Both the position numbers and the translations under genes were made by a program. The notes under the pieces were generated by a model. The model was given only the letters and a program-made list of their open reading frames with translations. It had not been told where the DNA came from and did no database searches. Positions 1-64,000 of a stretch of 64,000 nt of DNA are shown here, in pieces (the first letter of the stretch is position 1; the number at the start of each line of letters is the position of its first letter). Origin of the DNA: Rhodothermales bacterium (GTDB taxonomy: Bacteria > Bacteroidota > Rhodothermia > Rhodothermales > VXPQ01); contig OX638293.1 of the NCBI GenBank assembly GCA_951812335.1, positions 1,658,731-1,722,730 of the forward strand, written 5' to 3'.

Positions 1-450
1 TTCACGACGCTTGAACCTTCGCTGGGTGTTGTGCAGGTGGAGGAGTACCAGTCGTTCGTTGTCGCCGATATTCCGGGAATCATCGAGGGAGCTCATGAAG
101 GCAAAGGGCTGGGTATCCAGTTTTTGCGCCATATTGCACGCAATGCGGTGCTGCTTTTCCTGATCCCTGTCGATTCGAAGGATCTGGCAGGGGAATACAA
201 TGTCTTGCTGAAGGAAGTGGCGGCCTACGATCCCGCATTGCTCGACAAACCACGGGTCGTGGCATTGTCGAAAACCGATTTATTGCCCTCCGAGGAGCGG
301 ATGCTTTTGCCGGACATTACACAGGAGGATTTTCCTGAAGGAGCTGCACCGATGGCGATCAGTTCGGTGGCGGGTTTTGGGCTGGACGCGTTGAAACGGC
401 GACTTTGGGAGGTCGTTCGGCAGAGCAGGGGGGATCAGGATTTCGAATGA
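1..450 (+). CDS. obg: GTPase Obg/CgtA, C-terminal part (5' end outside window)
   Basis: The frame is open from base 1, so only the last ~149 residues of this ribosome-associated GTPase are visible. Obg acts in late 50S subunit assembly and stress signalling. The G3 motif is seen as DIPGIIEGAHEGKGLG, followed by a conserved helical region (FLRHIARN). G4 is seen as SKTD, a variant of NKxD, and a G5-like ISS lies near the C-terminus. The N-terminal glycine-rich Obg fold and the P-loop lie upstream of the window. No C-terminal OCT extension is present, since the protein stops about 30 residues after G5. Its stop overlaps the dprA start (ATGA), so the two genes are probably co-transcribed. Confidence 0.93.
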   Translation, partial: FTTLEPSLGVVQVEEYQSFVVADIPGIIEGAHEGKGLGIQFLRHIARNAVLLFLIPVDSKDLAGEYNVLLKEVAAYDPALLDKPRVVALSKTDLLPSEERMLLPDITQEDFPEGAAPMAISSVAGFGLDALKRRLWEVVRQSRGDQDFE

Positions 451-1628
451 CGGAGAAGTCGAGAAGAAGTCGGGCGTTGTCGGCATGCAACTTCCCCGCA
501 TCGGGTGTGCCGGATGATGCGGAGCGACGAGCGCTCGTTGCGCTTTCGCTGGTTCCGGGAGTCGGATCGAGGCGAATGAGGGCGCTTATGTCGAGCATGG
601 GTTCGGCCAGGGCCGTGCTCGGCGCTTCGGCAGCATCACTGACTTCTGTTCCCGGCATTCGTCCGGACCTTGCAGTGCAGATTGCGGCTGCCGATTACGG
701 GGAGGCTGTCGAGAGGCAGTTTTCCCGGGCCGAAGAGATCGGCGCCGAGATGATTGCCTTGCGGGATCCGCATTACCCGTTCCTGTTGCGCCAGATACAC
801 GATCCCCCCATGTTTTTGTGGATGCGGGGAAGGTTGCCGGTCAGTAATTCTCCGGAACGCATGTTGGCCATCGTGGGTACGCGGCGGATGTCGCCGTATG
901 GCTTGCGTGTTACGGGAGAGTTAACGGAGGCGCTCGTTCGGGAAGGGTTTTCGATTGTCAGCGGTCTGGCGTACGGCATTGATGCGGCGGCGCACCGGGC
1001 GGCCCTGAATGCAGGCGGCTGCACGATCGCTGTACTTGGGTCGGGCATTGATCGGATTTATCCGGCGCAGCACAGTCCCCTTGCCGAAGAGTTGATGGTC
1101 GAAGGCGCTTTGCTGTCCGAATATGCGATGGGGGCGATACCGGAAGGGACGCATTTTCCGCGCCGGAATCGGATTGTGAGTGGACTTGCTTTGGGTACCC
1201 TGGTCGTAGAGGCATACGAAGAGGGAGGCGCACTTATTACGGCTCGATTAGCGCTTGAGCAGAACCGGGAAACGTTTGCGGTACCTGGAAGCGTACATAG
1301 CCCGGCCAGTGCAGGTGTGAACCGGCTGATCCAGAAAGGGGAAGCCAAACTCGTCCAGCGCGTCGAGGATATCCTTGAAGAGCTGGATATGGGGTCGAAA
1401 GCGATGTCCGTTCCCGTGAAGGACATTCCTGTACTTTCTCCGCAAGAAACAACCTTGTGCCAGGCCCTGTCTACTACTGCAGGGCCCTTGCATATCAATA
1501 CGCTGTGTTTGTCTGCCGGTATGGACCCGGCAACGGCTCTCGTGCATTTGCTGGACCTTGAACTGAAAGGGATCGTGAAGCAGTTGGCGGGCAAGCAATT
1601 TTTTCTGGTTGCATCGGTGGGGTCGTAA
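447..1628 (+). CDS. dprA: DNA-processing protein DprA/Smf
   Basis: DprA binds incoming single-stranded DNA during natural transformation and loads RecA. The 393-residue protein has an N-terminal helix-hairpin-helix/SAM-like region (LVPGVGSRRMRAL), then the Rossmann-type core. Core motifs seen are IVGTRRMSPYG, SGLAYGIDAAAHRAAL, LGSGIDRIYP, FPRRNRIVSGL and EGGALITARLALEQ. A winged-helix-like C-terminal domain occupies about the last 70 residues. I start it at 447 because that ATG overlaps the obg stop codon; an in-frame start at 405 would lie inside obg. It suggests competence genes exist elsewhere in this genome, but none is in the window. Confidence 0.95.
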   Translation: MTEKSRRSRALSACNFPASGVPDDAERRALVALSLVPGVGSRRMRALMSSMGSARAVLGASAASLTSVPGIRPDLAVQIAAADYGEAVERQFSRAEEIGAEMIALRDPHYPFLLRQIHDPPMFLWMRGRLPVSNSPERMLAIVGTRRMSPYGLRVTGELTEALVREGFSIVSGLAYGIDAAAHRAALNAGGCTIAVLGSGIDRIYPAQHSPLAEELMVEGALLSEYAMGAIPEGTHFPRRNRIVSGLALGTLVVEAYEEGGALITARLALEQNRETFAVPGSVHSPASAGVNRLIQKGEAKLVQRVEDILEELDMGSKAMSVPVKDIPVLSPQETTLCQALSTTAGPLHINTLCLSAGMDPATALVHLLDLELKGIVKQLAGKQFFLVASVGS

Positions 1629-1892
1629 GCGGAGATGCGGCCCCGCGCTGTAATAGAGGAGTGTATCGAAACGGTCGCGTGGCGCTGTCCTGAAAACGGT
1701 GTAATTGGTTATCCATAGTTTCATCAGGAGGCGAAGCCGGTGACCGAACTTACAGAAAGGCATATATCCCGTGGAATGGTTCGCCTGCGCAGAACGTTCG
1801 GATCACAAGCCGCATGAGAAATCAAGGTATTTCCGCCAGCCTGTCCTTTGAGAAATTTTCAAGTCCATATTGTTAGCCGCTTATGAGTCGTT

Positions 1893-3002
1893 ATGTCCGA
1901 AGAACGGATCGAACAGATCGTAACGCTCCAGGTACCTGCCGGATATACGGAATCTCTCCGGATTGACCGGTACCTTGCCCGATTTCTGCCGAATGTTTCC
2001 CGCACCAAGGTGGGTAAGGGTATCGAAGAGGGCCTGGTGGCAGTGAACGGTACGACGGTCGGCAAGCCGTCACACATTGTGCAAGCCGGCGATGCGATCG
2101 TATGCACGATATTGCGTCCTCCGCCGATCGAGGCGCAGCCTGAGCCTATTGCTCTGGACATCGTATACGAAGACGATGCGGTAATCGTGGTGGACAAGCC
2201 CGCCGGTATGGTGGTACATCCTGCCTACGGGCATCGCACGGGCACACTTGTGAATGCACTGCTTCACCATGTCGGCGCCGCTCCGATAGGCGTAGATGCC
2301 GGTCTGGAAGGCGAAGAGTTTCCGAACGACGACCTGCAGGATGTCGGACTTTCCGTCCTGCACGCGCTCCCGGACCGGGACGACGATCCGGCGATCCGTC
2401 CGGGTATCGTGCATCGGCTCGATAAGGACACATCCGGTTTGGTCGTTGTAGCGAAAAACGATGCGTCCCATCGTCATCTGGCTCGTCAGTTCTCGGAACA
2501 CACGATTATAAGGAGGTATCTCGCTGTGCTATGGGGTATTCCAGATCCGGCCAGCGGGCGTATCGAAGGAGATATCGGGCGCGATCCACGCGACCGAAAG
2601 CGGATGACCGTAGTGCCTTCGGGCACGGGAAAACACGCGGTGACACATTATGAAACGCTGGAGCGTTTGGACCATACCGTACTGGCTGCTTTTCGCCTGG
2701 AGACGGGCCGAACCCACCAGATCCGTGTCCATGCACAACACATAGGGCATCCCGTGTTCGGGGACGAGACGTATGGAGGGCGAGCGTTGCGGTTCGGTCC
2801 GGTTTCCGCAAGCCGTAAGGCGTTTGCGCACAGCCTTTTTACACGGCTCGACCGGCAGGCGCTTCATGCGGAAACGCTGGCGTTCGTTCATCCCCGGACA
2901 GAGCAGAAGGCATCGTTCCAGACCGACGTTCCGGAAGACATGCGGTATGTGATTGAGCGCTTGCGCCGTGCCGGCGGGGTAGACCCTGCACCCGGTTCCT
3001 GA
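1893..3002 (+). CDS. rluD: Ribosomal large subunit pseudouridine synthase, RluD family
   Basis: This enzyme isomerises uridine to pseudouridine in 23S rRNA. At 369 residues it has an N-terminal S4 RNA-binding domain (RIDRYLARFLPNVSRTKV...) and a RluA/RluD catalytic core. The catalytic motif is HRLDKDTSGLVVVAKN, with the aspartate following HRL. A second family motif is GRTHQIRVHAQHIGHPVFGD. An acidic insertion of about 35 residues (GLEGEEFPNDDLQDVG...) precedes the catalytic motif and makes it longer than E. coli RluD. It is preceded by 264 bp with no convincing gene. The RluD rather than RluC assignment follows from the S4-plus-core layout and is inferred. Confidence 0.92.
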   Translation: MSEERIEQIVTLQVPAGYTESLRIDRYLARFLPNVSRTKVGKGIEEGLVAVNGTTVGKPSHIVQAGDAIVCTILRPPPIEAQPEPIALDIVYEDDAVIVVDKPAGMVVHPAYGHRTGTLVNALLHHVGAAPIGVDAGLEGEEFPNDDLQDVGLSVLHALPDRDDDPAIRPGIVHRLDKDTSGLVVVAKNDASHRHLARQFSEHTIIRRYLAVLWGIPDPASGRIEGDIGRDPRDRKRMTVVPSGTGKHAVTHYETLERLDHTVLAAFRLETGRTHQIRVHAQHIGHPVFGDETYGGRALRFGPVSASRKAFAHSLFTRLDRQALHAETLAFVHPRTEQKASFQTDVPEDMRYVIERLRRAGGVDPAPGS

Positions 3003-3107
3003 GCATTGGACTGGCACAGGGGGAATGTGTGCCGTGGCGAACAAGGCGTACTGCGAAACGTTAAGAAGCGATCTGTCCGCTTGCTCGCATGACTTGCGTT
3101 TTGTAAA

Positions 3108-3360
3108 GGATACTCTGATTAATTCTGCAAAGTTCAGAGGCTTCGAGAAGCGCGCTGGCAAGGAATGACGAAGCAATGTGGCAGGCCCCACATAATGAGG
3201 AATGACACAGCCAGCGCGCTTCTCGAAGCCTACCGAAGGGCGCTTCATGTACGCCATGCACCGAATCACAGCGTTTTTCGCTGATTTCAACGACATCGTC
3301 ATGATGTCCTGTGCGCACAAACATGAAGCGCTGATCGAAGTAGAATTAATCAGAGTATCC
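3108..3360 (-). repeat. Palindromic intergenic element, copy 1 (full, modules A+B)
   Basis: This 253-bp element fills most of the 388-bp gap between rluD and hisS. Its ends are near-perfect inverted repeats (GGATACTCTGATTAATTCT at the left, its complement at the right). It is flanked by the direct repeat TAAA (3104-3107 and 3361-3364). Module A is a hairpin with 20-bp perfect arms at 3139-3158 and 3211-3230, enclosing a smaller stem at 3176-3193. Module B has arms at 3240-3250 and 3321-3331. It is oriented opposite to the flanking genes, unlike the other copies. The rest of the gap shows nothing recognisable. Its end lies 30 bp before the hisS start. Confidence 0.9.
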
Positions 3361-3390
3361 TAAACACTTCATATTCTCTGCGCATTTTCT

Positions 3391-4731
3391 GTGGCGAAGA
3401 TCTGGCGGAACATACGCGGTGCGTTCGATATCCTACCCTGGCCATCCGTAGCCGATGGGGCTGCCGTGCCTGGCAGTTCGGCCTGGCAGTATGTCGAGGA
3501 TGTTATCCGCAAGACCATGGCCCGCTTTCATTTCGAGGAGATCCGTACGCCTGTTCTTGAAGAGGAGGGGTTGATTGTCCGGGGCATTGGCGCAGGGACG
3601 GATATTGTCACGAAGGAAATGTTTGTGGTAGAGCGGGGGAACGACCGGTATGTGCTGCGTCCCGAAGTGACGGCGCCAGTGATGCGCGCCTGGCTTCAGC
3701 ACCGCCTCGAACAGCGTGGCGGGGTACAGAGGCTATACTACATCGGCCCTTGTTTTCGGGCGGAACGCCCCCAGAAGGGGAGATATCGGCAGTTTCACCA
3801 GTTTGGATGCGAAACGATCGGAGCGGATGATCCGCGGGCAGACGCCGAAGCCATTGCGCTGATGCTAGCTATTTACGACGCCTTTGGCATAACCGGCAGC
3901 AGGCTCCGCATCAATACGCTGGGTCTTCCGGAGGAGCGGAAGCGGTATACAGAGGCACTCCGCGCCTGGTTGACTCCGCACAAGGAGACCCTTTCCGAGA
4001 GCGGGCAGCGGCGACTAGAAAAGAATCCGCTTCGCATCTTGGACACGAAAGACGAGCGCGAGCAGGCATTGCTCCGGGATGCTCCCTTGCTGATCGATTT
4101 TACGAGTGAACAAACCCGGGAACGGTATGAACGCGTGAAAGAATGTCTGGGCGAAACAGGGATCGACTTCATTGAGGATTTTCTCCTGGTTCGTGGGCTG
4201 GATTATTACATGCATACGGCGTTCGAACTAGAGAGCCCGGACCTCGGTGCGCAGAGTGCATTGGCAGGCGGCGGTCGATACGATCTCCTGGCTTCTGCAT
4301 TGGGATCGGATCGTCCTGCTCCGGGTGTAGGCTTTGCTGCCGGGATCGAACGATTGTTTCTGGCGTTCGATGCGCAAGATGCGACTATTCCGGAAGCCCT
4401 TCCCCCGGATGTTTTTCTGGTGGCGCTCGGTAACGATGCACAGCGATGGGCGTTTCGGGAGGCCCAGCGTTTGCGCCAGCAGGGTATATCGGCGAGTTTT
4501 GATCTGAAAGGCCGTTCCATGAAGGCGCAAATGCGCGAGGCCCACCGGCAGCGCGCGCCTTTTACGCTGATCGCAGGGCAGACCGAACTGGAGGCCGGCG
4601 TTGTTCAACTGAAAAACATGGACTCGGGCGAACAGGTGCAACTTCCCGCCGACAAGGCGCCTGAGCACATATCGAAATGTTTACGGGATCCTCGTGGGAG
4701 CGAGGATTTTGCCTCGACATCTTCCCGATAA
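3391..4731 (+). CDS. hisS: Histidine--tRNA ligase
   Basis: This class II aminoacyl-tRNA synthetase charges tRNA-His. At 446 residues it has the expected length. Motif 2 is visible as FRAERPQKGRYRQFHQFGCE. The histidine-binding motif is LVRGLDYYMHTAFEL, and motif 3 runs through ALAGGGRYDLL to PGVGFAAGIERL. A C-terminal anticodon-binding domain follows (FLVALGNDAQRWAFREAQRL...). The start is GTG at 3391, chosen because MAKIWRNIRGAFDILP matches the conserved N-terminus. The end of repeat copy 1 sits 30 bp upstream, so the promoter or leader of this gene may be shaped by the element. Confidence 0.96.
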   Translation: MAKIWRNIRGAFDILPWPSVADGAAVPGSSAWQYVEDVIRKTMARFHFEEIRTPVLEEEGLIVRGIGAGTDIVTKEMFVVERGNDRYVLRPEVTAPVMRAWLQHRLEQRGGVQRLYYIGPCFRAERPQKGRYRQFHQFGCETIGADDPRADAEAIALMLAIYDAFGITGSRLRINTLGLPEERKRYTEALRAWLTPHKETLSESGQRRLEKNPLRILDTKDEREQALLRDAPLLIDFTSEQTRERYERVKECLGETGIDFIEDFLLVRGLDYYMHTAFELESPDLGAQSALAGGGRYDLLASALGSDRPAPGVGFAAGIERLFLAFDAQDATIPEALPPDVFLVALGNDAQRWAFREAQRLRQQGISASFDLKGRSMKAQMREAHRQRAPFTLIAGQTELEAGVVQLKNMDSGEQVQLPADKAPEHISKCLRDPRGSEDFASTSSR

Positions 4732-4756
4732 ACGCCACGAGATGCCGCTATAAACG

Positions 4757-5713
4757 ATGTATCCACGACTGAGCGACATATTTCAGGACGTTTTCGGCTT
4801 CAGCTTGCCGTTTCCTGTTTATTCGTTTGGCGCCATGGTGGCGGTGGGAGTCATTACGGGCATGTGGCTGGCGCAGCGCGAATTGGATCGCATGCACGGA
4901 GCCAGGCGCATCGGCAGCGTGCGCGTGGGCGTGAAGGGGGGCGGTAAAAAAGGGCGTGCTGCGGTGCGGGAAACGGTTCCGTCCGCGCTGATGGGTACCG
5001 TCACCGTGCTGGTGGTAGTGTGCGGCATTGCCGGGGCCAAGGTTTTTCACATTCTGGAAAACCTTGAGGCGTTCTTTGCCGATCCTCTCGGTATGCTTTT
5101 CTCTTCCGGCGGTTTGACCTTCTACGGGGGACTGATTGTGGCCGGCGCCGCCGTTACGCTCTATGTGCGCAGGAAAGGGGTGTCGGGAGCAGCCTTTGCC
5201 GATGCGCTGGCGCCGTCTCTTATGCTTGCTTACGGCATCGGGCGGATCGGTTGTCACCTTGCCGGGGATGGCGATTGGGGCATTCCAGCGGATATTCTCG
5301 CCAAACCGGGGTGGATTCCAACCTGGTTATGGGCGGAGACCTATCCGAATAATATCCTTGGCGTCACGTTGCCGGAATCGGGGGTGTACCCGACGTCCAT
5401 CTACGAATTCCTGATGGCGACGGCGTTGTTCGGGGCGCTGTGGGCGCTTCGGAAACATCCGTACCGCAATGGGTGGCTCTTTTCGTGGTACCTTGTTTTC
5501 AACGGGGTCGAACGGTTTCTCATCGAGCAAATACGAGTCAATAACACGTTCGATGTGCTCGGCGTGACGGTCACACAGGCCGAAATCATTTCCCTCGTAG
5601 CGCTTCTGCTCGGGCTGGCCGGACTTGCGTATACGTGGAAACGCCGTCCGGAGCAAGCGTTGCCCGATCTCTCTTCCACTACTCCGGGGGTTCAAGCGGC
5701 CGCCGGCCGCTGA
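4757..5713 (+). CDS. lgt: Prolipoprotein diacylglyceryl transferase
   Basis: Lgt transfers diacylglycerol from phosphatidylglycerol to the lipobox cysteine of prolipoproteins in the inner membrane. The 318-residue protein has several membrane segments. The family signature region is GRIGCHLAGDGDWGIP, followed by YPTSIYEF and a late segment NGWLFSWYLVFNGVERFLIE with the conserved arginine. A basic, glycine-rich loop (KGGGKKGR, about residues 55-70) is an insertion near the N-terminus. It lies 25 bp after hisS and 6 bp before rlmB, consistent with one transcript. Candidate lipoprotein substrates in this window are at 21564 and 28847. Confidence 0.95.
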   Translation: MYPRLSDIFQDVFGFSLPFPVYSFGAMVAVGVITGMWLAQRELDRMHGARRIGSVRVGVKGGGKKGRAAVRETVPSALMGTVTVLVVVCGIAGAKVFHILENLEAFFADPLGMLFSSGGLTFYGGLIVAGAAVTLYVRRKGVSGAAFADALAPSLMLAYGIGRIGCHLAGDGDWGIPADILAKPGWIPTWLWAETYPNNILGVTLPESGVYPTSIYEFLMATALFGALWALRKHPYRNGWLFSWYLVFNGVERFLIEQIRVNNTFDVLGVTVTQAEIISLVALLLGLAGLAYTWKRRPEQALPDLSSTTPGVQAAAGR

Positions 5714-5719
5714 GGCGCC

Positions 5720-6502
5720 ATGTCTTCCGACCGGAACGAAGATTCCCTGCTTGTTTTGGGGCGGCGCCCCGTCCGCGAGGCGCTCGAACGTACTCCGGAC
5801 CGGATCGAGAAAGTGTTGCTTCAGCGTCAGGGCGGGGGCGAATTGACGGAGATACGCAGGATTGCTGCCCAGGCCGGCGTGCAGGTGCAGTTTGTCCCGG
5901 TGGGGCGACTGAAGCACCTGGCGCGTGGTATTGCACATCAGGGGGCAGCCGCGCTCATGGCGCCGGTGGCGTATGTATCCCTGGACAATTTGCTGGCGTC
6001 CGTGGCGCCTACTCTTGAGGAGGTAAAACAGCGCAAGCCTCGGTTGCTTGTGCTCGACGGGATGCAGGACCCGTTCAATTTTGGAGCGGTGCTGCGCAGT
6101 GCAGTAGCTTCGGGCGTGGTTGGGATTATTGTACCCCGGAGCGGCATGGCCCCGCTGAATGCCGCAGCTATGAAGGCAAGCGCCGGCGTCGCCGGACGCA
6201 TCCCCATTGCCCGCACCGCAAGCATCGTCCATGCTATCCACCAGCTCAAGGAGCGGGGGTACTGGGTTGCAGGAGCCGATGCCGGAGGAGATGTAAGTGT
6301 ATGGGCAATGACATGGAATCGTCCCATGGCGGTCGTTATCGGGAACGAAGCAAAGGGTATCCGTCCGGCGGTTCTCACGGCATGTGACTACCGGGTGCGC
6401 ATTCCGATGACCGGTCCGGCGGAATCGCTGAACGCATCGGTGGCAGCGGGTATTGTCCTTTTTGCCGCAGCGCGGACAGACCCTTCTTTTCTGAGTGTGT
6501 AA
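5720..6502 (+). CDS. rlmB: 23S rRNA (guanosine-2'-O-)-methyltransferase RlmB-like (TrmH/SpoU family)
   Basis: A SPOUT-class methyltransferase of 260 residues that would methylate a ribose 2'-OH of RNA using SAM. An N-terminal substrate-binding domain begins with LVLGRRPVREALE. The knotted SAM-binding domain has its three family motifs: NFGAVLRSA, VIGNEAKGIRPAVL and IPMTGPAESLNASVAAGI. The N-terminal domain and length fit RlmB (position G2251 in E. coli) better than short TrmL types, but the exact target is inferred. It ends the plus-strand run and converges on the HEAT-repeat gene. The 58-bp gap contains inverted 8-mers at 6534-6541 and 6564-6571 that could form a weak shared terminator. Confidence 0.92.
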   Translation: MSSDRNEDSLLVLGRRPVREALERTPDRIEKVLLQRQGGGELTEIRRIAAQAGVQVQFVPVGRLKHLARGIAHQGAAALMAPVAYVSLDNLLASVAPTLEEVKQRKPRLLVLDGMQDPFNFGAVLRSAVASGVVGIIVPRSGMAPLNAAAMKASAGVAGRIPIARTASIVHAIHQLKERGYWVAGADAGGDVSVWAMTWNRPMAVVIGNEAKGIRPAVLTACDYRVRIPMTGPAESLNASVAAGIVLFAAARTDPSFLSV

Positions 6503-6560
6503 GGGTTTTTCATTCCGGTCTCCGCACAGGAATCCTGTCCCCGGAAGGGGTTGTCGCCAT

Positions 6561-7838
6561 TCAGGGACAGGGGCGTATAGCTCGCAAGTAAGACGGTGCT
6601 CCGTACGTCGCCGCCGGTTCGTTTTGTCTGATGCGTAAGAAAAGGCGCCTTGCTGCGCTGCGCAGGCGGAGCGGGTATGTCCCCGCCGCGAACCGAAGTC
6701 CTTCGGTCAGTGCTTCGCCGAGAACCTTTGGGGGTATGTTCTCCTGAGGCGCTTGTTCTGAATCTGTCGCGGCTTGCGTTTTTTCTTCATCCGTTTCCGG
6801 TGTATTGTCATGGGCGTATGCATGAAGTATACCCAGTGCATCAAGCCCCGCTATCCGAATGATTTCGTTCCGGGAAGGTGTAATCAATGCCGAACGGGCC
6901 ACTTGTAATGCATCGGACGCGCGCATCCTGGCGAGCGCCCGAACGGCCTCTGCTTGCACGGACGGATCCGGATCGGTTTGTGCGGCGCGCAATGCCAGCG
7001 CGATCGATGAGGAACTGGATAACGTTTGGTCGAGCGATGCGAATACGGCGTTTCGAACTTCCGGTGAGGCATCTTCATAGGCAGCGCTGAGCGCCCGGTC
7101 GGCAGTTCCACCGGAGGCAAGGTGTGCCGTGGCTTGCACGATGGCCACCCGCACCCGGGCATCCGGTTCTTCGCCAAATGAGGTTCGCAGCCCGAGAATC
7201 AGGGCGGGATCGGGCGGAAGGGAACGTAATGCCTGGGCAGCGGCGAGCCGTGCGGCCGAGAAGGATGCATGGCGTAACTGGGCGATCCAACCCGCGGCCG
7301 ACTGGCTGGTCCGGCTTTCCATGAACCGGTGTGCTTCCGGGTAGACTGCAACGAAGCGCGGCCGGTATGGGAAAGGCAAGGCGAATTCCTCAACCCGCCC
7401 GTTCAGTGTTACCTCGAAACGTTCTATCGTTCCGAGCGCACCGGCCTCGAGCGTAAGGACCATCGGATAGGCCGCCGGGGTACGTTCGTTTTCCCGGATT
7501 TCTTCGATGCGTACGTGTAACATCTGGCCGTCGCTTTCGTACTGTAAGGAAAACAGGGGGCGATCCAGCCAGGCGTTTGCGATTCCGACAACGTCTATGC
7601 CTGTCGTTGCGCGGACGGTTTGCCTCCAGATGCTTTGTACATACCGCATCGTGTCCGATTCGGCATAGGAAACGACTATGCACTCGGTACGTTGTTGCGC
7701 CTGCATTGCGTGGGTCGTTTCCGGCCCTGTTCCCCAGATCGACAGCAGGAGCCACGCCGGGAATATCCAGCGCGCGGGCAAGGCGGCCCAGGTGCGAATC
7801 ATGCCGGGAAGAGGCGTTGATACGTTCGGATGCCGCAT
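6561..7838 (-). CDS. Exported HEAT-repeat protein with M1-aminopeptidase-like C-terminal segment
   Basis: A 425-residue protein with an N-terminal hydrophobic signal segment (RWIFPAWLLLSIWG). Next comes a region resembling the post-catalytic beta domain of M1 aminopeptidases (AWLDRPLFSLQYE ... FEVTLNGRVEEFALPFPYRPRFVAVYPE). Roughly five HEAT-like alpha repeats follow (LAAAQALRSLP, VRVAIVQATAHLA, VRNAVFASLDQ, VQAEAVRALARM). The M1 zinc motif and catalytic domain are absent. It may be a remnant of an M1 enzyme or a binding protein. The start at 7838 is 4 bp after the upstream flippase-like gene; an internal methionine 12 residues later is an alternative. The function is unknown. Confidence 0.72.
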   Translation of the reverse strand: MRHPNVSTPLPGMIRTWAALPARWIFPAWLLLSIWGTGPETTHAMQAQQRTECIVVSYAESDTMRYVQSIWRQTVRATTGIDVVGIANAWLDRPLFSLQYESDGQMLHVRIEEIRENERTPAAYPMVLTLEAGALGTIERFEVTLNGRVEEFALPFPYRPRFVAVYPEAHRFMESRTSQSAAGWIAQLRHASFSAARLAAAQALRSLPPDPALILGLRTSFGEEPDARVRVAIVQATAHLASGGTADRALSAAYEDASPEVRNAVFASLDQTLSSSSSIALALRAAQTDPDPSVQAEAVRALARMRASDALQVARSALITPSRNEIIRIAGLDALGILHAYAHDNTPETDEEKTQAATDSEQAPQENIPPKVLGEALTEGLRFAAGTYPLRLRSAARRLFLRIRQNEPAATYGAPSYLRAIRPCP

Positions 7839-7842
7839 GGTT

Positions 7843-8955
7843 TCATAATTCCTGCATCTCGTCCGGCGCAGAAGATGTAGACGTGCGTAGCGGGGGTATC
7901 TTCGATCCCTGGAGGACAACGCATAGCCCCCCCGCGGAAACGTGCAACACCAACTGGGCGGCATGACAGAGCACGGCGTAGGTTGCGGCGGCTTCATGGC
8001 TGAAGGCAAAAAGATAGACGAGTGCCTGGATCGTAATATAATGATAAGAGCCTGTTCCTCCGGGCAAGGGAACGAGGATGCCCACCGTGCCGAATATCAT
8101 GACGATCCATCCGTCGAGCAAGGACAGGTTGTAGATTCCCGCCGTATTCAGCATGAGGAAGGGGATGTAGGCCATCAGCAGGTAAAGAAACCACATAATA
8201 ATCGTGCTCCATACGATCCGTTGTTTTCGCGGTGCGCGAAGGATCGTGGCCATTCCTTCCCGAAATGCTTTGAAGGCTGCAGCCAAACGTGGCTTCAGGG
8301 AATGTTCTCCGCTGGATACACCGGTTTTGCGACGGTTTCCGGGCATCTTCGCAAGGAGTCTGTAGAGCAAAAAAACGGCCAGTGCGATGGCAACGACGAT
8401 CGGAAACACAACCGGCAACGAAACCCGGCCAAGTTGTGCGGTAACCGGCTCAATCAGGAGGTCGCCCAGTATGGCTGTACGACCCGTCAACAGAAGAAAA
8501 ACACTACCCAGGCCTATGCCGAGCACGATTACGTCGAGAATGCGTTCCGTTACCACAGTGCCCAGCAAACTGCTGAAGCGCAGGCGGCTATGTGCGGAGA
8601 GATTGGCCGCCCGCGCCACTTCGCCCAGCCTCGGCGCCGCAAAGTTGACCATATAGCCGATTATTACCGAGTAAAAGATCGGTTTTATCCCCGGGAGTCC
8701 GGGAGTGTCGGCATCCGTTTTTGCGTTAACGAGCTGTGCGCCGGCGATCTCGGGGAGCGCTTCGATGAGGAGCTGCCATCGCCAGGCCCGCACCAGGATG
8801 CTGAGCAACATGACGGCCACGAGAATCGGGATCCATGCATAATTCGCCGTGCGAAGAGCATCCGCTATTGCCTCTATATCGACTCCTCGCAACGCCAGAT
8901 ACAGCAATAGTGCTGCGAGAACAAGGCTTGCTGTGTATACGAGGCGGTTACGCAT
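7843..8955 (-). CDS. Flippase-like/lysylphosphatidylglycerol synthase transmembrane family protein
   Basis: A 370-residue polytopic membrane protein of the LPG_synthase_TM (UPF0104, AglD-like) family, whose members are proposed lipid or lipid-linked substrate translocators. Family features are NFAAPRLGEVARAANLS, which matches the conserved P-RLGE-xR element, and PLPGGTGSYHYITIQAL near the C-terminus. About seven or eight hydrophobic segments are visible. No catalytic lysyl-transferase domain is attached. It is probably co-transcribed with the HEAT protein, given the 4-bp spacing. The substrate cannot be told from sequence. Confidence 0.85.
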   Translation of the reverse strand: MRNRLVYTASLVLAALLLYLALRGVDIEAIADALRTANYAWIPILVAVMLLSILVRAWRWQLLIEALPEIAGAQLVNAKTDADTPGLPGIKPIFYSVIIGYMVNFAAPRLGEVARAANLSAHSRLRFSSLLGTVVTERILDVIVLGIGLGSVFLLLTGRTAILGDLLIEPVTAQLGRVSLPVVFPIVVAIALAVFLLYRLLAKMPGNRRKTGVSSGEHSLKPRLAAAFKAFREGMATILRAPRKQRIVWSTIIMWFLYLLMAYIPFLMLNTAGIYNLSLLDGWIVMIFGTVGILVPLPGGTGSYHYITIQALVYLFAFSHEAAATYAVLCHAAQLVLHVSAGGLCVVLQGSKIPPLRTSTSSAPDEMQEL

Positions 8956-9015
8956 GGGATTTCTTGTGCAAGGGACCGTCCATACTGCAATGCAGCTTTT
9001 CGAAGGTGTATTCCG

Positions 9016-10185
9016 TCAACTCCTGGTCTGCATTGCCGTATCCAGTGCTTCGATCAGCGCTTGTATGTCTCGCTCATCGTTATAGACGTGAGGCGAGATA
9101 CGGATGGCGTTTCCCCGCACCGATACGGAAATGCCGCGTTGGCCTAGAATATCGTGCAGGCGATTAGGATCGATGCCATCGGTGTTTCTGGCTCGCAGTC
9201 CGAACAGGTGATTAGCTCGTCCTGCTGAAGATTCAAGTCGAAATCCGAGTTCCCCTGCACAGTTTTCCAGTGGCCGGGCCAAGTTCCGGCAGTATTCCTG
9301 AATGGCTGCCGGCGTCAGGTTAAGCACCATTTCCAGCGCCGCCACCAACATGGGAACGAGTACGAAGTTGCTGCGCTCACCCATGTCGAATCGGATGGCC
9401 CCTGGGTGATACCCATCCCGGTAAGCAATGATATTGCCGAATTCCTCGCTTTTTTCCCGGCCTATCCAATTTTCCTCGAGGGGGCGCCCGTTATGCCAGC
9501 GCTCGGAATAGTAGGCAAGGCCCAGCGAGTAAGGACCGAGCAGCCATTTGTATCCGGCACAGATCACTGCGTCGGGGCGGATGCGTTCGGTATCGAAGGG
9601 GAGGGCGCCCACAGACTGCGTTCCGTCCACGATCAGTGCCGCTCCTGCCTCGCGGGTCCGACGGGAAATGGCTTCGAGATCAAAGAGCGTACCGTCGATC
9701 CAGTGTATGTGGGGCATGGCTACGATCGCCGTCCTTGCGTCGATCGCCTCCAGGATGCGCTCGTTCCATCGGGTCGTTCGATTTCCGGGACCTTCACCGG
9801 GGCCGACGGTCTCCAGCGAGGCGCCTGCGTCCGCTGCTGTCCGGCGCCAGACATACACGTTGCTCGGAAACTGTTCTGCCAGAACTACGATCCGATCACC
9901 TCTCTCGACAGGCAGATTGGCGGCGATGGCAGCCAGGCCATACGAGGCAGAGGGAACGATAGCCACGGAATTGGCCGGAGCGTGAATCAATTCCCCAAAC
10001 AATGCCCGGAGTCGGTTACTTTCCTCGAAAAAATCCACATGCTCTACACCGGAGGGGTCGCGGCGCTGCCGGATCCCGGCTATGCCGGCTTCCTCCACAT
10101 TCCGGGCCGCGGGGGCCATGAAGGCGCAATTCATATAGTGGAGGCGATCCGGTAGCGAAAAGAGATGTTTTTGACAGGCGAGCAT
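9016..10185 (-). CDS. Class V aminotransferase-fold PLP enzyme
   Basis: A 389-residue fold-type I PLP enzyme related to cysteine desulfurases, kynureninases and isopenicillin-N epimerase-like proteins. The Schiff-base lysine is in AGYKWLLGPYSLGLAY. The PLP-ring aspartate is in IVDGTQSVGALPFD, and PHIHWIDGTLFDL precedes it. There is no cysteine loop typical of IscS/SufS near the C-terminus, so desulfurase activity is unlikely. It follows hisF by 84 bp on the same strand but has no obvious link to histidine synthesis. The exact reaction is unknown. Confidence 0.85.
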   Translation of the reverse strand: MLACQKHLFSLPDRLHYMNCAFMAPAARNVEEAGIAGIRQRRDPSGVEHVDFFEESNRLRALFGELIHAPANSVAIVPSASYGLAAIAANLPVERGDRIVVLAEQFPSNVYVWRRTAADAGASLETVGPGEGPGNRTTRWNERILEAIDARTAIVAMPHIHWIDGTLFDLEAISRRTREAGAALIVDGTQSVGALPFDTERIRPDAVICAGYKWLLGPYSLGLAYYSERWHNGRPLEENWIGREKSEEFGNIIAYRDGYHPGAIRFDMGERSNFVLVPMLVAALEMVLNLTPAAIQEYCRNLARPLENCAGELGFRLESSAGRANHLFGLRARNTDGIDPNRLHDILGQRGISVSVRGNAIRISPHVYNDERDIQALIEALDTAMQTRS

Positions 10186-10269
10186 CGGTCGTTTCGCGAA
10201 CGCGGTTGTGATAGAAGTATCTTGTATTGGTTGTTTGCGGGGGTGGGTTGGGCGTATAACGTCCCTCCG

Positions 10270-11046
10270 TTATTCCACTTCCTTCAGGCGCACGACTACT
10301 CCCTGGTCGTGCAGGAAACGTTTGGCTTCTGCAATGGAATATTCCCTGAAATGGAAAATCGAAGCCGCCAGTACGGCATCGGCGCATCCCTGGACAAGTG
10401 CGTCGTGCAGATGCTCCAGCGTGCCGGCGCCCCCTGAAGCGATGACCGGAACCGATACGCTCTCAGCAATGGCCCGAAGCAACTCCGTGTCATAGCCGTC
10501 CTTCGTACCGTCGCAGTCCATGGACGTGACGAGCAGTTCGCCCGCCCCGCGTTGCTCGGCCTCGATTGCCCAGTCGATAGCGTCAAGATCGACCGGATTG
10601 CGTCCGCCGTGCGTATATACGCCCCATTGTCTCTCGCCCGTCCGTTTGGCGTCGATCGCCACGACAATACATTGCGTCCCGAACGCTTCGGCCCCTCGTG
10701 AGATCAAATTCGGGTCGCGGATGGCTGCAGAGTTGACGGATATCTTGTCGGCGCCTGCGTGAAGCATGGCTCGCATGTTTTCGACCGTCCGGAGTCCGCC
10801 ACCGACTGTCAGGGGGATAAATACCTGATCGGCGGTGCGGCGCACCACATCATGCATGATCCCCCGGTTTTCGTGCGTGGCCGTGATGTCCAGAAAAACG
10901 AGTTCGTCGGCCCCTGCTGCGTCGTAAAATCGCGCCTGTTCGACCGGATCGCCGGCATCCACGATATCCACGAATCGCACGCCTTTTACGACACGACCCT
11001 CGTCGACATCCAGACAGGGAATGATACGTCGGGCGAGCGCCATCAT
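10270..11046 (-). CDS. hisF: Imidazole glycerol phosphate synthase cyclase subunit HisF
   Basis: HisF cyclises PRFAR with ammonia from HisH to give imidazole glycerol phosphate and AICAR. The 258-residue TIM barrel shows the two catalytic aspartates: one in [17 protein letters not shown] near the N-terminus, and one in [14 protein letters not shown]. Phosphate-binding loops are LTVGGGLRT and VIASGGAGT. The start codon overlaps the hisA stop (ATGA), the usual hisA-hisF coupling. It is the last histidine gene of the cluster. Confidence 0.97.
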
Positions 11047-11843
11047 GGATTGAGATTTTTGTCGGGTCGGGAGGCCATGTTTGCCGTCGAGAACCGATCG
11101 AGATCGACATCCTGCTTATAGTTCCAGCACCAGAATTGCTGGCAGGGGAAGCGATTTTCGTAGAGCGCCCGACCGATGACGATCGAATCCACCCTGTGCG
11201 AGGCAAGCTCCTTGAGGCGGACCAGATCCGCATAGCCGCCCACACCGCCCGAGGCCGTTATGCGCGCATGACGGAGTTTTTCGCCGAGCGCCCGGTAGGC
11301 GCCGAGGTTGGGGCCTTGCAATGTCCCGTCCCGTCCGATATCCGTATATACGATACGCCGCACCCCCCGATTTTCCATGTCTTGCGCCATGGCGACGGCG
11401 TCGAGTCCACTGCCTTCGAGCCATCCCTCAATGCGGACTTCCCCGTTGCGAGCGTCAATTCCCACGGCGACACGGCTGCATGAATAGTTCGCCACGGCTT
11501 CGGAAACGAGGTCGGGATGCCGCACTGCAGCAGTGCCCAGAATCACCCGATAAACTCCCAAACCGATGGCTTCTTCAATATCCTCCATGGTACGGATGCC
11601 GCCGCCGAGTTGCACCGGGATATCCAGTTCCTTGCATATGGTGCGGATCACCTCTCGATTTGGCGAACGATCCCCGCGGGCAGCATCCAGATCGACCACA
11701 TGCAGCGTACGTGCGTTCTGAACGCGCCACAACTTGGCCATCTTAACGGGGTCTTCAAAATACACCGTTTCTTTGTCATACGAGCCCTGGTATAGCCGTA
11801 CGCATTTTCCGCCGCGAAGGTCTATGGCCGGAATGACGAGCAT
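11043..11843 (-). CDS. hisA: ProFAR isomerase HisA
   Basis: HisA catalyses the Amadori rearrangement of ProFAR to PRFAR. I start it at [20 protein letters not shown] (11843), which matches the family N-terminus with its catalytic aspartate; a longer frame upstream would read through the terminator-like hairpin. The second half contains [14 protein letters not shown] with the second catalytic aspartate, and phosphate loops QLGGGIRT and TASGGVGG. At 266 residues it is slightly longer than usual, because about 30 extra residues ([18 protein letters not shown]...) follow the barrel. It overlaps hisF by 4 nt. Confidence 0.96.
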
Positions 11844-11885
11844 GACGGAGGGTTTTTGAATGACCTTGCGCGGGGCGCTTGTCGC

Positions 11886-11922
11886 AAAAACGACGGGCGG
11901 AAAGCCGTCAGCTTCCGCCCGT
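11886..11922 (-). terminator. Terminator-like hairpin between hisH and hisA
   Basis: On the minus strand a stem with 10-bp perfect arms (plus positions 11893-11902 and 11913-11922, ACGGGCGGAA type) is followed two bases later by five T residues (11886-11890). This has the form of a Rho-independent terminator. It sits in the 134-bp gap inside the histidine cluster, about 43 bp upstream of the hisA start. It may therefore act as an attenuator or partial terminator, or mark a transcript boundary. Confidence 0.6.
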
Positions 11923-11977
11923 TCGCTATGCTGCACGGGTCTGTGCGCAAGTTCGCGCTCGAACTTTAAGCCGAGCG

Positions 11978-12622
11978 CTATACCGATTCTGCAAAATTCT
12001 GCAGGATACGCAGGCCGTTTGCCTGGCTTTTCTCGGGGTGAAACTGGACCCCGTATACATTGTTTCGCTGTACAATCGCCGGAAAGGCAACCCCATGCCG
12101 GCAGCTTGCCAGCATGTCGGATGAGGTGGTCGGCGCTGCCGCGTAGGAATGCACGAAATAAAAATATGGTTGGTCAGGGAGTCCGCGTAAAAGCGGATCT
12201 TCCCGTTGTCGTTCCACCGTGTTCCAGCCCATGTGCGGGATTTTCAATGGACCTTCCTCAGATTGCCTGTGCAGATCGGTCTTGCATGCGGTCGTGAAGT
12301 GCAATACGTGGCCTGGTAAGACCCCGAGTCCCGTGTGCTGCCCCATCTCTTCGCTTGATTCGAAGAGGAGTTGCATGCCCACGCATACGCCGAGGAAGGG
12401 TTTGCCCTCCCTGATTGCGCCAAGGATCGGTTTTTCCAGCTTTCTCCGGCGTATTTCGTCGATGCAAGCTCCGAAGGCCCCCACGCCGGGCAAGACGACC
12501 TTGTCGGCGGTGCGCATATCTTCCGGACGATCCGACCGGACGACATCGGCTCCCACGGCTTCGAACGCTTTCTCGATAGAGCGCAGGTTGCCGATACCGT
12601 AATCGACAATCGCAATCATCAT
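11978..12622 (-). CDS. hisH: Imidazole glycerol phosphate synthase glutaminase subunit HisH
   Basis: HisH hydrolyses glutamine and channels ammonia to HisF. The 214-residue class I glutamine amidotransferase has its nucleophile in FLGVCVGMQLLFE, its His-Glu pair in GVQFHPEKSQ, and the oxyanion-region motif VLPGVGAFG. The start is ATG at 12622 (or the second ATG at 12619). The end of repeat copy 2 is one base upstream of this ATG, so the whole leader is repeat DNA. An element-derived reading frame terminates in a TGA that overlaps the ATGATG, which could couple translation. Confidence 0.96.
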   Translation of the reverse strand: MMIAIVDYGIGNLRSIEKAFEAVGADVVRSDRPEDMRTADKVVLPGVGAFGACIDEIRRRKLEKPILGAIREGKPFLGVCVGMQLLFESSEEMGQHTGLGVLPGHVLHFTTACKTDLHRQSEEGPLKIPHMGWNTVERQREDPLLRGLPDQPYFYFVHSYAAAPTTSSDMLASCRHGVAFPAIVQRNNVYGVQFHPEKSQANGLRILQNFAESV

Positions 12623-12623
12623 G

Positions 12624-12795
12624 GGATACCCTGATTAAGCCCGCAAAGCTCAGAGGCTGCGAGGGGTGCGCCGGCAAGAAATGGCGAAGCAGTGTGGCAG
12701 GCCCCATACAATGAGGAATGACGCGGCCAGCGTGCCCCTCGCAGCTTTCCGAAGGGCACGTCACGTTCTTGATACCCCGAATCTGCAGAGTATCC
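12624..12795 (-). repeat. Palindromic intergenic element, copy 2 (module A; B truncated)
   Basis: A 172-bp copy lies between proC (stop at 12800) and hisH (start at 12622), in the orientation of those genes. Ends are GGATACCCTGATTAAG on the hisH side and a diverged GGATACTCTGCAG on the proC side. It keeps hairpin module A, with arms around GGCTGCGAGGGG and CCCCTCGCAGC and the internal GTGTGGCAGG stretch. Only one arm of module B remains. The flanks read TATG and CATG on the minus strand, a 3-of-4 match. It occupies nearly the entire intergenic space. Confidence 0.85.
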
Positions 12796-12799
12796 CATA

Positions 12800-13618
12800 T
12801 TATTCCCCACTCAATTCCGCGGAACGCTTGGCAGCCGTGGCCACCGCGTTGATCAGCATGGTGCGTATGCCGTGCGCCTCGAGTTCAGCAACCGCCGCAA
12901 TGGCCGTTCCGCCCGGCGTCGTGACCTCGTCTCGCAGGATGGCCGGGTGCTTGCCCGTATCCCGGACCAGTTTGGCCGCACCGTATACGGTCTGCGACGC
13001 CAACCGAAATGCGGTGGGGCGAGGAAGTCCCTGCTTGACCCCCGCATCGGTGAGCGCCTCGATGAACATATATACGTAGGCAGGGCCGCTGCCCGATAAT
13101 CCCGTCACGGCATCCATCATGTATTCGGGCACGACTTCGACCGTCCCGATGGCTTCAAAGATGTGTCTGGCGAGTTCCAGATGCTTCGATTCGGCGAACT
13201 GCCCGCCCGTAATTGCCGAGGCTCCCTCGTCAACGATAGCAGGGGTGTTGGGCATGGTGCGGACCACAGGGATTTTTTGGCCGAGCGCTTCTTCCAGGGT
13301 ATGGGTGGTAATGCCGGCGAGTACGGAAACAACCAGCGTTTCGGGGTGAACATTACTCTTTATTTCCTCGATTACTCCTGTTAAGTTTTTTGGCTTCACG
13401 GCAAGAATGACCATAGTGGCCCCCTGTACGGCGGCCGGATTGTCGCTGGTCGTAGAGATACCGGGAAAATCCTTTTGCAGCGTTTTTAGTGCCGCTTCGG
13501 TGCGGCGCGTGGCGCGCAGCTGAGCCGGTTCGAACTCGTGACCTTCGATAAGGCCGCCGATAAGTGCGCGGCCGATATTCCCAGCGCCGATGACCGTGAC
13601 GGTTTCGTTCTGAAGCAT
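12800..13618 (-). CDS. proC: Pyrroline-5-carboxylate reductase
   Basis: ProC carries out the last step of proline synthesis, NAD(P)H reduction of pyrroline-5-carboxylate. The 272-residue protein begins with a Rossmann motif VTVIGAGNIGRALIGGL. Middle motifs are VILAVKPKN and VVRTMPNTPAIV. The C-terminal dimerisation domain carries the family signature: LSGSGPAYVYMFIEAL followed by the region LRDEVTTPGGTAIAAV. It is inserted between hisB and hisH in a histidine cluster, an uncommon but plausible amino-acid operon arrangement. Repeat copy 2 separates it from hisH. Confidence 0.97.
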   Translation of the reverse strand: MLQNETVTVIGAGNIGRALIGGLIEGHEFEPAQLRATRRTEAALKTLQKDFPGISTTSDNPAAVQGATMVILAVKPKNLTGVIEEIKSNVHPETLVVSVLAGITTHTLEEALGQKIPVVRTMPNTPAIVDEGASAITGGQFAESKHLELARHIFEAIGTVEVVPEYMMDAVTGLSGSGPAYVYMFIEALTDAGVKQGLPRPTAFRLASQTVYGAAKLVRDTGKHPAILRDEVTTPGGTAIAAVAELEAHGIRTMLINAVATAAKRSAELSGE

Positions 13619-13706
13619 GTGCGGAAGCGTCGATTAAAGCGTGGTAGCGTTGCGCTGGAGCGGGTAACGGGGTGCGGAGGGTTTTGCCGGGGGCGATCCG
13701 CCGGGG

Positions 13707-14315
13707 TTAGAGAGAGCCCTTGGTGGATGGCATCCTGGCGAAAGACGGATCCCTGCGGACAGCGTCCCGCAGGGCGCGGGAAACCGCTTTGAAGATAGCC
13801 TCTATCTTGTGGTGCGCATTTTTTCCGTAGAGCGCTTCGATGTGCAGGTTGCACCGGGCATGTTCGGCGAACGCATGCCAGAAGTGCTCGACCATCTCGA
13901 CGGAAAGGTCTCCCACCCGATCGCGATCGAAATCTGCCTGGTAATGCAGATAAAAGCGCCCGGACAAATCTACGGTGGCTCGAGCAAGTGCATCGTCCAT
14001 CGGTACATACGCGTGCCCGAAGCGGCGAATGAAGGTTTTGTCGCCCAGTGCGTCCCGAAAAGCGTCCCCCAGCGAGATGGCCACATCCTCGACGGTGTGG
14101 TGTTCGTCCACATGCAGATCTCCGTCGCAGAAGGCCTGCAATCCAAATCCTCCGTGTTTTGCGAACAGATCGAGCATGTGGTCCAGAAAACCGATGCCCG
14201 TTTCGTTCTTGTACGTTTCCGCCCGATCGAGCCGTAACTCGATGCGTACGCTGGTCTCCGAAGTTTTGCGGATAACGGAGGCGCTGCGTGCGTCGAAATC
14301 GCCGGATGAGGACAT
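13707..14315 (-). CDS. hisB: Imidazoleglycerol-phosphate dehydratase HisB
   Basis: This Mn-dependent dehydratase makes imidazole acetol phosphate. The 202-residue protein shows the duplicated metal-ligand motifs DEHHTVEDVAISLG and NAHHKIEAIFKA, plus FLDHMLDLFAKHGGF and VPMDDALARATVDLSGR. It is monofunctional, without the histidinol-phosphate phosphatase domain fused to HisB in many Bacteroidota and enterobacteria. I start it at MSSSGDFDARSASVIRKT (14315); the open frame extends further upstream but overlaps the divergent promoter region and looks non-coding. It is the first gene of the minus-strand his/pro cluster. Confidence 0.95.
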   Translation of the reverse strand: MSSSGDFDARSASVIRKTSETSVRIELRLDRAETYKNETGIGFLDHMLDLFAKHGGFGLQAFCDGDLHVDEHHTVEDVAISLGDAFRDALGDKTFIRRFGHAYVPMDDALARATVDLSGRFYLHYQADFDRDRVGDLSVEMVEHFWHAFAEHARCNLHIEALYGKNAHHKIEAIFKAVSRALRDAVRRDPSFARMPSTKGSL

Positions 14316-14360
14316 GGCGATGGGTGGGATTGAGGTTCTGAACATCAGGTTCGGGTCGGC

Positions 14361-14376
14361 GTACTGTATGCTATAC
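14361..14376. promoter_or_regulatory. GTACTGTATGC-type motif in hisB/T9SS-cargo divergent region
   Basis: The 16-mer GTACTGTATGCTATAC lies in the 120-bp divergent region between hisB and the spondin-like gene. A nearly identical 16-mer occurs at 15484-15499, upstream of metG. Both are followed within about 8-10 bases by GAAATTG or GAATTG. They could be promoter cores or a shared operator. Only two occurrences were noticed. Confidence 0.3.
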
Positions 14377-14435
14377 CTGCGAAATTGTTCGCTTGCGCGA
14401 AGTTTTCCCTGTTGCTTTTCTGCTTGATACCGGCC

Positions 14436-15449
14436 ATGGCTACATCCTGGTTCTTTTCCCGGCGGTTTGGCAGGCGCATACCGACATGGACGCCTGCTTA
14501 CCCGTTCATCCGCATTACATTGGGGTTGCCGGCAGCGCTCGTTGCGCTGATAACGATGATCCCGGCACAGGCGCAGACGACTCCCGATCTCGCGACGTAC
14601 ACGATGACGTTCCAGGGCAACTGGACCACCGCAAGCACACCCGGCGGAGTTGTGGGCGGGGCGCACTTTACCACGCTGGTCGGCGCAGTGCACAATGACA
14701 TGGTGACGTTCTGGGAGCCCGGCGGCATAGCCACTCGCGGGGTCGAAAGGGTAGCGGAGCTCGGCGTCACGGGGACCTTCGAATCCGAAGTCGCTGCGGA
14801 AGGAGCGAATGCTTTTCTCGTCAAGAAAAGCATCGGAGGAAGCCCTACCGTTACAGCCACATTCGATATTGAAGTCGCAAGTGACCGCCCGCTGTTTACC
14901 CTGCTGTCGATGATCGGCCCCAGCCCGGACTGGTTCGTCGGCGTTTCCGGGTTGTCTTTGCTCGACGATCAGGGCCAATGGCTGTCGGAGCGTGCGGTCG
15001 ATCTGTTTCCCTACGATGCCGGGACCGAGAACGGAGACGGGTTCTCGCTAAGTAATCCCGCGACCAATCCTCAAGGAACGATCATGAGTATCAAGGGAAC
15101 GGGCAAGTTCTCCGACGAACCCATGGCGATGCTTGCGTTCGAGCTCCAGGGCACCAGTATAAACACAGAGATTCGGGAGCTGCCTGTGGAGGTGACCCTC
15201 TCGGCCAACTATCCGAATCCTTTCAATCCGGAGACGACGATACGTTATGGATTGCCAAAGGCGGGGCAAGTACGTCTTGCGGTGTACAATCTGCTCGGTC
15301 ATGAAGTAGCTATACTGGTCGACCGATCGAAGCCTGCGGGCAATCATACGGTGCGTTTTGGAGCGGGCGACTTGCCAAGCGGTTTATACGTGTACCGCCT
15401 GCAGGCAAGAGGCGAGATCATTGTGCGTACGATGATGCTGGTGAAGTGA
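14436..15449 (+). CDS. Secreted spondin-domain protein with T9SS type A sorting domain
   Basis: A 337-residue exported protein. The N-terminus is a long signal peptide ending in a hydrophobic stretch and AQA (about residue 46). The middle resembles a spondin N-type domain: YTMTFQGNWTTAS ... HFTTLVGAVHNDMVTFWEPGGIATRGVERVAELG. The last ~85 residues are a T9SS type A sorting domain, with YPNPFNPETTIRYGLP, VYNLLGHEV and LPSGLYVYRLQ. It is therefore probably cargo of the PorU/PorV system encoded at 43500. I prefer the ATG at 14436 to a TTG at 14385 in the same frame. Its role after secretion is unknown. Confidence 0.82.
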   Translation: MATSWFFSRRFGRRIPTWTPAYPFIRITLGLPAALVALITMIPAQAQTTPDLATYTMTFQGNWTTASTPGGVVGGAHFTTLVGAVHNDMVTFWEPGGIATRGVERVAELGVTGTFESEVAAEGANAFLVKKSIGGSPTVTATFDIEVASDRPLFTLLSMIGPSPDWFVGVSGLSLLDDQGQWLSERAVDLFPYDAGTENGDGFSLSNPATNPQGTIMSIKGTGKFSDEPMAMLAFELQGTSINTEIRELPVEVTLSANYPNPFNPETTIRYGLPKAGQVRLAVYNLLGHEVAILVDRSKPAGNHTVRFGAGDLPSGLYVYRLQARGEIIVRTMMLVK

Positions 15450-15483
15450 GCCGTTGGCATCCGAACATCGTACAGGGGCTGTC

Positions 15484-15499
15484 GTACTGTATGCCGTAC
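15484..15499. promoter_or_regulatory. GTACTGTATGC-type motif upstream of metG
   Basis: GTACTGTATGCCGTAC sits 32 bp before the metG start. It differs by only two bases from the 16-mer at 14361 upstream of the preceding gene. It is an incomplete palindrome (GTAC-8-GTAC). Its position fits a promoter or operator element of metG. Confidence 0.3.
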
Positions 15500-15530
15500 G
15501 TTCAGAATTGCCCTGTATGGTATCGTTTCC

Positions 15531-17297
15531 ATGCCCCCGCGTGATTTCGACCGCATTCTTGTTACTTCTGCGCTGCCGTACGCCAACGGGCCTCTTCATC
15601 TGGGTCATCTGGCGGGAGCGTATCTGCCGGCCGATCTCTATTCGCGCTACCAGCGCATGAAGGGGCGGGATGTGATCTACGTGTGCGGCTCCGACGAATT
15701 CGGGGTGGCGATCATGATGCGGGCGCACCGGGAAGGCATTACCGCTCAGGATATCGTGGACGAATACCACCCGATAATTCGCGACAGTTTCGAGCGTTTC
15801 GGGATGAGTTTCGACTACTACGGACGAACGACCTCCGACGTACATCGAAAAACCAGTCAGGATTTTTTTCGCCGATTGGCCGAAAAGGGTCTTTTCCGGT
15901 TGAAGACCGAAAAGCAACTCTACGACCCGGAAGCGGAGATTTTTCTGGCCGATCGATTCGTGACAGGCACATGTCCGGCGTGCGGGTACGAAAGCGCCTA
16001 CGGCGATCAGTGCGAGCAGTGCGGCGTGTCTCTCAGCCCGGCGGAACTCGGTAATCCCCGGAGCACACTGACGGATGCGGTTCCGGAACTGCGTGAAACC
16101 ACTCACTGGCACCTGCCGCTGGGCGATTTGCAGCCGAAGCTCGAAGCGTGGATTGCGACGCATCCGGAGTGGAAGCCCAATGTGCTGGGGCAGATACGGA
16201 GCTGGTTTCAGGATGGATTGCGGGATCGGGCCATTACGCGCGATGTGTCCTGGGGCGTGCCGGTGCCGGAAGATGTGGCGGAGGCAGCTGGCGTGGATGC
16301 ACGCGGCAAAGTGATCTACGTATGGTTCGACGCTCCCATTGGATATATCTCGGCCACGAAGGAATGGGCGACTGCGAAAGGGGAGCCCGAAGCGTGGAAG
16401 CGGTACTGGCAGGACGATGGGACGAAGCTGTTACACTTCGTTGGCAAGGACAACATCGTGTTCCATTGCCTCATGTTTCCGGCGATGTTGATAGAACACG
16501 GGGAGTTTGTGCTCGAGGATAATGTGCCGGCCAACGAATTTCTGAATCTCGAAGGGGAAAAATTGTCCACTAGCCGCGGCTGGGCTGTGTGGCTGCACGA
16601 ATACCTCGAGGAATTCCCGCCTGACTTGCTGCGATACGCTATGGCGACGACGCTTCCCGAAACCAAAGACGCCGATTTCAGTTGGGGCGATTTTCAGGCG
16701 CGCGTCAATGGAGAATTGGCTGACGTGTTGGGAAATTTCTTCCATCGGGCGATGACGTTCGCTGCAAGATACATGGACGGGAAAGTGCCCCCCCTCAAAG
16801 ATGCGTCGCAGGCAGATCGGGAAGTACTGGATGAACTTGCGGAATTTCCGGCAAGGATAGGGGAGCGGTACGAAGTTTTTCGCAATCGCGAGGCCGTTTT
16901 CGAGACGATGCAGTTGGCCCGACTTGGCAACAAGTATTTCAACGACAGAGAACCCTGGCGCACCGCGAAGACCGACTTCCGCGCTTGCGCCAACACGGTG
17001 CATGTGTCCTTGCAGCTTTGCGCGGCGCTTTCCGTGTTGCTGGAACCGGTGCTGCCGCACAGTTCGAGACGGTTGCAGTCCATGCTACGGTTAGAGGGGG
17101 TCCGCTCGAGCGATGCCGGCGGAAGCGCAGGATCGATCGGTTGGGATGAAGCTGCCGGACCCTTACTTGAAGCCGGTCACGAACTGGACGAACCCGAAAT
17201 TCTTTTCCGCAAGGTCGAAGATACACAGATCGCAGCGCAGTTGGAGAAACTTCGCAGGAGCGCGGCGGAATCGGGGGAGGGAAGGGGTGCACGGTAG
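15531..17297 (+). CDS. metG: Methionine--tRNA ligase
   Basis: This class I synthetase charges tRNA-Met. The HIGH-type signature is PLHLGHLAGAYLPADLY and the KMSKS-type loop is GEKLSTSRGWAV. A four-cysteine zinc knuckle is visible (CPAC ... CEQC, about residues 146-163). An alpha-helical anticodon-binding domain follows. At 588 residues it lacks the C-terminal EMAP-II-like tRNA-binding domain that many Bacteroidota MetG proteins carry; the last ~25 residues are a charged helix. A GTACTGTATGC motif lies just upstream. A 7-bp inverted repeat brackets the stop codon (17286-17308). Confidence 0.96.
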   Translation: MPPRDFDRILVTSALPYANGPLHLGHLAGAYLPADLYSRYQRMKGRDVIYVCGSDEFGVAIMMRAHREGITAQDIVDEYHPIIRDSFERFGMSFDYYGRTTSDVHRKTSQDFFRRLAEKGLFRLKTEKQLYDPEAEIFLADRFVTGTCPACGYESAYGDQCEQCGVSLSPAELGNPRSTLTDAVPELRETTHWHLPLGDLQPKLEAWIATHPEWKPNVLGQIRSWFQDGLRDRAITRDVSWGVPVPEDVAEAAGVDARGKVIYVWFDAPIGYISATKEWATAKGEPEAWKRYWQDDGTKLLHFVGKDNIVFHCLMFPAMLIEHGEFVLEDNVPANEFLNLEGEKLSTSRGWAVWLHEYLEEFPPDLLRYAMATTLPETKDADFSWGDFQARVNGELADVLGNFFHRAMTFAARYMDGKVPPLKDASQADREVLDELAEFPARIGERYEVFRNREAVFETMQLARLGNKYFNDREPWRTAKTDFRACANTVHVSLQLCAALSVLLEPVLPHSSRRLQSMLRLEGVRSSDAGGSAGSIGWDEAAGPLLEAGHELDEPEILFRKVEDTQIAAQLEKLRRSAAESGEGRGAR

Positions 17298-17308
17298 CCG
17301 GGTGCACC
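17286..17308 (+). terminator. Hairpin across the metG stop codon
   Basis: Perfect 7-bp arms GGTGCAC and GTGCACC enclose a 9-base loop containing the TAG stop of metG. An AT-rich stretch follows (TGTATATAATT) but no clean T-run. It is a weak candidate terminator in the convergent gap between metG and the MscS gene. The remaining ~230 bp of that gap show no gene. Confidence 0.35.
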
Positions 17309-17539
17309 ATGGATTGTATATAATTCCCCAAATAAACGAACGTATGCCGGTCGTAGTTTTATCGCTAAAACGCTTCCCCATATCTTTTTCTCACAGATGC
17401 GAAACTATCCGGTGTGGTCCAGATTACGATGCTCGTCAAGTAAACCGGTGCATCCGTTAGGATCGGAGTAAGGCGAAATGTTGGCCTGATTCGTAAACGA
17501 GACCGTCCAACCCGGCGGAACCGTATGCGCAGACGATGA

Positions 17540-18622
17540 TCATAAGACAGGCGTACCCTGTTCCTGCCTGACATGCACCGTGCGGGTGGGAAAGGCGAAC
17601 TGAATCCCTTCTTCCTCGAAGCGGCGGAATAACGCAAGATTGATCGCCTGCTGAATGTCCATGAAGGTCATGTAGTCAGGCGTCGCCATGTAATACACCA
17701 CTTCAAAATCGAGCGTGGAATCGCCGAACCGGGTAAAGTGCGCCCGGTCGAACCGGGTATGCTCCTGCGCCTCGACGATCTCCTGCACCATGTCCGGAAT
17801 GCGTTCGAGCTGTTCTGCAGACGTGTCGTAGGTCACTCCCAGCGAAAAGACGATGCGCCGCTCCTGCATCCGCTTGTAGTTTCGTATCCGGCTGCCAAGC
17901 AGATCCCCGTTGGCAATCACGATCTGTTCCCCGGACAAACTGCGCAGGCGCGTCGTTTTCAAACCAACTTTTTCGACCGTCCCCAGCGTATCTCCCACGA
18001 TCAGAAAATCGCCCACTTCGAATGGCTTGTCGAGCACGATGGTGAGCGAGGCAAACAAATCCCCGAGGATATTCTGCATGGCGAGCGCCACGGCGATACC
18101 GCCTATCCCGAGCCCGGCGATAAGCGTCGTGACGTCAATGCCGAAGTTGTCCAGCGCAACCAGCAGAAGCGCCGTATAAAGAAGAAGACGGACAAGAAAC
18201 CCGATCGCCTGCATGGACGTGACTGCACCGGCGTCTTCCTCAAGTTTCCGCTCCTTGTACAGCCGGACCCAGTCTGTGATAGCGGCATTTCCCCAGAACA
18301 CGACCTGCACGAGCAGAAACACGAAGGCGATCCGCGATATATAGCTCGTCACCTGTTCCGACAATGGTACCGCACCCACCGCTATATACAGGGAGAGCGC
18401 AACGAGGAAATACAGCTTCGTGCGCTCCAGCAGCGTCACGAAAATGTCGTCTATGATCGTCGTTGTGCGCGTCGCCAGCCGGTGGAAACGCCGGAGGAGG
18501 ATGCGGTGGGCAAATACCAGAGCAACAGCGATCGCCGCCCAGAAAACACCCAACATAAACCAGGCGTCAAGCGGCGAACCCAGCCATACCACTTCTCCCA
18601 AACCATTCAGAAAATTTTCCAT
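17540..18622 (-). CDS. MscS-family mechanosensitive ion channel
   Basis: A 360-residue small-conductance mechanosensitive channel homologue that would release solutes on hypo-osmotic shock. Four or five N-terminal hydrophobic segments precede the pore-lining helix, which has the glycine/alanine pattern LIAGLGIGGIAVALAMQNILGDLFASL. The beta domain follows (KPFEVGDFLIVGDTLGTVEKVGLKTTRLRS), then a mixed C-terminal domain ending with FPTRTVHV. All hallmarks of a functional channel are intact. It lies 9 bp downstream of the GCS2-CBS gene on the same strand. Confidence 0.93.
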   Translation of the reverse strand: MENFLNGLGEVVWLGSPLDAWFMLGVFWAAIAVALVFAHRILLRRFHRLATRTTTIIDDIFVTLLERTKLYFLVALSLYIAVGAVPLSEQVTSYISRIAFVFLLVQVVFWGNAAITDWVRLYKERKLEEDAGAVTSMQAIGFLVRLLLYTALLLVALDNFGIDVTTLIAGLGIGGIAVALAMQNILGDLFASLTIVLDKPFEVGDFLIVGDTLGTVEKVGLKTTRLRSLSGEQIVIANGDLLGSRIRNYKRMQERRIVFSLGVTYDTSAEQLERIPDMVQEIVEAQEHTRFDRAHFTRFGDSTLDFEVVYYMATPDYMTFMDIQQAINLALFRRFEEEGIQFAFPTRTVHVRQEQGTPVL

Positions 18623-18631
18623 GCCGATGTC

Positions 18632-20590
18632 TTATGCATTCGATTCGGGATCGGGAGAAACGGGATCGCTTTGCACCATAGTAGATATTCTCCGATCGAG
18701 GATGCGACCGGCGATCTCGATAAAATCTTTCTCTGTGATAATGCCGATCAGGCGCCCGTCCCGAATCACCGGAAGCGATCCTATTTTCAGGTTCCGCATC
18801 TTGTGGATGGCTTCTATCGCGAGCGTATCCGGAGAGACCGTAACCAGATCCCGGATCATCACATCCTTCACCGGCAGATTCTGTTCTCCCCCGCGTTGTT
18901 CCGCCATCAGGCGAAGCAAATTCCTATGGCTGACAAGTCCCACCAGCCGATGCTCGTTATCTTCGACCAGCACATGCCGGATGTGCTTCCAGTCCATCAG
19001 GCACGCCACCAGTTCGACCAGTTCTTCTTCGTTGACCGTGACGAGGTCGGTGCTCATGTACTCCTCCACGCGCGCTTTGTCGAAACGGCGTTCCGAAATA
19101 CCTTCCTGCGCCTCGGCTTCCGGCCACGTATGTACAGGCGCACCCTCTTTTTGGCGATTTACCGTGGCGGCCACCACAGCGCTCAGCCGCTCGGCCCGCG
19201 TGGCTTTCGGGCGCATCGTAAGCAAAGAATGGAGTTGCCAGTGGGCGCCGGTCCGGCGGGACATTACACGTTCCTCGATAACATCCAGATAGCGAGCAAT
19301 GTCTTCGGCGACGATTCCCGCTTCGCGCAAACCCTCTCGGGCGAGCGGAAGCAGTTCGTCACAAATCAATGCACATGCGGAAACGCGCCGTCCGTCGAGC
19401 CACACGAACTGTGCCGCCAGTCCGAGGCGGGCCGCCGACACGAAATTCCCCATAGCGTCGTCAAAATCCATGACGCGCCGAATATCCGGACAGGAATTGG
19501 ATAACCCCATGGTCAACCCGAACCAGAATGCGGCGTTCGCCATTTCATCGATCACGGTCGGACCGGAAGGTAGAATACGGTTTTCGATTCGCAGTGTCGG
19601 TTTTCCGTCCGTTACGCCATAGCAGGCTCGGTTCCAACGGTATACGGTACCATTGTACAGTTGAAGAGCCTGGAGTTTCGGAGCGCGCCCTGCCTCCAGC
19701 GCCTTCATAGGATCTTCTATCTCGGATTTCGAGAGCAGAATCCGGAAACGGGAAATGTCTTCCTGAAAAATTTCCAGCACCGACCGGTCTATCCATTTTG
19801 TTCCGAAATGCACGCGCGGACTCATCTCCCGGATGTACAGATTCGAACTGCGCGTATCCACAGCCTGCTGGAACAGGGCGATGCGCGTTTCCTGCCAGAG
19901 ACGCTTTCCGAACAGGGTTGGTGAATTGGCGGCGGCGGCAAGCACCGGACCGGTTGCTGCTTGTGCAATGTTGTACATCGCGGCGAATTCGTCGGGATGC
20001 ACCTGTAAATGCGTCTGAAAACTTGTGTTGCACCCTTCCAGCGTGATGCTGTCGTGCTTGACGTAGAGTTCGTCCGTACCCCGGATCTGCAGTTCGGCGG
20101 GGCCGCCGCGCAGCCGAGCGATCGCCTCGTTCAGCGCATAATAACGCGGGGCAGGCATCATATGTGCAAGGTCCAGATCGGACAATGTAATCGTGGGCAG
20201 GATGCCTGCCAGTACGACATGTGCTCCAACTTCCTCGACAACCTTGCGCACACTTTCCACCGCTTCCTCGACAGAACGCTCCATACGGCGCAGGCAATCG
20301 CCACGGAACACGACCGGTTCCAGATTCAGTTCGAGATTGAACTTCATCAACTCCGCGACTACCCGGTCGTCATCGGTCGCCCGTTCCAGTACCTGTTCGG
20401 CGACCGGAGCCGGACGCCAGCGATCATCCACCAGAAACATCTCCTGCTCCACTCCGATTCGGCGCACGCCCGACTCGAATTTATTCTCTTCCAGTAAATA
20501 TTCCAGCGCCCGAACGTCCTCAATGAGCCGATACGTAAACCGGCGCAAGGAGGCCTCGTCCATCTCGGGCGTCAGGTTCAGTTCTCCCAT
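18632..20590 (-). CDS. GCS2-type glutamate-cysteine ligase-like protein fused to two CBS domains
   Basis: A 652-residue two-part protein. Residues ~30-430 form a carboxylate-amine ligase/GCS2 domain, as in YbdK and plant-type glutamate-cysteine ligases: VRRIGVEQEMFLVDD, ELNLEPVVFRGDCLRRME, GCNTSFQTHLQVHPDEFAAMYN and TLRIENRILPSGPT. Residues ~495-640 are a CBS pair (VEEYMSTDLVTVNEEE ... HRLVGLVSHRNLLRL, VKDVMIRDLVTVSPDTLAIEAIHKM ... GRLIGIITEKDF). CBS pairs usually bind adenine nucleotides, so nucleotide control of ligase activity is a reasonable inference. The true product is unproven; gamma-glutamylcysteine or another gamma-glutamyl amide is possible. It is followed by an MscS gene. Confidence 0.88.
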   Translation of the reverse strand: MGELNLTPEMDEASLRRFTYRLIEDVRALEYLLEENKFESGVRRIGVEQEMFLVDDRWRPAPVAEQVLERATDDDRVVAELMKFNLELNLEPVVFRGDCLRRMERSVEEAVESVRKVVEEVGAHVVLAGILPTITLSDLDLAHMMPAPRYYALNEAIARLRGGPAELQIRGTDELYVKHDSITLEGCNTSFQTHLQVHPDEFAAMYNIAQAATGPVLAAAANSPTLFGKRLWQETRIALFQQAVDTRSSNLYIREMSPRVHFGTKWIDRSVLEIFQEDISRFRILLSKSEIEDPMKALEAGRAPKLQALQLYNGTVYRWNRACYGVTDGKPTLRIENRILPSGPTVIDEMANAAFWFGLTMGLSNSCPDIRRVMDFDDAMGNFVSAARLGLAAQFVWLDGRRVSACALICDELLPLAREGLREAGIVAEDIARYLDVIEERVMSRRTGAHWQLHSLLTMRPKATRAERLSAVVAATVNRQKEGAPVHTWPEAEAQEGISERRFDKARVEEYMSTDLVTVNEEELVELVACLMDWKHIRHVLVEDNEHRLVGLVSHRNLLRLMAEQRGGEQNLPVKDVMIRDLVTVSPDTLAIEAIHKMRNLKIGSLPVIRDGRLIGIITEKDFIEIAGRILDRRISTMVQSDPVSPDPESNA

Positions 20591-21563
20591 CGGAACACTG
20601 AGATTGGTTTCGAATCATGTTCGAGGCGGCGCCTTGCGGCGATGCGGCTTGGCCTAGGGCTGACTCCGCAACAGAACCCTCTCGAAATTATAGCATACGG
20701 TGAAATCCATTCCGGCGCATATGGTTTCTTTTTGCTGCTTGCAGAGGATTTGAGAAGGGCGGGGCCTTCTCCTTCGTAGATCAGATCGCAGAATGCTCCG
20801 AGTCCCCCGCGCCACCTGCCGATTCTTCCTGAGTCGGGTCGCAGTGTCGTGGCGCTGGATGAAGAAGGGGAGGGGGAGAAGGTTTACGCAATTCTAACCG
20901 TAAGCCGGAGTTTCCCGGCGTATGAGAACGCTGAAGGCGTTGCCGGACTGGAAAGGCCGACTTGAACGCACTGGGCGCCGGACAGCAATCCGGTAAACCC
21001 CTTTTACTTTGGCGCGGCGTCCGGCTTTAGCGATGGCTTTCTGATACTGGCCCTCCCGGCGATCGTCGCTTTGGCCCTGTTACTGCCCTTAACTAATGTT
21101 GCCAAGCCAACCGTCGCCGGGGCCGCGATGCAAGCAGAACCGGATGAGGTCGCAAGCCCTGGATGGACTGCCGATCGTTCCGTGCCCTGGACGCCCCAGT
21201 GCGTGGAACATCTGGAAACCGCCCCGGCTCCAGCAAGCTAGGTCCGAAAGAGAGCCAGGATCCAGTTACGGTGTCCTGGCCTAGTTTATCGATCGGCCGT
21301 GGCGCCCACTGGCCGGTTTTCCGAACGAGGATCCAGTCGTCCCAAGGCGCCTAGATGCGCCGGGTCTTGGGGGTTTCCGGGCATATCCCCTGCAGCTACC
21401 CCAACGTCCAACGGTATTGATCGATGGTGTGAAGCGACAGTCCGCGGAATGCGGCAAATGGCCCGCCTCCATATCCCGCACGCATAAACCCCCATTCATA
21501 GAAACATGCGAACGGTATCTCCGTTTTTTCACAGGTTATATCTACCATCCGCCGGCTGCTCCG
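20591..21563. other. Long region without an intact gene
   Basis: This 973-bp stretch lies between the start of the GCS2-CBS gene (-) and the start of the TPR lipoprotein (+). It holds short open frames only, none with family features, apart from the membrane-protein-like fragment at 20966-21241. Base composition is uneven, with G-rich and purine-rich runs near 20860-20885. No repeat copy, tRNA or clear promoter was recognised. It looks like decayed DNA, probably the remains of one or more lost genes. Confidence 0.6.
20966..21241 (+). pseudogene. Possible remnant of a polytopic membrane protein (transporter-like)
   Basis: The frame between a TGA at 20963 and a TAG at 21239 reads a segment like the end of a multi-pass transporter. 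It contains NPFYFGAASGFSDGFLILAL and then PAIVALALLLPLTNVAKP, followed by a polar tail. There is no credible start codon and no upstream continuation. It resembles the last helices of a 14-TM major facilitator protein, but the similarity is only in hydrophobic pattern. I cannot assign a family. Confidence 0.3.
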
Positions 21564-22841
21564 ATGCACTGCGTCCCGGATACCGTTACATCCTTCCTGG
21601 TTGCTTTTCTCCCGGCTATCCTGATCGGCATGGCCGCAAGCGGATGCGTCCCGGTGGCGGCAATCGTTGAGAACCAGGAAATCGTTTCGAATACCCCGCC
21701 CTCGTCTCCTGATCCTGCGGGAGAGGAAATGCGATCGATACGGGCTCAACAACTTTTCGTACGTGGCATGACTCGGGCACAGACAGGCGACCAGGGCGCT
21801 GCACTCGATCTGTATGCACAGGCGCTCCGTATGGCGCCCGAATCACCCGCCATTCTTGCTGCGTCGGCTGAGTTGTACGAGATCGTTGGCGACCACGTTA
21901 CGGCGCATTATCACTTGAACAAGGCGTATGCGCTGGTCCCGGAAAACATACACTATGCCTTGCAATTGGCCGGTCTTTATACAGCAATGGGTGAACGGAG
22001 TAAAGCCGCTCGTTTGTACGCCGACGTGCTGGAAAAGGCCCCGCACCATCTCGATGCGCGCTACGATCTGGCCCGGATATACATGATGGAAGGCGAGACG
22101 GCGAAAGCAGCGGTAGCGTACGAACGTATCCTTGAAGAAAACGCCGGCGATCGAGCTGTTCGGCGACAGCTTCTACATCTGTATAACCGGCTGGACGACC
22201 TGTCCAACGCGGAGCGCATACTGGGAGCCATGCTGAAAGACGAACCGTATAACGTCGAGTTGCGCCGCATCCTGGCCGAAATACGCCTGAAGCAGGGCCG
22301 ACATGAGGAAGCCGCCGACAACTTCCTGCGTATCCTTGAGCAAAATCCGCACGACGTGCAATTATGGATATACGCTGCGAATGCCTTCCGTGATGCGGGA
22401 AGCTTCGTATGGGCTGGAAACATGGCGGGAAAGGGGCTCGCGATCTTTCCGAATGCGCTTGACCTTCACAAGATCGCCGGGTATGCAGCGATGGCTGCTT
22501 CCCGCAATGCCAAAGCGGTTCGCCACTTTAAAGAGGCGGTGCAGATCGCAACGGAGAACGATTATGGGAATGAAGAAGAACTCGGCAGTCTCCGTTCGAT
22601 GCTCGGTTCGCTATACGCGCGCATGGGCGACACCCAACGGGCCCGGCAATCGTACGAAGAGGCGCTCCGGCACATTGGAGTGGCAGCAAAGCGTCCCGAC
22701 GCTTCCGCAAGCGTGCTTGAAAACCTTGGCGATGTGTATGAAGCGTTGGGGCACAGGCAATCTGCAACGGATGCGTGGCGCCGGGCGCTGGAGATAGATC
22801 CGAACCATCCGGAGCTGCGGAAAAAAATCGATCGGAAGTAA
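21564..22841 (+). CDS. TPR-repeat outer-membrane-type lipoprotein
   Basis: A 425-residue lipoprotein. The signal peptide ends in the lipobox AASGC, with Cys28 as the predicted lipidation site. The rest is a series of tetratricopeptide repeats from about residue 60 to the end (for example AALDLYAQALRMAPESPAIL, KAARLYADVLEKAPHHLDAR, NAERILGAMLKDEPYNVELR, QSATDAWRRALEIDPNHPEL). The start at 21564 is chosen because it begins the signal peptide directly. It is followed 13 bp later by the EnvC-like gene, so the two may form an envelope or division-related operon. The binding partner is unknown. Confidence 0.85.
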   Translation: MHCVPDTVTSFLVAFLPAILIGMAASGCVPVAAIVENQEIVSNTPPSSPDPAGEEMRSIRAQQLFVRGMTRAQTGDQGAALDLYAQALRMAPESPAILAASAELYEIVGDHVTAHYHLNKAYALVPENIHYALQLAGLYTAMGERSKAARLYADVLEKAPHHLDARYDLARIYMMEGETAKAAVAYERILEENAGDRAVRRQLLHLYNRLDDLSNAERILGAMLKDEPYNVELRRILAEIRLKQGRHEEAADNFLRILEQNPHDVQLWIYAANAFRDAGSFVWAGNMAGKGLAIFPNALDLHKIAGYAAMAASRNAKAVRHFKEAVQIATENDYGNEEELGSLRSMLGSLYARMGDTQRARQSYEEALRHIGVAAKRPDASASVLENLGDVYEALGHRQSATDAWRRALEIDPNHPELRKKIDRK

Positions 22842-22854
22842 TCCCTCGCTCGCT

Positions 22855-24102
22855 ATGCACCGTCTCATCTTTATGGTTTTCCTGATGGCTACCCTGTACG
22901 CCGCGCTGCCCGCCGGGGCCCAACAGGCGGTGTCCCAGGAAGCACTGGTTGCGTCCGGGCAGGAAAATGATGCGGCGGATCGCGAGCGGCAAGCCACCCG
23001 GCAGCGCCTTGCCGAACTAAAGGCCCAGATCGCCGAGGACAAGCAACATCTTTCCGAAACCGCCCAGGCAGAACAGGCTTCTCTCAAAACGCTTGAGCAA
23101 CTCGACCGGCAGATTGCATTGCATAAGGAACTCATACGCAACTACGGACGGCGTATGAACCAGATTTCAGGCGAGATGGGCGCCTTGCGAGCCACGCTCG
23201 CCTCTCTTGAAAACGAACTTGAAACACTGAAAACCCAGTACCGAAGTCGGGCGGCACATGCCTACAAGCACGGCCGCATGCATGATCTTGCTCTCATTGC
23301 ATCCTCGAAATCCATCAACCAGATGTTGGTTCGGGTGCGCTATCTGCATCGTTTTGCCCAACAGCGGCGCGACCGGCTTACAGAAATCCAAACCACGCAA
23401 GAAGAAACGGAAGAACGCAACGAGCAACTGAAAGACATCCTGGCCGACAATGAGAGATTGCTGGACGAAGAGCGCAGCGAACAGCGCAACCTCGAGCGCC
23501 TGCACCAAAGCCGGACGCGCGTGATCTCCGACCTGCGAGCTACACGCTCGACCATCGAACAATCTCTTGAAACGAAGCGCGCCGCCGCCAGGGATCTCGA
23601 GAATCGCATCCGGGAACTCATAGCAGCCACCGCCCGGGATCGACTGCGTGCACGGGAAGATCTGGCCACGGCTGAAGAATACGCCGCCCTGTCCGGTTCC
23701 TTTCTCGAAAACCGGGGACAACTTCCCTGGCCCGTGAAAGGGGTCATGCGCGAGCCTTTCGGCGATACCGTAAACCCTGTCTACGGAACGAGAACGCGCA
23801 ATCCCGGCATTATTATCGAAACGCCGTCCTCCGCAGAAGTACGGGCCATATTCGACGGACGCATTATCGATATTTCAGTGCTCCCGGAATACGGACGATA
23901 CGTCGTAATCGAACACGGCCTGTACAAAAGCGTCTATTCCAATTTTTCGGACACCTTCATTGCAGAGGGCGATATCGTACGAACCGGGCAAACCATAGGT
24001 CAGGCCGGCACACCGGACGAACCCAAGGGGACGGCGCTCTTTTTCGCGCTCTTCAAGGAAGGTTCTCCCATCGATCCCTCGCCCTGGCTGGCGGTTCGCT
24101 GA
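22855..24102 (+). CDS. EnvC/NlpD-type murein hydrolase activator (degenerate M23 domain)
   Basis: A 415-residue exported protein. A signal peptide (MHRLIFMVFLMATLYAALPAGAQ) is followed by a long coiled coil at ~residues 40-270 (heptad-rich, ERQATRQRLAELKAQIAEDK). A C-terminal LytM/M23 domain begins near LPWPVKGVMREPFGD. Zinc ligands of active M23 enzymes are missing: the usual HxGxD region reads RNPGIIIETP, and the usual HxH region reads ALFFALFKEG. As in E. coli EnvC, this fits a non-catalytic activator of N-acetylmuramyl-L-alanine amidases during septal splitting. Compare the apparently active M23 protein at 26605. Confidence 0.88.
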   Translation: MHRLIFMVFLMATLYAALPAGAQQAVSQEALVASGQENDAADRERQATRQRLAELKAQIAEDKQHLSETAQAEQASLKTLEQLDRQIALHKELIRNYGRRMNQISGEMGALRATLASLENELETLKTQYRSRAAHAYKHGRMHDLALIASSKSINQMLVRVRYLHRFAQQRRDRLTEIQTTQEETEERNEQLKDILADNERLLDEERSEQRNLERLHQSRTRVISDLRATRSTIEQSLETKRAAARDLENRIRELIAATARDRLRAREDLATAEEYAALSGSFLENRGQLPWPVKGVMREPFGDTVNPVYGTRTRNPGIIIETPSSAEVRAIFDGRIIDISVLPEYGRYVVIEHGLYKSVYSNFSDTFIAEGDIVRTGQTIGQAGTPDEPKGTALFFALFKEGSPIDPSPWLAVR

Positions 24103-24241
24103 TGCGGCAAATTTCGTCGGTGTGCGTCCGTGCACACTTGGCCATCTAATGCCCCGAATAGCATGCAACAAGCGAACTTTTCCCCCTGCATATTCATTTA
24201 CTTCCACGTTTTCCGTTTCAACCGAATAACCTGTATCTGCC

Positions 24242-25654
24242 GTGAAATACGATGTCGTCGTTATCGGGTCGGGGCCAGGCGGCTATGAGACCGCCATCCG
24301 CGGATCCCAGCTCGGACTCAAGGTCGCCATTGTCGAAAAAGACAAGTTGGGCGGCGTGTGCCTGAACATCGGTTGTATACCGACCAAGGCACTGCTCAAG
24401 AGTGCGGAAGTCATGGAAGAAACGCGCCATTTGTCCGATTACGGCCTGCGCCTTGACGGCAATATTGCGCCGGATTTTGCCAAAATTGTCGAGCGAAGTC
24501 GTGGTGTGGCCGGCAAGATGAACAAGGGCGTCGGCTTCCTGATGAAAAAGAACAAGATTGACGTGCTCTACGGCAGAGCGCGCCTTGCAGGGAGGGGCAA
24601 GCTGTCCATCGAGCCGTCTGTCAACATGGACGGGGATCGCATCGGCAACACAGGAATCGTCGAGGCCGACCATATCGTTATCGCCACGGGTGCGCGGGCG
24701 CGAGAAATTCCTCCTCTTCCCGTAGATGGCGAAAAAATCATCACATACCGGGAGGCCATGCTTCAAAAGAAGCCGCCGAAGCGGCTGGTTGTTTGCGGCG
24801 CAGGAGCGATCGGTGTGGAATTCGCCTATTTCTACAATCAGATGGACGCCGAGGTCACCATTGTCGAACTACTCGACCGTCTCGTCCCTGTGGAAGATAT
24901 CGAAATTTCCAAGGCGCTCCAGCGGGCGTTCGGCAAACAGGGTATCCGGTGCCTGATGTCCGCGGAGGTGCAATCTGTCGATACCCGTGGACAATCCCTC
25001 GCCGTAAATGTCAAAACCGGTAAGGGAGCAGAGGCGATTCCATGCGATCAGGTGCTTTCCGCGGTGGGCGTTCGGGGCAATATCGAAGATATTGGATTGG
25101 AAAAATTGGGCGTCAAAACCGAGCCTGGGCGCATTGTTGTGGACGAGTACTACCGTACGAACATCCCCGGCGTGTATGCCATCGGCGATGTTGCGGGCGG
25201 TCCCTGGCTGGCCCACAAGGCCAGTCACGAAGGGGTTCTCTGCGTAGAACACATCGCGGGGGAATCGGTCCATCCGATGAATTATGACAACATCCCGGGC
25301 TGCACGTATTGTCAGCCGCAAATTGCGTCGGTAGGCTACACCGAGGAAAAGGCCAGGGAGGCAGGCTTCGATGTCCAGGTCGGGAAGTTTCCTTTCTCCG
25401 CGTCGGGCAAGGCCGCCGCGCTTGGCGATACGGAAGGATTCGTTAAAGTCGTCTATGATGCGAAGTATGGAGAATGGCTTGGATGCCACATTATAGGACG
25501 CGACGCTACCGAACTGATTGCGGAAGCCGTTACGGCTCGCGCCCTGGAAACGACGGCGCATGAGATTGCCGAAGCAATGCACCCGCACCCTACGCTCTCC
25601 GAATCTCTCATGGAAGCCACCCGTGCCGCATTGGGCAAGGCAATTAATATTTGA
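24242..25654 (+). CDS. lpdA: Dihydrolipoyl dehydrogenase
   Basis: This is the E3 flavoprotein of 2-oxoacid dehydrogenase and glycine cleavage complexes, which reoxidises dihydrolipoamide with NAD. At 470 residues it has the usual length. The FAD-binding motif is VVVIGSGPGGYETAIRGSQLG, and the redox disulfide is GGVCLNIGCIPTKALLKSAE. The NAD-binding motif is VVCGAGAIGVEFAYFYNQ. The second FAD motif is GVYAIGDVAGGPWLAHKA, and the C-terminal His-Glu catalytic region is AMHPHPTLSESLMEA. The start is GTG at 24242. Its TGA stop lies within the 4-bp direct repeat flanking repeat copy 3. Confidence 0.96.
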   Translation: MKYDVVVIGSGPGGYETAIRGSQLGLKVAIVEKDKLGGVCLNIGCIPTKALLKSAEVMEETRHLSDYGLRLDGNIAPDFAKIVERSRGVAGKMNKGVGFLMKKNKIDVLYGRARLAGRGKLSIEPSVNMDGDRIGNTGIVEADHIVIATGARAREIPPLPVDGEKIITYREAMLQKKPPKRLVVCGAGAIGVEFAYFYNQMDAEVTIVELLDRLVPVEDIEISKALQRAFGKQGIRCLMSAEVQSVDTRGQSLAVNVKTGKGAEAIPCDQVLSAVGVRGNIEDIGLEKLGVKTEPGRIVVDEYYRTNIPGVYAIGDVAGGPWLAHKASHEGVLCVEHIAGESVHPMNYDNIPGCTYCQPQIASVGYTEEKAREAGFDVQVGKFPFSASGKAAALGDTEGFVKVVYDAKYGEWLGCHIIGRDATELIAEAVTARALETTAHEIAEAMHPHPTLSESLMEATRAALGKAINI

Positions 25655-25655
25655 A

Positions 25656-25810
25656 GGATACTCTGATCAAAACCGCTTTGCTCAGGGCGTCACGTTCGAA
25701 AGTACAGGACATCATGATTCCATCGTCGAAATCAGGGGAAGCACTGCGAATTCAGGGCGTCGCGGACGTGACACGCCCTTTGGGAGGCTGCGGACTTAAT
25801 CAGAGTATCC
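25656..25810 (+). repeat. Palindromic intergenic element, copy 3 (module B only)
   Basis: A 155-bp copy immediately after lpdA. Ends are GGATACTCTGATCAAAACCG and CGGACTTAATCAGAGTATCC. It is flanked by exact direct repeats TGAA (25652-25655 and 25811-25814); the first contains the lpdA stop codon. Module B is present (arms around GGGCGTCACGTTCG and GGACGTGACACGCCC). Module A is cleanly missing: GGGAGGCT joins directly to GCGGACTTAATC. The right end is 3 nt before the ATG of the YdeI-like pseudogene. Confidence 0.9.
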
Positions 25811-25813
25811 TGA

Positions 25814-26050
25814 ATGGATATTTCTTCCAACTTCTGTCACCCGGCCACTCGATAGGAATGGCGCGCCTGGCTTGCCGAAAACCATGCGCGCAAGGAAGGA
25901 GTCTGGCTGATCCGCTACAAAAAGGCTACGGGCAAGCCATATGTCGGATACCATGCTTCGGTGGAGGAAGAAATAGCCGATTTGCGTTCGCTTCCGACGC
26001 AAACGAAGCGTGCGGCGTTGCCGATGTATCGCCTGATGGAAGGGGAGTAG
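25814..26050 (+). pseudogene. Broken YdeI/OmpD-associated-like gene
   Basis: From the ATG at 25814 the frame reads 13 codons and meets an amber stop (25853-25855). It then continues in the same frame as EWRAWLAENHARKEGVWLIR followed by YKKATGKPYVGYHASVEEE. That matches the N-terminal region of YdeI/OmpD-associated family proteins. After this it jumps to a short basic tail (TQTKRAALPMYRLMEGE) and stops, lacking most of the normal ~190-residue protein, including the FGWID region. One nonsense mutation plus an internal deletion is the simplest reading. Repeat copy 3 abuts its start codon. Confidence 0.65.
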
Positions 26051-26123
26051 GGAGCGGTGGTTTGGCTGGACAGATTTTGGTCAGATCAGGTATACGACCT
26101 GCCAACCGTCCAATACTTCACAT

Positions 26124-26576
26124 TCAAGCCGGATACGCCACAGGATCCGTTTGCCGGTTTTCCCATCTCCGGAAGGCGATCAGATCATTGTGGAGGGAGT
26201 GAATCACCGCGTGGACAACGGCTGCATCGTCCACGAACCCGATGCCTATGAGCATGTCCGGAACAAGGTCTATCGGATTAATGAAGTACAGCATGGCCGC
26301 CACTACATAGGTTACCGTGCGCCAGGGTACACGCCGATATTCTCTGAAAGCCCATGCTTTTGCAAGGCGCACCAGCGTACGCAGGTCCTGTGCGGCTCGC
26401 GCTGGCATGCTCCTGCTTCGTTCGAGTTTTGCATACGCATGCTTCGATAGACGTATCACGCGGGTTTTCCGACGCACGATCCGGCGGGCCGCAAGGCGAG
26501 CCAGTTCCAGAGCACGTTGCGGCATGGAATACGAAGCAATTTCTCGAGAGATGCCTGAAGTGGTGGGCGGGGGCAT
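26124..26576 (-). CDS. YkvA-family (DUF1232) membrane protein
   Basis: A 150-residue protein of unknown function. The DUF1232 signature is clear: a hydrophobic segment with proline- and aspartate-rich turn, YVVAAMLYFINPIDLVPDML, followed by GIGFVDDAAVVHAVI. The N-terminal half is strongly basic and helical (ARRIVRRKTRVIRLSKHAYAK). An internal ATG at 26525 is an equally possible start, giving 133 residues. It lies 28 bp downstream of the M23 peptidase gene on the same strand. Confidence 0.8.
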   Translation of the reverse strand: MPPPTTSGISREIASYSMPQRALELARLAARRIVRRKTRVIRLSKHAYAKLERSRSMPARAAQDLRTLVRLAKAWAFREYRRVPWRTVTYVVAAMLYFINPIDLVPDMLIGIGFVDDAAVVHAVIHSLHNDLIAFRRWENRQTDPVAYPA

Positions 26577-26604
26577 GGGGGAATGGTTTCAACAGCGCGT
26601 CGTG

Positions 26605-27966
26605 TTACATCAATGCTTTGCTCGGCAGATTCTGATCTTCCGGAACATCGCTGTTTGCGATATAGGGAGGAACGACCCCGAGGATTTGCGGCATGATTTC
26701 ATTGCGCACGGTGGCGAATCGGTCCATCAGTTCGGGGGTGACCGCACTGGCGGGGGGGAGGGTGTCGGTATACGGATCGATTTGGGTACCGTGTTTCCAA
26801 TATCGGTAACAAACGTGCGGTCCCGTGGCCAGACCCGTGCTTCCCACGTAACCGATCACATCTCCCTGTTTCACTCGTGTGCCCGGGCGTATGCCTGAAG
26901 CAATACGAGACATATGCAGATAGCCGGTCGTATACACCGAATTGTGCCGGATCTTGACGTAGTTGCCATTATAGCGCTTGAATTGCGCTTCAAGGACTAC
27001 GCCGTCCCCTACCGAATAGATCGGCGTGCCGGGCGCGGCGGCGTAATCCGTACCCAGATGCGCCTTATACCTTTTTTGGACCGGGTGAAATCGTCTCCGC
27101 GAATAGCGTGAGCTGATGCGGTCGTATCGTATTGGCGCCTTGAGAAGTTCCCTGCGGAGGCTATTCCCGTTTTCGTCGAAAAAATCGGGGCGCTCCCCTT
27201 CTTCGAACCGAAAACCGAAATAGTCGGTTTTCCGGTGCCCGAACCGGGCCGCTACGATTCGCTCGACACGGAACGGTTCTCCGTCCACATCGAGCACTTC
27301 GTAGATCACGTTGAAGTCATCCCCCTCGAGAATGCGAAAGAAATCCACCTGCCATGCAAACACTTCCGCCAGGGCATGGGCGAGTGGCGGCACAAGGTTT
27401 GCAGGTATCTGCCTGGATTCCAGTGTCCGGTAGAGGGAGCTTTCGATGCGTCCGGACAGTTGCCTGCGCTTTATTTCTCCTTCCCGTTTTCCGGCGTAGA
27501 CGGCACTGGATGTAGAATCGGCGGCAAGATCGAATACTACGTAATTGAGCTTGTCCTGCTCGTACACCACGTAGCGCGCCTGGTAGGCCCCGGCAAGAGA
27601 GTCGCTGTATACGCGAAGAGGTTTCCCGGCCTGGATGCGCCGTACGTCGAAGATGTCTCGTGCCGAAGAGGCGATCGTAAGGACCTTTTCGTACGGGATG
27701 TTGTGCCCGGTCAGAATTTCTCCGAACGTTTCGTTCCGGCGTACGCTACGATCAATGACGTCATAGCCGTCGGATACGAGGCCGTATTTGTCGAGATCCG
27801 CTTCGGGCGGCGATATTTTCTGTGTAACGGATATCGCCCGGGGCGATTCGAGAGATGCGTCCTTGTCTCTGATGAGGAGGAGCGTTGCGGCAAGCAGAAA
27901 GACGCCGACAGCCGCTGCGATTCCGGGATGCTTTATACTGCGCATGTCTATAAATAATCGAAACAT
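26605..27966 (-). CDS. Membrane-anchored M23 (LytM) peptidoglycan endopeptidase
   Basis: A 453-residue protein with an N-terminal membrane anchor (HPGIAAAVGVFLLAATLLLI). A LysM-like/OapA-like region (IDRSVRRNETFGEILTGHNI...) and an intermediate domain precede the C-terminal M23 domain. The zinc ligands are intact: HLGTDYAAAPGTPI supplies the His and Asp. The partner motif GYLHMSRI and the final GPHVCYRYW (HxC form often seen in Bacteroidota) complete the site. It should cut peptide cross-links in the periplasm. I start it at 27966 (MFRLFID...); a methionine at 27945 is another option. The frame extends further upstream without support. Confidence 0.9.
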   Translation of the reverse strand: MFRLFIDMRSIKHPGIAAAVGVFLLAATLLLIRDKDASLESPRAISVTQKISPPEADLDKYGLVSDGYDVIDRSVRRNETFGEILTGHNIPYEKVLTIASSARDIFDVRRIQAGKPLRVYSDSLAGAYQARYVVYEQDKLNYVVFDLAADSTSSAVYAGKREGEIKRRQLSGRIESSLYRTLESRQIPANLVPPLAHALAEVFAWQVDFFRILEGDDFNVIYEVLDVDGEPFRVERIVAARFGHRKTDYFGFRFEEGERPDFFDENGNSLRRELLKAPIRYDRISSRYSRRRFHPVQKRYKAHLGTDYAAAPGTPIYSVGDGVVLEAQFKRYNGNYVKIRHNSVYTTGYLHMSRIASGIRPGTRVKQGDVIGYVGSTGLATGPHVCYRYWKHGTQIDPYTDTLPPASAVTPELMDRFATVRNEIMPQILGVVPPYIANSDVPEDQNLPSKALM

Positions 27967-28134
27967 GCCGAATCCGATGCCGGAATAATATACACCTTGC
28001 AGGGCCGATTGAGCGGGTGGGAGGCCGTGTGCCGGATGTACTATTCGAAACTGCCGAATATCGACGAAATTCCGAGAAGCAGCGTATTTAATTAACCTAC
28101 GGCATTTACTGCGATTTTGCAACCGGCAGCAGCA

Positions 28135-28689
28135 TTATTCCGGTTTCCATAGGTGTTCCTTTCCTCCTTCGGTTTTATTCGCCCAGCGCGCCAGCACGAA
28201 CAAGTAATCGGACAGACGGTTCAGGTACGCGACAACGGCTTCATTGAGGGATTCGCATGCTGCCGCTGCAACGACTCGCCGTTCGGCCCGGCGGCAGGTC
28301 GTTCGTGCAACATGGAGTATGGATGCGATCGGTACGCTTCCGGGAAGAATGAAATTCTCCAGGGGCGGCAAGTCTTCTTCCAGGCGGTCGATTTCCTGTT
28401 CGAGCCGTTCTGTGTGTGCGTTTGCAAGGCGCGGTACAGCAGCTTTGCTGTCCAGCGGCGTAGCAAGGTCGCTTCCGGCTACGAAAAGATCGTCCTGCAA
28501 GGCTGCAAGGAGGCTGTCCAGACGTTCGGAGGCCGGGTGTTTCGAGACGAAGGCCCGCGCCATGCCGAGCAGCGCATTCGTTTCGTCGACGGCGCCATAG
28601 GCTTCGATGCGTGCATGTGCCTTGGATACACGGTTACCGCCAAAGAGGCCGGTATCCCCGTGGTCTCCCGTGCGCGTATATATTTTCAT
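28135..28689 (-). CDS. PduO-type cob(I)alamin adenosyltransferase
   Basis: This enzyme transfers adenosyl from ATP to cob(I)alamin to make coenzyme B12. The 184-residue four-helix protein begins with the family motif KIYTRTGDHGDTGLFGGNRV, which contributes to the ATP site. Later come VDETNALLGMAR, SILHVARTTCRRAERRVVA with the conserved arginines, and YLNRLSDYLFVLARWAN. No other cobalamin gene is nearby, so the cell may salvage corrinoids or encode synthesis elsewhere. It is divergent from the lipoprotein gene at 28847. Confidence 0.94.
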   Translation of the reverse strand: MKIYTRTGDHGDTGLFGGNRVSKAHARIEAYGAVDETNALLGMARAFVSKHPASERLDSLLAALQDDLFVAGSDLATPLDSKAAVPRLANAHTERLEQEIDRLEEDLPPLENFILPGSVPIASILHVARTTCRRAERRVVAAAACESLNEAVVAYLNRLSDYLFVLARWANKTEGGKEHLWKPE

Positions 28690-28846
28690 GGGACGAGCAT
28701 TCTTGTTTCGAAAGGGTACGCGTAATTTTTATCGATGGAATATGAAAGGAATCGGGACCCTTGGAAGCATCACGTCGTGCAAGCGGTGGCCGATCGTTTT
28801 CGTCGATCGCTCCGTCGATGTGATCCGATGCCTTTTGCGCAAGGTA

Positions 28847-29338
28847 ATGTTTTCTCGAAAATGCTTTGCCGGTTTTTGCATTACGATGCTTGCGGGCGCG
28901 TTCCTGTCTGCCGGATGCGATACGCAGGAAGAGCAGGACGATTTTGCGGAGCAGGCAAGTCGTTCTCCGGAGAACATTACGCGCGTCGATGCGTCTGGAA
29001 AAATTCTGTCCGACGACAAGGACGATTGGCGGACGGCACCCGTATATGCGGGAGAGATCAGGGTAGACCCGGCCATGCCGAATCCGGCGCCGATCAGGGA
29101 TTTTATCACGATCCGCGTCACCGTGACCGTGTTCGATGCCGTGTATTCCCCGCTTCGTTTGAAAAATCTGCACGACAACCGCTTGCAAACGCTTTCCGAA
29201 ATCGAACAGGCCAGCGATCCGGGAGCCTATCTGTTTCATGTGCCGGTTTCCCTGATCGGACCGGTCGGCCTGCATCGCCTGCTCGTTTTCGATGGCATTG
29301 GCGAGATCGTTTCGTACGGCGACGTACTTGTGCAATAA
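28847..29338 (+). CDS. Small putative lipoprotein
   Basis: A 163-residue protein with a lipoprotein signal peptide ending in FLSAGC (lipidated Cys24), so it should be membrane anchored after Lgt and LspA processing. The mature part starts acidic (DTQEEQDDFAEQ). It then has a beta-rich domain containing AMPNPAPIRDFITIRVTVTV and LHRLLVFDGIGEIVSYGDVLV, faintly like FlgD/T9SS-type Ig folds. No family can be named. The frame stays open upstream to 28607, but the lipobox placement supports 28847. It ends 10 bp before the HNH gene. Confidence 0.75.
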   Translation: MFSRKCFAGFCITMLAGAFLSAGCDTQEEQDDFAEQASRSPENITRVDASGKILSDDKDDWRTAPVYAGEIRVDPAMPNPAPIRDFITIRVTVTVFDAVYSPLRLKNLHDNRLQTLSEIEQASDPGAYLFHVPVSLIGPVGLHRLLVFDGIGEIVSYGDVLVQ

Positions 29339-29348
29339 TAATCCCGTC

Positions 29349-29849
29349 ATGAAGGGTCACGTACTCGTACTCAACAACGACTACCGCGCATTGACGACAT
29401 GCAGCGTCGAGCGTGCGGTGGTGCTGGTCTTCCTGCAAAAAGCCGAACTCGTCGAGTCCGTACCGGATCGATACGTCCGGTCGCCGACGATCCAGTATCC
29501 TTTTCCCAGTATTGTGCGGCTCAGAGCATACGTACGTGTTCCGTACAAGCGGGTCATGATTTCGAGAAAAAACATTCTCCGGCGGGATCGATTCCGGTGC
29601 CAGTATTGCGAATGTCGCGAGAATTTGACCGTGGATCATGTGCAGCCGCGGTCAAAAAGTGGACGGGATACCTGGGAAAATCTTGTAACGGCCTGCACCC
29701 CGTGCAACAACAAAAAGGGGGATCGTACGCCCGAAGAGGCCGCCATGCCGCTGATTCGCAAGCCGTACCGGCCCAGTCACGTGATGTTCATTCGCGATTA
29801 TATCGGGATATTGCACGAGGCATGGAAACCGTATCTTTTCCTGAAATAG
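29349..29849 (+). CDS. HNH endonuclease family protein
   Basis: A 166-residue protein with a C-terminal HNH nuclease fold. The first zinc-binding CxxC is in FRCQYCECRENLTVDHVQPRSK, which also supplies the catalytic-type DH. The second pair is in ACTPCNNKKGDRTPEEA. The N-terminal part (VLVLNNDYRALTTCSVERAV) is typical of a widespread conserved single-copy HNH family in Bacteroidota and relatives, not of restriction systems. The role is unknown, perhaps DNA repair. It is followed 4 bp later by repeat copy 4. Confidence 0.88.
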   Translation: MKGHVLVLNNDYRALTTCSVERAVVLVFLQKAELVESVPDRYVRSPTIQYPFPSIVRLRAYVRVPYKRVMISRKNILRRDRFRCQYCECRENLTVDHVQPRSKSGRDTWENLVTACTPCNNKKGDRTPEEAAMPLIRKPYRPSHVMFIRDYIGILHEAWKPYLFLK

Positions 29850-29853
29850 TTAA

Positions 29854-30107
29854 GGATACTCTGACCAAAACCGCTTCGCTCAGCGCTTCACGTTCGCAAC
29901 GCCCCGAATTCGCATATTTCCCGCTGATTCCGATGATAAAATCATGATATCCTGTACTTGCGAACGTGAAGCGCCCTTCGGGAGGCAGAGAGGAGCACGC
30001 TGGCCGTGTCATTCCTCATTATGTGGGGCCTGCCACATTGCTTCGTCATTCCTTGCCAGCGCACCCCTTTCAGCCTCTGAATCTTTGCGGATTTAATCAG
30101 AGTATCC
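29854..30107 (+). repeat. Palindromic intergenic element, copy 4 (full, modules A+B)
   Basis: A 254-bp full copy between the HNH gene and the small membrane protein. Ends are GGATACTCTGACCAAAACCG and GCGGATTTAATCAGAGTATCC with a slightly imperfect match. Module B has perfect 17-bp arms at 29883-29899 and 29958-29974, the longest B stem in the window. Module A has more mismatched arms (GGCAGAGAGGAGCACGCTGG against CCAGCGCACCCCTTTCAGCC). The flanks TTAA and TTGG match at 2 of 4 positions only. Its right end lies 43 bp before the next start codon. Confidence 0.9.
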
Positions 30108-30150
30108 TTGGCCGAACGCTTTTCGGCGCCGTTTTCCAAACCGCCTTTTT

Positions 30151-30621
30151 ATGCGTCATCGTGCTTCGCGGCTTGTGGCTCGCCTGTTATGGGTGTTTCC
30201 CGGTCTGCTCTTTTTACTGGCTGTTAATCAGGCGGCGGTGACAATGAATCTCCGGGAAACGGTGCGGACCGGCGCCGTGGTTAAAGCGGAGGTGGTGGCG
30301 CTCTCCACCACCGACCGGGCGGATATCACCATGGCGTCGGCTCATCTCCGGGTACCGGGAGCGGACGGCTCGTATACCGAGCACGTATTGCCGCTTCCCA
30401 TTACGTTCGTACGGGCGCTCGAAGGAAGCGATTCGCTGGACGTGTTTCTGTCCGGAGACCCATCGCAAGAAGTAGTGATCGCAGCGATCGGTCGCGCCCA
30501 ATGGCGTCTTGCCGGTATAAACGGCGGAATTGCCCTCTTTGGATGCATCCTTCTTTCCTGGGGCGTGTACGCCTGGAATAGATACCTGCACAAGAAGGGA
30601 GATCCGGCGGAAGTCGCTGCG

Positions 30622-30633
<12 letters not shown>
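30151..30633 (+). CDS. Small two-TM membrane protein (DUF3592-like)
   Basis: A 160-residue protein with one hydrophobic segment near the N-terminus (LLWVFPGLLFLLAVNQAAV) and one near the C-terminus (INGGIALFGCILLSWGVYAW). The ~85-residue region between them is beta-rich and polar. This layout resembles DUF3592 proteins, but the match is by shape only. The last 12 bp overlap the convergent msrP gene. No function can be proposed. Confidence 0.62.
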
Positions 30634-33637
<3,004 letters not shown>

Positions 33638-33755
33638 TCATCGTTTGGAACCGTCCCTGCATGGAGGAAGCCTTGCAGAATGACCGGTCGTAACATGAAC
33701 CCTGGTCACTTCGTACCCTACCCTGCGGGGGTGCTTCTGTTCCATGAGGTATCTC

Positions 33756-33802
33756 CGGTATTGAAAACGGGCAATACGGAAGCCTCCGATGAAGTCCGGA
33801 GG
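33756..33802 (-). terminator. Tandem hairpins after the glycosyltransferase stop codon
   Basis: Reading the minus strand, a 6-bp perfect stem (plus 33783-33788 with 33797-33802, CCTCCG type) begins right after the stop at 33803. A second stem follows, CCGTATTG against CAATACCGG with one bulge. The intervening minus-strand sequence contains CGTTTTC. Together they are a plausible transcription end between the glycosyltransferase and thiC. The T-run is short, so confidence is modest. Confidence 0.4.
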
Positions 33803-34498
33803 TTATCCAGTGCGGGCTTCCTCTTTTTCGTACGGATACCGGCTTGCAAGGGTATTCGGGTCCGCTCCGATCACATACCGGACCCACAGGCAGCCGTTGC
33901 GGAGTTGTTGCAGAAAAGGTCCGCGTTCCCGGAAGCGGCGCGCCGAGGAGGTGACGCATTTCTTTAGAAAGACGAAGCCGCCGCGTTCGTGGAGTTTACG
34001 TACGAGCTCGATATCCTCGAAAATGGGAAGATCCGGATAGCCGCCCAATTCCTCGAATACGGAACGCCGGACGAAGCAGCCTCGATCCCCGAAACAGAGG
34101 AGGGGCGCATGCAAGCGCGTGAACCAACTGTAAAAACGAAGAAGGGGTGTATTGCGATCGAATCGGAGTCGAAAAGCGCCTCCTGACAATACAGGGTCGG
34201 ATAATGTAATCCGCACCTTTTCGAGGCCGTCGGGGGGCAGGACCGTGTCGGCATGCAGGAAAAGCAGGATATCTCCTCTGGCTTGTGCAGCGCCCGCATT
34301 CATTTGCCTGGATCGTCCGCGCGGCGCCTGGACGACTCGTCCGTACCGGCTGGCAATAGCTGCCGTTTCGTCGAAGGAGCCGCCGTCCGCGACAACGATT
34401 TCGTGTTCGGGTGTCTGCCGGCGTACGGACCGCAACGTGTTTTCGATGCCCGCAGCTTCGTTCAATGCGGGAATGATCACGGAGATGAGCGGTTTCAC
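33803..34498 (-). CDS. Family 2 glycosyltransferase (TIGR04283-like)
   Basis: A 231-residue GT-A fold glycosyltransferase. The nucleotide-sugar site is visible as SVIIPALNEAAGIENTLRSV and EIVVADGGSFDETAAIA. The metal-binding DxD is replaced by the HAD of LFLHADTVLPPDGLEKV, a form typical of the TIGR04283 group. GRSRQMNAGAAQARGD and IFEDIELVRKLHERG also fit that group, which is often found in arsenosugar or unknown glycolipid loci. The start is GTG at 34498. Repeat copy 5 ends 5 nt upstream of it. The acceptor is unknown. Confidence 0.87.
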   Translation of the reverse strand: MKPLISVIIPALNEAAGIENTLRSVRRQTPEHEIVVADGGSFDETAAIASRYGRVVQAPRGRSRQMNAGAAQARGDILLFLHADTVLPPDGLEKVRITLSDPVLSGGAFRLRFDRNTPLLRFYSWFTRLHAPLLCFGDRGCFVRRSVFEELGGYPDLPIFEDIELVRKLHERGGFVFLKKCVTSSARRFRERGPFLQQLRNGCLWVRYVIGADPNTLASRYPYEKEEARTG

Positions 34499-34503
34499 TT
34501 CAG

Positions 34504-34660
34504 GGATACTCTGATTAAGTCCGCAACCCTCCCGCAGGGCGCGTCACGTCCGTGACGCCGTGAATTCGCAGTGCTTTTTGCCGATTTCAACGATGAAACC
34601 ATGATGTTCTGTACGCAAGAACGTGATGCGCTGAGCGAAGCGGTTTTGATCAGAATATCC
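34504..34660 (-). repeat. Palindromic intergenic element, copy 5 (module B only)
   Basis: A 157-bp copy filling the space between the arginine deiminase-family gene (stop at 34662) and the glycosyltransferase (GTG start at 34498), oriented with them. Ends are GGATACTCTGATTAAGTCCG and TTGATCAGAATATCC, with one mismatch in the terminal 10 bases. Module A is absent. Module B remains (GCGTCACGT against ACGTGATGCG). The 4-bp flanks do not match (TAAG and CTGA on the minus strand). Confidence 0.88.
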
Positions 34661-34661
34661 C

Positions 34662-35549
34662 TTACCACATGGTTAACTTCATGCAATACACCGAGGCGCC
34701 GGCCTTCAGAAATTCTCCGACGTCGATTTCAACCGGCACGAACCCTGCATCCCGCAGTCTTTGCGTGGTTTGCGGACACCCTTTCTGGAGCAGCACATGC
34801 CGTCCGTCCGGGCAATGCGCATTACACGCCAGCCGTTCTCGGGCCTCGGCTTCCGGGACTTCAACGATACGTTCGAAGAGCCGGCGGATCATGGATATAT
34901 CTTCGGGACGCAGTGCGGCCGGGCAGATGAGCGCCGTGCGTTCGTCCAGCACGCAGAGGCACGTATCAAGATGATAGAAGGCTTCGTCGTCGAGCCGAAG
35001 CGGAATAACGGGTACGTCCAGCATGGCCGAAATGGCGTCATGGGTAGCCCGGTCGGTGCGTTGGCCGTACCCTCCCCAAATCAGACGTCGTCCGGGATGC
35101 CAGATGGCGTCTGCGCCTCCCTCGAAGGTAAGCCCCTCGGGGAGATGGCGTACGTCAACCCCCAGTTCGCGGAAAAACCGCTCGTAGTGTATGCTTTCGC
35201 CGTATCGAGACGGTGTGGCCATACGACTCATAATGATCCCCGGCGATTTTTCGTCCGGGGACAGGAACGCCGCTGCGGCATTGGCCGCAAAGACCATGTC
35301 GTACAGCCCCTCTACACCTTCTGCGCTGTCCACTTCCATGCCAAGCGCCCGGTAGGTATCCCGCAGCGTTTCCCATTGATGCTGCGCCCGGACACGGTCC
35401 ACGTTTCCCACATGGTCGGCCATATGCGGGTTGATCACGTATTGCACATCGTAGTGCGCCGGCGTGGCCATGACAACACGCCCCTGCAGGGGCATCGCCG
35501 GGCAATCGCCGACAGCGAAGTCTATCCGGTCGACGGCTTCGTAAACCAT
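34662..35549 (-). CDS. Arginine deiminase/dimethylargininase-family hydrolase
   Basis: A 295-residue guanidino-modifying enzyme fold. The catalytic set is visible: Glu in GLTFEGGADAIWHPG, His in AFYHLDTCLCVLDERTAL and the nucleophilic Cys in GASVYCMKLTMW near the C-terminus. The N-terminus VVMATPAHYDVQYVINPHMADHVG is the substrate-loop motif of this family. Length and layout fit DDAH or ornithine/citrulline-forming relatives better than full arginine deiminases (about 400 residues). The start is taken at 35549; the open frame further upstream is a shadow of pgk. The substrate is not certain. Confidence 0.88.
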   Translation of the reverse strand: MVYEAVDRIDFAVGDCPAMPLQGRVVMATPAHYDVQYVINPHMADHVGNVDRVRAQHQWETLRDTYRALGMEVDSAEGVEGLYDMVFAANAAAAFLSPDEKSPGIIMSRMATPSRYGESIHYERFFRELGVDVRHLPEGLTFEGGADAIWHPGRRLIWGGYGQRTDRATHDAISAMLDVPVIPLRLDDEAFYHLDTCLCVLDERTALICPAALRPEDISMIRRLFERIVEVPEAEARERLACNAHCPDGRHVLLQKGCPQTTQRLRDAGFVPVEIDVGEFLKAGASVYCMKLTMW

Positions 35550-35698
35550 GATCGTATTGGCGCGAATTAAGCAGATAATGTAGCAAAGGCCACAGCGCAA
35601 GACAGGGGGATGCCGCCATCGCTTGCCGGGCCCGCCAGAATGAGCAGGCACCGTGAAACCACATTTTCCAATGAACGAAGAATATCGGGCGCGGTGAG

Positions 35699-36889
35699 CT
35701 ATCTGTCGCTCAGCGCCGCGATACCGGGCAGGGTCTTGCCTTCCAGAAACTCCAGCATGGCGCCGCCGCCCGTCGAGACATGGCTCACAAGCTTTTCGTA
35801 CCCTGCCTGAGAGACGGCCGCCACCGAATCGCCTCCGCCCACTACCGTAAGAGCGCCGTGTGTGGTGGCCTCGGCAAGCGCTTTGGCCATAGCGAACGTC
35901 CCTGCGGCGAAATTCGACATTTCGAATACGCCCATCGGACCATTCCACACGATGGTGCGCGCTTCTCCGATAGCGCGAGCGTATTCTCCGATCGTTTCCG
36001 GGCCGATATCGAGACCCATTTCGCCTTCCGGAATGGCGCCGGAAACGATGCGTCGAGGAGCTTCGTTGTCGAACGCGTTCGCTGTCACATGGTCGACCGG
36101 CAGCCTGATTTTGCCGCCGGCTTGCTCGTACAGCGCTTTTGCGTCGTCGAGCCGATCTGCTTCCACTTTCGAAGCGCCTGTTTCGTGTCCCAACGCTTTC
36201 CGGAACGTGTAGCTCATGGCGCCGCCGATGAGCAGCGCATCGACCCGGTCGAGCAAGTTCTCGATGACGCCGATCTTGTCGGACACTTTTGCACCGCCCA
36301 ATACAGCTACATACGGCAGCCCCGGGCTGTCGAGCAGCCTTGACAGGTATTCGATCTCTTTATCGAGGAGTAAACCCATGCCCGCTTCCTCAACCCGGTG
36401 CGCTACACCCTCCGTCGAAGCATGGGCGCGATGGCAGGTCCCGAATGCATCGTTCACGTACACATCTGCAAGAGCGGCCAGTTCCCCGGCAAGCGCAGGA
36501 TCGTTCTTCGTTTCTCCCACATGGAATCGGGTGTTTTCGAGCACGAGCGCTTCCCCTTCGTTCAGCACGTCGATGGCCTGCCGGGTTTCCGGGCCCGTGG
36601 GCCCCTTAGCATGATTCACGAAGTGCACGGGCGCATCCAGCAATTCTTTCAGGCGGTCCGCGACGGGGCGCAGCGTAAACGCAGGGTCCGGCGCTCCCTT
36701 CGGGCGGCCAAGATGGCTCATCAGGATAGCCTTTCCGCCGCTTGCAAGGATGGCGCGTATCGTAGGCAACGCGGCCCGAATACGCGTATCGTCTCCGATG
36801 GCGCCATCTGCGATCGGTACGTTGAAGTCAACGCGCACCAGCACGCGCCGCCCACGCACCTTCATGGTTTCGATGGTCCGTTTGCGCAT
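35699..36889 (-). CDS. pgk: Phosphoglycerate kinase
   Basis: This glycolytic kinase makes ATP and 3-phosphoglycerate from 1,3-bisphosphoglycerate. At 396 residues it has normal length. The N-domain substrate motif is VLVRVDFNVPIADG, with MSHLGRPKG and RFHVGE. The nucleotide domain has VAVLGGAKVSDKIGVIENLL, WNGPMGVFE and the C-terminal VVGGGDSVAAV. It lies 16 bp after gap on the same strand, forming a gap-pgk operon. The 149 bp downstream, before the next gene, hold nothing recognisable. Confidence 0.97.
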   Translation of the reverse strand: MRKRTIETMKVRGRRVLVRVDFNVPIADGAIGDDTRIRAALPTIRAILASGGKAILMSHLGRPKGAPDPAFTLRPVADRLKELLDAPVHFVNHAKGPTGPETRQAIDVLNEGEALVLENTRFHVGETKNDPALAGELAALADVYVNDAFGTCHRAHASTEGVAHRVEEAGMGLLLDKEIEYLSRLLDSPGLPYVAVLGGAKVSDKIGVIENLLDRVDALLIGGAMSYTFRKALGHETGASKVEADRLDDAKALYEQAGGKIRLPVDHVTANAFDNEAPRRIVSGAIPEGEMGLDIGPETIGEYARAIGEARTIVWNGPMGVFEMSNFAAGTFAMAKALAEATTHGALTVVGGGDSVAAVSQAGYEKLVSHVSTGGGAMLEFLEGKTLPGIAALSDR

Positions 36890-36905
36890 GCGTTCGTACT
36901 TCCGG

Positions 36906-38218
<1,313 letters not shown>

Positions 38219-38923
38219 ATGCCAACCCTGAATCCCCCCCGAAGTATTTCCAGAAGACATGAGTTGCGTGAGGACAAGGTGGTCACGTTCTATGCACGTG
38301 CGTGGCGATTTTTGGACGCCAACAGAAAGATGGTCTACGGCGGGGCCGCTGCACTTGGGGTGCTCGCCGTTGTTATCGTCGGGTATGTTTTCTATCAGGG
38401 GCAGCAGGCCTCCGAAGCAGAGGTTCTTCTGGCCGCAGTCCTGCCTCTGTACGAGGAAGCATCGTACCGGCAGGCGCTGGATGGATCGCTGGAGCACCTG
38501 GGGTTGCTGGAAATCGCCGATAAGTATGGCGGCACACCCGCAGGAAATCTTGCGCGTTTTTATGCAGCGGATGCACTCTTCAATATGGGTGAATACGACC
38601 GGGCGCTTTCGTATTTCGAGGATTTCGACAAGGGGCCGGATTTTATCGGCGCGGGCGCTATTGCGGGCGAGGCGGCGGCTTGGGAACAGCGCGAGGAATA
38701 TGCCCGCGCGGGTGATTTGTACCGGCGCGCTGCACGTCACTTCGAGAGTGAGCTGACGACTCCGGAATATCTCCTGCATGCCGGTCAACTCTACGAGCGG
38801 GCAGGGCGGTACGAGGATGCCCTCGAACAGTACGAAGCTGTCGAGGCGGAGTACCCCGAATCCACCCAGGCCTCGAGTATCCGGGTATATATTGCGCGCG
38901 CAACGGCGAAGCAGTCATCCTGA
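38219..38923 (+). CDS. Membrane-anchored TPR protein (YfgM-like)
   Basis: A 234-residue protein with a ~50-residue cytoplasmic N-terminus, one transmembrane helix (MVYGGAAALGVLAVVIVGYVF), and an extracytoplasmic TPR-like domain (AGNLARFYAADALFNMGEYD, LLHAGQLYERAGRYEDALEQ). This is the layout of YfgM/tetratricopeptide_21 proteins, which associate with the Sec translocon and BamB in enterobacteria; that role is only analogy here. The start at 38219 is the first ATG giving this topology. It is followed 8 bp later by the NtrC-type regulator. Confidence 0.78.
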   Translation: MPTLNPPRSISRRHELREDKVVTFYARAWRFLDANRKMVYGGAAALGVLAVVIVGYVFYQGQQASEAEVLLAAVLPLYEEASYRQALDGSLEHLGLLEIADKYGGTPAGNLARFYAADALFNMGEYDRALSYFEDFDKGPDFIGAGAIAGEAAAWEQREEYARAGDLYRRAARHFESELTTPEYLLHAGQLYERAGRYEDALEQYEAVEAEYPESTQASSIRVYIARATAKQSS

Positions 38924-38931
38924 CCGATCGC

Positions 38932-40317
38932 ATGCCTCCTGTCATTCTTGTTGTCGACGATGAACAGAGTATTCGACGTACGCTGCGCGAAATATTCGAG
39001 TACGAAGGATTCGGCGTAGAGGAAGCCGTCGATGGGGAAGAGGCCCTTGCCCGTTTGCGCGCCGGGCGGTACGATGTCGTCATGCTCGACGTCAACATGC
39101 CGAAACGGGATGGCATGGAGGTGCTCGCTGTGGCGCGCGAGGAAATGCCCGAGACGCCCATCGTTATGCTCTCCGGGCACGGCGCCATCGAGACGGCCGT
39201 GAAGGCAACCAAACTGGGCGCGTACGATTTTATCGAAAAGCCGCCCGATCTGAATCGCTTGCTCGTTTCCGTACGGAACGCCATGGACCGCGGGGTTCTG
39301 GCCACGGCGAATCGCCGGATGAAGGAGGCAATAGACGCCTACGAGGGCGAACTCACCCCTATTCTTGGCGATAGTTCCGCCATCGGCGCCGTCCGCGATA
39401 CGATCGAACGCGTTGCGCCTTCGGAAGCCCGTGTGCTCATTACGGGCGAGCCCGGTACGGGAAAAGAACTTGTTGCAAAGTGGATTCGCCATCTGTCGCC
39501 CAGAAAGGATGGGCCGATGGTAGACGTGAACTGCGCCGCGATCCCCGACGAATTGATCGAAAGCGAGCTCTTCGGCCATGAGAAGGGGGCTTTTACCGGC
39601 GCTGTGAAGCAGCGTATCGGCAAGTTTGAGCAGGCTGACGGGGGTACGTTGTTTCTAGACGAAATCGGGGACATGAGTTTGTCTGCCCAGGCCAAGGTTC
39701 TCCGGGTGCTTCAGGAAAACAATATCCAGCGTGTAGGAGGGGACCGGGTCATCCCGGTGGATGTGCGCATCGTCTGCGCTACAAACAAGGATCTTGCTTC
39801 GTGCATCCGGGAGGAAACCTTTCGGGAAGACCTGTACTACCGGCTCAGCGTGATTCCCATACATCTCCCGACCCTGAGGGAGCGCCTTGAGGATGTCCCC
39901 GTCATCGCTGCCCGTTTTTGCGAGGATATGGCCCAGCGCAACGGCCGGCCCGGAAAACATTTTACGGCGTCGGCCCTGAAGCGCTTCACCGAGCAGGAAT
40001 GGAGAGGCAATGTGCGCGAACTGCAAAACGTAATAGAACGCCTCATTGTGCTTACGACCGACGAAGAAATTCGGGTAGAGGATATCGATCGCTATGCGTT
40101 TCCCAGGGAAACGTCCCGGGATCCCCTGATGGATATGCTTGCAAAGACGGAAGATTGGGGCGATTTTCGCGACACGGCGGAAAAAATGTTTCTTGAGCGG
40201 AAACTGAGCGATTTCGATTGGAACATTAGCCGAACCGCGGAAGCCATTGGGATGCAAAGGTCTCATTTGTACAACAAGATGAATAAATACGGTATCGAAC
40301 GCGAAAGGAGGGCATAG
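38932..40317 (+). CDS. Sigma-54-dependent response regulator (NtrC family)
   Basis: A 461-residue transcription activator. The receiver domain (residues ~3-120) has the acidic pair in [11 protein letters not shown] and the phospho-acceptor Asp in [12 protein letters not shown]. Lysine is in [10 protein letters not shown]. The AAA+ domain has the Walker [15 protein letters not shown], the sigma-54 contact loop [12 protein letters not shown] and Walker [14 protein letters not shown] Fis-type helix-turn-helix ends the protein ([22 protein letters not shown]). No sensor kinase is adjacent. The next gene starts 1 nt later, so it is co-transcribed with the LolD-type ATPase. Confidence 0.94.
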
Positions 40318-40318
40318 T

Positions 40319-41062
40319 TTGAGTGTGGCGGAAAATACCTTGGAATCCATAGGAGATGCCCCCCGGGATGTGCCGCTTCTCAGTGTGCGTGCGCTTAGAA
40401 AGAGCTATCCTTCGGGGGGCGGTCGGTCCTTGCAGGTGCTTCGCGGCGTGGATTTCGACGCTCGTTCCGGCGAAGTGGTGGCCATCGTAGGGGAAAGCGG
40501 AACCGGGAAAAGCACCCTGCTGCATCTTCTCGGGGCCCTTGACCGCCCCGACGGAGGTTCGGTGTATTCCCGGGGTAAGGAGGTTTTTAGCGCATCGGAC
40601 GAGGAACTGGCTGCGTTCCGCAATCGGGAGGTCGGGTTCGTTTTTCAATTTCACCACCTGTTGCCGGAGTTTACGGCCCTCGAAAACGTGGCCATGCCGG
40701 CGCTCATTCGCCACCGGCGTCTTTCGGAGGTCCGCGACCGTGCGATGATGCTTCTCCGGATGCTGCATCTGGACGATCGGGCGGAGCATCGGCCCGGCGA
40801 GTTGTCCGGCGGGGAACAACAGCGGGTTGCTGTGGCCCGGGCGCTTATGAACCAGCCAGGTCTGGTATTGGCCGACGAGCCGTCGGGCAACCTCGATGCG
40901 AGAAACGCTGCGCATCTGCATGAGGAAATGGTACGGCTTAGTCGCGATTTCGGGTGTACGTTCGTGCTTGCAACGCACAATCTTGCACTGGCGGCGAGTG
41001 CCGATCGGGTATTGCGGCTGGAGGAGGGCGTACTTTGCCGGGAAGAACCGGATAGCGTCTGA
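40319..41062 (+). CDS. LolD-type ABC transporter ATP-binding protein
   Basis: A 247-residue ATPase of the LolD/MacB group that would power a lipoprotein-release or export permease. Walker A is [20 protein letters not shown], the signature is [15 protein letters not shown], and Walker B is [14 protein letters not shown]. The Q-loop region reads [16 protein letters not shown], typical of LolD. The start is TTG at 40319, supported by a good AGGAGG about 7 bases upstream (one of few clear Shine-Dalgarno sites here); GTG at 40325 is possible. No LolCE-type permease is in the window. Confidence 0.92.
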
Positions 41063-41128
41063 TTATTCCCTGCATCGCGGCGGCGTCCGTCGTTTCCGTT
41101 TTGGAGAACGCACGGAGTATTGCGGCGT

Positions 41129-41149
41129 TATATCTCCTTATATCTCCTT
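41129..41149. repeat. Tandem 10-mer in nadA leader
   Basis: TATCTCCTTA and TATCTCCTTC stand in direct tandem about 60-75 bp upstream of the nadA start. They may be a repressor site for NAD control or simple slippage. No known NAD-regulator consensus was matched. The rest of the 143-bp gap shows no gene. Confidence 0.3.
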
Positions 41150-41205
41150 CATACTTTTACGAGCGGATATACTCTACCGTACGGTCACTATTTCTCCTGT
41201 GCATT

Positions 41206-42201
41206 ATGGTGGACATTCCGGTATTGGACAGGGAGGCCGGTTTTATCGACGCACCCGTCGATCCCATGCTGAATCTGTTCGAGGAAATCGAACGGATGAA
41301 GCAGGACAAGAACGCGGTGCTTCTGGCTCATTATTATCAGGAGCCGGACATTCAGGACATCGCCGATTATATAGGCGATTCGCTGGGGCTTGCCCGGAAA
41401 GCTGCCGAAACGGACGCGGACATCATCGTATTCGCCGGAGTGCATTTCATGGCGGAAACGGCAAAGATCCTGAATCCCGGACGCAAAGTGCTGTTGCCGG
41501 ATCTAAATGCCGGGTGCTCTCTTGCGGACTCGTGCCCGGCGCCCGAACTGGCTGCGTTCAAAAAGCGCTACCCTGGCCACCTTGTTGTCTCCTACATTAA
41601 CTGTACGGCGGGCGTGAAGGCGCTCAGCGACATTATTTGCACTTCGTCGAACGCCGCACATATCGTGTCCTCCATTCCGGAGGACCAGCCGATTATTTTT
41701 GCGCCGGATCGTAACCTTGGGCGACACCTTGTGCGCGAAACGGGACGGGACATGGTGCTTTGGGAAGGGGCGTGTATCGTCCACGAAACGTTCAGCGAGC
41801 GCAAACTGCTGCGACTGAAAGTGCGCTATCCGGAGGCGCTGGTCCTGGCGCATCCCGAGTGCGAGGAGCCGGTGTTGCGGCATGCGGACCATATCGGCTC
41901 TACGACGTCCATTCGCCGTTTTGCCCGGGAAAGTGCGCATGACGCCTTTATCGTAGCGACGGAGGAAGGCATTCTGCATCAGATGCGCAAGGATAGCCCC
42001 GGAAAGACATTCATCCCGGCGCCGCCGGAAAGCGGATGCGAATGCAGCCGGTGTCCCCACATGCGGCTCAATACCATCGAGAAAGTCTATCTCTGCTTGC
42101 GATTCGAGGAGCCCGAGATGCATATGGAAGAGACGGTGCGGCGGGCGGCGCTCCGTCCCATCGAGCGCATGCTGGAGATGAGCGAGAGAGTGGGTACATG
42201 A
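41206..42201 (+). CDS. nadA: Quinolinate synthase NadA
   Basis: NadA is a [4Fe-4S] enzyme that condenses iminoaspartate and DHAP to quinolinate in NAD synthesis. The 331-residue protein shows the three cluster cysteines: [34 protein letters not shown], and the C-terminal [11 protein letters not shown]. Substrate motifs are [20 protein letters not shown] and [10 protein letters not shown]. The start at 41206 (MVDIPVL) is preferred; 35 upstream in-frame residues are hydrophobic but unlike the family. NadB and NadC are not in the window. Confidence 0.95.
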
Positions 42202-42265
42202 TGGCTGTGCAATGCCCCGGGCATTCCCCCTCCGGCAGGTCGAACGCATACGATCGGTAGGGCGG

Positions 42266-43120
42266 ATGGCGCGCATAGGTTCCTACGAATTGCATACGAT
42301 CGAGGCGGGTCGATTCGGCCTGGACGGCGGCGCCATGTTCGGTGTGGCGCCGCGTGCGCTGTGGGAGCGTCATATTCGGCCGGACGATAAAAACCGAATC
42401 CCTCTTGCCCTGCGTTGTCTGCTTCTCGAGGGGGACGGGCGCGTTATTCTCATCGACAACGGCATCGGCGCCAAGGGCAGCGAGAAGTTCGCAAGCATCT
42501 ATGCCATCGATTATGCCCATACGGAGTTGCACAGGTCGCTTGATCAGGCGGGTTTCTGTGCGGAGGATGTGACGGATGTCGTGTATACCCACCTGCATTT
42601 CGATCATTGCGGCGGCGGCACCGCAATAGGCCGGAACGGGCCGGTCCCGGTTTTCGAAAATGCGCGGTATCACGTGCAGCGCGCACACTGGGAGTGGGCG
42701 CTCCACCCGAACGTACGCGAAGCCGCGTCATTTATAAGAGAAAATATGGAACCGCTCGAGCGTGCCGGGCAATTGAATCTGGTAGACGGACCGCGTACGC
42801 TTTTTCCCGGGGTCGAGGCGATCGTTGTGCATGGCCATACGGAAGCGCAGCAACTGGTGAAAATATCCGACGAAGAGCGCACGCTCGTTTTCGTGTCGGA
42901 TCTCTTGCCTACAACGGCCCATTTGAGGGGGGCCTGGGCTACGGCGTACGATGTGCGCCCACTTGTGACGCTGGAAGAGAAGGCACGTTTTCTCGAAGAT
43001 GCGGTCGAGGGAGGATGGCACTTTTTTTTCGAACACGATCCGGTGACGGTTGTGGGTACGCCTGTGCGTATGCCCCGGGGCATTGCTGTTGCAGAGGAGC
43101 GTTCCCTCGATGAACTATAG
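42266..43120 (+). CDS. Metallo-beta-lactamase-fold hydrolase
   Basis: A 284-residue MBL-fold protein. The zinc-binding motif THLHFDHCGGG (HxHxDH) is intact. Further ligands are in VVHGHTEAQQ, VFVSDLLPT and FFFEHDP. It resembles the quorum-quenching/alkylsulfatase-like branch that acts on esters or lactones, but the substrate is unknown. I start it at 42266 (MARIGSYELHTIEAG), where similarity begins; an ATG at 42212 is in frame. The stop codon TAG shares its last base with the first base of repeat copy 6. Confidence 0.86.
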   Translation: MARIGSYELHTIEAGRFGLDGGAMFGVAPRALWERHIRPDDKNRIPLALRCLLLEGDGRVILIDNGIGAKGSEKFASIYAIDYAHTELHRSLDQAGFCAEDVTDVVYTHLHFDHCGGGTAIGRNGPVPVFENARYHVQRAHWEWALHPNVREAASFIRENMEPLERAGQLNLVDGPRTLFPGVEAIVVHGHTEAQQLVKISDEERTLVFVSDLLPTTAHLRGAWATAYDVRPLVTLEEKARFLEDAVEGGWHFFFEHDPVTVVGTPVRMPRGIAVAEERSLDEL

Positions 43121-43156
43121 GATACTCTGAACTTCGCGGACTTAATCGCAGTATCC
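43120..43156 (+). repeat. Palindromic intergenic element, copy 6 (minimal, no modules)
   Basis: A 37-bp derivative beginning inside the stop codon of the MBL-fold gene. It retains only GGATACTCTGA, then CTTCGCGGACTTAATC, then GCAGTATCC. Both hairpin modules are missing. The flanks TATA and TGTA match at 3 of 4 positions. It is oriented like copies 3, 4, 8 and 9. Confidence 0.75.
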
Positions 43157-43499
43157 TGTAGCTGTTTCGTCGAAACTTCATCGGTTGGCGTATTGCAGGC
43201 GGAACCTTGCCGGGCGGATTTCGTTTTGTGCGGATAAAGGGGCCGTTCTTGCCCGTCGAACAAGGGTGCCTCGATTCATGTAATCGGATATTCCCGGAGT
43301 TGTTCGGTATTCGGTATAATCGGTGTAAAACGTCCCCCTCCCGTATCGCTTCGCTTCCTTTTTCTTTTCGCCTATCGACCTACGACTGTTACGAAACCGG
43401 GCGATCTGCTCCGCCCTCGTTCCCTTATTCGTTTTTCTATTTCGTAACAGCACGCTTTTCTCTGCCGAATGAGCGATCCGGCGGGAAAAGCACGATATC
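43157..43499. other. Leader region of the T9SS cluster
   Basis: This 343-bp region precedes porU and contains no convincing gene. A TATAAT hexamer lies at 43315-43320, with no good -35 box at normal spacing. A T/C-rich stretch (43356-43375) follows. If porU to TlpA form one long transcript, the main promoter is probably here. Confidence 0.4.
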
Positions 43500-46400
43500 A
43501 TGAGCGTTCGGTTTGCGTTCCTTGCGGTTTTCCTGTGCGTCGTTCGGGCGAATGTGTCCGTGGCGCAGGATGTGGATATCCGTACGGTGGAATCTTCTTC
43601 GGAGGGCGTAGTGGTGGAGATTACGGTGGATTGGCCGGCTTCCATGCAGTCCGTTGCCGATTCGGCGGCGATCGAAACATTTACGATATCTGCTGCCCGC
43701 GCGTTGTCTTTTGGGGTACCGGTCGTTTCGGAAACGCTCGAACTGCCGTCGGGGGATGCCCCAAGCGTTTCACTGGCCGCAACCGCCTACGACGAACTGG
43801 ACCTGCCCGTCGGGGATACGCTGGTCGTGCAGGAAACGAGCGGTCCCGTAGTATGGCTCGACGGGTTGGGTACGAGCCAGGGGCGGCACCTCATCAATCT
43901 GGGTGTGCGGTTGCTTGTCTACGAGAATGGGGTTGTCCGCCGTTATCGACAGGTGCGCGCTGCCGTACGCTACGCAAGCGGGGCCGGCAAACAGGGCGTG
44001 GCTTCCCGTCTTGTCGTATTCCGCCGTAACGACAACCCGCACCTCGCCGTTACGGAGAGTGTACTGGCCCGCGGCGTCGTCTACAAGATTCCCGTTCACG
44101 AGACCGGGCTGTACCGAATCGACAGGGATTTTCTTGCCGCTCTGCCCGATTTTCCCTCTCCGGACGCCATCGATCCGGACCGCGTAGCTATTTACGGAAA
44201 TGGGGGCGCGCCCGTACCGGCGCTCAATTCGACGCCCCGGATTGCGGACCTTGTCGAACAGCCCGCATACCGCTCGGGTGGCGGCGACGGCAGTTTCGAT
44301 GCAGGGGATGCGGTTGTTTTCTACGGGAAAGGCCCGTACGGATGGACACACGGGGAGGAAGGATGGGAGCATTACGTACATCCCTTTTCCAACGAGAATT
44401 ATTACTTCGTCAAGATCCTGGACGAAGACGCTGCTTCGCCCGTACCCGAACCTTCGCGTACGTATACGGATGTCGAAACGCGCTACGAGACGGAAGGGAG
44501 ATACATGGTGGATTTCGACGAGTACATGTGGAGCAAGGAGAATGGAACCGGCCATACGTGGGTCATGACGCCGATCCATGCCGGAGATTCGCGGGATCTG
44601 GTCGAAAACCTGATGCCGCCGGGTCGCGTGCAAGGACCTGTTCGCTACCGGGCGCGAGTGGCTATTCGCTCCAATCCCGCCGCCACGGTGCGTTTCGAAT
44701 CGGATGGTGCGTTTGTGGGTTCTCTCAGGGCGGCTCGCGGCATCTCTTTTAACAGCCAGACCACTACCATTGCGGTTCCCGGTATCGCCGCGTTCGAGCG
44801 CGATACGGGCGCCAATGAACCCCTGCATCTTTCGATAGGTCTGGAGGGAGGCGCCGAAAACGACGCGCAAGCTTCCGTGGACTGGGTGCGGGTCTTTTAT
44901 CCGAAGAGGCTGCGGGCAGCCGGCGACTCGCTCCATTTTAGTACGCCCGAGGGCGAAACGGGGGTGTTCGAATTTGTTCTGGAAGGATTTGCTGCCGAGC
45001 CGCTGGTGTGGGATGTGACGGAACCTGGTCATGTTCGCAGTTTCGAGGCCAGGCAGGTCGGGAACGCCTGGCTCGTCCTGGTTCAGGTAGTCGATGCATC
45101 CACTCCGCGCGAACTGGTGGCGTTTCGTCCGTCGGCAGCCCGACCGCTTCGTGCAGAAGGTGCGCGCGTCGCTTCGCAGAATCTGCACGGACTTGCCGCA
45201 TATCCGGATTTCGTGATTGTAGCGCCCGATGCATTTCGTTCTGCTGCAGACGAACTGGCAGAGCACCGCCGCAAGGACGGGCTCGACGTGCTGGTGACGG
45301 ACATTCGTCAGATATACAATGAATTTTCCGGAGGGCTTGTGGACGTGCGGGGCCTGCGCGATTACCTGCGTTTTCTGTACGACAGGGGCAACGAAGCCGG
45401 CAAGCCGTTCCGGTATGCCCTGCTTTTCGGAGACGGGCACTTCAATTATCGCAATCTGGACCTCGATTCCGATGAGGTTGTCCTCGAAAACTGGATTCCG
45501 CCCTACGAAACGGAAGAATCGTTCAATCCGATCGCGTCCTACACCAGCGACGATTATTTCGGCTTGCTGGACGCGGACGAGGGAATATGGGTTTGGCCTG
45601 GCGGCTCGGGGCGGCTGCCGAGCCGGGAGCGTGTCGATATAGGCATCGGACGATTTCCTGTGCAGACGCCGGAAGAAGCCGCTGCCATGGTGGCCAAGAT
45701 CAAGCATTACGAGAATCCTGCTACATACGGTTCCTGGCGCAGGAAGTATCTGCTTGTGGCTGACGATGCGTACAACGGGCGCGAGACAATGAAAGAAACG
45801 CATCCGGATCTGCATACCCAGAATGCAGATGTGGTGGCCGAATTGCTTGCGCAGGAGTATCCGCAGATCGACTTGCACAAGGTGTATGGTATTTCTTATA
45901 AACGGAAATACGCCAACGGTTGGCGTCTGCCCGACGTCGAGCGGGATATCCTGACCGATTTGGACGACGGCGTACTGGTGATGAATTACAGCGGGCACGG
46001 AGGGGAAAAAGCTCTCGCTCAGGAAGACATTTTCACCCTGGAGGATGGGCAGGAGTTGCGCAATTACGACCGCCTGCCGCTGTTCATTACGGCGACCTGT
46101 TCGTATGGGTGGTGGGATCTGTCCGGGGAGCAAAGCGCCGCGGAAGTTCTGTTGCTGAATGAATCAGGGGGAGCGATTGCGCTGATGACGACAGTACGGT
46201 TGGTCTTCACGGATTCGGCATTGAACCAGTTGAATGTGGGACTGAACCGGGCGCTTAACAGGGAACTGTTCAAACCTGCACAGGACGGAAGGCCCCGCCG
46301 GCTGGGCGACATTCTGGTGAGTACGAAAAATACCCAAGCGGGTTTGCAGGCGAACAATCGCAAGTTCAATCTGCTGGGCGATCCGACGATGCGCCTCGGG

Positions 46401-47522
46401 TATCCTTCGCGAGAGGCTGTGGTCGGGCGGGTGAACGGAACGCCTGTTGAGGATATGCCAGCCCTCCGGGCGTTGGACGAAGTGACCATCGAGGGGAATG
46501 TGCGCACAACTGCGGGAGCGGTGGATTCAGGTTTCGCAGGGCAGGCGCACGTTGTGGTTTTCGATGCAGAGCGCCGTGTCAACGTGCCCGATCGCTCTGT
46601 CCTGTCCCGGGATTACTATACGGTTCGGAAGGATCTGCTCTGGCGCGGTACCGTACCGGTAACCTCGGGTCGTTTCAGCGCCACGTTCGTAATGCCCAAA
46701 GATATTTCCTACAGCAACGAACCCGGGCGCGTGAGCGTCTATGTACGAAATGCCTCCGAACATGCCGCCGGCTATACGGAGCAAGTCGTGGTTGGCGGGA
46801 CCGCCGCCACGTTGCCCGATGACCACGTTGGACCGGATATTTCCCTCTTTCTGAACGACACCACGTTTGTTTCCGGCGGACTGACCCCGGCGGATCCCCG
46901 ACTCATCGTGAAACTGCGCGACGACAGCGGCATCAATACGGTAGGAACGGGTGTGGGACACGAGATGCTGCTGGTTGTCGATGGAGACGAGCGTTCCGCC
47001 ATAGACATAGGCAGCCGCTTCCAAAGCGATCCCGGTTCGTTCCGAAGCGGCCGCGTCGAATATTCGTTCAGGAGTTACACGGACGGGTTGGCCGACGGCC
47101 CGCACTCGTTGTCGGTGCGCGCCTGGGATGTGTTCAATAATTCGAATATCGAATCACTGGATTTCGTGATAGCTTCCACGCAGGACGTGGTGTTGGAAAA
47201 TGTGTACAATTACCCGAACCCGACGAGCGGCCAGACACGTTTCGTGTTCGAGCATAACCAGCCTGCGGGTAGCGTCGCTTCCGTGCAGGTACGTATTTAT
47301 GCTCTGTCCGGACGCCCGGTCCGTACCATCGATACGGAAGAGGCGTTGCCTTCCGGGGTTTTGGCAGCCGGTCCTGTACAGGTGGTCTGGGATGGGCGGG
47401 ACGAGGACATGAACCTTCTTGCCTCCGGTATTTACCTGTACAAGGTGCGCGTGCGCGTGGACCAGCCGGACGGCGGTCGTTCCGTATCCGAACACATAGA
47501 AAAACTGGCAATCATCAGATAG
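43500..47522 (+). CDS. porU: Type IX secretion system sortase PorU (C25 peptidase family)
   Basis: PorU removes the C-terminal sorting domain from T9SS cargo at the cell surface and attaches it to anionic lipopolysaccharide. The 1,340-residue protein has a signal peptide (FAFLAVFLCVVRANVSVAQ) and a long beta-rich N-terminal region. The gingipain-like C25 domain has its catalytic dyad: His833 in MNYSGHGGEKAL and Cys867 in ITATCSYGWWDLSG. The C-terminus is itself a FlgD/T9SS type A-like domain (YNYPNPTSGQTRFVFEHN ... SGIYLYKVRV). It is followed 45 bp later by porV, its known partner in the attachment complex. Length is close to known PorU proteins. Confidence 0.93.
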   Translation: MSVRFAFLAVFLCVVRANVSVAQDVDIRTVESSSEGVVVEITVDWPASMQSVADSAAIETFTISAARALSFGVPVVSETLELPSGDAPSVSLAATAYDELDLPVGDTLVVQETSGPVVWLDGLGTSQGRHLINLGVRLLVYENGVVRRYRQVRAAVRYASGAGKQGVASRLVVFRRNDNPHLAVTESVLARGVVYKIPVHETGLYRIDRDFLAALPDFPSPDAIDPDRVAIYGNGGAPVPALNSTPRIADLVEQPAYRSGGGDGSFDAGDAVVFYGKGPYGWTHGEEGWEHYVHPFSNENYYFVKILDEDAASPVPEPSRTYTDVETRYETEGRYMVDFDEYMWSKENGTGHTWVMTPIHAGDSRDLVENLMPPGRVQGPVRYRARVAIRSNPAATVRFESDGAFVGSLRAARGISFNSQTTTIAVPGIAAFERDTGANEPLHLSIGLEGGAENDAQASVDWVRVFYPKRLRAAGDSLHFSTPEGETGVFEFVLEGFAAEPLVWDVTEPGHVRSFEARQVGNAWLVLVQVVDASTPRELVAFRPSAARPLRAEGARVASQNLHGLAAYPDFVIVAPDAFRSAADELAEHRRKDGLDVLVTDIRQIYNEFSGGLVDVRGLRDYLRFLYDRGNEAGKPFRYALLFGDGHFNYRNLDLDSDEVVLENWIPPYETEESFNPIASYTSDDYFGLLDADEGIWVWPGGSGRLPSRERVDIGIGRFPVQTPEEAAAMVAKIKHYENPATYGSWRRKYLLVADDAYNGRETMKETHPDLHTQNADVVAELLAQEYPQIDLHKVYGISYKRKYANGWRLPDVERDILTDLDDGVLVMNYSGHGGEKALAQEDIFTLEDGQELRNYDRLPLFITATCSYGWWDLSGEQSAAEVLLLNESGGAIALMTTVRLVFTDSALNQLNVGLNRALNRELFKPAQDGRPRRLGDILVSTKNTQAGLQANNRKFNLLGDPTMRLGYPSREAVVGRVNGTPVEDMPALRALDEVTIEGNVRTTAGAVDSGFAGQAHVVVFDAERRVNVPDRSVLSRDYYTVRKDLLWRGTVPVTSGRFSATFVMPKDISYSNEPGRVSVYVRNASEHAAGYTEQVVVGGTAATLPDDHVGPDISLFLNDTTFVSGGLTPADPRLIVKLRDDSGINTVGTGVGHEMLLVVDGDERSAIDIGSRFQSDPGSFRSGRVEYSFRSYTDGLADGPHSLSVRAWDVFNNSNIESLDFVIASTQDVVLENVYNYPNPTSGQTRFVFEHNQPAGSVASVQVRIYALSGRPVRTIDTEEALPSGVLAAGPVQVVWDGRDEDMNLLASGIYLYKVRVRVDQPDGGRSVSEHIEKLAIIR

Positions 47523-47567
47523 CCATACCCATTGCAATCAGAAACCTTTCCCCCTTGGGAATGAATC

Positions 47568-48767
47568 ATGCAGCCATTCAACGAAAGCAGCAGGTACATC
47601 CACATGAGCCGAAAATTTCTTGCCGCGGCTATCTTCACCGTGTTTTGCGCATCCGTCGCCGGGCAGGCGGCTCATGCACAGGTCGGCGGAGCCGCCGTGG
47701 TTTTTTTGCAGATCGAGCCGGATAGCCGTTCGGCGGGTATGGGGAATGCAGGCGTCGCCATCGCAGACAACGCCAACGCGATTTTCTGGAATCCGGCGGG
47801 CCTGGCCCGGCAGGAGGGCACGGAACTTTCGCTAACCCATTCCAACTGGCTTCCGGAGTTCAATGCGGGACTTTTCTATGAATACCTCACCGCCAAGCAT
47901 CGGGTAGACGGTATCGGCACCTTCGGGGCACATCTGACGTACCTGTTTCTTGGCGAACACGAAGGCCGAGACGCTCAAAACAACCCCACAGAGGATTTCA
48001 AATCGTACGACCTGGCCGCGGGCGCTTCCTACGGGACGAATGTGTTGAAGAATCTGTCCCTGGGCACGGGTATTCGCATGATCTACTCGAATCTTGCGCC
48101 GGGGCAGAGCGTGGGGGCGCAGGAAACGCGCGCCGGCGTAACGATCGGGTTCGATCTTGCGGCTTTGTACAGTGTGCCCCGCTTCCAGGCCGGGGATACG
48201 GAGGTGGGTATTGATCTCGGATTCAATCTCGCCAATATGGGCCCCAAGATCCAATATTCGGATCAGGGGCAGGCCGACCCCATTCCCCAGAACCTTCGGT
48301 TCGGATATGCCTTTACGTTCGATTTCGACGAATATAACAAACTGACGCTTACACAGGATTTCAACAAAATGCTGATTCGCGTCCGCATGTCGGAGAAAGA
48401 TTCACTTGGCTCCTCCACCAGGGAAGCAGATCCATTCTACAAAGCGATCTTTTCCGGTTGGCAGCCCATAGAGGTATGCACCAGTGTATGCAACGGTGAG
48501 GCAGAGTCCGTCGATGAGACGCTCAGTGCATTCGATCAGATGACCATAAGTATGGGTTTCGAATACTGGTACCGGGACCTGTTTGCGCTGCGCGCCGGGT
48601 ATTTTTACGAGAATCCGTACTTCGGCAACAGAAAGTTTCTGACCTTCGGCTCAGGCGTCCGGTGGAACATCATCGGGGCCGACTTTTCGTACATTTATGC
48701 GCTGGAGGAGAATCACCCATTGGCGAACACGATGAGGTTTTCTCTCCTCGTGAATTTCCTGCGCTAG
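47568..48767 (+). CDS. porV: Type IX secretion outer-membrane protein PorV (LptO)
   Basis: PorV is a FadL-like outer-membrane barrel that carries T9SS cargo from the translocon to PorU. The 399-residue protein has a signal peptide (FLAAAIFTVFCASVAGQAAHAQ). The family hallmark is SRSAGMGNAGVAIADNANAI followed by FWNPAGLARQEG. Alternating beta strands run to the C-terminal phenylalanine-rich strand (NTMRFSLLVNFLR). The ATG at 47568 gives a 12-residue n-region; an internal ATG at 47604 may be the real start. The element-like half-end at 48768 starts right after its stop codon. Confidence 0.92.
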   Translation: MQPFNESSRYIHMSRKFLAAAIFTVFCASVAGQAAHAQVGGAAVVFLQIEPDSRSAGMGNAGVAIADNANAIFWNPAGLARQEGTELSLTHSNWLPEFNAGLFYEYLTAKHRVDGIGTFGAHLTYLFLGEHEGRDAQNNPTEDFKSYDLAAGASYGTNVLKNLSLGTGIRMIYSNLAPGQSVGAQETRAGVTIGFDLAALYSVPRFQAGDTEVGIDLGFNLANMGPKIQYSDQGQADPIPQNLRFGYAFTFDFDEYNKLTLTQDFNKMLIRVRMSEKDSLGSSTREADPFYKAIFSGWQPIEVCTSVCNGEAESVDETLSAFDQMTISMGFEYWYRDLFALRAGYFYENPYFGNRKFLTFGSGVRWNIIGADFSYIYALEENHPLANTMRFSLLVNFLR

Positions 48768-48783
48768 GGATACTCTGATTAAG
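48768..48783 (+). repeat. Isolated terminal repeat of the palindromic element family
   Basis: GGATACTCTGATTAAG directly follows the porV stop codon and matches the element end for 16 bases. No hairpin module and no partner end lie within 300 bp. The next GCATCC, 30 bp on, is too short to be meaningful. It could be a deletion remnant, or one boundary of a larger unit ending at 51949. Confidence 0.6.
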
Positions 48784-48816
48784 CGCCCCCCGCATCCGCT
48801 TTTCCATGAGCCGTAT

Positions 48817-51800
48817 ATGGCGAGGATGTGCATGATCGGCGGCGATGCGATGCGGCTCCTTCTTTTGTCTGCACTTGTCTGGGCGGTAGTCGGGTGGTCT
48901 GCGCCGGGGTATGCGCAGGTGCATTCCGGATTGCTGCGCAAGCCTGCGGCGCCCGCGTACGACGTGGTGGCGCTTCGCGTCGAGTTCCAGCCCGATACGA
49001 CCCGTTTTTCGACCGGCGACGGTACGTTCGCGGGCGATCCGTACCATGGAATCGAGCCCCGGATAGATCCGCTGCCCCATGACGCGGCCTACTTCGAGGC
49101 GCACCTTGCTTTTCTGGAAGATTACGTGGCGCGCGTTTCCGATGGCAAAACGGTAGTGCGCACGCACCTTGTGCCCGGCGTGGTGCGGCTTTCCCGGTCT
49201 ATAGGAGCCTATGCACCTACGGGCCTCGACGCCGATAGCGACACCGAGCGGGCGAAACTGGCCCATCTGGTGTATGACGCCTGGACGTCCGCCGAGGCGA
49301 ACATCGATTTCGATATGAGCAGATTTGTGCCGGGGCGTACGGCGCTTCTCCTGTTTCATGCCGGCGTGGGACGAGATACGGAATTGTCCAGCACTTCACT
49401 GGATCGAACGCCGGAAGATTTACCCTCGATCTTTTTCGATACGGAAGCGCTGCGCAAGCTCGGCGCCGGGGGGGCGACGTTTCACGGATTTCCTGTCGAT
49501 CACTCCATGATCGTTCCGCGCACCGAAACCCGTCCCGGCACGGATCCCTTTAGCGGGGAGCGATATCTGCTTGAACTTTCCATCAATGGCCTGCTGGCGG
49601 CCAGTTTTTTTAATTTTCTGGGCGTACCGGATCTGTTCGATACGGAAAATGGGCAAAGCGCCATCGGGCCATTCGGCCTGATGGATGCACAGGGAATTTT
49701 TGCATACAGCGGACTTCTACCGCCCGAGCCCATGGCATGGACGAAGTATTTTCTGGGCTGGACGGATCCGGTGGAAATTACCGGGGACGGTCCGCAGACC
49801 GTCCGGCTTCGCGCTGTCTCGTTTCCGGACGCCTCCGAGTCGGCGCGTGTGCTCGTTTCGGATGTCGAATACTTTCTGGTCGAGAACCGTTATCGGGATC
49901 CGGAAGGAGATGGCCTGACGCTGCGCGTGTTTAAAGAGGGGCATATTGTCGAACAGCGCGTGAACAACGGCGATTCGCTCTTCAACAGCGTGACGACGAC
50001 GGGCTTTACAGGGGGCGTGGTGGTGGGCGCGGACGGGTACGATTGGGCGCTTCCGGGCGGCGTGGATAGCGAGGACGACGCGATTGAACTGAATGGGGGC
50101 ATATTGATCTGGCATGTGGATGAGCGACGGTTGCGGGCCGGACTGGCCGATCATGCCGTCAATGCAGGCGAGAAGCGCGCTATCGATCTTGAGGAAGCGG
50201 ATGGGCCGCAGGACATGGGCTATCCGTCCGAGGGTCTGTTCGGACACCGGCGGCATTTGGGCACCCCCTACGATTTTTTCTATGAGGGAAATCCCTTTGC
50301 GCCTCCAAATGGGCTGTACCGGAACCGCTTCGGTCCGGATACTTATCCGGGCAGCGAAACGAACGCCGGCGGGCCCAGTTTCATGGTGCTGGATGCATTT
50401 TCTCCGCCCGCCGCCGATATGTCGTTCGTGCACCGGCGGGAAACCGTGGGCGGGGCCATCCCGATCGATGCACCGGAATTGCAGGCATTGCGCGGTGCGC
50501 TTATGTCGCTTCCCGGCGGTTCCAAAGTGTCGCAAGCAGGGGACCACCTGCTGCTGTACGGGCAGGATAGCGTGGCCGTTGCAACACAGGATCGCGCGGT
50601 GCTGACGGGACGTGTTCCTACGGCAGCATCTCCTGCCGTAGCTCCGGGCAATCGCATGGCTACGTTCGAATGCAGAATGGATGGCGGTGACGAGCGCTGC
50701 GCCATCGTCGTACGGAACCTCGGAGAGTCGTTCGACGCGCCCGAGGTCGTTTGGCAACTTCCTCCCGATATAAGCGCCGGGCGCCCGGTTTCTCCTATTT
50801 TGTATGTACCGGAGGGGAGCGGCGATACGTGGCATGTGCTTCTCGATGGGGAAACGGGAGGGGTGCATGTGCAGGCGTCTGCGTCCGGGGTCCGGGTTGT
50901 TCCGGGCAAATCCGGGGGAGCGGTGGCGCTTGCCGCATGGCGCGGTCCGGCAGGGGATTTGGCGCCTGTGATCTTTGAATCAGGGGGCGTCGAAATCGAC
51001 GGAACGGCTTGGAAGTATACAGTGGACGCTGCTTCCGGAATCGGGAATCCGGCGGTAGGCAGGGAGCGCGCGGGCGGCATGGCGGTGCTTCCGCTCACTG
51101 GAACGGGGGAGCTGCTGCTGCTTGCACCGGGCGGCGTAACGCGCCGTATCGACGTACGGGCGGTAGCCGCATCCACCGGGAAGGCCGGTCAAGGCGTGCT
51201 TTCAAACTACCCGGTACTCGCGGATGTGGATGGCGATGACCGTCTCGATGTGCTTGCGGCGATGGATTCCACAATCTTCGCATTTACGCAATCCGGGGCG
51301 CTGGCCGCCGGATTTCCGGTTACGTTTCCGGCGCGCATTGTTGCCCAGCCGCTCGTATTCCGGTTCGAAGGCGCCGAAGACTGGACGATGCTTGCTGCCG
51401 GGACGGATGGATATCTGTACGCCGCTGAGCCCGGCGGCCAGGCGGCAGCGCCGTTCCCGCTTGAAGTGGGGGGTGCTGTGTATACCACGCCGTTGCTTCT
51501 GGACGATCGCATCATTGCCGTATCCGCGACCGGCTTTGCAAAAGCGTGGCAATTACCCCCCATCCCGGAAATCTGGTGGGGGGAGTTGTACGGTTCCGGC
51601 GCCCAGAACAGTTTTTCAGCGCTGGGGGAGCAGGCCGATCCGTTTGTACCGGATGGGTTGATCGATTCGAAAGAGACCTATAACTGGCCCAATCCGATCG
51701 AAGGCGGCATCACGCACTTGCGCATCCGGACCTCCCGCGATGCCCAGGTGCGCGTGACGATTCTGGACGCGGGAGGCGCCCAGGTGGGCGATGTGGACAT

Positions 51801-51942
51801 GGGCAGCATCGTGGGGGGCGTCCCCACGGAAACGGTTTGGCGGGCCAACGTGCAGAGCGGTCTGTATTTCGCGCGCTTCACGGCAAAGGCGGCGGACGGG
51901 ACCCGGGCCACCAAACTCATCAAGATGGCGGTTATTCGGTAG
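48817..51942 (+). CDS. M6-like protein without the zinc motif, with T9SS type A sorting domain
   Basis: A 1,041-residue secreted protein. A signal peptide (MRLLLLSALVWAVVGWSAPGYAQ; 48850 is an alternative start) precedes a region built like the M6 (immune inhibitor A-type) peptidases. The block FFNFLGVPDLFDTE ... GPFGLMD ... PEPMAWTKYFLGWTDP aligns with the M6 core. The positions of HEXXH read A262-S-F-F-N266, so metal binding and catalysis appear lost. Beta-rich and FG-GAP-like parts follow (NYPVLADVDGDDRLDVLAAM). The last ~90 residues are a T9SS sorting domain (NWPNPIEGGITHLRIR ... SGLYFARFTAK). It is probably a surface binding or structural protein. Confidence 0.78.
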   Translation: MARMCMIGGDAMRLLLLSALVWAVVGWSAPGYAQVHSGLLRKPAAPAYDVVALRVEFQPDTTRFSTGDGTFAGDPYHGIEPRIDPLPHDAAYFEAHLAFLEDYVARVSDGKTVVRTHLVPGVVRLSRSIGAYAPTGLDADSDTERAKLAHLVYDAWTSAEANIDFDMSRFVPGRTALLLFHAGVGRDTELSSTSLDRTPEDLPSIFFDTEALRKLGAGGATFHGFPVDHSMIVPRTETRPGTDPFSGERYLLELSINGLLAASFFNFLGVPDLFDTENGQSAIGPFGLMDAQGIFAYSGLLPPEPMAWTKYFLGWTDPVEITGDGPQTVRLRAVSFPDASESARVLVSDVEYFLVENRYRDPEGDGLTLRVFKEGHIVEQRVNNGDSLFNSVTTTGFTGGVVVGADGYDWALPGGVDSEDDAIELNGGILIWHVDERRLRAGLADHAVNAGEKRAIDLEEADGPQDMGYPSEGLFGHRRHLGTPYDFFYEGNPFAPPNGLYRNRFGPDTYPGSETNAGGPSFMVLDAFSPPAADMSFVHRRETVGGAIPIDAPELQALRGALMSLPGGSKVSQAGDHLLLYGQDSVAVATQDRAVLTGRVPTAASPAVAPGNRMATFECRMDGGDERCAIVVRNLGESFDAPEVVWQLPPDISAGRPVSPILYVPEGSGDTWHVLLDGETGGVHVQASASGVRVVPGKSGGAVALAAWRGPAGDLAPVIFESGGVEIDGTAWKYTVDAASGIGNPAVGRERAGGMAVLPLTGTGELLLLAPGGVTRRIDVRAVAASTGKAGQGVLSNYPVLADVDGDDRLDVLAAMDSTIFAFTQSGALAAGFPVTFPARIVAQPLVFRFEGAEDWTMLAAGTDGYLYAAEPGGQAAAPFPLEVGGAVYTTPLLLDDRIIAVSATGFAKAWQLPPIPEIWWGELYGSGAQNSFSALGEQADPFVPDGLIDSKETYNWPNPIEGGITHLRIRTSRDAQVRVTILDAGGAQVGDVDMGSIVGGVPTETVWRANVQSGLYFARFTAKAADGTRATKLIKMAVIR

Positions 51943-51949
51943 AGTATCC
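51941..51949 (+). repeat. Possible right half-end of the palindromic element
   Basis: AGAGTATCC overlaps the stop codon of the M6-like gene and ends 3 nt before the next ATG, the same spacing seen at other element right ends. Only 9 bases match, so chance is not excluded. With the half-end at 48768 it brackets the M6-like gene exactly. Confidence 0.35.
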
Positions 51950-51952
51950 AAG

Positions 51953-54900
51953 ATGAAAGCCGGGCTACATACATACGGCAGAGGGCAGGGAGCCTGGCGT
52001 CGGGTTGCCGGGCGTTTGGCGTCGGCGCGGGTGCTTTTTGCGGTCGCGCTGGCTGGTATGCCTTTTGTGGGCGGCGCTCCGGCGTCGCAAGCGCAAAATA
52101 TCGTGGATCTGTACGATTTTACTCGTCCCGCGCTGGATTGGTACACCTTTGAAACCGAGCATTTCAGGGTGGTTTTCCATCATGACGGGGCGGATAAGGG
52201 AAGCAGCCGGACGGCCCGGGTCGTTGCCCGCATTGCAGAGGAAATATATGGCCCGATCACTTCGTTGTACCGGTATGAGCCCGACGGCAAGGTAACCTTC
52301 GTGCTCAAGGATTTTGAAGATTATTCCAACGGCGCCGCCTACTTCTTCGACAACAAGATCGAGATATGGGCGCCTGCCCTGGATTCCCCGCTTCGCGGCG
52401 ACCACAACTGGTTGCGCAATGTGATCACGCACGAATTCACGCATATGGTGCAGGTGCAGGCGGCGATGAAAGCGGGCCTCCGGTTTCCGTTTCTGTATTT
52501 CCAGTATCTGGATTACGAGGACGTAAAGAGGCCCGACGTATTGTACGGCTATCCCGATGTGATTGTTACGTATCCCGTGCCGACGCTCAACAACCCGGCC
52601 TGGTTGGCGGAGGGGACGGCGCAGTACCAGCGCGCGTTCATGCACTACGATCGCTGGGATACCCATCGCGATATGGTGCTTCGGACCCGGGTGCTGGCAG
52701 GCGAAGAACTGACCCTTGCCGAGATGGGGGGATTCTATTCCCATTCCAGCTTGCTGCGCGAGGCGGTATACAATCAGGGGTTTGCGTTCACGCACTATCT
52801 CGCCGCCACGTACGGGGAGGACATACTGCGCCGGTTGACTTCCGGGCTCGGAAAATGGGATACCTGGAATGTCGAGAAAGCCCTGAAGGATGCAACAGGC
52901 CGCGATGCAGCCGGCATCTATGCGGACTGGATAGAGACGCTCCGCCGCGAGTACGAGGAGCGCATGGGCCCCGTTCGGGATCATGTGGTTGAAGGACGCC
53001 TCATCGAGGCGGAAGGATTCAGCAATTTCTATCCTCGTTTTTCGCCCGATGGCCGCCGCCTTGCCTATGTATCGAACAAGGGCGAGCACTACAACCTTTC
53101 TTCCCTGTACATTCTGGATCGGGAGAATGGAGCAGCGGAGGCGTACCGGCTGGAGGGCCTGGATCTGCAATACGGGACGGCGGCAGCAGGTGGGCATCGG
53201 GATTGGGGCGGCGCGCAGTCTGTGTGTTCGCTGGGGTATACGCAGAAAGCGAAAGCCGGTGTGGGCGGGTCCGTAACCTGGCATCCCGATGGGGATCATC
53301 TTGTATACGCCCGCACGAAAACCAGTGCGGAGGGGTATCTGTTTTCGGATCTGTACCGGTTCGATCCGGAAACCAAGAAAACGGAGCGGCTGACCCGCAA
53401 CCTGCGCGCGGCGGCGCCCGCTTACAGCCCGGATGGTTCGCAAATCGCCTTTCTGGGGCAATCCGACGGCAGCGCCAATCTGTATTTGCTGGATGTGTCG
53501 ACCGGGAAAACGCGCCGTATCACGCACTATGACGACGGCACACAGGCAGCCGAGCCGGTCTGGCGCCCGGACGGCGCATGGATATACCTGACGCTTTCGC
53601 GGGGCGGCGGACGCGATCTCTACAGGGTTGCGGTTGATGACAGTTCCGCCACTCCGGAGGAGGTGTTGGTCTCGGATGCGGACGAACGTTCTCCTGCGTT
53701 CGACGTCTCCGGCGCCTGGTTGTATTACGCATCGGACCGGTCGGGAATTTTCAACGTCTACCGGATGCGTGTGGATGACAAGGGGGGCGTATCCGGTGCT
53801 TCTCCAGAGGCGCTCACCAACGTAACGGGGGGCGCTTTCATGCCTCATCTTGCCCAGGACGGCGCAATGGCGTTTGCGCGGTACGATGCAGACGGCTACC
53901 GCATTGCTATATTGGATCAGCCTGGGTCCATTCCCAATCCGGCGATGTATGTCCCGCCTGCCATTACCGGCAAAGGGGAGCCGGAGCCGGTTTCTCCAGA
54001 CCAATGGGCGATGCTCGATGCGTTCGACGATACGGATATTCGTCCATTCGACGGGGAGACCGTGTTGCGGGTGCGGAGGAACCGAGGCGATTCGAACGCC
54101 GGGCAGGAAGCGCAACCGGAAACGGTAGAAGCGGCGGTGATGGAGGGGGTGGAGCAATACCGGAATGTGTTTACTCCGATCGGATTTTTCCCTGTGCTAC
54201 GCATCGACAATTACGTGTCGCGGCGCGGCCGATCGTTGGGGGCGCGTCTTCCGAAACGCTCTGCGGGGGGGCATCTCTTGCGCACGACCAAACTGGGCGT
54301 GTATGTAAGTTCACGCGAGATGCTCGAAGAGATGTCGTTTTTCGGCGGGATCATGGTGGGCCCGGGTTCCACGAAGGCGAAGGGAGCAGGCGATTTCCTG
54401 GCGCCCTCCAATCTCCTGAAAATGGAGCGCGACGCCTTCCTTACCATAGCGTATAACAGCGGCTTCAGGTTTCTGCCGAAACGATGGGCGCCGCAGTTTT
54501 CCATCGAACTGTATAACATCCGGCGGAATGTAGAGAACGGGCTTCGGATCGAGGAATTTCCCTGTACGGCTTGTTATCCGGATACTACGCAGGTGGACAT
54601 TGCCTACAGCCTGTGGGAAGGCGATATCTACGCTCGCAGCAAAGTGAACAAGGCCCTGCTGCTTGAAGCCGGATACCGATACAGCCCTTACCGCGTTTCC
54701 ACCGAGCGGTTTTTCTCCACGGAGGAAAAGGGTTTCGTACCCGGTACGGCTTCCCGGTATTTTATCGGACGCGCGTTTACGGCTAGCGCCCGGTTCCAGT
54801 CTAAAAAGCTCCACCGCCACAGCAATGTGCTGCCCCAAGGGATACGCGCCGATGTGCATTACGAGGTCGAATCGGGTCGCTTGCTGCAGCGATTCGATGT

Positions 54901-55492
54901 GGAGGACGGCGTCCTCGTACCGTCGTACGAACGTGGGCGCAACCGCCGATTTACCCTCGATGCGCGGGTGGGCTTCCGGCTTCCGGGTTTGTCCGCTTCC
55001 AGAAGTCATGGCCTGGGGTTTCGGTTGCGCGGCAGCACCATTCCGGGAGCCGAGGTGGACGATTTTTATAACGACTATGTAGGCGGCCTGCTCCGTGCAA
55101 GGGGGTATCCGTTTTATTCCCTCGGAGGCAACGAAACCTTATGGTTGCAGGTGGCCTATCACTTTCCGATATGGTCCCATGTGTCGAAGCAAGCGCTGTT
55201 CGCTTATTTCGACAAGGTATATGGCCGCGTCTACGCGGACGCGGCGCTTGCCTGGAGCGAGGGGGCGCCGAAGGCTGCGGACATGCGGCGCGATATCGGT
55301 ATGGAACTGCGTGTCGGGCTCGGTTCCTTTTACCTCTTGCCCACTGCGTTCTTTGTCAGCGCAACCTACGGATTGGACACATTCGCGTTCGAACCGGACG
55401 AGAATTTGCTGCCGGTGGACGACAGTCGCTTTGTCCGGTACGGGCACGAGTTGTTATGGCATTTTGGGCTTCTTTTCGACTTTGACCTTTGA
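51953..55492 (+). CDS. Large metallopeptidase (MA-like) / TolB-propeller / barrel-like protein
   Basis: A 1,179-residue exported protein with a signal peptide ending near SQAQ. Residues ~50-320 form a gluzincin-like peptidase domain: H160-E-F-T-H164 in VITHEFTHMVQVQ, and the downstream glutamate E220 in PAWLAEGTAQYQ. Residues ~340-690 contain TolB/PD40-type propeller repeats (SPDGRRLAYVSNKGEHYNL, WHPDGDHLVYARTKTS, SPDGSQIAFLGQSDGSANLY). The last ~400 residues are aromatic and beta-rich, ending in a barrel-like terminal strand (HFGLLFDFDL). It may be an outer-membrane-anchored protease. It starts 10 nt after the M6-like gene, so the two are probably co-expressed. Confidence 0.82.
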   Translation: MKAGLHTYGRGQGAWRRVAGRLASARVLFAVALAGMPFVGGAPASQAQNIVDLYDFTRPALDWYTFETEHFRVVFHHDGADKGSSRTARVVARIAEEIYGPITSLYRYEPDGKVTFVLKDFEDYSNGAAYFFDNKIEIWAPALDSPLRGDHNWLRNVITHEFTHMVQVQAAMKAGLRFPFLYFQYLDYEDVKRPDVLYGYPDVIVTYPVPTLNNPAWLAEGTAQYQRAFMHYDRWDTHRDMVLRTRVLAGEELTLAEMGGFYSHSSLLREAVYNQGFAFTHYLAATYGEDILRRLTSGLGKWDTWNVEKALKDATGRDAAGIYADWIETLRREYEERMGPVRDHVVEGRLIEAEGFSNFYPRFSPDGRRLAYVSNKGEHYNLSSLYILDRENGAAEAYRLEGLDLQYGTAAAGGHRDWGGAQSVCSLGYTQKAKAGVGGSVTWHPDGDHLVYARTKTSAEGYLFSDLYRFDPETKKTERLTRNLRAAAPAYSPDGSQIAFLGQSDGSANLYLLDVSTGKTRRITHYDDGTQAAEPVWRPDGAWIYLTLSRGGGRDLYRVAVDDSSATPEEVLVSDADERSPAFDVSGAWLYYASDRSGIFNVYRMRVDDKGGVSGASPEALTNVTGGAFMPHLAQDGAMAFARYDADGYRIAILDQPGSIPNPAMYVPPAITGKGEPEPVSPDQWAMLDAFDDTDIRPFDGETVLRVRRNRGDSNAGQEAQPETVEAAVMEGVEQYRNVFTPIGFFPVLRIDNYVSRRGRSLGARLPKRSAGGHLLRTTKLGVYVSSREMLEEMSFFGGIMVGPGSTKAKGAGDFLAPSNLLKMERDAFLTIAYNSGFRFLPKRWAPQFSIELYNIRRNVENGLRIEEFPCTACYPDTTQVDIAYSLWEGDIYARSKVNKALLLEAGYRYSPYRVSTERFFSTEEKGFVPGTASRYFIGRAFTASARFQSKKLHRHSNVLPQGIRADVHYEVESGRLLQRFDVEDGVLVPSYERGRNRRFTLDARVGFRLPGLSASRSHGLGFRLRGSTIPGAEVDDFYNDYVGGLLRARGYPFYSLGGNETLWLQVAYHFPIWSHVSKQALFAYFDKVYGRVYADAALAWSEGAPKAADMRRDIGMELRVGLGSFYLLPTAFFVSATYGLDTFAFEPDENLLPVDDSRFVRYGHELLWHFGLLFDFDL

Positions 55493-55516
55493 CGGCGCAT
55501 TTCGCCGCTTTTGCTT

Positions 55517-56203
55517 ATGGATTTTGCGCTTTCCTATTTTGCTGCCGCCGGCATGATCGCTGCCGGGATCGGTTTTCTGATATTCCTTTACCGGAAGACC
55601 GGCACGCTGCTGCCGTCAGACGCCGTAGAGCGGCTGGGGTCGCTCATGTCCATGGCGCTCATTGTGACTGCCGGGCTCCTGGTGTATGTAACGTACAGAG
55701 TCGATTCGGGGAGTGGATTCGTTTTTTCCGGAGAGCCCCGACTGGAGGATACCGAACTGGGTGCTCCGGCCCCGGATTTTGCGTTCGTGGAACTGCTTTC
55801 GGAAGAGGAGATGCGCCTCTCCGATTACCTCGGAAAGGTCATCCTGTTAAACTGGTGGGCTACCTGGTGCGCGCCCTGCCTCGAAGAATTGCCGGCGCTC
55901 AATGGGCTCCAGGATCGCTATGCGGACCAGGATCTGGTCGTGCTCACGATTTCGGACGAATCGCGGGCGACGCTCGTTGATTTCAACAACGAGTTGCCGC
56001 TGCGCACGGTCGCAGGGTATATCCAGAACGAACATCTTGAAAACCTTTCCGATCCGTTCCGGCGCACCCTTCAGATTCGCCCGACGACCTATGCGATCGA
56101 TCGGGGCGGCGTGATCCGCGATTTCGTATTGGGAGCGCAGGATGCGCCGGCGTTCGAGCGTATGATCGCCCCCTGGCTTAAACAGACCGTTCCTTCAGAG
56201 TGA
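55517..56203 (+). CDS. TlpA-type membrane-anchored thioredoxin-fold protein
   Basis: A 228-residue protein with two N-terminal hydrophobic segments (FAAAGMIAAGIGFLIFLY and MSMALIVTAGLLVYVTY) and a C-terminal thioredoxin-like domain. The redox motif is NWWATWCAPCLEELPAL, with PTTYAIDRGGVIRDF as the cis-proline region. It should reduce or isomerise disulfides on the periplasmic side. The ATG at 55517 is preferred over TTG at 55511. It closes the T9SS-associated cluster, and exported cargo could be its substrate (inference). Confidence 0.88.
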   Translation: MDFALSYFAAAGMIAAGIGFLIFLYRKTGTLLPSDAVERLGSLMSMALIVTAGLLVYVTYRVDSGSGFVFSGEPRLEDTELGAPAPDFAFVELLSEEEMRLSDYLGKVILLNWWATWCAPCLEELPALNGLQDRYADQDLVVLTISDESRATLVDFNNELPLRTVAGYIQNEHLENLSDPFRRTLQIRPTTYAIDRGGVIRDFVLGAQDAPAFERMIAPWLKQTVPSE

Positions 56204-56211
56204 GGATATGG

Positions 56212-56465
56212 GGAGACTCTGACCAAAACCGCTTCGCTCAGCACTTTGCGTTCGTAAATAAAGTACGTCATGATTCCATCGTTGAAATCAGCGGGAACTA
56301 CTGCAGATTCGGGGCATCGCGAACGTGAAGCGCCCTTCGGGAGGCTGCGAGGAGCACGCTGGCTACGTCATTCTTCATTATGTGGGGCCTGCCACACTGC
56401 TTCGTCATTCCTTGCCAGCGCACTCCTCGCAGCCTCTGAGCTTTGCGGACTTAATCAGAGTCTCC
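56212..56465 (+). repeat. Palindromic intergenic element, copy 8 (full, modules A+B)
   Basis: A 254-bp full copy whose ends carry a paired change: GGAGACTCTGACC at the left and AATCAGAGTCTCC at the right. Module A arms are 56343-56362 and 56415-56434 (GGCTGCGAGGAGCACGCTGG type), pairing with two mismatches. Module B arms lie before and after ~56250-56320. TATG occurs just outside both ends, one base beyond the usual boundary. The right end is 2 nt before the ATG at 56468. A frame through the element reads in phase into the next gene. Confidence 0.9.
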
Positions 56466-56467
56466 CT

Positions 56468-57460
56468 ATGAAACGCATTGTTTTGACAGGGTTGGTTGCA
56501 CTTGCTGCCCTTGCGGTAGTCCAGCCGGCGCCGTTGGCGGCGCAGGATGCAGGCGGGGGTGTCATTTCAGCAGCGCAACTGCGTTCCCGGATGTTGCATC
56601 AGGATATGCCGGATATGCCGGGGCAAGCTTCGGAAGGCGTCGCGCGCAGCGTGCCGCTGGCGTTCGGCATGTCGGTGGTCTTGCCGGGGCTTGGGCAGGC
56701 CTACAACCGGAACTGGATCCGTTCCGCGGCGGCGTTTGCGGTAGAGGGTGGCTTACTGGTTGCCTATTTCACCTGGAGAGATCGGGGGCGCGATAGCGAA
56801 AGCGCCTACCAGGCGTATGCACATCGATTCTGGGATCCGGTCCGGTACGCTTCCTGGTTGAACGATTACGCTGGCTGGCTCGAAGCAGGCGACGCGGAAA
56901 TGACGCTGGGCGCCGCCGTGATTTCCCCGCCCTCCGGAATCGACTTCAGGAGGCCGGATGCATGGACGGATGCAGATCGCCGGCTTGTCCAGGAGTTTTT
57001 CAATGCGATGCGTGCGGTCGAGCGCGAGGTATGGCATCCGGAGACCGGTGCGGCCTTTTCGCACGAGATCCCGTATTTCGGCGAGCAGCAGTACTACGAA
57101 CTGATCGGGAAATACTATCAGTTTGCACCCGGATGGGTTGATTACCCTGTGTGGAAGAATGGCGAGAATTTTACCGACGCCATCGATCCGGAGCGGACCG
57201 GGGCAAACGGTTCCAAGCCGAACGTGCAGGGCCGCTTTCTGGACTACGCGGAGGATCACGCCCATGCCAATACGTTACTCCGGCGCGCTTCGCGCGTGTC
57301 GGCGGTTCTCATTCTGAACCATGTGCTTGCAGCGTTCGATGCGGCTATTGCCGCTCGGCTCCACAATCACCGCATCGGAACGAATATGGGCGTGGGGTAT
57401 ACGGGATACGGGGCGTCTCGCACGCCGGAAATATCCGCTGCGGTAACGTGGAGGTTTTAG
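56468..57460 (+). CDS. DUF5683-like exported membrane protein
   Basis: A 330-residue protein with a signal peptide (MKRIVLTGLVALAALAVV ... LAAQ). The DUF5683-type core is FGMSVVLPGLGQAYNRNWIR followed by a hydrophobic helix (AFAVEGGLLVAYFTW). A second hydrophobic segment lies near the C-terminus (SAVLILNHVLAAFDAAIAAR), and the end is strand-like (TPEISAAVTWRF). The middle ~130 residues are polar and aromatic. The function is unknown, although related genes often sit near cell-division or envelope genes. The true start is taken at 56468; longer calls would translate the repeat element. Confidence 0.78.
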   Translation: MKRIVLTGLVALAALAVVQPAPLAAQDAGGGVISAAQLRSRMLHQDMPDMPGQASEGVARSVPLAFGMSVVLPGLGQAYNRNWIRSAAAFAVEGGLLVAYFTWRDRGRDSESAYQAYAHRFWDPVRYASWLNDYAGWLEAGDAEMTLGAAVISPPSGIDFRRPDAWTDADRRLVQEFFNAMRAVEREVWHPETGAAFSHEIPYFGEQQYYELIGKYYQFAPGWVDYPVWKNGENFTDAIDPERTGANGSKPNVQGRFLDYAEDHAHANTLLRRASRVSAVLILNHVLAAFDAAIAARLHNHRIGTNMGVGYTGYGASRTPEISAAVTWRF

Positions 57461-57545
57461 GAGGGGCGCAAGGACGCTATTGTCTACATTGCCAGATGGA
57501 CAAACGACCACATTGTCGCTGACGACCGCGAGGTTTTCCGCGAAA

Positions 57546-57622
57546 TGGCGCGCCCGGGAGGATTCGAACCCCCGGCCTTTGGAACCGGAATCCAACGCTC
57601 TATCCAACTGAGCTACGGGCGC
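57546..57622 (-). tRNA. tRNA-Arg (anticodon CCG), CCA encoded
   Basis: Minus-strand cloverleaf. The acceptor stem is GCGCCCG with CGGGCGC, the D-arm is GCTC/GAGC, and the anticodon stem is TTGGA/TCCAA with loop TTCCGGT, giving anticodon CCG. The T-arm has TTCGAAT in the loop. The discriminator is G, followed by an encoded CCA (57546-57548). Without CCA it spans 57549-57622. The ~85 bp on its left and ~100 bp on its right contain nothing else recognised. Confidence 0.95.
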
Positions 57623-57723
57623 GAGCATGCGTTGCGCTATAGATAACGATTGGCAGGCGCCAGGTTCCCTTTCCGTATTAGCCGGACCCGTTTTACACTG
57701 TTTTCATTCCACCCGTACGAATC

Positions 57724-58740
57724 ATGGATGAGTCGCCCCAACATCTTTTTCCGGGCACATCGTCCGGAGAGTCGAGCGCCGTGCCGGATATGCCGAGGCC
57801 TATCCCGCTGGACGGATGGTTTGAACGCCGCGCTTTTCCGCCGCTGTGGACGACCTTTGCCGCTCTGATCGCGGCCTTTATCCTTTTTCAGGCGATCATC
57901 GGTCCTCTGGCCGTAGTGGTGCTTCTCCTCCTGAAGGGGGTTGCTCGGGATGCGTTGCTTGCCGATCCGTCTATACTTATAGAACAGCATGCCGGCATCT
58001 TGCTTACGGCGAATACGATAGGCCAGGTGCTGGGGTTGTGTCTGCCGGCATGGTGGATGGCGCGGATGCATACCCATCGACCCCTTGTTTTTCTCCGGGT
58101 TAGGCGACTCGATGCGTCTTTCATGCCGCCTGCGCTCGCCGCGCTTATTGCACTTATGCCCGTCGTACAGTGGCTTGGCGCGGTAAATGGAGCGCTTCCC
58201 CTTCCTGAAGCCATTCGGGAATTCGAGGCGTCGCAGATGGAACTCATCCGGCAGGTGCTTCATGTAGACACCAATATTGCCTTTCACCTGATCGTGCTGG
58301 CGCTTACGCCCGCCTTATGCGAGGAGTTGCTGTTCAGGGGCTACGTACAGCGTCAGGCGGAGCGCAGTCTCGGAGCGGTGGGCGGCATCCTTTTTTCGGG
58401 TATTGTTTTCGCTATATATCACCTGCGTTTTTCACAGATTCTGCCGCTTGCGGCGCTCGGTGTGTTCATGGCGTATCTTGTGTGGCGGACCGGAAGTATC
58501 TGGCCCGCCATCGCCGTGCATTTTACGAACAATGCCGTTGCCGTAGCGGTGGGCGCGTATGTCGCACAGCATCCGGAACACGAAATTACCGATATCGAAC
58601 ACATAACTATACCGTGGTACCTGATCGTTCTGAGCGGATGTTTGTTTGTCCTGTTCGTGCTGGCGATCGAACGCAAGGCGCAGCGCCGGGCCGGTAATAC
58701 GCTTGCTTCCGAAACGCTTCCGGGTTTCCGGCGTGAATAA
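57724..58740 (+). CDS. CPBP-family intramembrane glutamic protease
   Basis: A 338-residue polytopic membrane protein of the CPBP (Rce1/Abi) family. The catalytic motif EELLFRG is in LCEELLFRGYVQRQAERSLG. The second motif is IVFAIYHLRFSQILPLAALG with the conserved histidine. The third is IWPAIAVHFTNNAVA. Eight or so hydrophobic segments are present. The substrate in bacteria of this type is unknown. Its last bases overlap the proposed GTG start of cdsA. Confidence 0.9.
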   Translation: MDESPQHLFPGTSSGESSAVPDMPRPIPLDGWFERRAFPPLWTTFAALIAAFILFQAIIGPLAVVVLLLLKGVARDALLADPSILIEQHAGILLTANTIGQVLGLCLPAWWMARMHTHRPLVFLRVRRLDASFMPPALAALIALMPVVQWLGAVNGALPLPEAIREFEASQMELIRQVLHVDTNIAFHLIVLALTPALCEELLFRGYVQRQAERSLGAVGGILFSGIVFAIYHLRFSQILPLAALGVFMAYLVWRTGSIWPAIAVHFTNNAVAVAVGAYVAQHPEHEITDIEHITIPWYLIVLSGCLFVLFVLAIERKAQRRAGNTLASETLPGFRRE

Positions 58741-59653
58741 CAGGCTCCGGCCCTTTCCATACCCTGCGGTACACGTGTACAAAAGCATCTTTCTTCGTCT
58801 TCTTACCGCACTGGTGGGCATTCCGTTTGTCGTCGGACTGCTCTACCTCGGTTCTTGGCCGTTCGTCCTGCTTGTGCTGGCTCTGGCTTTGATATGCCAG
58901 CATGAGGTGTACCGCTTGCTGGAAGAGGGAGGACTGCATCCGCATCGCATTCCGGGCCTGCTCATCGGCGCGCTTTTTGTCCTGCAAGCCGCCTGGCGTC
59001 CTGCGCTTTATGTGGCCGCCGCCGTTGTGGTAGGCGTGGTGGCCTGCTTTCCCTTGTATTCCGGATTATCGGGGCGAGAGGGGGCGCAGACGCGCGTTGC
59101 AGGACCAGGGGGCGTCCGGCCCGATTCGCCGGGGACGCGCCGCCTCGGCGCCACGCTGCTGGGGGTTGCGTATCCGAGTGTGTTGTGGGCCTTTTTGATC
59201 GAACTGCGTTTTGCAAACGGGCTGGGTATCGACGATGAGGCGGCATTCTATCTCACGCTGGCCGTTTTCGTGATCGTATGGACCGCCGATACCCTGGCGT
59301 ATATTACCGGGCGTCTTTTCGGGCGGTATCCGCTTGCGCCTGCGGTGTCGCCCAAGAAGACATGGGCCGGCGCCGTCGGTGGGGTGTTCGGGGCGCTTGC
59401 GGCGGCGGTTCTGTTTCAGCTGTTCGTATATGAGATAACTTCCTGGATAAACATGCTTGTTCTGGGTATAGGCGCCGGCGTGTTGGGCCAATTGGGCGAT
59501 CTTGCGGCCAGTCGGTTGAAGCGGTTGGCCGGCGCGAAGGATTCCGGCTCGCTGTTGCCCGGGCATGGCGGCGTGCTGGACCGGTTCGACGCCATGCTTC
59601 CGGTAGCGGCTGCGATGTATTTGTATCTGCGCCTGGTCGCCGGCGTCTTGTAG
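58733..59653 (+). CDS. cdsA: Phosphatidate cytidylyltransferase CdsA
   Basis: CdsA makes CDP-diacylglycerol from CTP and phosphatidic acid at the inner membrane, the branch point for phospholipids. The 306-residue protein has multiple membrane helices. The C-terminal family signature is complete: SRLKRLAGAKDSGSLLPGHG followed by GVLDRFDAML. VSPKKTWAGAVGG is a second conserved block. A proline/arginine-rich loop (about residues 115-135) interrupts the middle. The start is GTG at 58733, overlapping the upstream stop region; GTG at 58775 is also possible. Neither has a clear Shine-Dalgarno sequence. Confidence 0.93.
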   Translation: MNNRLRPFPYPAVHVYKSIFLRLLTALVGIPFVVGLLYLGSWPFVLLVLALALICQHEVYRLLEEGGLHPHRIPGLLIGALFVLQAAWRPALYVAAAVVVGVVACFPLYSGLSGREGAQTRVAGPGGVRPDSPGTRRLGATLLGVAYPSVLWAFLIELRFANGLGIDDEAAFYLTLAVFVIVWTADTLAYITGRLFGRYPLAPAVSPKKTWAGAVGGVFGALAAAVLFQLFVYEITSWINMLVLGIGAGVLGQLGDLAASRLKRLAGAKDSGSLLPGHGGVLDRFDAMLPVAAAMYLYLRLVAGVL

Positions 59654-59776
59654 GGAGTTGCCTGCCGGTTCGGAGCGACGCCGGCAAGGCTTGCCGTGTA
59701 CAACGCGCGGACAACCGTTCCGGAACGGGGTATCCTTCCTCGTGTATATTCGATCAGGAAATCATGGGGGAGTGTC

Positions 59777-59983
59777 ATGGGTATTTTTATGCCGGGGTCT
59801 CGCGCGAAGCATCGCCGGTTCTCCTACGAGCCGCGATTCTACGACCCCAAGAAGGAGCAGGACTTGCGCCATCGCATGCGCATCAAGAGCCTTTCGCGGC
59901 GCAAACGCAGAAACCCGGCGGGAATCATTCTGTTTTCGATTTTGCTGGGGATGGCCCTGTTTGTGTATTTCCAGCTTGGTTGA
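59777..59983 (+). CDS. Small basic single-TM membrane protein
   Basis: A 68-residue protein. The first ~45 residues are strongly basic and aromatic (AKHRRFSYEPRFYDPKKEQD, LRHRMRIKSLSRRKRRNP). One transmembrane helix follows (GIILFSILLGMALFVYFQ). The size and layout match small conserved membrane proteins often found beside cdsA or mutL in related bacteria, but I cannot name a family. Repeat copy 9 starts 66 bp downstream. Confidence 0.68.
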   Translation: MGIFMPGSRAKHRRFSYEPRFYDPKKEQDLRHRMRIKSLSRRKRRNPAGIILFSILLGMALFVYFQLG

Positions 59984-60048
59984 CCCTGTTCCGGTCGCAC
60001 GTTTCTTATACGTTGTATCTGTTGTCGTATGGCGCATGACGTAGCTAT

Positions 60049-60294
60049 GGATGCTCTGATCAAGTCCACTTCGATCAGCGCTTCACTTTCGGACGATATG
60101 CTTGCATCGTCGGAATCAGCGAAAAACACGGCGGATTCGCGTCGTCTCGACCGTGAAGCGCCCTTCGGGAGGCAGACAGAGACGCGCTGGCTGTGTCATT
60201 CCTCATTATGTGGGGCCTACCACATTGCTTCGTCATTCCTTGCCAGCGCGTCCCTTTCAGCCTCTGAATCTTTGCGGACTTAATCAGAGCATCC
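60049..60294 (+). repeat. Palindromic intergenic element, copy 9 (full, modules A+B)
   Basis: A 246-bp full copy just before mutL. Ends carry another paired change: GGATGCTCTGATCAAG at the left and CTTAATCAGAGCATCC at the right. Exact flanking direct repeats CTAT lie at 60045-60048 and 60295-60298; the right one includes the first two bases of the mutL ATG. Module B arms are GCGCTTCAC and GTGAAGCGC. Module A arms are GACGCGCTGG type, with the conserved TGTGGGGCC core. The right end is 2 nt before the start codon. Confidence 0.92.
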
Positions 60295-60296
60295 CT

Positions 60297-62117
60297 ATGG
60301 ATATCGAAGGAAGCATCCGGGTAATGCCGGAGGCGCTTTCCAATAAGATTGCTGCCGGAGAAGTGGTGCAACGCCCGGCTTCGGCGGTGAAGGAATTGCT
60401 GGAAAACGCGGTGGATGCCGGCGCCGGGTCCGTTACGCTGATCCTGAAGAGGGCGGGCACGGAATTGATCCAGATCGTGGATGACGGTTGCGGTATGAGC
60501 CGGGAAGATGCGGCCGCATGCTTTCGGCGGCACGCCACGAGCAAACTCTTTGTCGCCGAAGATCTGAACTGTATTAGCACCCTCGGTTTTCGGGGTGAGG
60601 CTCTTGCATCGATCGCGGCGGTGGCGCAGGTCGAGTTACGCACGAAACGGGCTGTCGACGGCGCCGGGCTCTGTATCCGTAACGAGGGAGGACGTATCGT
60701 TTCTTCAGAGCCATGCGCTACGAGCGATGGCACGTCGCTGGCCGTGCGCAATCTGTTTTACAACGTGCCTGCCCGGCGAAATTTTCTGAAAACCCCGGCC
60801 ACCGAACTCCGTCATATCATAGAGACATTCCAGGCGCTTGCACTGTCTCGTCCCGACATTGCTTTTACGCTCATCCACGACGATGCGGAAATGCATCGAC
60901 TTCCCGCCGAAACCGGGGAGCCTGCCGAGGCGCTCCGCCCCCGCATCGGGGCGTTGTTCGGCGACCAGTACCCCGATATGCTCGTTCCTGTGAGGGAGCA
61001 GACGAGCTACCTGACCGTGCACGGGTTTGTCGGTATGCCCGAATTGCACAAGAAACATCGTAGTGAGCAGTTCTTGTTTGTCAACGGGCGCATTGTGAAG
61101 AGCCGTTCGCTGGGACATGCAATTCAATCGGCCTACGAGGGGCTCGTGCCTAAAGGGACCTGGCCGTTTTTCTGCGTTTTCCTGTCGATGGATCCGTCCC
61201 GCGTCGATGTCAATGTGCATCCGGCAAAGGCCGAAGTGCGATTCGACGACGATCGGGGCGTCTACGGATTTCTCCATGCGGTTGTACAGAAAGGGCTCGG
61301 CGCCATGTTATTGACGCCACTCGTCGATGCGCCCTCTGCCGATACGACCGAACCCTGGGTGCTGAAGTCGCCTGCGAGGGAATTTACCGTTCCCGGAACA
61401 ACCCACTCGGCAAGTGCTTCCGAATTTTCTTCCGATGCGTCTTCGGCAGGGTATTACCGGAAGGACGAACAACGGGATGCAGGCCGGCAGTCCGAGGAAT
61501 TGTATCGCGGCGTGGCGTCCTTGTCGATCCCGGATGCGGCGTCCGGGAACGAGGATATGCTCCTCTGGCAGCTTCACGATCGCTACATTCTCACGCAGAT
61601 CCAGTCGGGCCTGATGATCATTGACCAGCATGCCGCGCACGAGCGTATTCTGTACGAGCGGGCGCTTGGTCATCTCCGGCAGGGACAGGGGCTATCTCAA
61701 CAATTGCTGTTTGCCCGCACCGTAGATTTTTCTCCCGCGGATTTCGAGTTGCTCAAGGAATTGCTGCCGGATCTGAGCGCCCTCGGGTTCGACATAGAGC
61801 TGCTCAGCGGGCGGACGGCCGTCGTGCGGGGCGTGCCGTCGGAAATACATTCCGGGGACAAGGAGGTCCTGCTGGAAGACCTGCTGGCTCAATATCGGCG
61901 CGACAACGAGCAAGCCGGGGCGGAGCGTCAGGAGCGCCTTGCGAGGAGTCTGGCCCGGCGCGGCGCCATCCGGTCCGGCGCCGTGCTTGTGCCTGCAGAG
62001 ATGCGATCCGTTATCGACCAGCTCTTCGCATGCGACAAACCCTATGTATGTCCGAGGGGACGCGCCACAGTGGTTCGGATCCCCATTGACGAGTTGCAGA
62101 AGCGCTTCGGTCACTGA
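60297..62117 (+). CDS. mutL: DNA mismatch repair protein MutL
   Basis: MutL couples mismatch recognition by MutS to strand removal. The 606-residue protein has the GHKL ATPase domain with NKIAAGEVVQRPASAVKELL, DDGCGMSREDAAACF, HATSKLF and TLGFRGEALASIAAVAQ. The C-terminal domain has the endonuclease motif DQHAAHERILYERAL. The usual zinc motif CPHGRP reads CPRGRA, and the helix normally carrying ACHSSIK reads ARRGAIRSG, so the metal site is altered. Relatives in this group also vary there. The start is ATG 60297; an in-frame upstream extension would translate repeat copy 9 and is rejected. Confidence 0.95.
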   Translation: MDIEGSIRVMPEALSNKIAAGEVVQRPASAVKELLENAVDAGAGSVTLILKRAGTELIQIVDDGCGMSREDAAACFRRHATSKLFVAEDLNCISTLGFRGEALASIAAVAQVELRTKRAVDGAGLCIRNEGGRIVSSEPCATSDGTSLAVRNLFYNVPARRNFLKTPATELRHIIETFQALALSRPDIAFTLIHDDAEMHRLPAETGEPAEALRPRIGALFGDQYPDMLVPVREQTSYLTVHGFVGMPELHKKHRSEQFLFVNGRIVKSRSLGHAIQSAYEGLVPKGTWPFFCVFLSMDPSRVDVNVHPAKAEVRFDDDRGVYGFLHAVVQKGLGAMLLTPLVDAPSADTTEPWVLKSPAREFTVPGTTHSASASEFSSDASSAGYYRKDEQRDAGRQSEELYRGVASLSIPDAASGNEDMLLWQLHDRYILTQIQSGLMIIDQHAAHERILYERALGHLRQGQGLSQQLLFARTVDFSPADFELLKELLPDLSALGFDIELLSGRTAVVRGVPSEIHSGDKEVLLEDLLAQYRRDNEQAGAERQERLARSLARRGAIRSGAVLVPAEMRSVIDQLFACDKPYVCPRGRATVVRIPIDELQKRFGH

Positions 62118-62130
62118 CGGCGCTTTCGGC

Positions 62131-63525
62131 ATGAATTCCTTCGAGCGACGTATCGACGCTTTTCTTCGCCGGCATGCCCTGCTGGAAGCCGGCGAACCGG
62201 TGGCGATCGGTCTGAGCGGCGGGGTGGATTCGATCGTGCTTGCCTCGGTGCTGGCTTCGCTGGACATGTCGGTGCGGGCGGTGCATGTCAATTACCGGCT
62301 GCGCGGGGACGCATCGGATGAGGACGAGGCGTTCGTGCGGACCTGGTGCGGGGAGCGGGGTATCGATCTGATCGTGCGTTCATTCGATAGAAAATGGCCT
62401 TCCAGCGCCTCGGTGCAGCAGGCCGCGCGCGATTTTCGCTATGCCGTTTTCGAGGAGGCGGCCCTGGCGATTCCCTGCGGTAAGGTGGCTGTTGGCCATC
62501 ATCGTGACGATCAGGCGGAGACCGTACTTCTGAACCTGTTTCGGGGATCGGGTCCCGAAGGGTTGGCGGGAATGCCGGTCCGGCGGGAGATTTCTCCCGG
62601 ATCGTCCGTGCAGGTAGTGCGCCCCCTGCTGGCTGAACGGCGGCGCGACATTGTAGCGTATGCTCGTACACAGGGTCTTACGTGGCGGGAGGATGCATCG
62701 AATACCACCCCCAAATACCGGCGCGGCGCACTGCGGGAACACATTTTGCCCCTGATCGAACAGCATTTCGGGGAAGCCGTCATGGAGAATATCGCCCGGT
62801 CGGGGTCGCTCGTCCGGGAATATGTGGACGAAGTGTTGCGCGACGAACTGGAAGCCTGTTTCGATGCGGCATTGGCAGGGGAAGGCACTGTGGACGAGGC
62901 CGCGGTCCGTGCTTTGCCGCCGGTGTTACGCCGCCGCGTATTTATCGAGGCCCTGCGCCGCTGGGCTCCCGGATTCGAGGCGGATGCCCGTGCGGCGGCT
63001 CGCGTCGAACATTTTCTGGGTATGCAACCGGGCCGGCGGCTCGTATTCGGACATACCGCGGTGTGGCGGGAGCGGGACCGGATCGTTTTTGCGCCTTCCA
63101 ATTCCGGGTCTCCCGGCGAATCCGCTTCTGCATGCCGCCTCGATGCGGAAGGGGCCATAGAAATCCCCGGAGGATATCTGCATGTCGAGCGGCTGGGAGC
63201 GCCTCCCGGCGATGTTTCTGTCGGTGCGCCCGATGAGGTGTATCTTGATGCGCGGACGGCCCGGTTTCCCTTGCTGGTGCGCCCTTGGGCGGCGGGCGAC
63301 CGGTTCGTGCCGCTCGGCATGCGCCGGGGCAAGAAAATCAGCGACTTTCTGACGGACGAGCATGTGCCGCCGCACCGGAAACGCGCGGTCCATGTGGTCG
63401 AATCGGAGGGGCGGATCGTATGGGTGCTTCCGTTGCGGATTTCAGAGGAGGCACGCATTAGGGAAGATTCTTCGGAGGTAGTCCGGTTGCGGTTTGCAAG
63501 GAACCGGGAAGATTCAAATTTGTGA
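62131..63525 (+). CDS. tilS: tRNA(Ile)-lysidine synthase TilS
   Basis: TilS adds lysine to C34 of tRNA-Ile(CAU) so that it reads AUA. The 464-residue protein has the PP-loop IGLSGGVDSIVLASVLASL. Further motifs are VHVNYRLRGDASDEDEAFVR, VAVGHHRDDQAETVLLNLFR and RPLLAERRRDIVAYA. A TilS-type C-terminal domain includes LVRPWAAGDRFVPLGM and KKISDFLTDEHVPPHRK. The start is ATG 62131, 13 bp after mutL. It precedes hpt, an arrangement common in bacteria (tilS-hpt). Confidence 0.95.
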   Translation: MNSFERRIDAFLRRHALLEAGEPVAIGLSGGVDSIVLASVLASLDMSVRAVHVNYRLRGDASDEDEAFVRTWCGERGIDLIVRSFDRKWPSSASVQQAARDFRYAVFEEAALAIPCGKVAVGHHRDDQAETVLLNLFRGSGPEGLAGMPVRREISPGSSVQVVRPLLAERRRDIVAYARTQGLTWREDASNTTPKYRRGALREHILPLIEQHFGEAVMENIARSGSLVREYVDEVLRDELEACFDAALAGEGTVDEAAVRALPPVLRRRVFIEALRRWAPGFEADARAAARVEHFLGMQPGRRLVFGHTAVWRERDRIVFAPSNSGSPGESASACRLDAEGAIEIPGGYLHVERLGAPPGDVSVGAPDEVYLDARTARFPLLVRPWAAGDRFVPLGMRRGKKISDFLTDEHVPPHRKRAVHVVESEGRIVWVLPLRISEEARIREDSSEVVRLRFARNREDSNL

Positions 63526-63570
63526 ACCTGCAAGCGCTCTGCGAGAATTCTGAAAAAGCACAGCCGGCCA

Positions 63571-64000
63571 TGTCCGATACTTCTAATTTTTCCAGATTTT
63601 CAGACACTTCCGTGTTGTGCCGGGGCGAGCGCTTCGAGGTGTACATCGACCGCGATGGAATCCGGCGACGCGTGGCTGAAATAGGGGGGGAGATTTCCTT
63701 GCACTACGCAGGAAAGAATCCGGTGCTCATAGGCGTGTTGCATGGCGCCTGCATGTTTCTCGCCGATTTGTTGCGTGTGCTCACGATAGATTGCGAAGTG
63801 GATTTTCGGAGACTGTCTTCGTACGAGGAAGGGAAGACTTCCAGTGGTCAGATCATTGAACGGGAAGGCGTGGCCCGCATTAATCTCCGCGGGCGCCATG
63901 TCATTGTGGTGGAAGACATTGTGGATACGGGACTTACTATGGCATATCTCATAGAACGCATCAAGAAGCAGGGGCCGGCCTCACTCCGTATCGCTACGCT
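63571..64000 (+). CDS. hpt: Hypoxanthine phosphoribosyltransferase (3' end outside window)
   Basis: The frame from ATG 63571 is open to the window end, giving 143 residues of a purine salvage enzyme. The PRPP-binding motif is VIVVEDIVDTGLTMAYLIER, and the loop LIGVLHGACMFLADLLR precedes it. SSYEEGKTSSGQI marks the flexible catalytic loop. The N-terminus has ~15 extra serine-rich residues. The C-terminal hood is cut off. It follows tilS by 45 bp. Confidence 0.92.

Follow-up and report, generated by a model that had tools for sequence, protein, structure and literature searches.

An apparently orphaned IS5-group MITE family in one genus of uncultivated Rhodothermales

Described relatives and the repeat family

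MITE families that are multi-copy and vary in size have been described from many bacteria (PMC10969869). The Correia element of Neisseria and Chunjie of Geobacter, for example, are multi-copy intergenic MITEs of ~180–235 bp, and Chunjie also has deleted size variants (PMC10969869). Within the Bacteroidota, BrickBuilt and MITE464 of Porphyromonas gingivalis have terminal inverted repeats of the IS5-family type and no internal transposase remnant, and both occupied and unoccupied sites, with a 4-bp duplication, have been reported for them (PMC4596501). For IS5 itself, the duplicated motif has been published as YTAR (PMC10359306).

We analysed a 64,000-nt stretch (the window) of a single-contig genome of 2.69 Mb. 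A repeat family comparable to these elements is represented in the window by eight copies or remnants with both ends and by one solitary end. We consider it very probable that these repeats are a non-autonomous transposon family, i.e., a MITE, which would have been moved in trans by an IS5-group transposase. BrickBuilt and MITE464 differ from it in having ~10–20 copies, as against ~150 here, and inverted repeats of the GAGACC type, and BrickBuilt contains a minisatellite and has duplications of variable length (PMC4596501). The Correia element and Chunjie have other ends, and are likened to the present family by description, not by sequence (PMC10969869). None of the sources that we searched describes this family, although its kind is already known.

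The full-length element is ~254 bp long (full copies, 252–257 bp) and has near-perfect terminal inverted repeats that start with GGATACTCTGATYAA at both ends, with a terminal stem that is 98.8% paired. Its ends are of two types, GATTAAGTC and GATCAA. Shorter copies of 155–190 bp lack one hairpin wholly or partly, such as hairpin A (element positions ~27–128), and remnants of 14–37 bp retain both ends. As in other MITEs, the copies are short and numerous, with neither coding content nor a transposase gene. The copies in the window and the duplications at the site first noticed are as follows.

3108–3360, plus strand: full-length MITE with TAAA at 3104–3107 and 3361–3364; site empty in G003
12624–12795, plus strand: deleted MITE copy of 172 bp, flanks CATG/CATA; site empty in G001, G002 and G003, with GGTATCC (7 bp) in G004
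25652–25655, no strand: left 4-bp target duplication TGAA, whose TGA is the stop codon of the dihydrolipoyl dehydrogenase gene upstream
25656–25810, minus strand: the 155-bp MITE copy of the earlier note, hairpin A missing; site empty in G003 and G005
25811–25814, no strand: right 4-bp target duplication TGAA, which pairs with that at 25652–25655
29854–30107, minus strand: full-length MITE with a decayed duplication, TTAA/TTGG; common to G004, site empty in G003 and G005
34504–34660, plus strand: 157-bp MITE copy lacking hairpin A and a visible duplication; common to G004, site empty in G003 and G005
43120–43156, minus strand: 37-bp MITE remnant with both ends kept, flanks TATA/TGTA; its first G completes the TAG stop of the upstream ORF
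48768–48782, plus strand: solitary MITE end, immediately 3' of a stop codon
56212–56465, minus strand: full-length MITE, flanks ATGG/CTAT; common to G004, site empty in G003, diverged copy in G005
60049–60294, minus strand: 246-bp MITE copy with CTAT at 60045–60048 and 60295–60298; a single CCAT, CCGT or TCAT at the empty site in G001–G005

The end motif GGATACTCTG has 151 forward and 156 reverse exact matches in the genome, whereas its reversed control has 2 and 1, and there are ~150 MITE copies per genome. The copy at 3108, which is 100% identical to the one at the same site in the sister genome G004, belongs to a young subfamily of 9 copies that are 93–99% identical. The family is present in all six genomes of one genus of uncultivated Rhodothermales, and was not found in ~140 further genomes from the same order and class, save two single matches. 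A contig binned as Candidatus Latescibacterota (L143, JAGWBX010000099.1) also carries a MITE end; since its flanks match the MITE genus at 90%, it is probably misbinned.

The copies are intergenic and often adjoin stop codons. Neighbouring genes have their 3' end within 10 bp of a MITE in 23 of 88 cases and their 5' end in 6 of 79, and in the window the MITE ends at 25652, 29849, 43118, 48765, 56203 and 60044 coincide with a stop codon or lie no more than 10 bp from one. This proximity would be accounted for by a TTAA-like target combined with the loss of insertions that fall within genes. Elsewhere, the copies at L047 (1501–1754) and L044 (1501–1753) are centred in longer palindromes (GCGCCGGTAAA / TTTACCGGCGC and GCGGCGTTTAA / TTAAACGCCGC), which are perhaps transcription terminators.

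Target duplications and empty sites

The earlier note had read exact 4-bp duplications at the copies at 3108 (TAAA), 25656 (TGAA) and 60049 (CTAT), and agreement at three of four positions at those at 12624 (CATG/CATA) and 43120 (TATA/TGTA), and both readings were correct. Since the flanks of the copies at 29854, 34504 and 56212 agree at two positions at most, the duplication is exact in three of the eight two-ended copies of the window. The suggestion drawn from these duplications, past transposition with duplication of 4 bp, was borne out by genome-wide flank statistics and by empty sites. Among 85 copies in this genome, 24 have exact 4-mers on both sides compared with 4.9 expected in partner shuffles (maximum of 500 shuffles, 11), and the mean 4-bp flank identity is 0.682 compared with 0.469 (z 10.1). 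Exact duplications were found at 13 of 60 copies in G004 (4.2 expected, z 6.5), and in a set of 131 copies drawn from several genomes 4-bp identity reaches 0.643 as against 0.452 in shuffled partners (z 11.9), an excess confined to the diagonal of a 4-bp duplication. When duplication lengths of 2–12 bp were compared, those of 5 bp or more gave no signal beyond isolated cases. The targets have the consensus TTAA, and 10 of the 30 exact duplications conform to the strict YTAR motif of IS5; this limited fit counts against an IS5-group driver.

The comparison with close relatives that the earlier note had proposed revealed, in genomes of the same genus, a single copy of the 4-mer where this genome has an element. 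The site of the copy at 3108 has one TAAA in G003, that of the copy at 25656 has one TGAA in both G003 and G005, and exact empty sites were also found for two copies outside the window (TGCA and ATAT). At other sites, short remnants were observed, each still flanked by both duplications. G004 carries GGTATCC at the 12624 site and, at the 43120 site, TGTA-GGATCGGCGTATCC-TGTA with the remnant between both duplications (G004 loci L155 and L158), and at the L036 site a G005-type record (L124) reads TGTA-T-TGTA, with a single T between the duplications. Such remnants would be explicable by excision, or equally by palindrome-driven deletion.

Predicted fold and conservation between species

The family might be, or might have become, a functional RNA-bearing element that is kept by selection and would nonetheless have spread by IS5-type transposition, a reading that we regard as possible but unlikely. 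The element is predicted to fold into a terminal stem and two arms. In an alignment of 47 copies (A2), 97.8% of the cells at its 65 stem pairs form a pair and 18 pairs show two-sided compensatory changes, with a covariation score that none of the 500 shuffles and none of the slid controls reaches, which speaks for this reading; self-templated repair of palindromes could, alternatively, be the source of the covariation. The consensus fold has −75.2 kcal/mol on the strand that begins with GATTAAGTC and −26.5 kcal/mol on the other, and among variants in at least three copies, helix mismatch positions included, GU outnumbers AC by 19 to 4 (p 0.003), whereas singletons are even (15 vs. 21). This strand signal, which comes from related copies and from helices first predicted on that same strand, suggests that the folding of one strand has mattered. 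Hairpin A contains two nearly invariant GGAATGAC repeats, which could form tandem G-A pairs.

Against an RNA kept by selection, Rfam gave no match for the element or for hairpin A, and the orientation of copies relative to host transcription is unbiased (43 same, 56 opposite, p 0.23). Nor are convergent genes in excess around the copies (13 of 77, compared with 70 of 353 background pairs), and a terminator role was rejected on this count. Hairpin A was not found outside the genus (103 genomes).

The same reading draws on the divergence of orthologous copies, 0.9% as against 6–7% in their flanks. Between this genome and G004, 13 same-site copies, picked by intact ends and with decayed copies under-represented, differ by ~1% (29 of 2951 positions in the first 12 pairs), whereas their 400-bp flanks differ by ~6.5%. 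The element is more conserved than its flanks in every one of the 13 pairs, and divergence changes abruptly at the edge of the element. Orthologous MITEs are 97–100% identical and their flanks mostly 89–97% (window copies at 3108, 29854, 34504 and 56212; L031/L155, L280/L257 and others). In the window, divergence between this genome (G000) and G004 amounts to 6.4, 4.0 and 15.8% at codon positions 1, 2 and 3 and to 9.85% in other intergenic DNA, compared with 8 of 918 positions in four MITE copies. One pair from G003 and G005 is in agreement (98.4% in the element vs. 93.5%), and the comparison of G001 with G002 yielded only one shared site.

Other aspects of the divergence weigh against selection for an RNA. 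Two sites shared with G005 have no conservation excess, and may be separate insertions. Differences between orthologs avoid invariant columns (3 of 28, though 31% of columns are invariant), but this bias is below the prediction of strict constraint, and under proportional constraint one would expect them to cluster in variable columns more than was observed. It is doubtful, taking both sides, that the transposon-derived copies function as structured RNA, or as a strand-specific hairpin, and are individually preserved better than neighbouring protein-coding DNA. Within-genome gene conversion is disfavoured as the cause of the identity in several pairs, because the best paralogs are only 85–92% identical. 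Constraint, element-limited exchange and assembly effects are candidate causes. The conservation of orthologous copies is unexpected, and it counts against the MITE reading as well, since inert MITE relics would be expected to diverge more.

The IS5-group partner

For the preferred reading, a MITE moved in trans by an IS5-group transposase, a candidate partner can be named. The earlier note had suspected a link to the IS5 group, and the guess is supported by the ends found in G004 and G076, by matches to NCBIfam NF033581 and by the lack of any PF13701 match in the genus. In G004, three decayed IS5-group transposase genes (L165, L168 and L171) lie within GGATACTCTGATCAATCCGG / GGATACTCTGAT ends, the same GGATACTCTGAT ends as those of the MITE; one is truncated, one is frameshifted and deleted, and L171 is a 666-bp deleted IS that keeps both ends. 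The search for an autonomous IS, which the earlier note had proposed for this genome, led to these decayed genes in G004 and not to the window genome, which has no IS5-group (NF033581) transposase and whose sole DDE_Tnp_1 gene belongs to another group. An intact autonomous copy with exact GGATACTCTG ends (GGATACTCTGATTAAGTC) was not found in the genomes searched.

A protein search of 392 relatives retrieved an intact 328-aa transposase gene in G029 and, in G076, a genome of another genus of the order, several copies. One IS of G076, 1169 bp long, is bounded by GGATAGTCTGATTAAGTC and GGAAGGTCTGATCAATCC and has CTAA on both sides as an exact duplication. Its ends are nearly identical to those of the MITE, both end types included. 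G076 has no similar MITE expansion, with only 5 end matches. Matches to NF033581 reach 1.8e-100 (G029 protein), 1.5e-38 (G004 fragment) and 1.3e-109 (E. coli InsH); the DDE residues of these transposases align with those of InsH, to which the G029 protein is 47% identical. Of 19 positions, the left end of IS5A (GGAAGGTGCGAACAAGTCC) and the MITE end agree at 12, AAGTCC among them, and both begin with GG. The likeness to E. coli IS5 comprises an NF033581 transposase, GG ends, the AAGTCC subterminal motif and a 4-bp duplication, but the transposase belongs to the partner IS and not to the MITE, which has no gene, 7 of 19 end positions differ, and the targets are looser than YTAR. Because the MITE and the IS have only ~15–18 bp in common, the MITE is not a plain internal deletion of the known IS; like the lack of an intact copy with exact ends, this counts against the preferred reading.

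A transposase of the IS1380/piggyBac type favours TTAA and makes 4-bp duplications, as is seen in the target consensus here, but this driver was rejected and is highly improbable, as none of the six genomes of the genus has a match to PF13701 (DDE_Tnp_1_4) and the gene inside the matching ends is of the IS5 group. The least credible driver is another IS5-family element of this genome (L069, ~1444–2301; ends GGGCGTGTTAACACT; transposase in two overlapping frames), which has the sole DDE_Tnp_1 match of the genome but was likewise rejected, since GG is all that its ends have in common with the MITE, its group differs (NF033580) and it sits inserted in a MITE end itself.

Mobilization of the MITE by the IS5-group transposase is what we infer from this comparison. 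In the proposed mechanism, the ~254-bp noncoding element would insert at TTAA-like 4-bp targets and duplicate them, after an IS5-group DDE transposase had recognized the ends common to IS and MITE and moved the latter in trans. The driving IS would now be left only as decayed copies in the sister species and be gone from this genome. We call the family an orphaned IS5-group MITE, judging from sequence, because the window genome lacks a matching IS5-group transposase and the sister genome has decayed copies.

Taken together, the ends, the duplications and the empty sites, along with an IS5-group partner in decay, tie a MITE to its likely driver in an uncultivated lineage. In addition, its orthologous and presumably inert copies diverge several-fold less than their surroundings, and provide a test set for function, unusual exchange or artefact.
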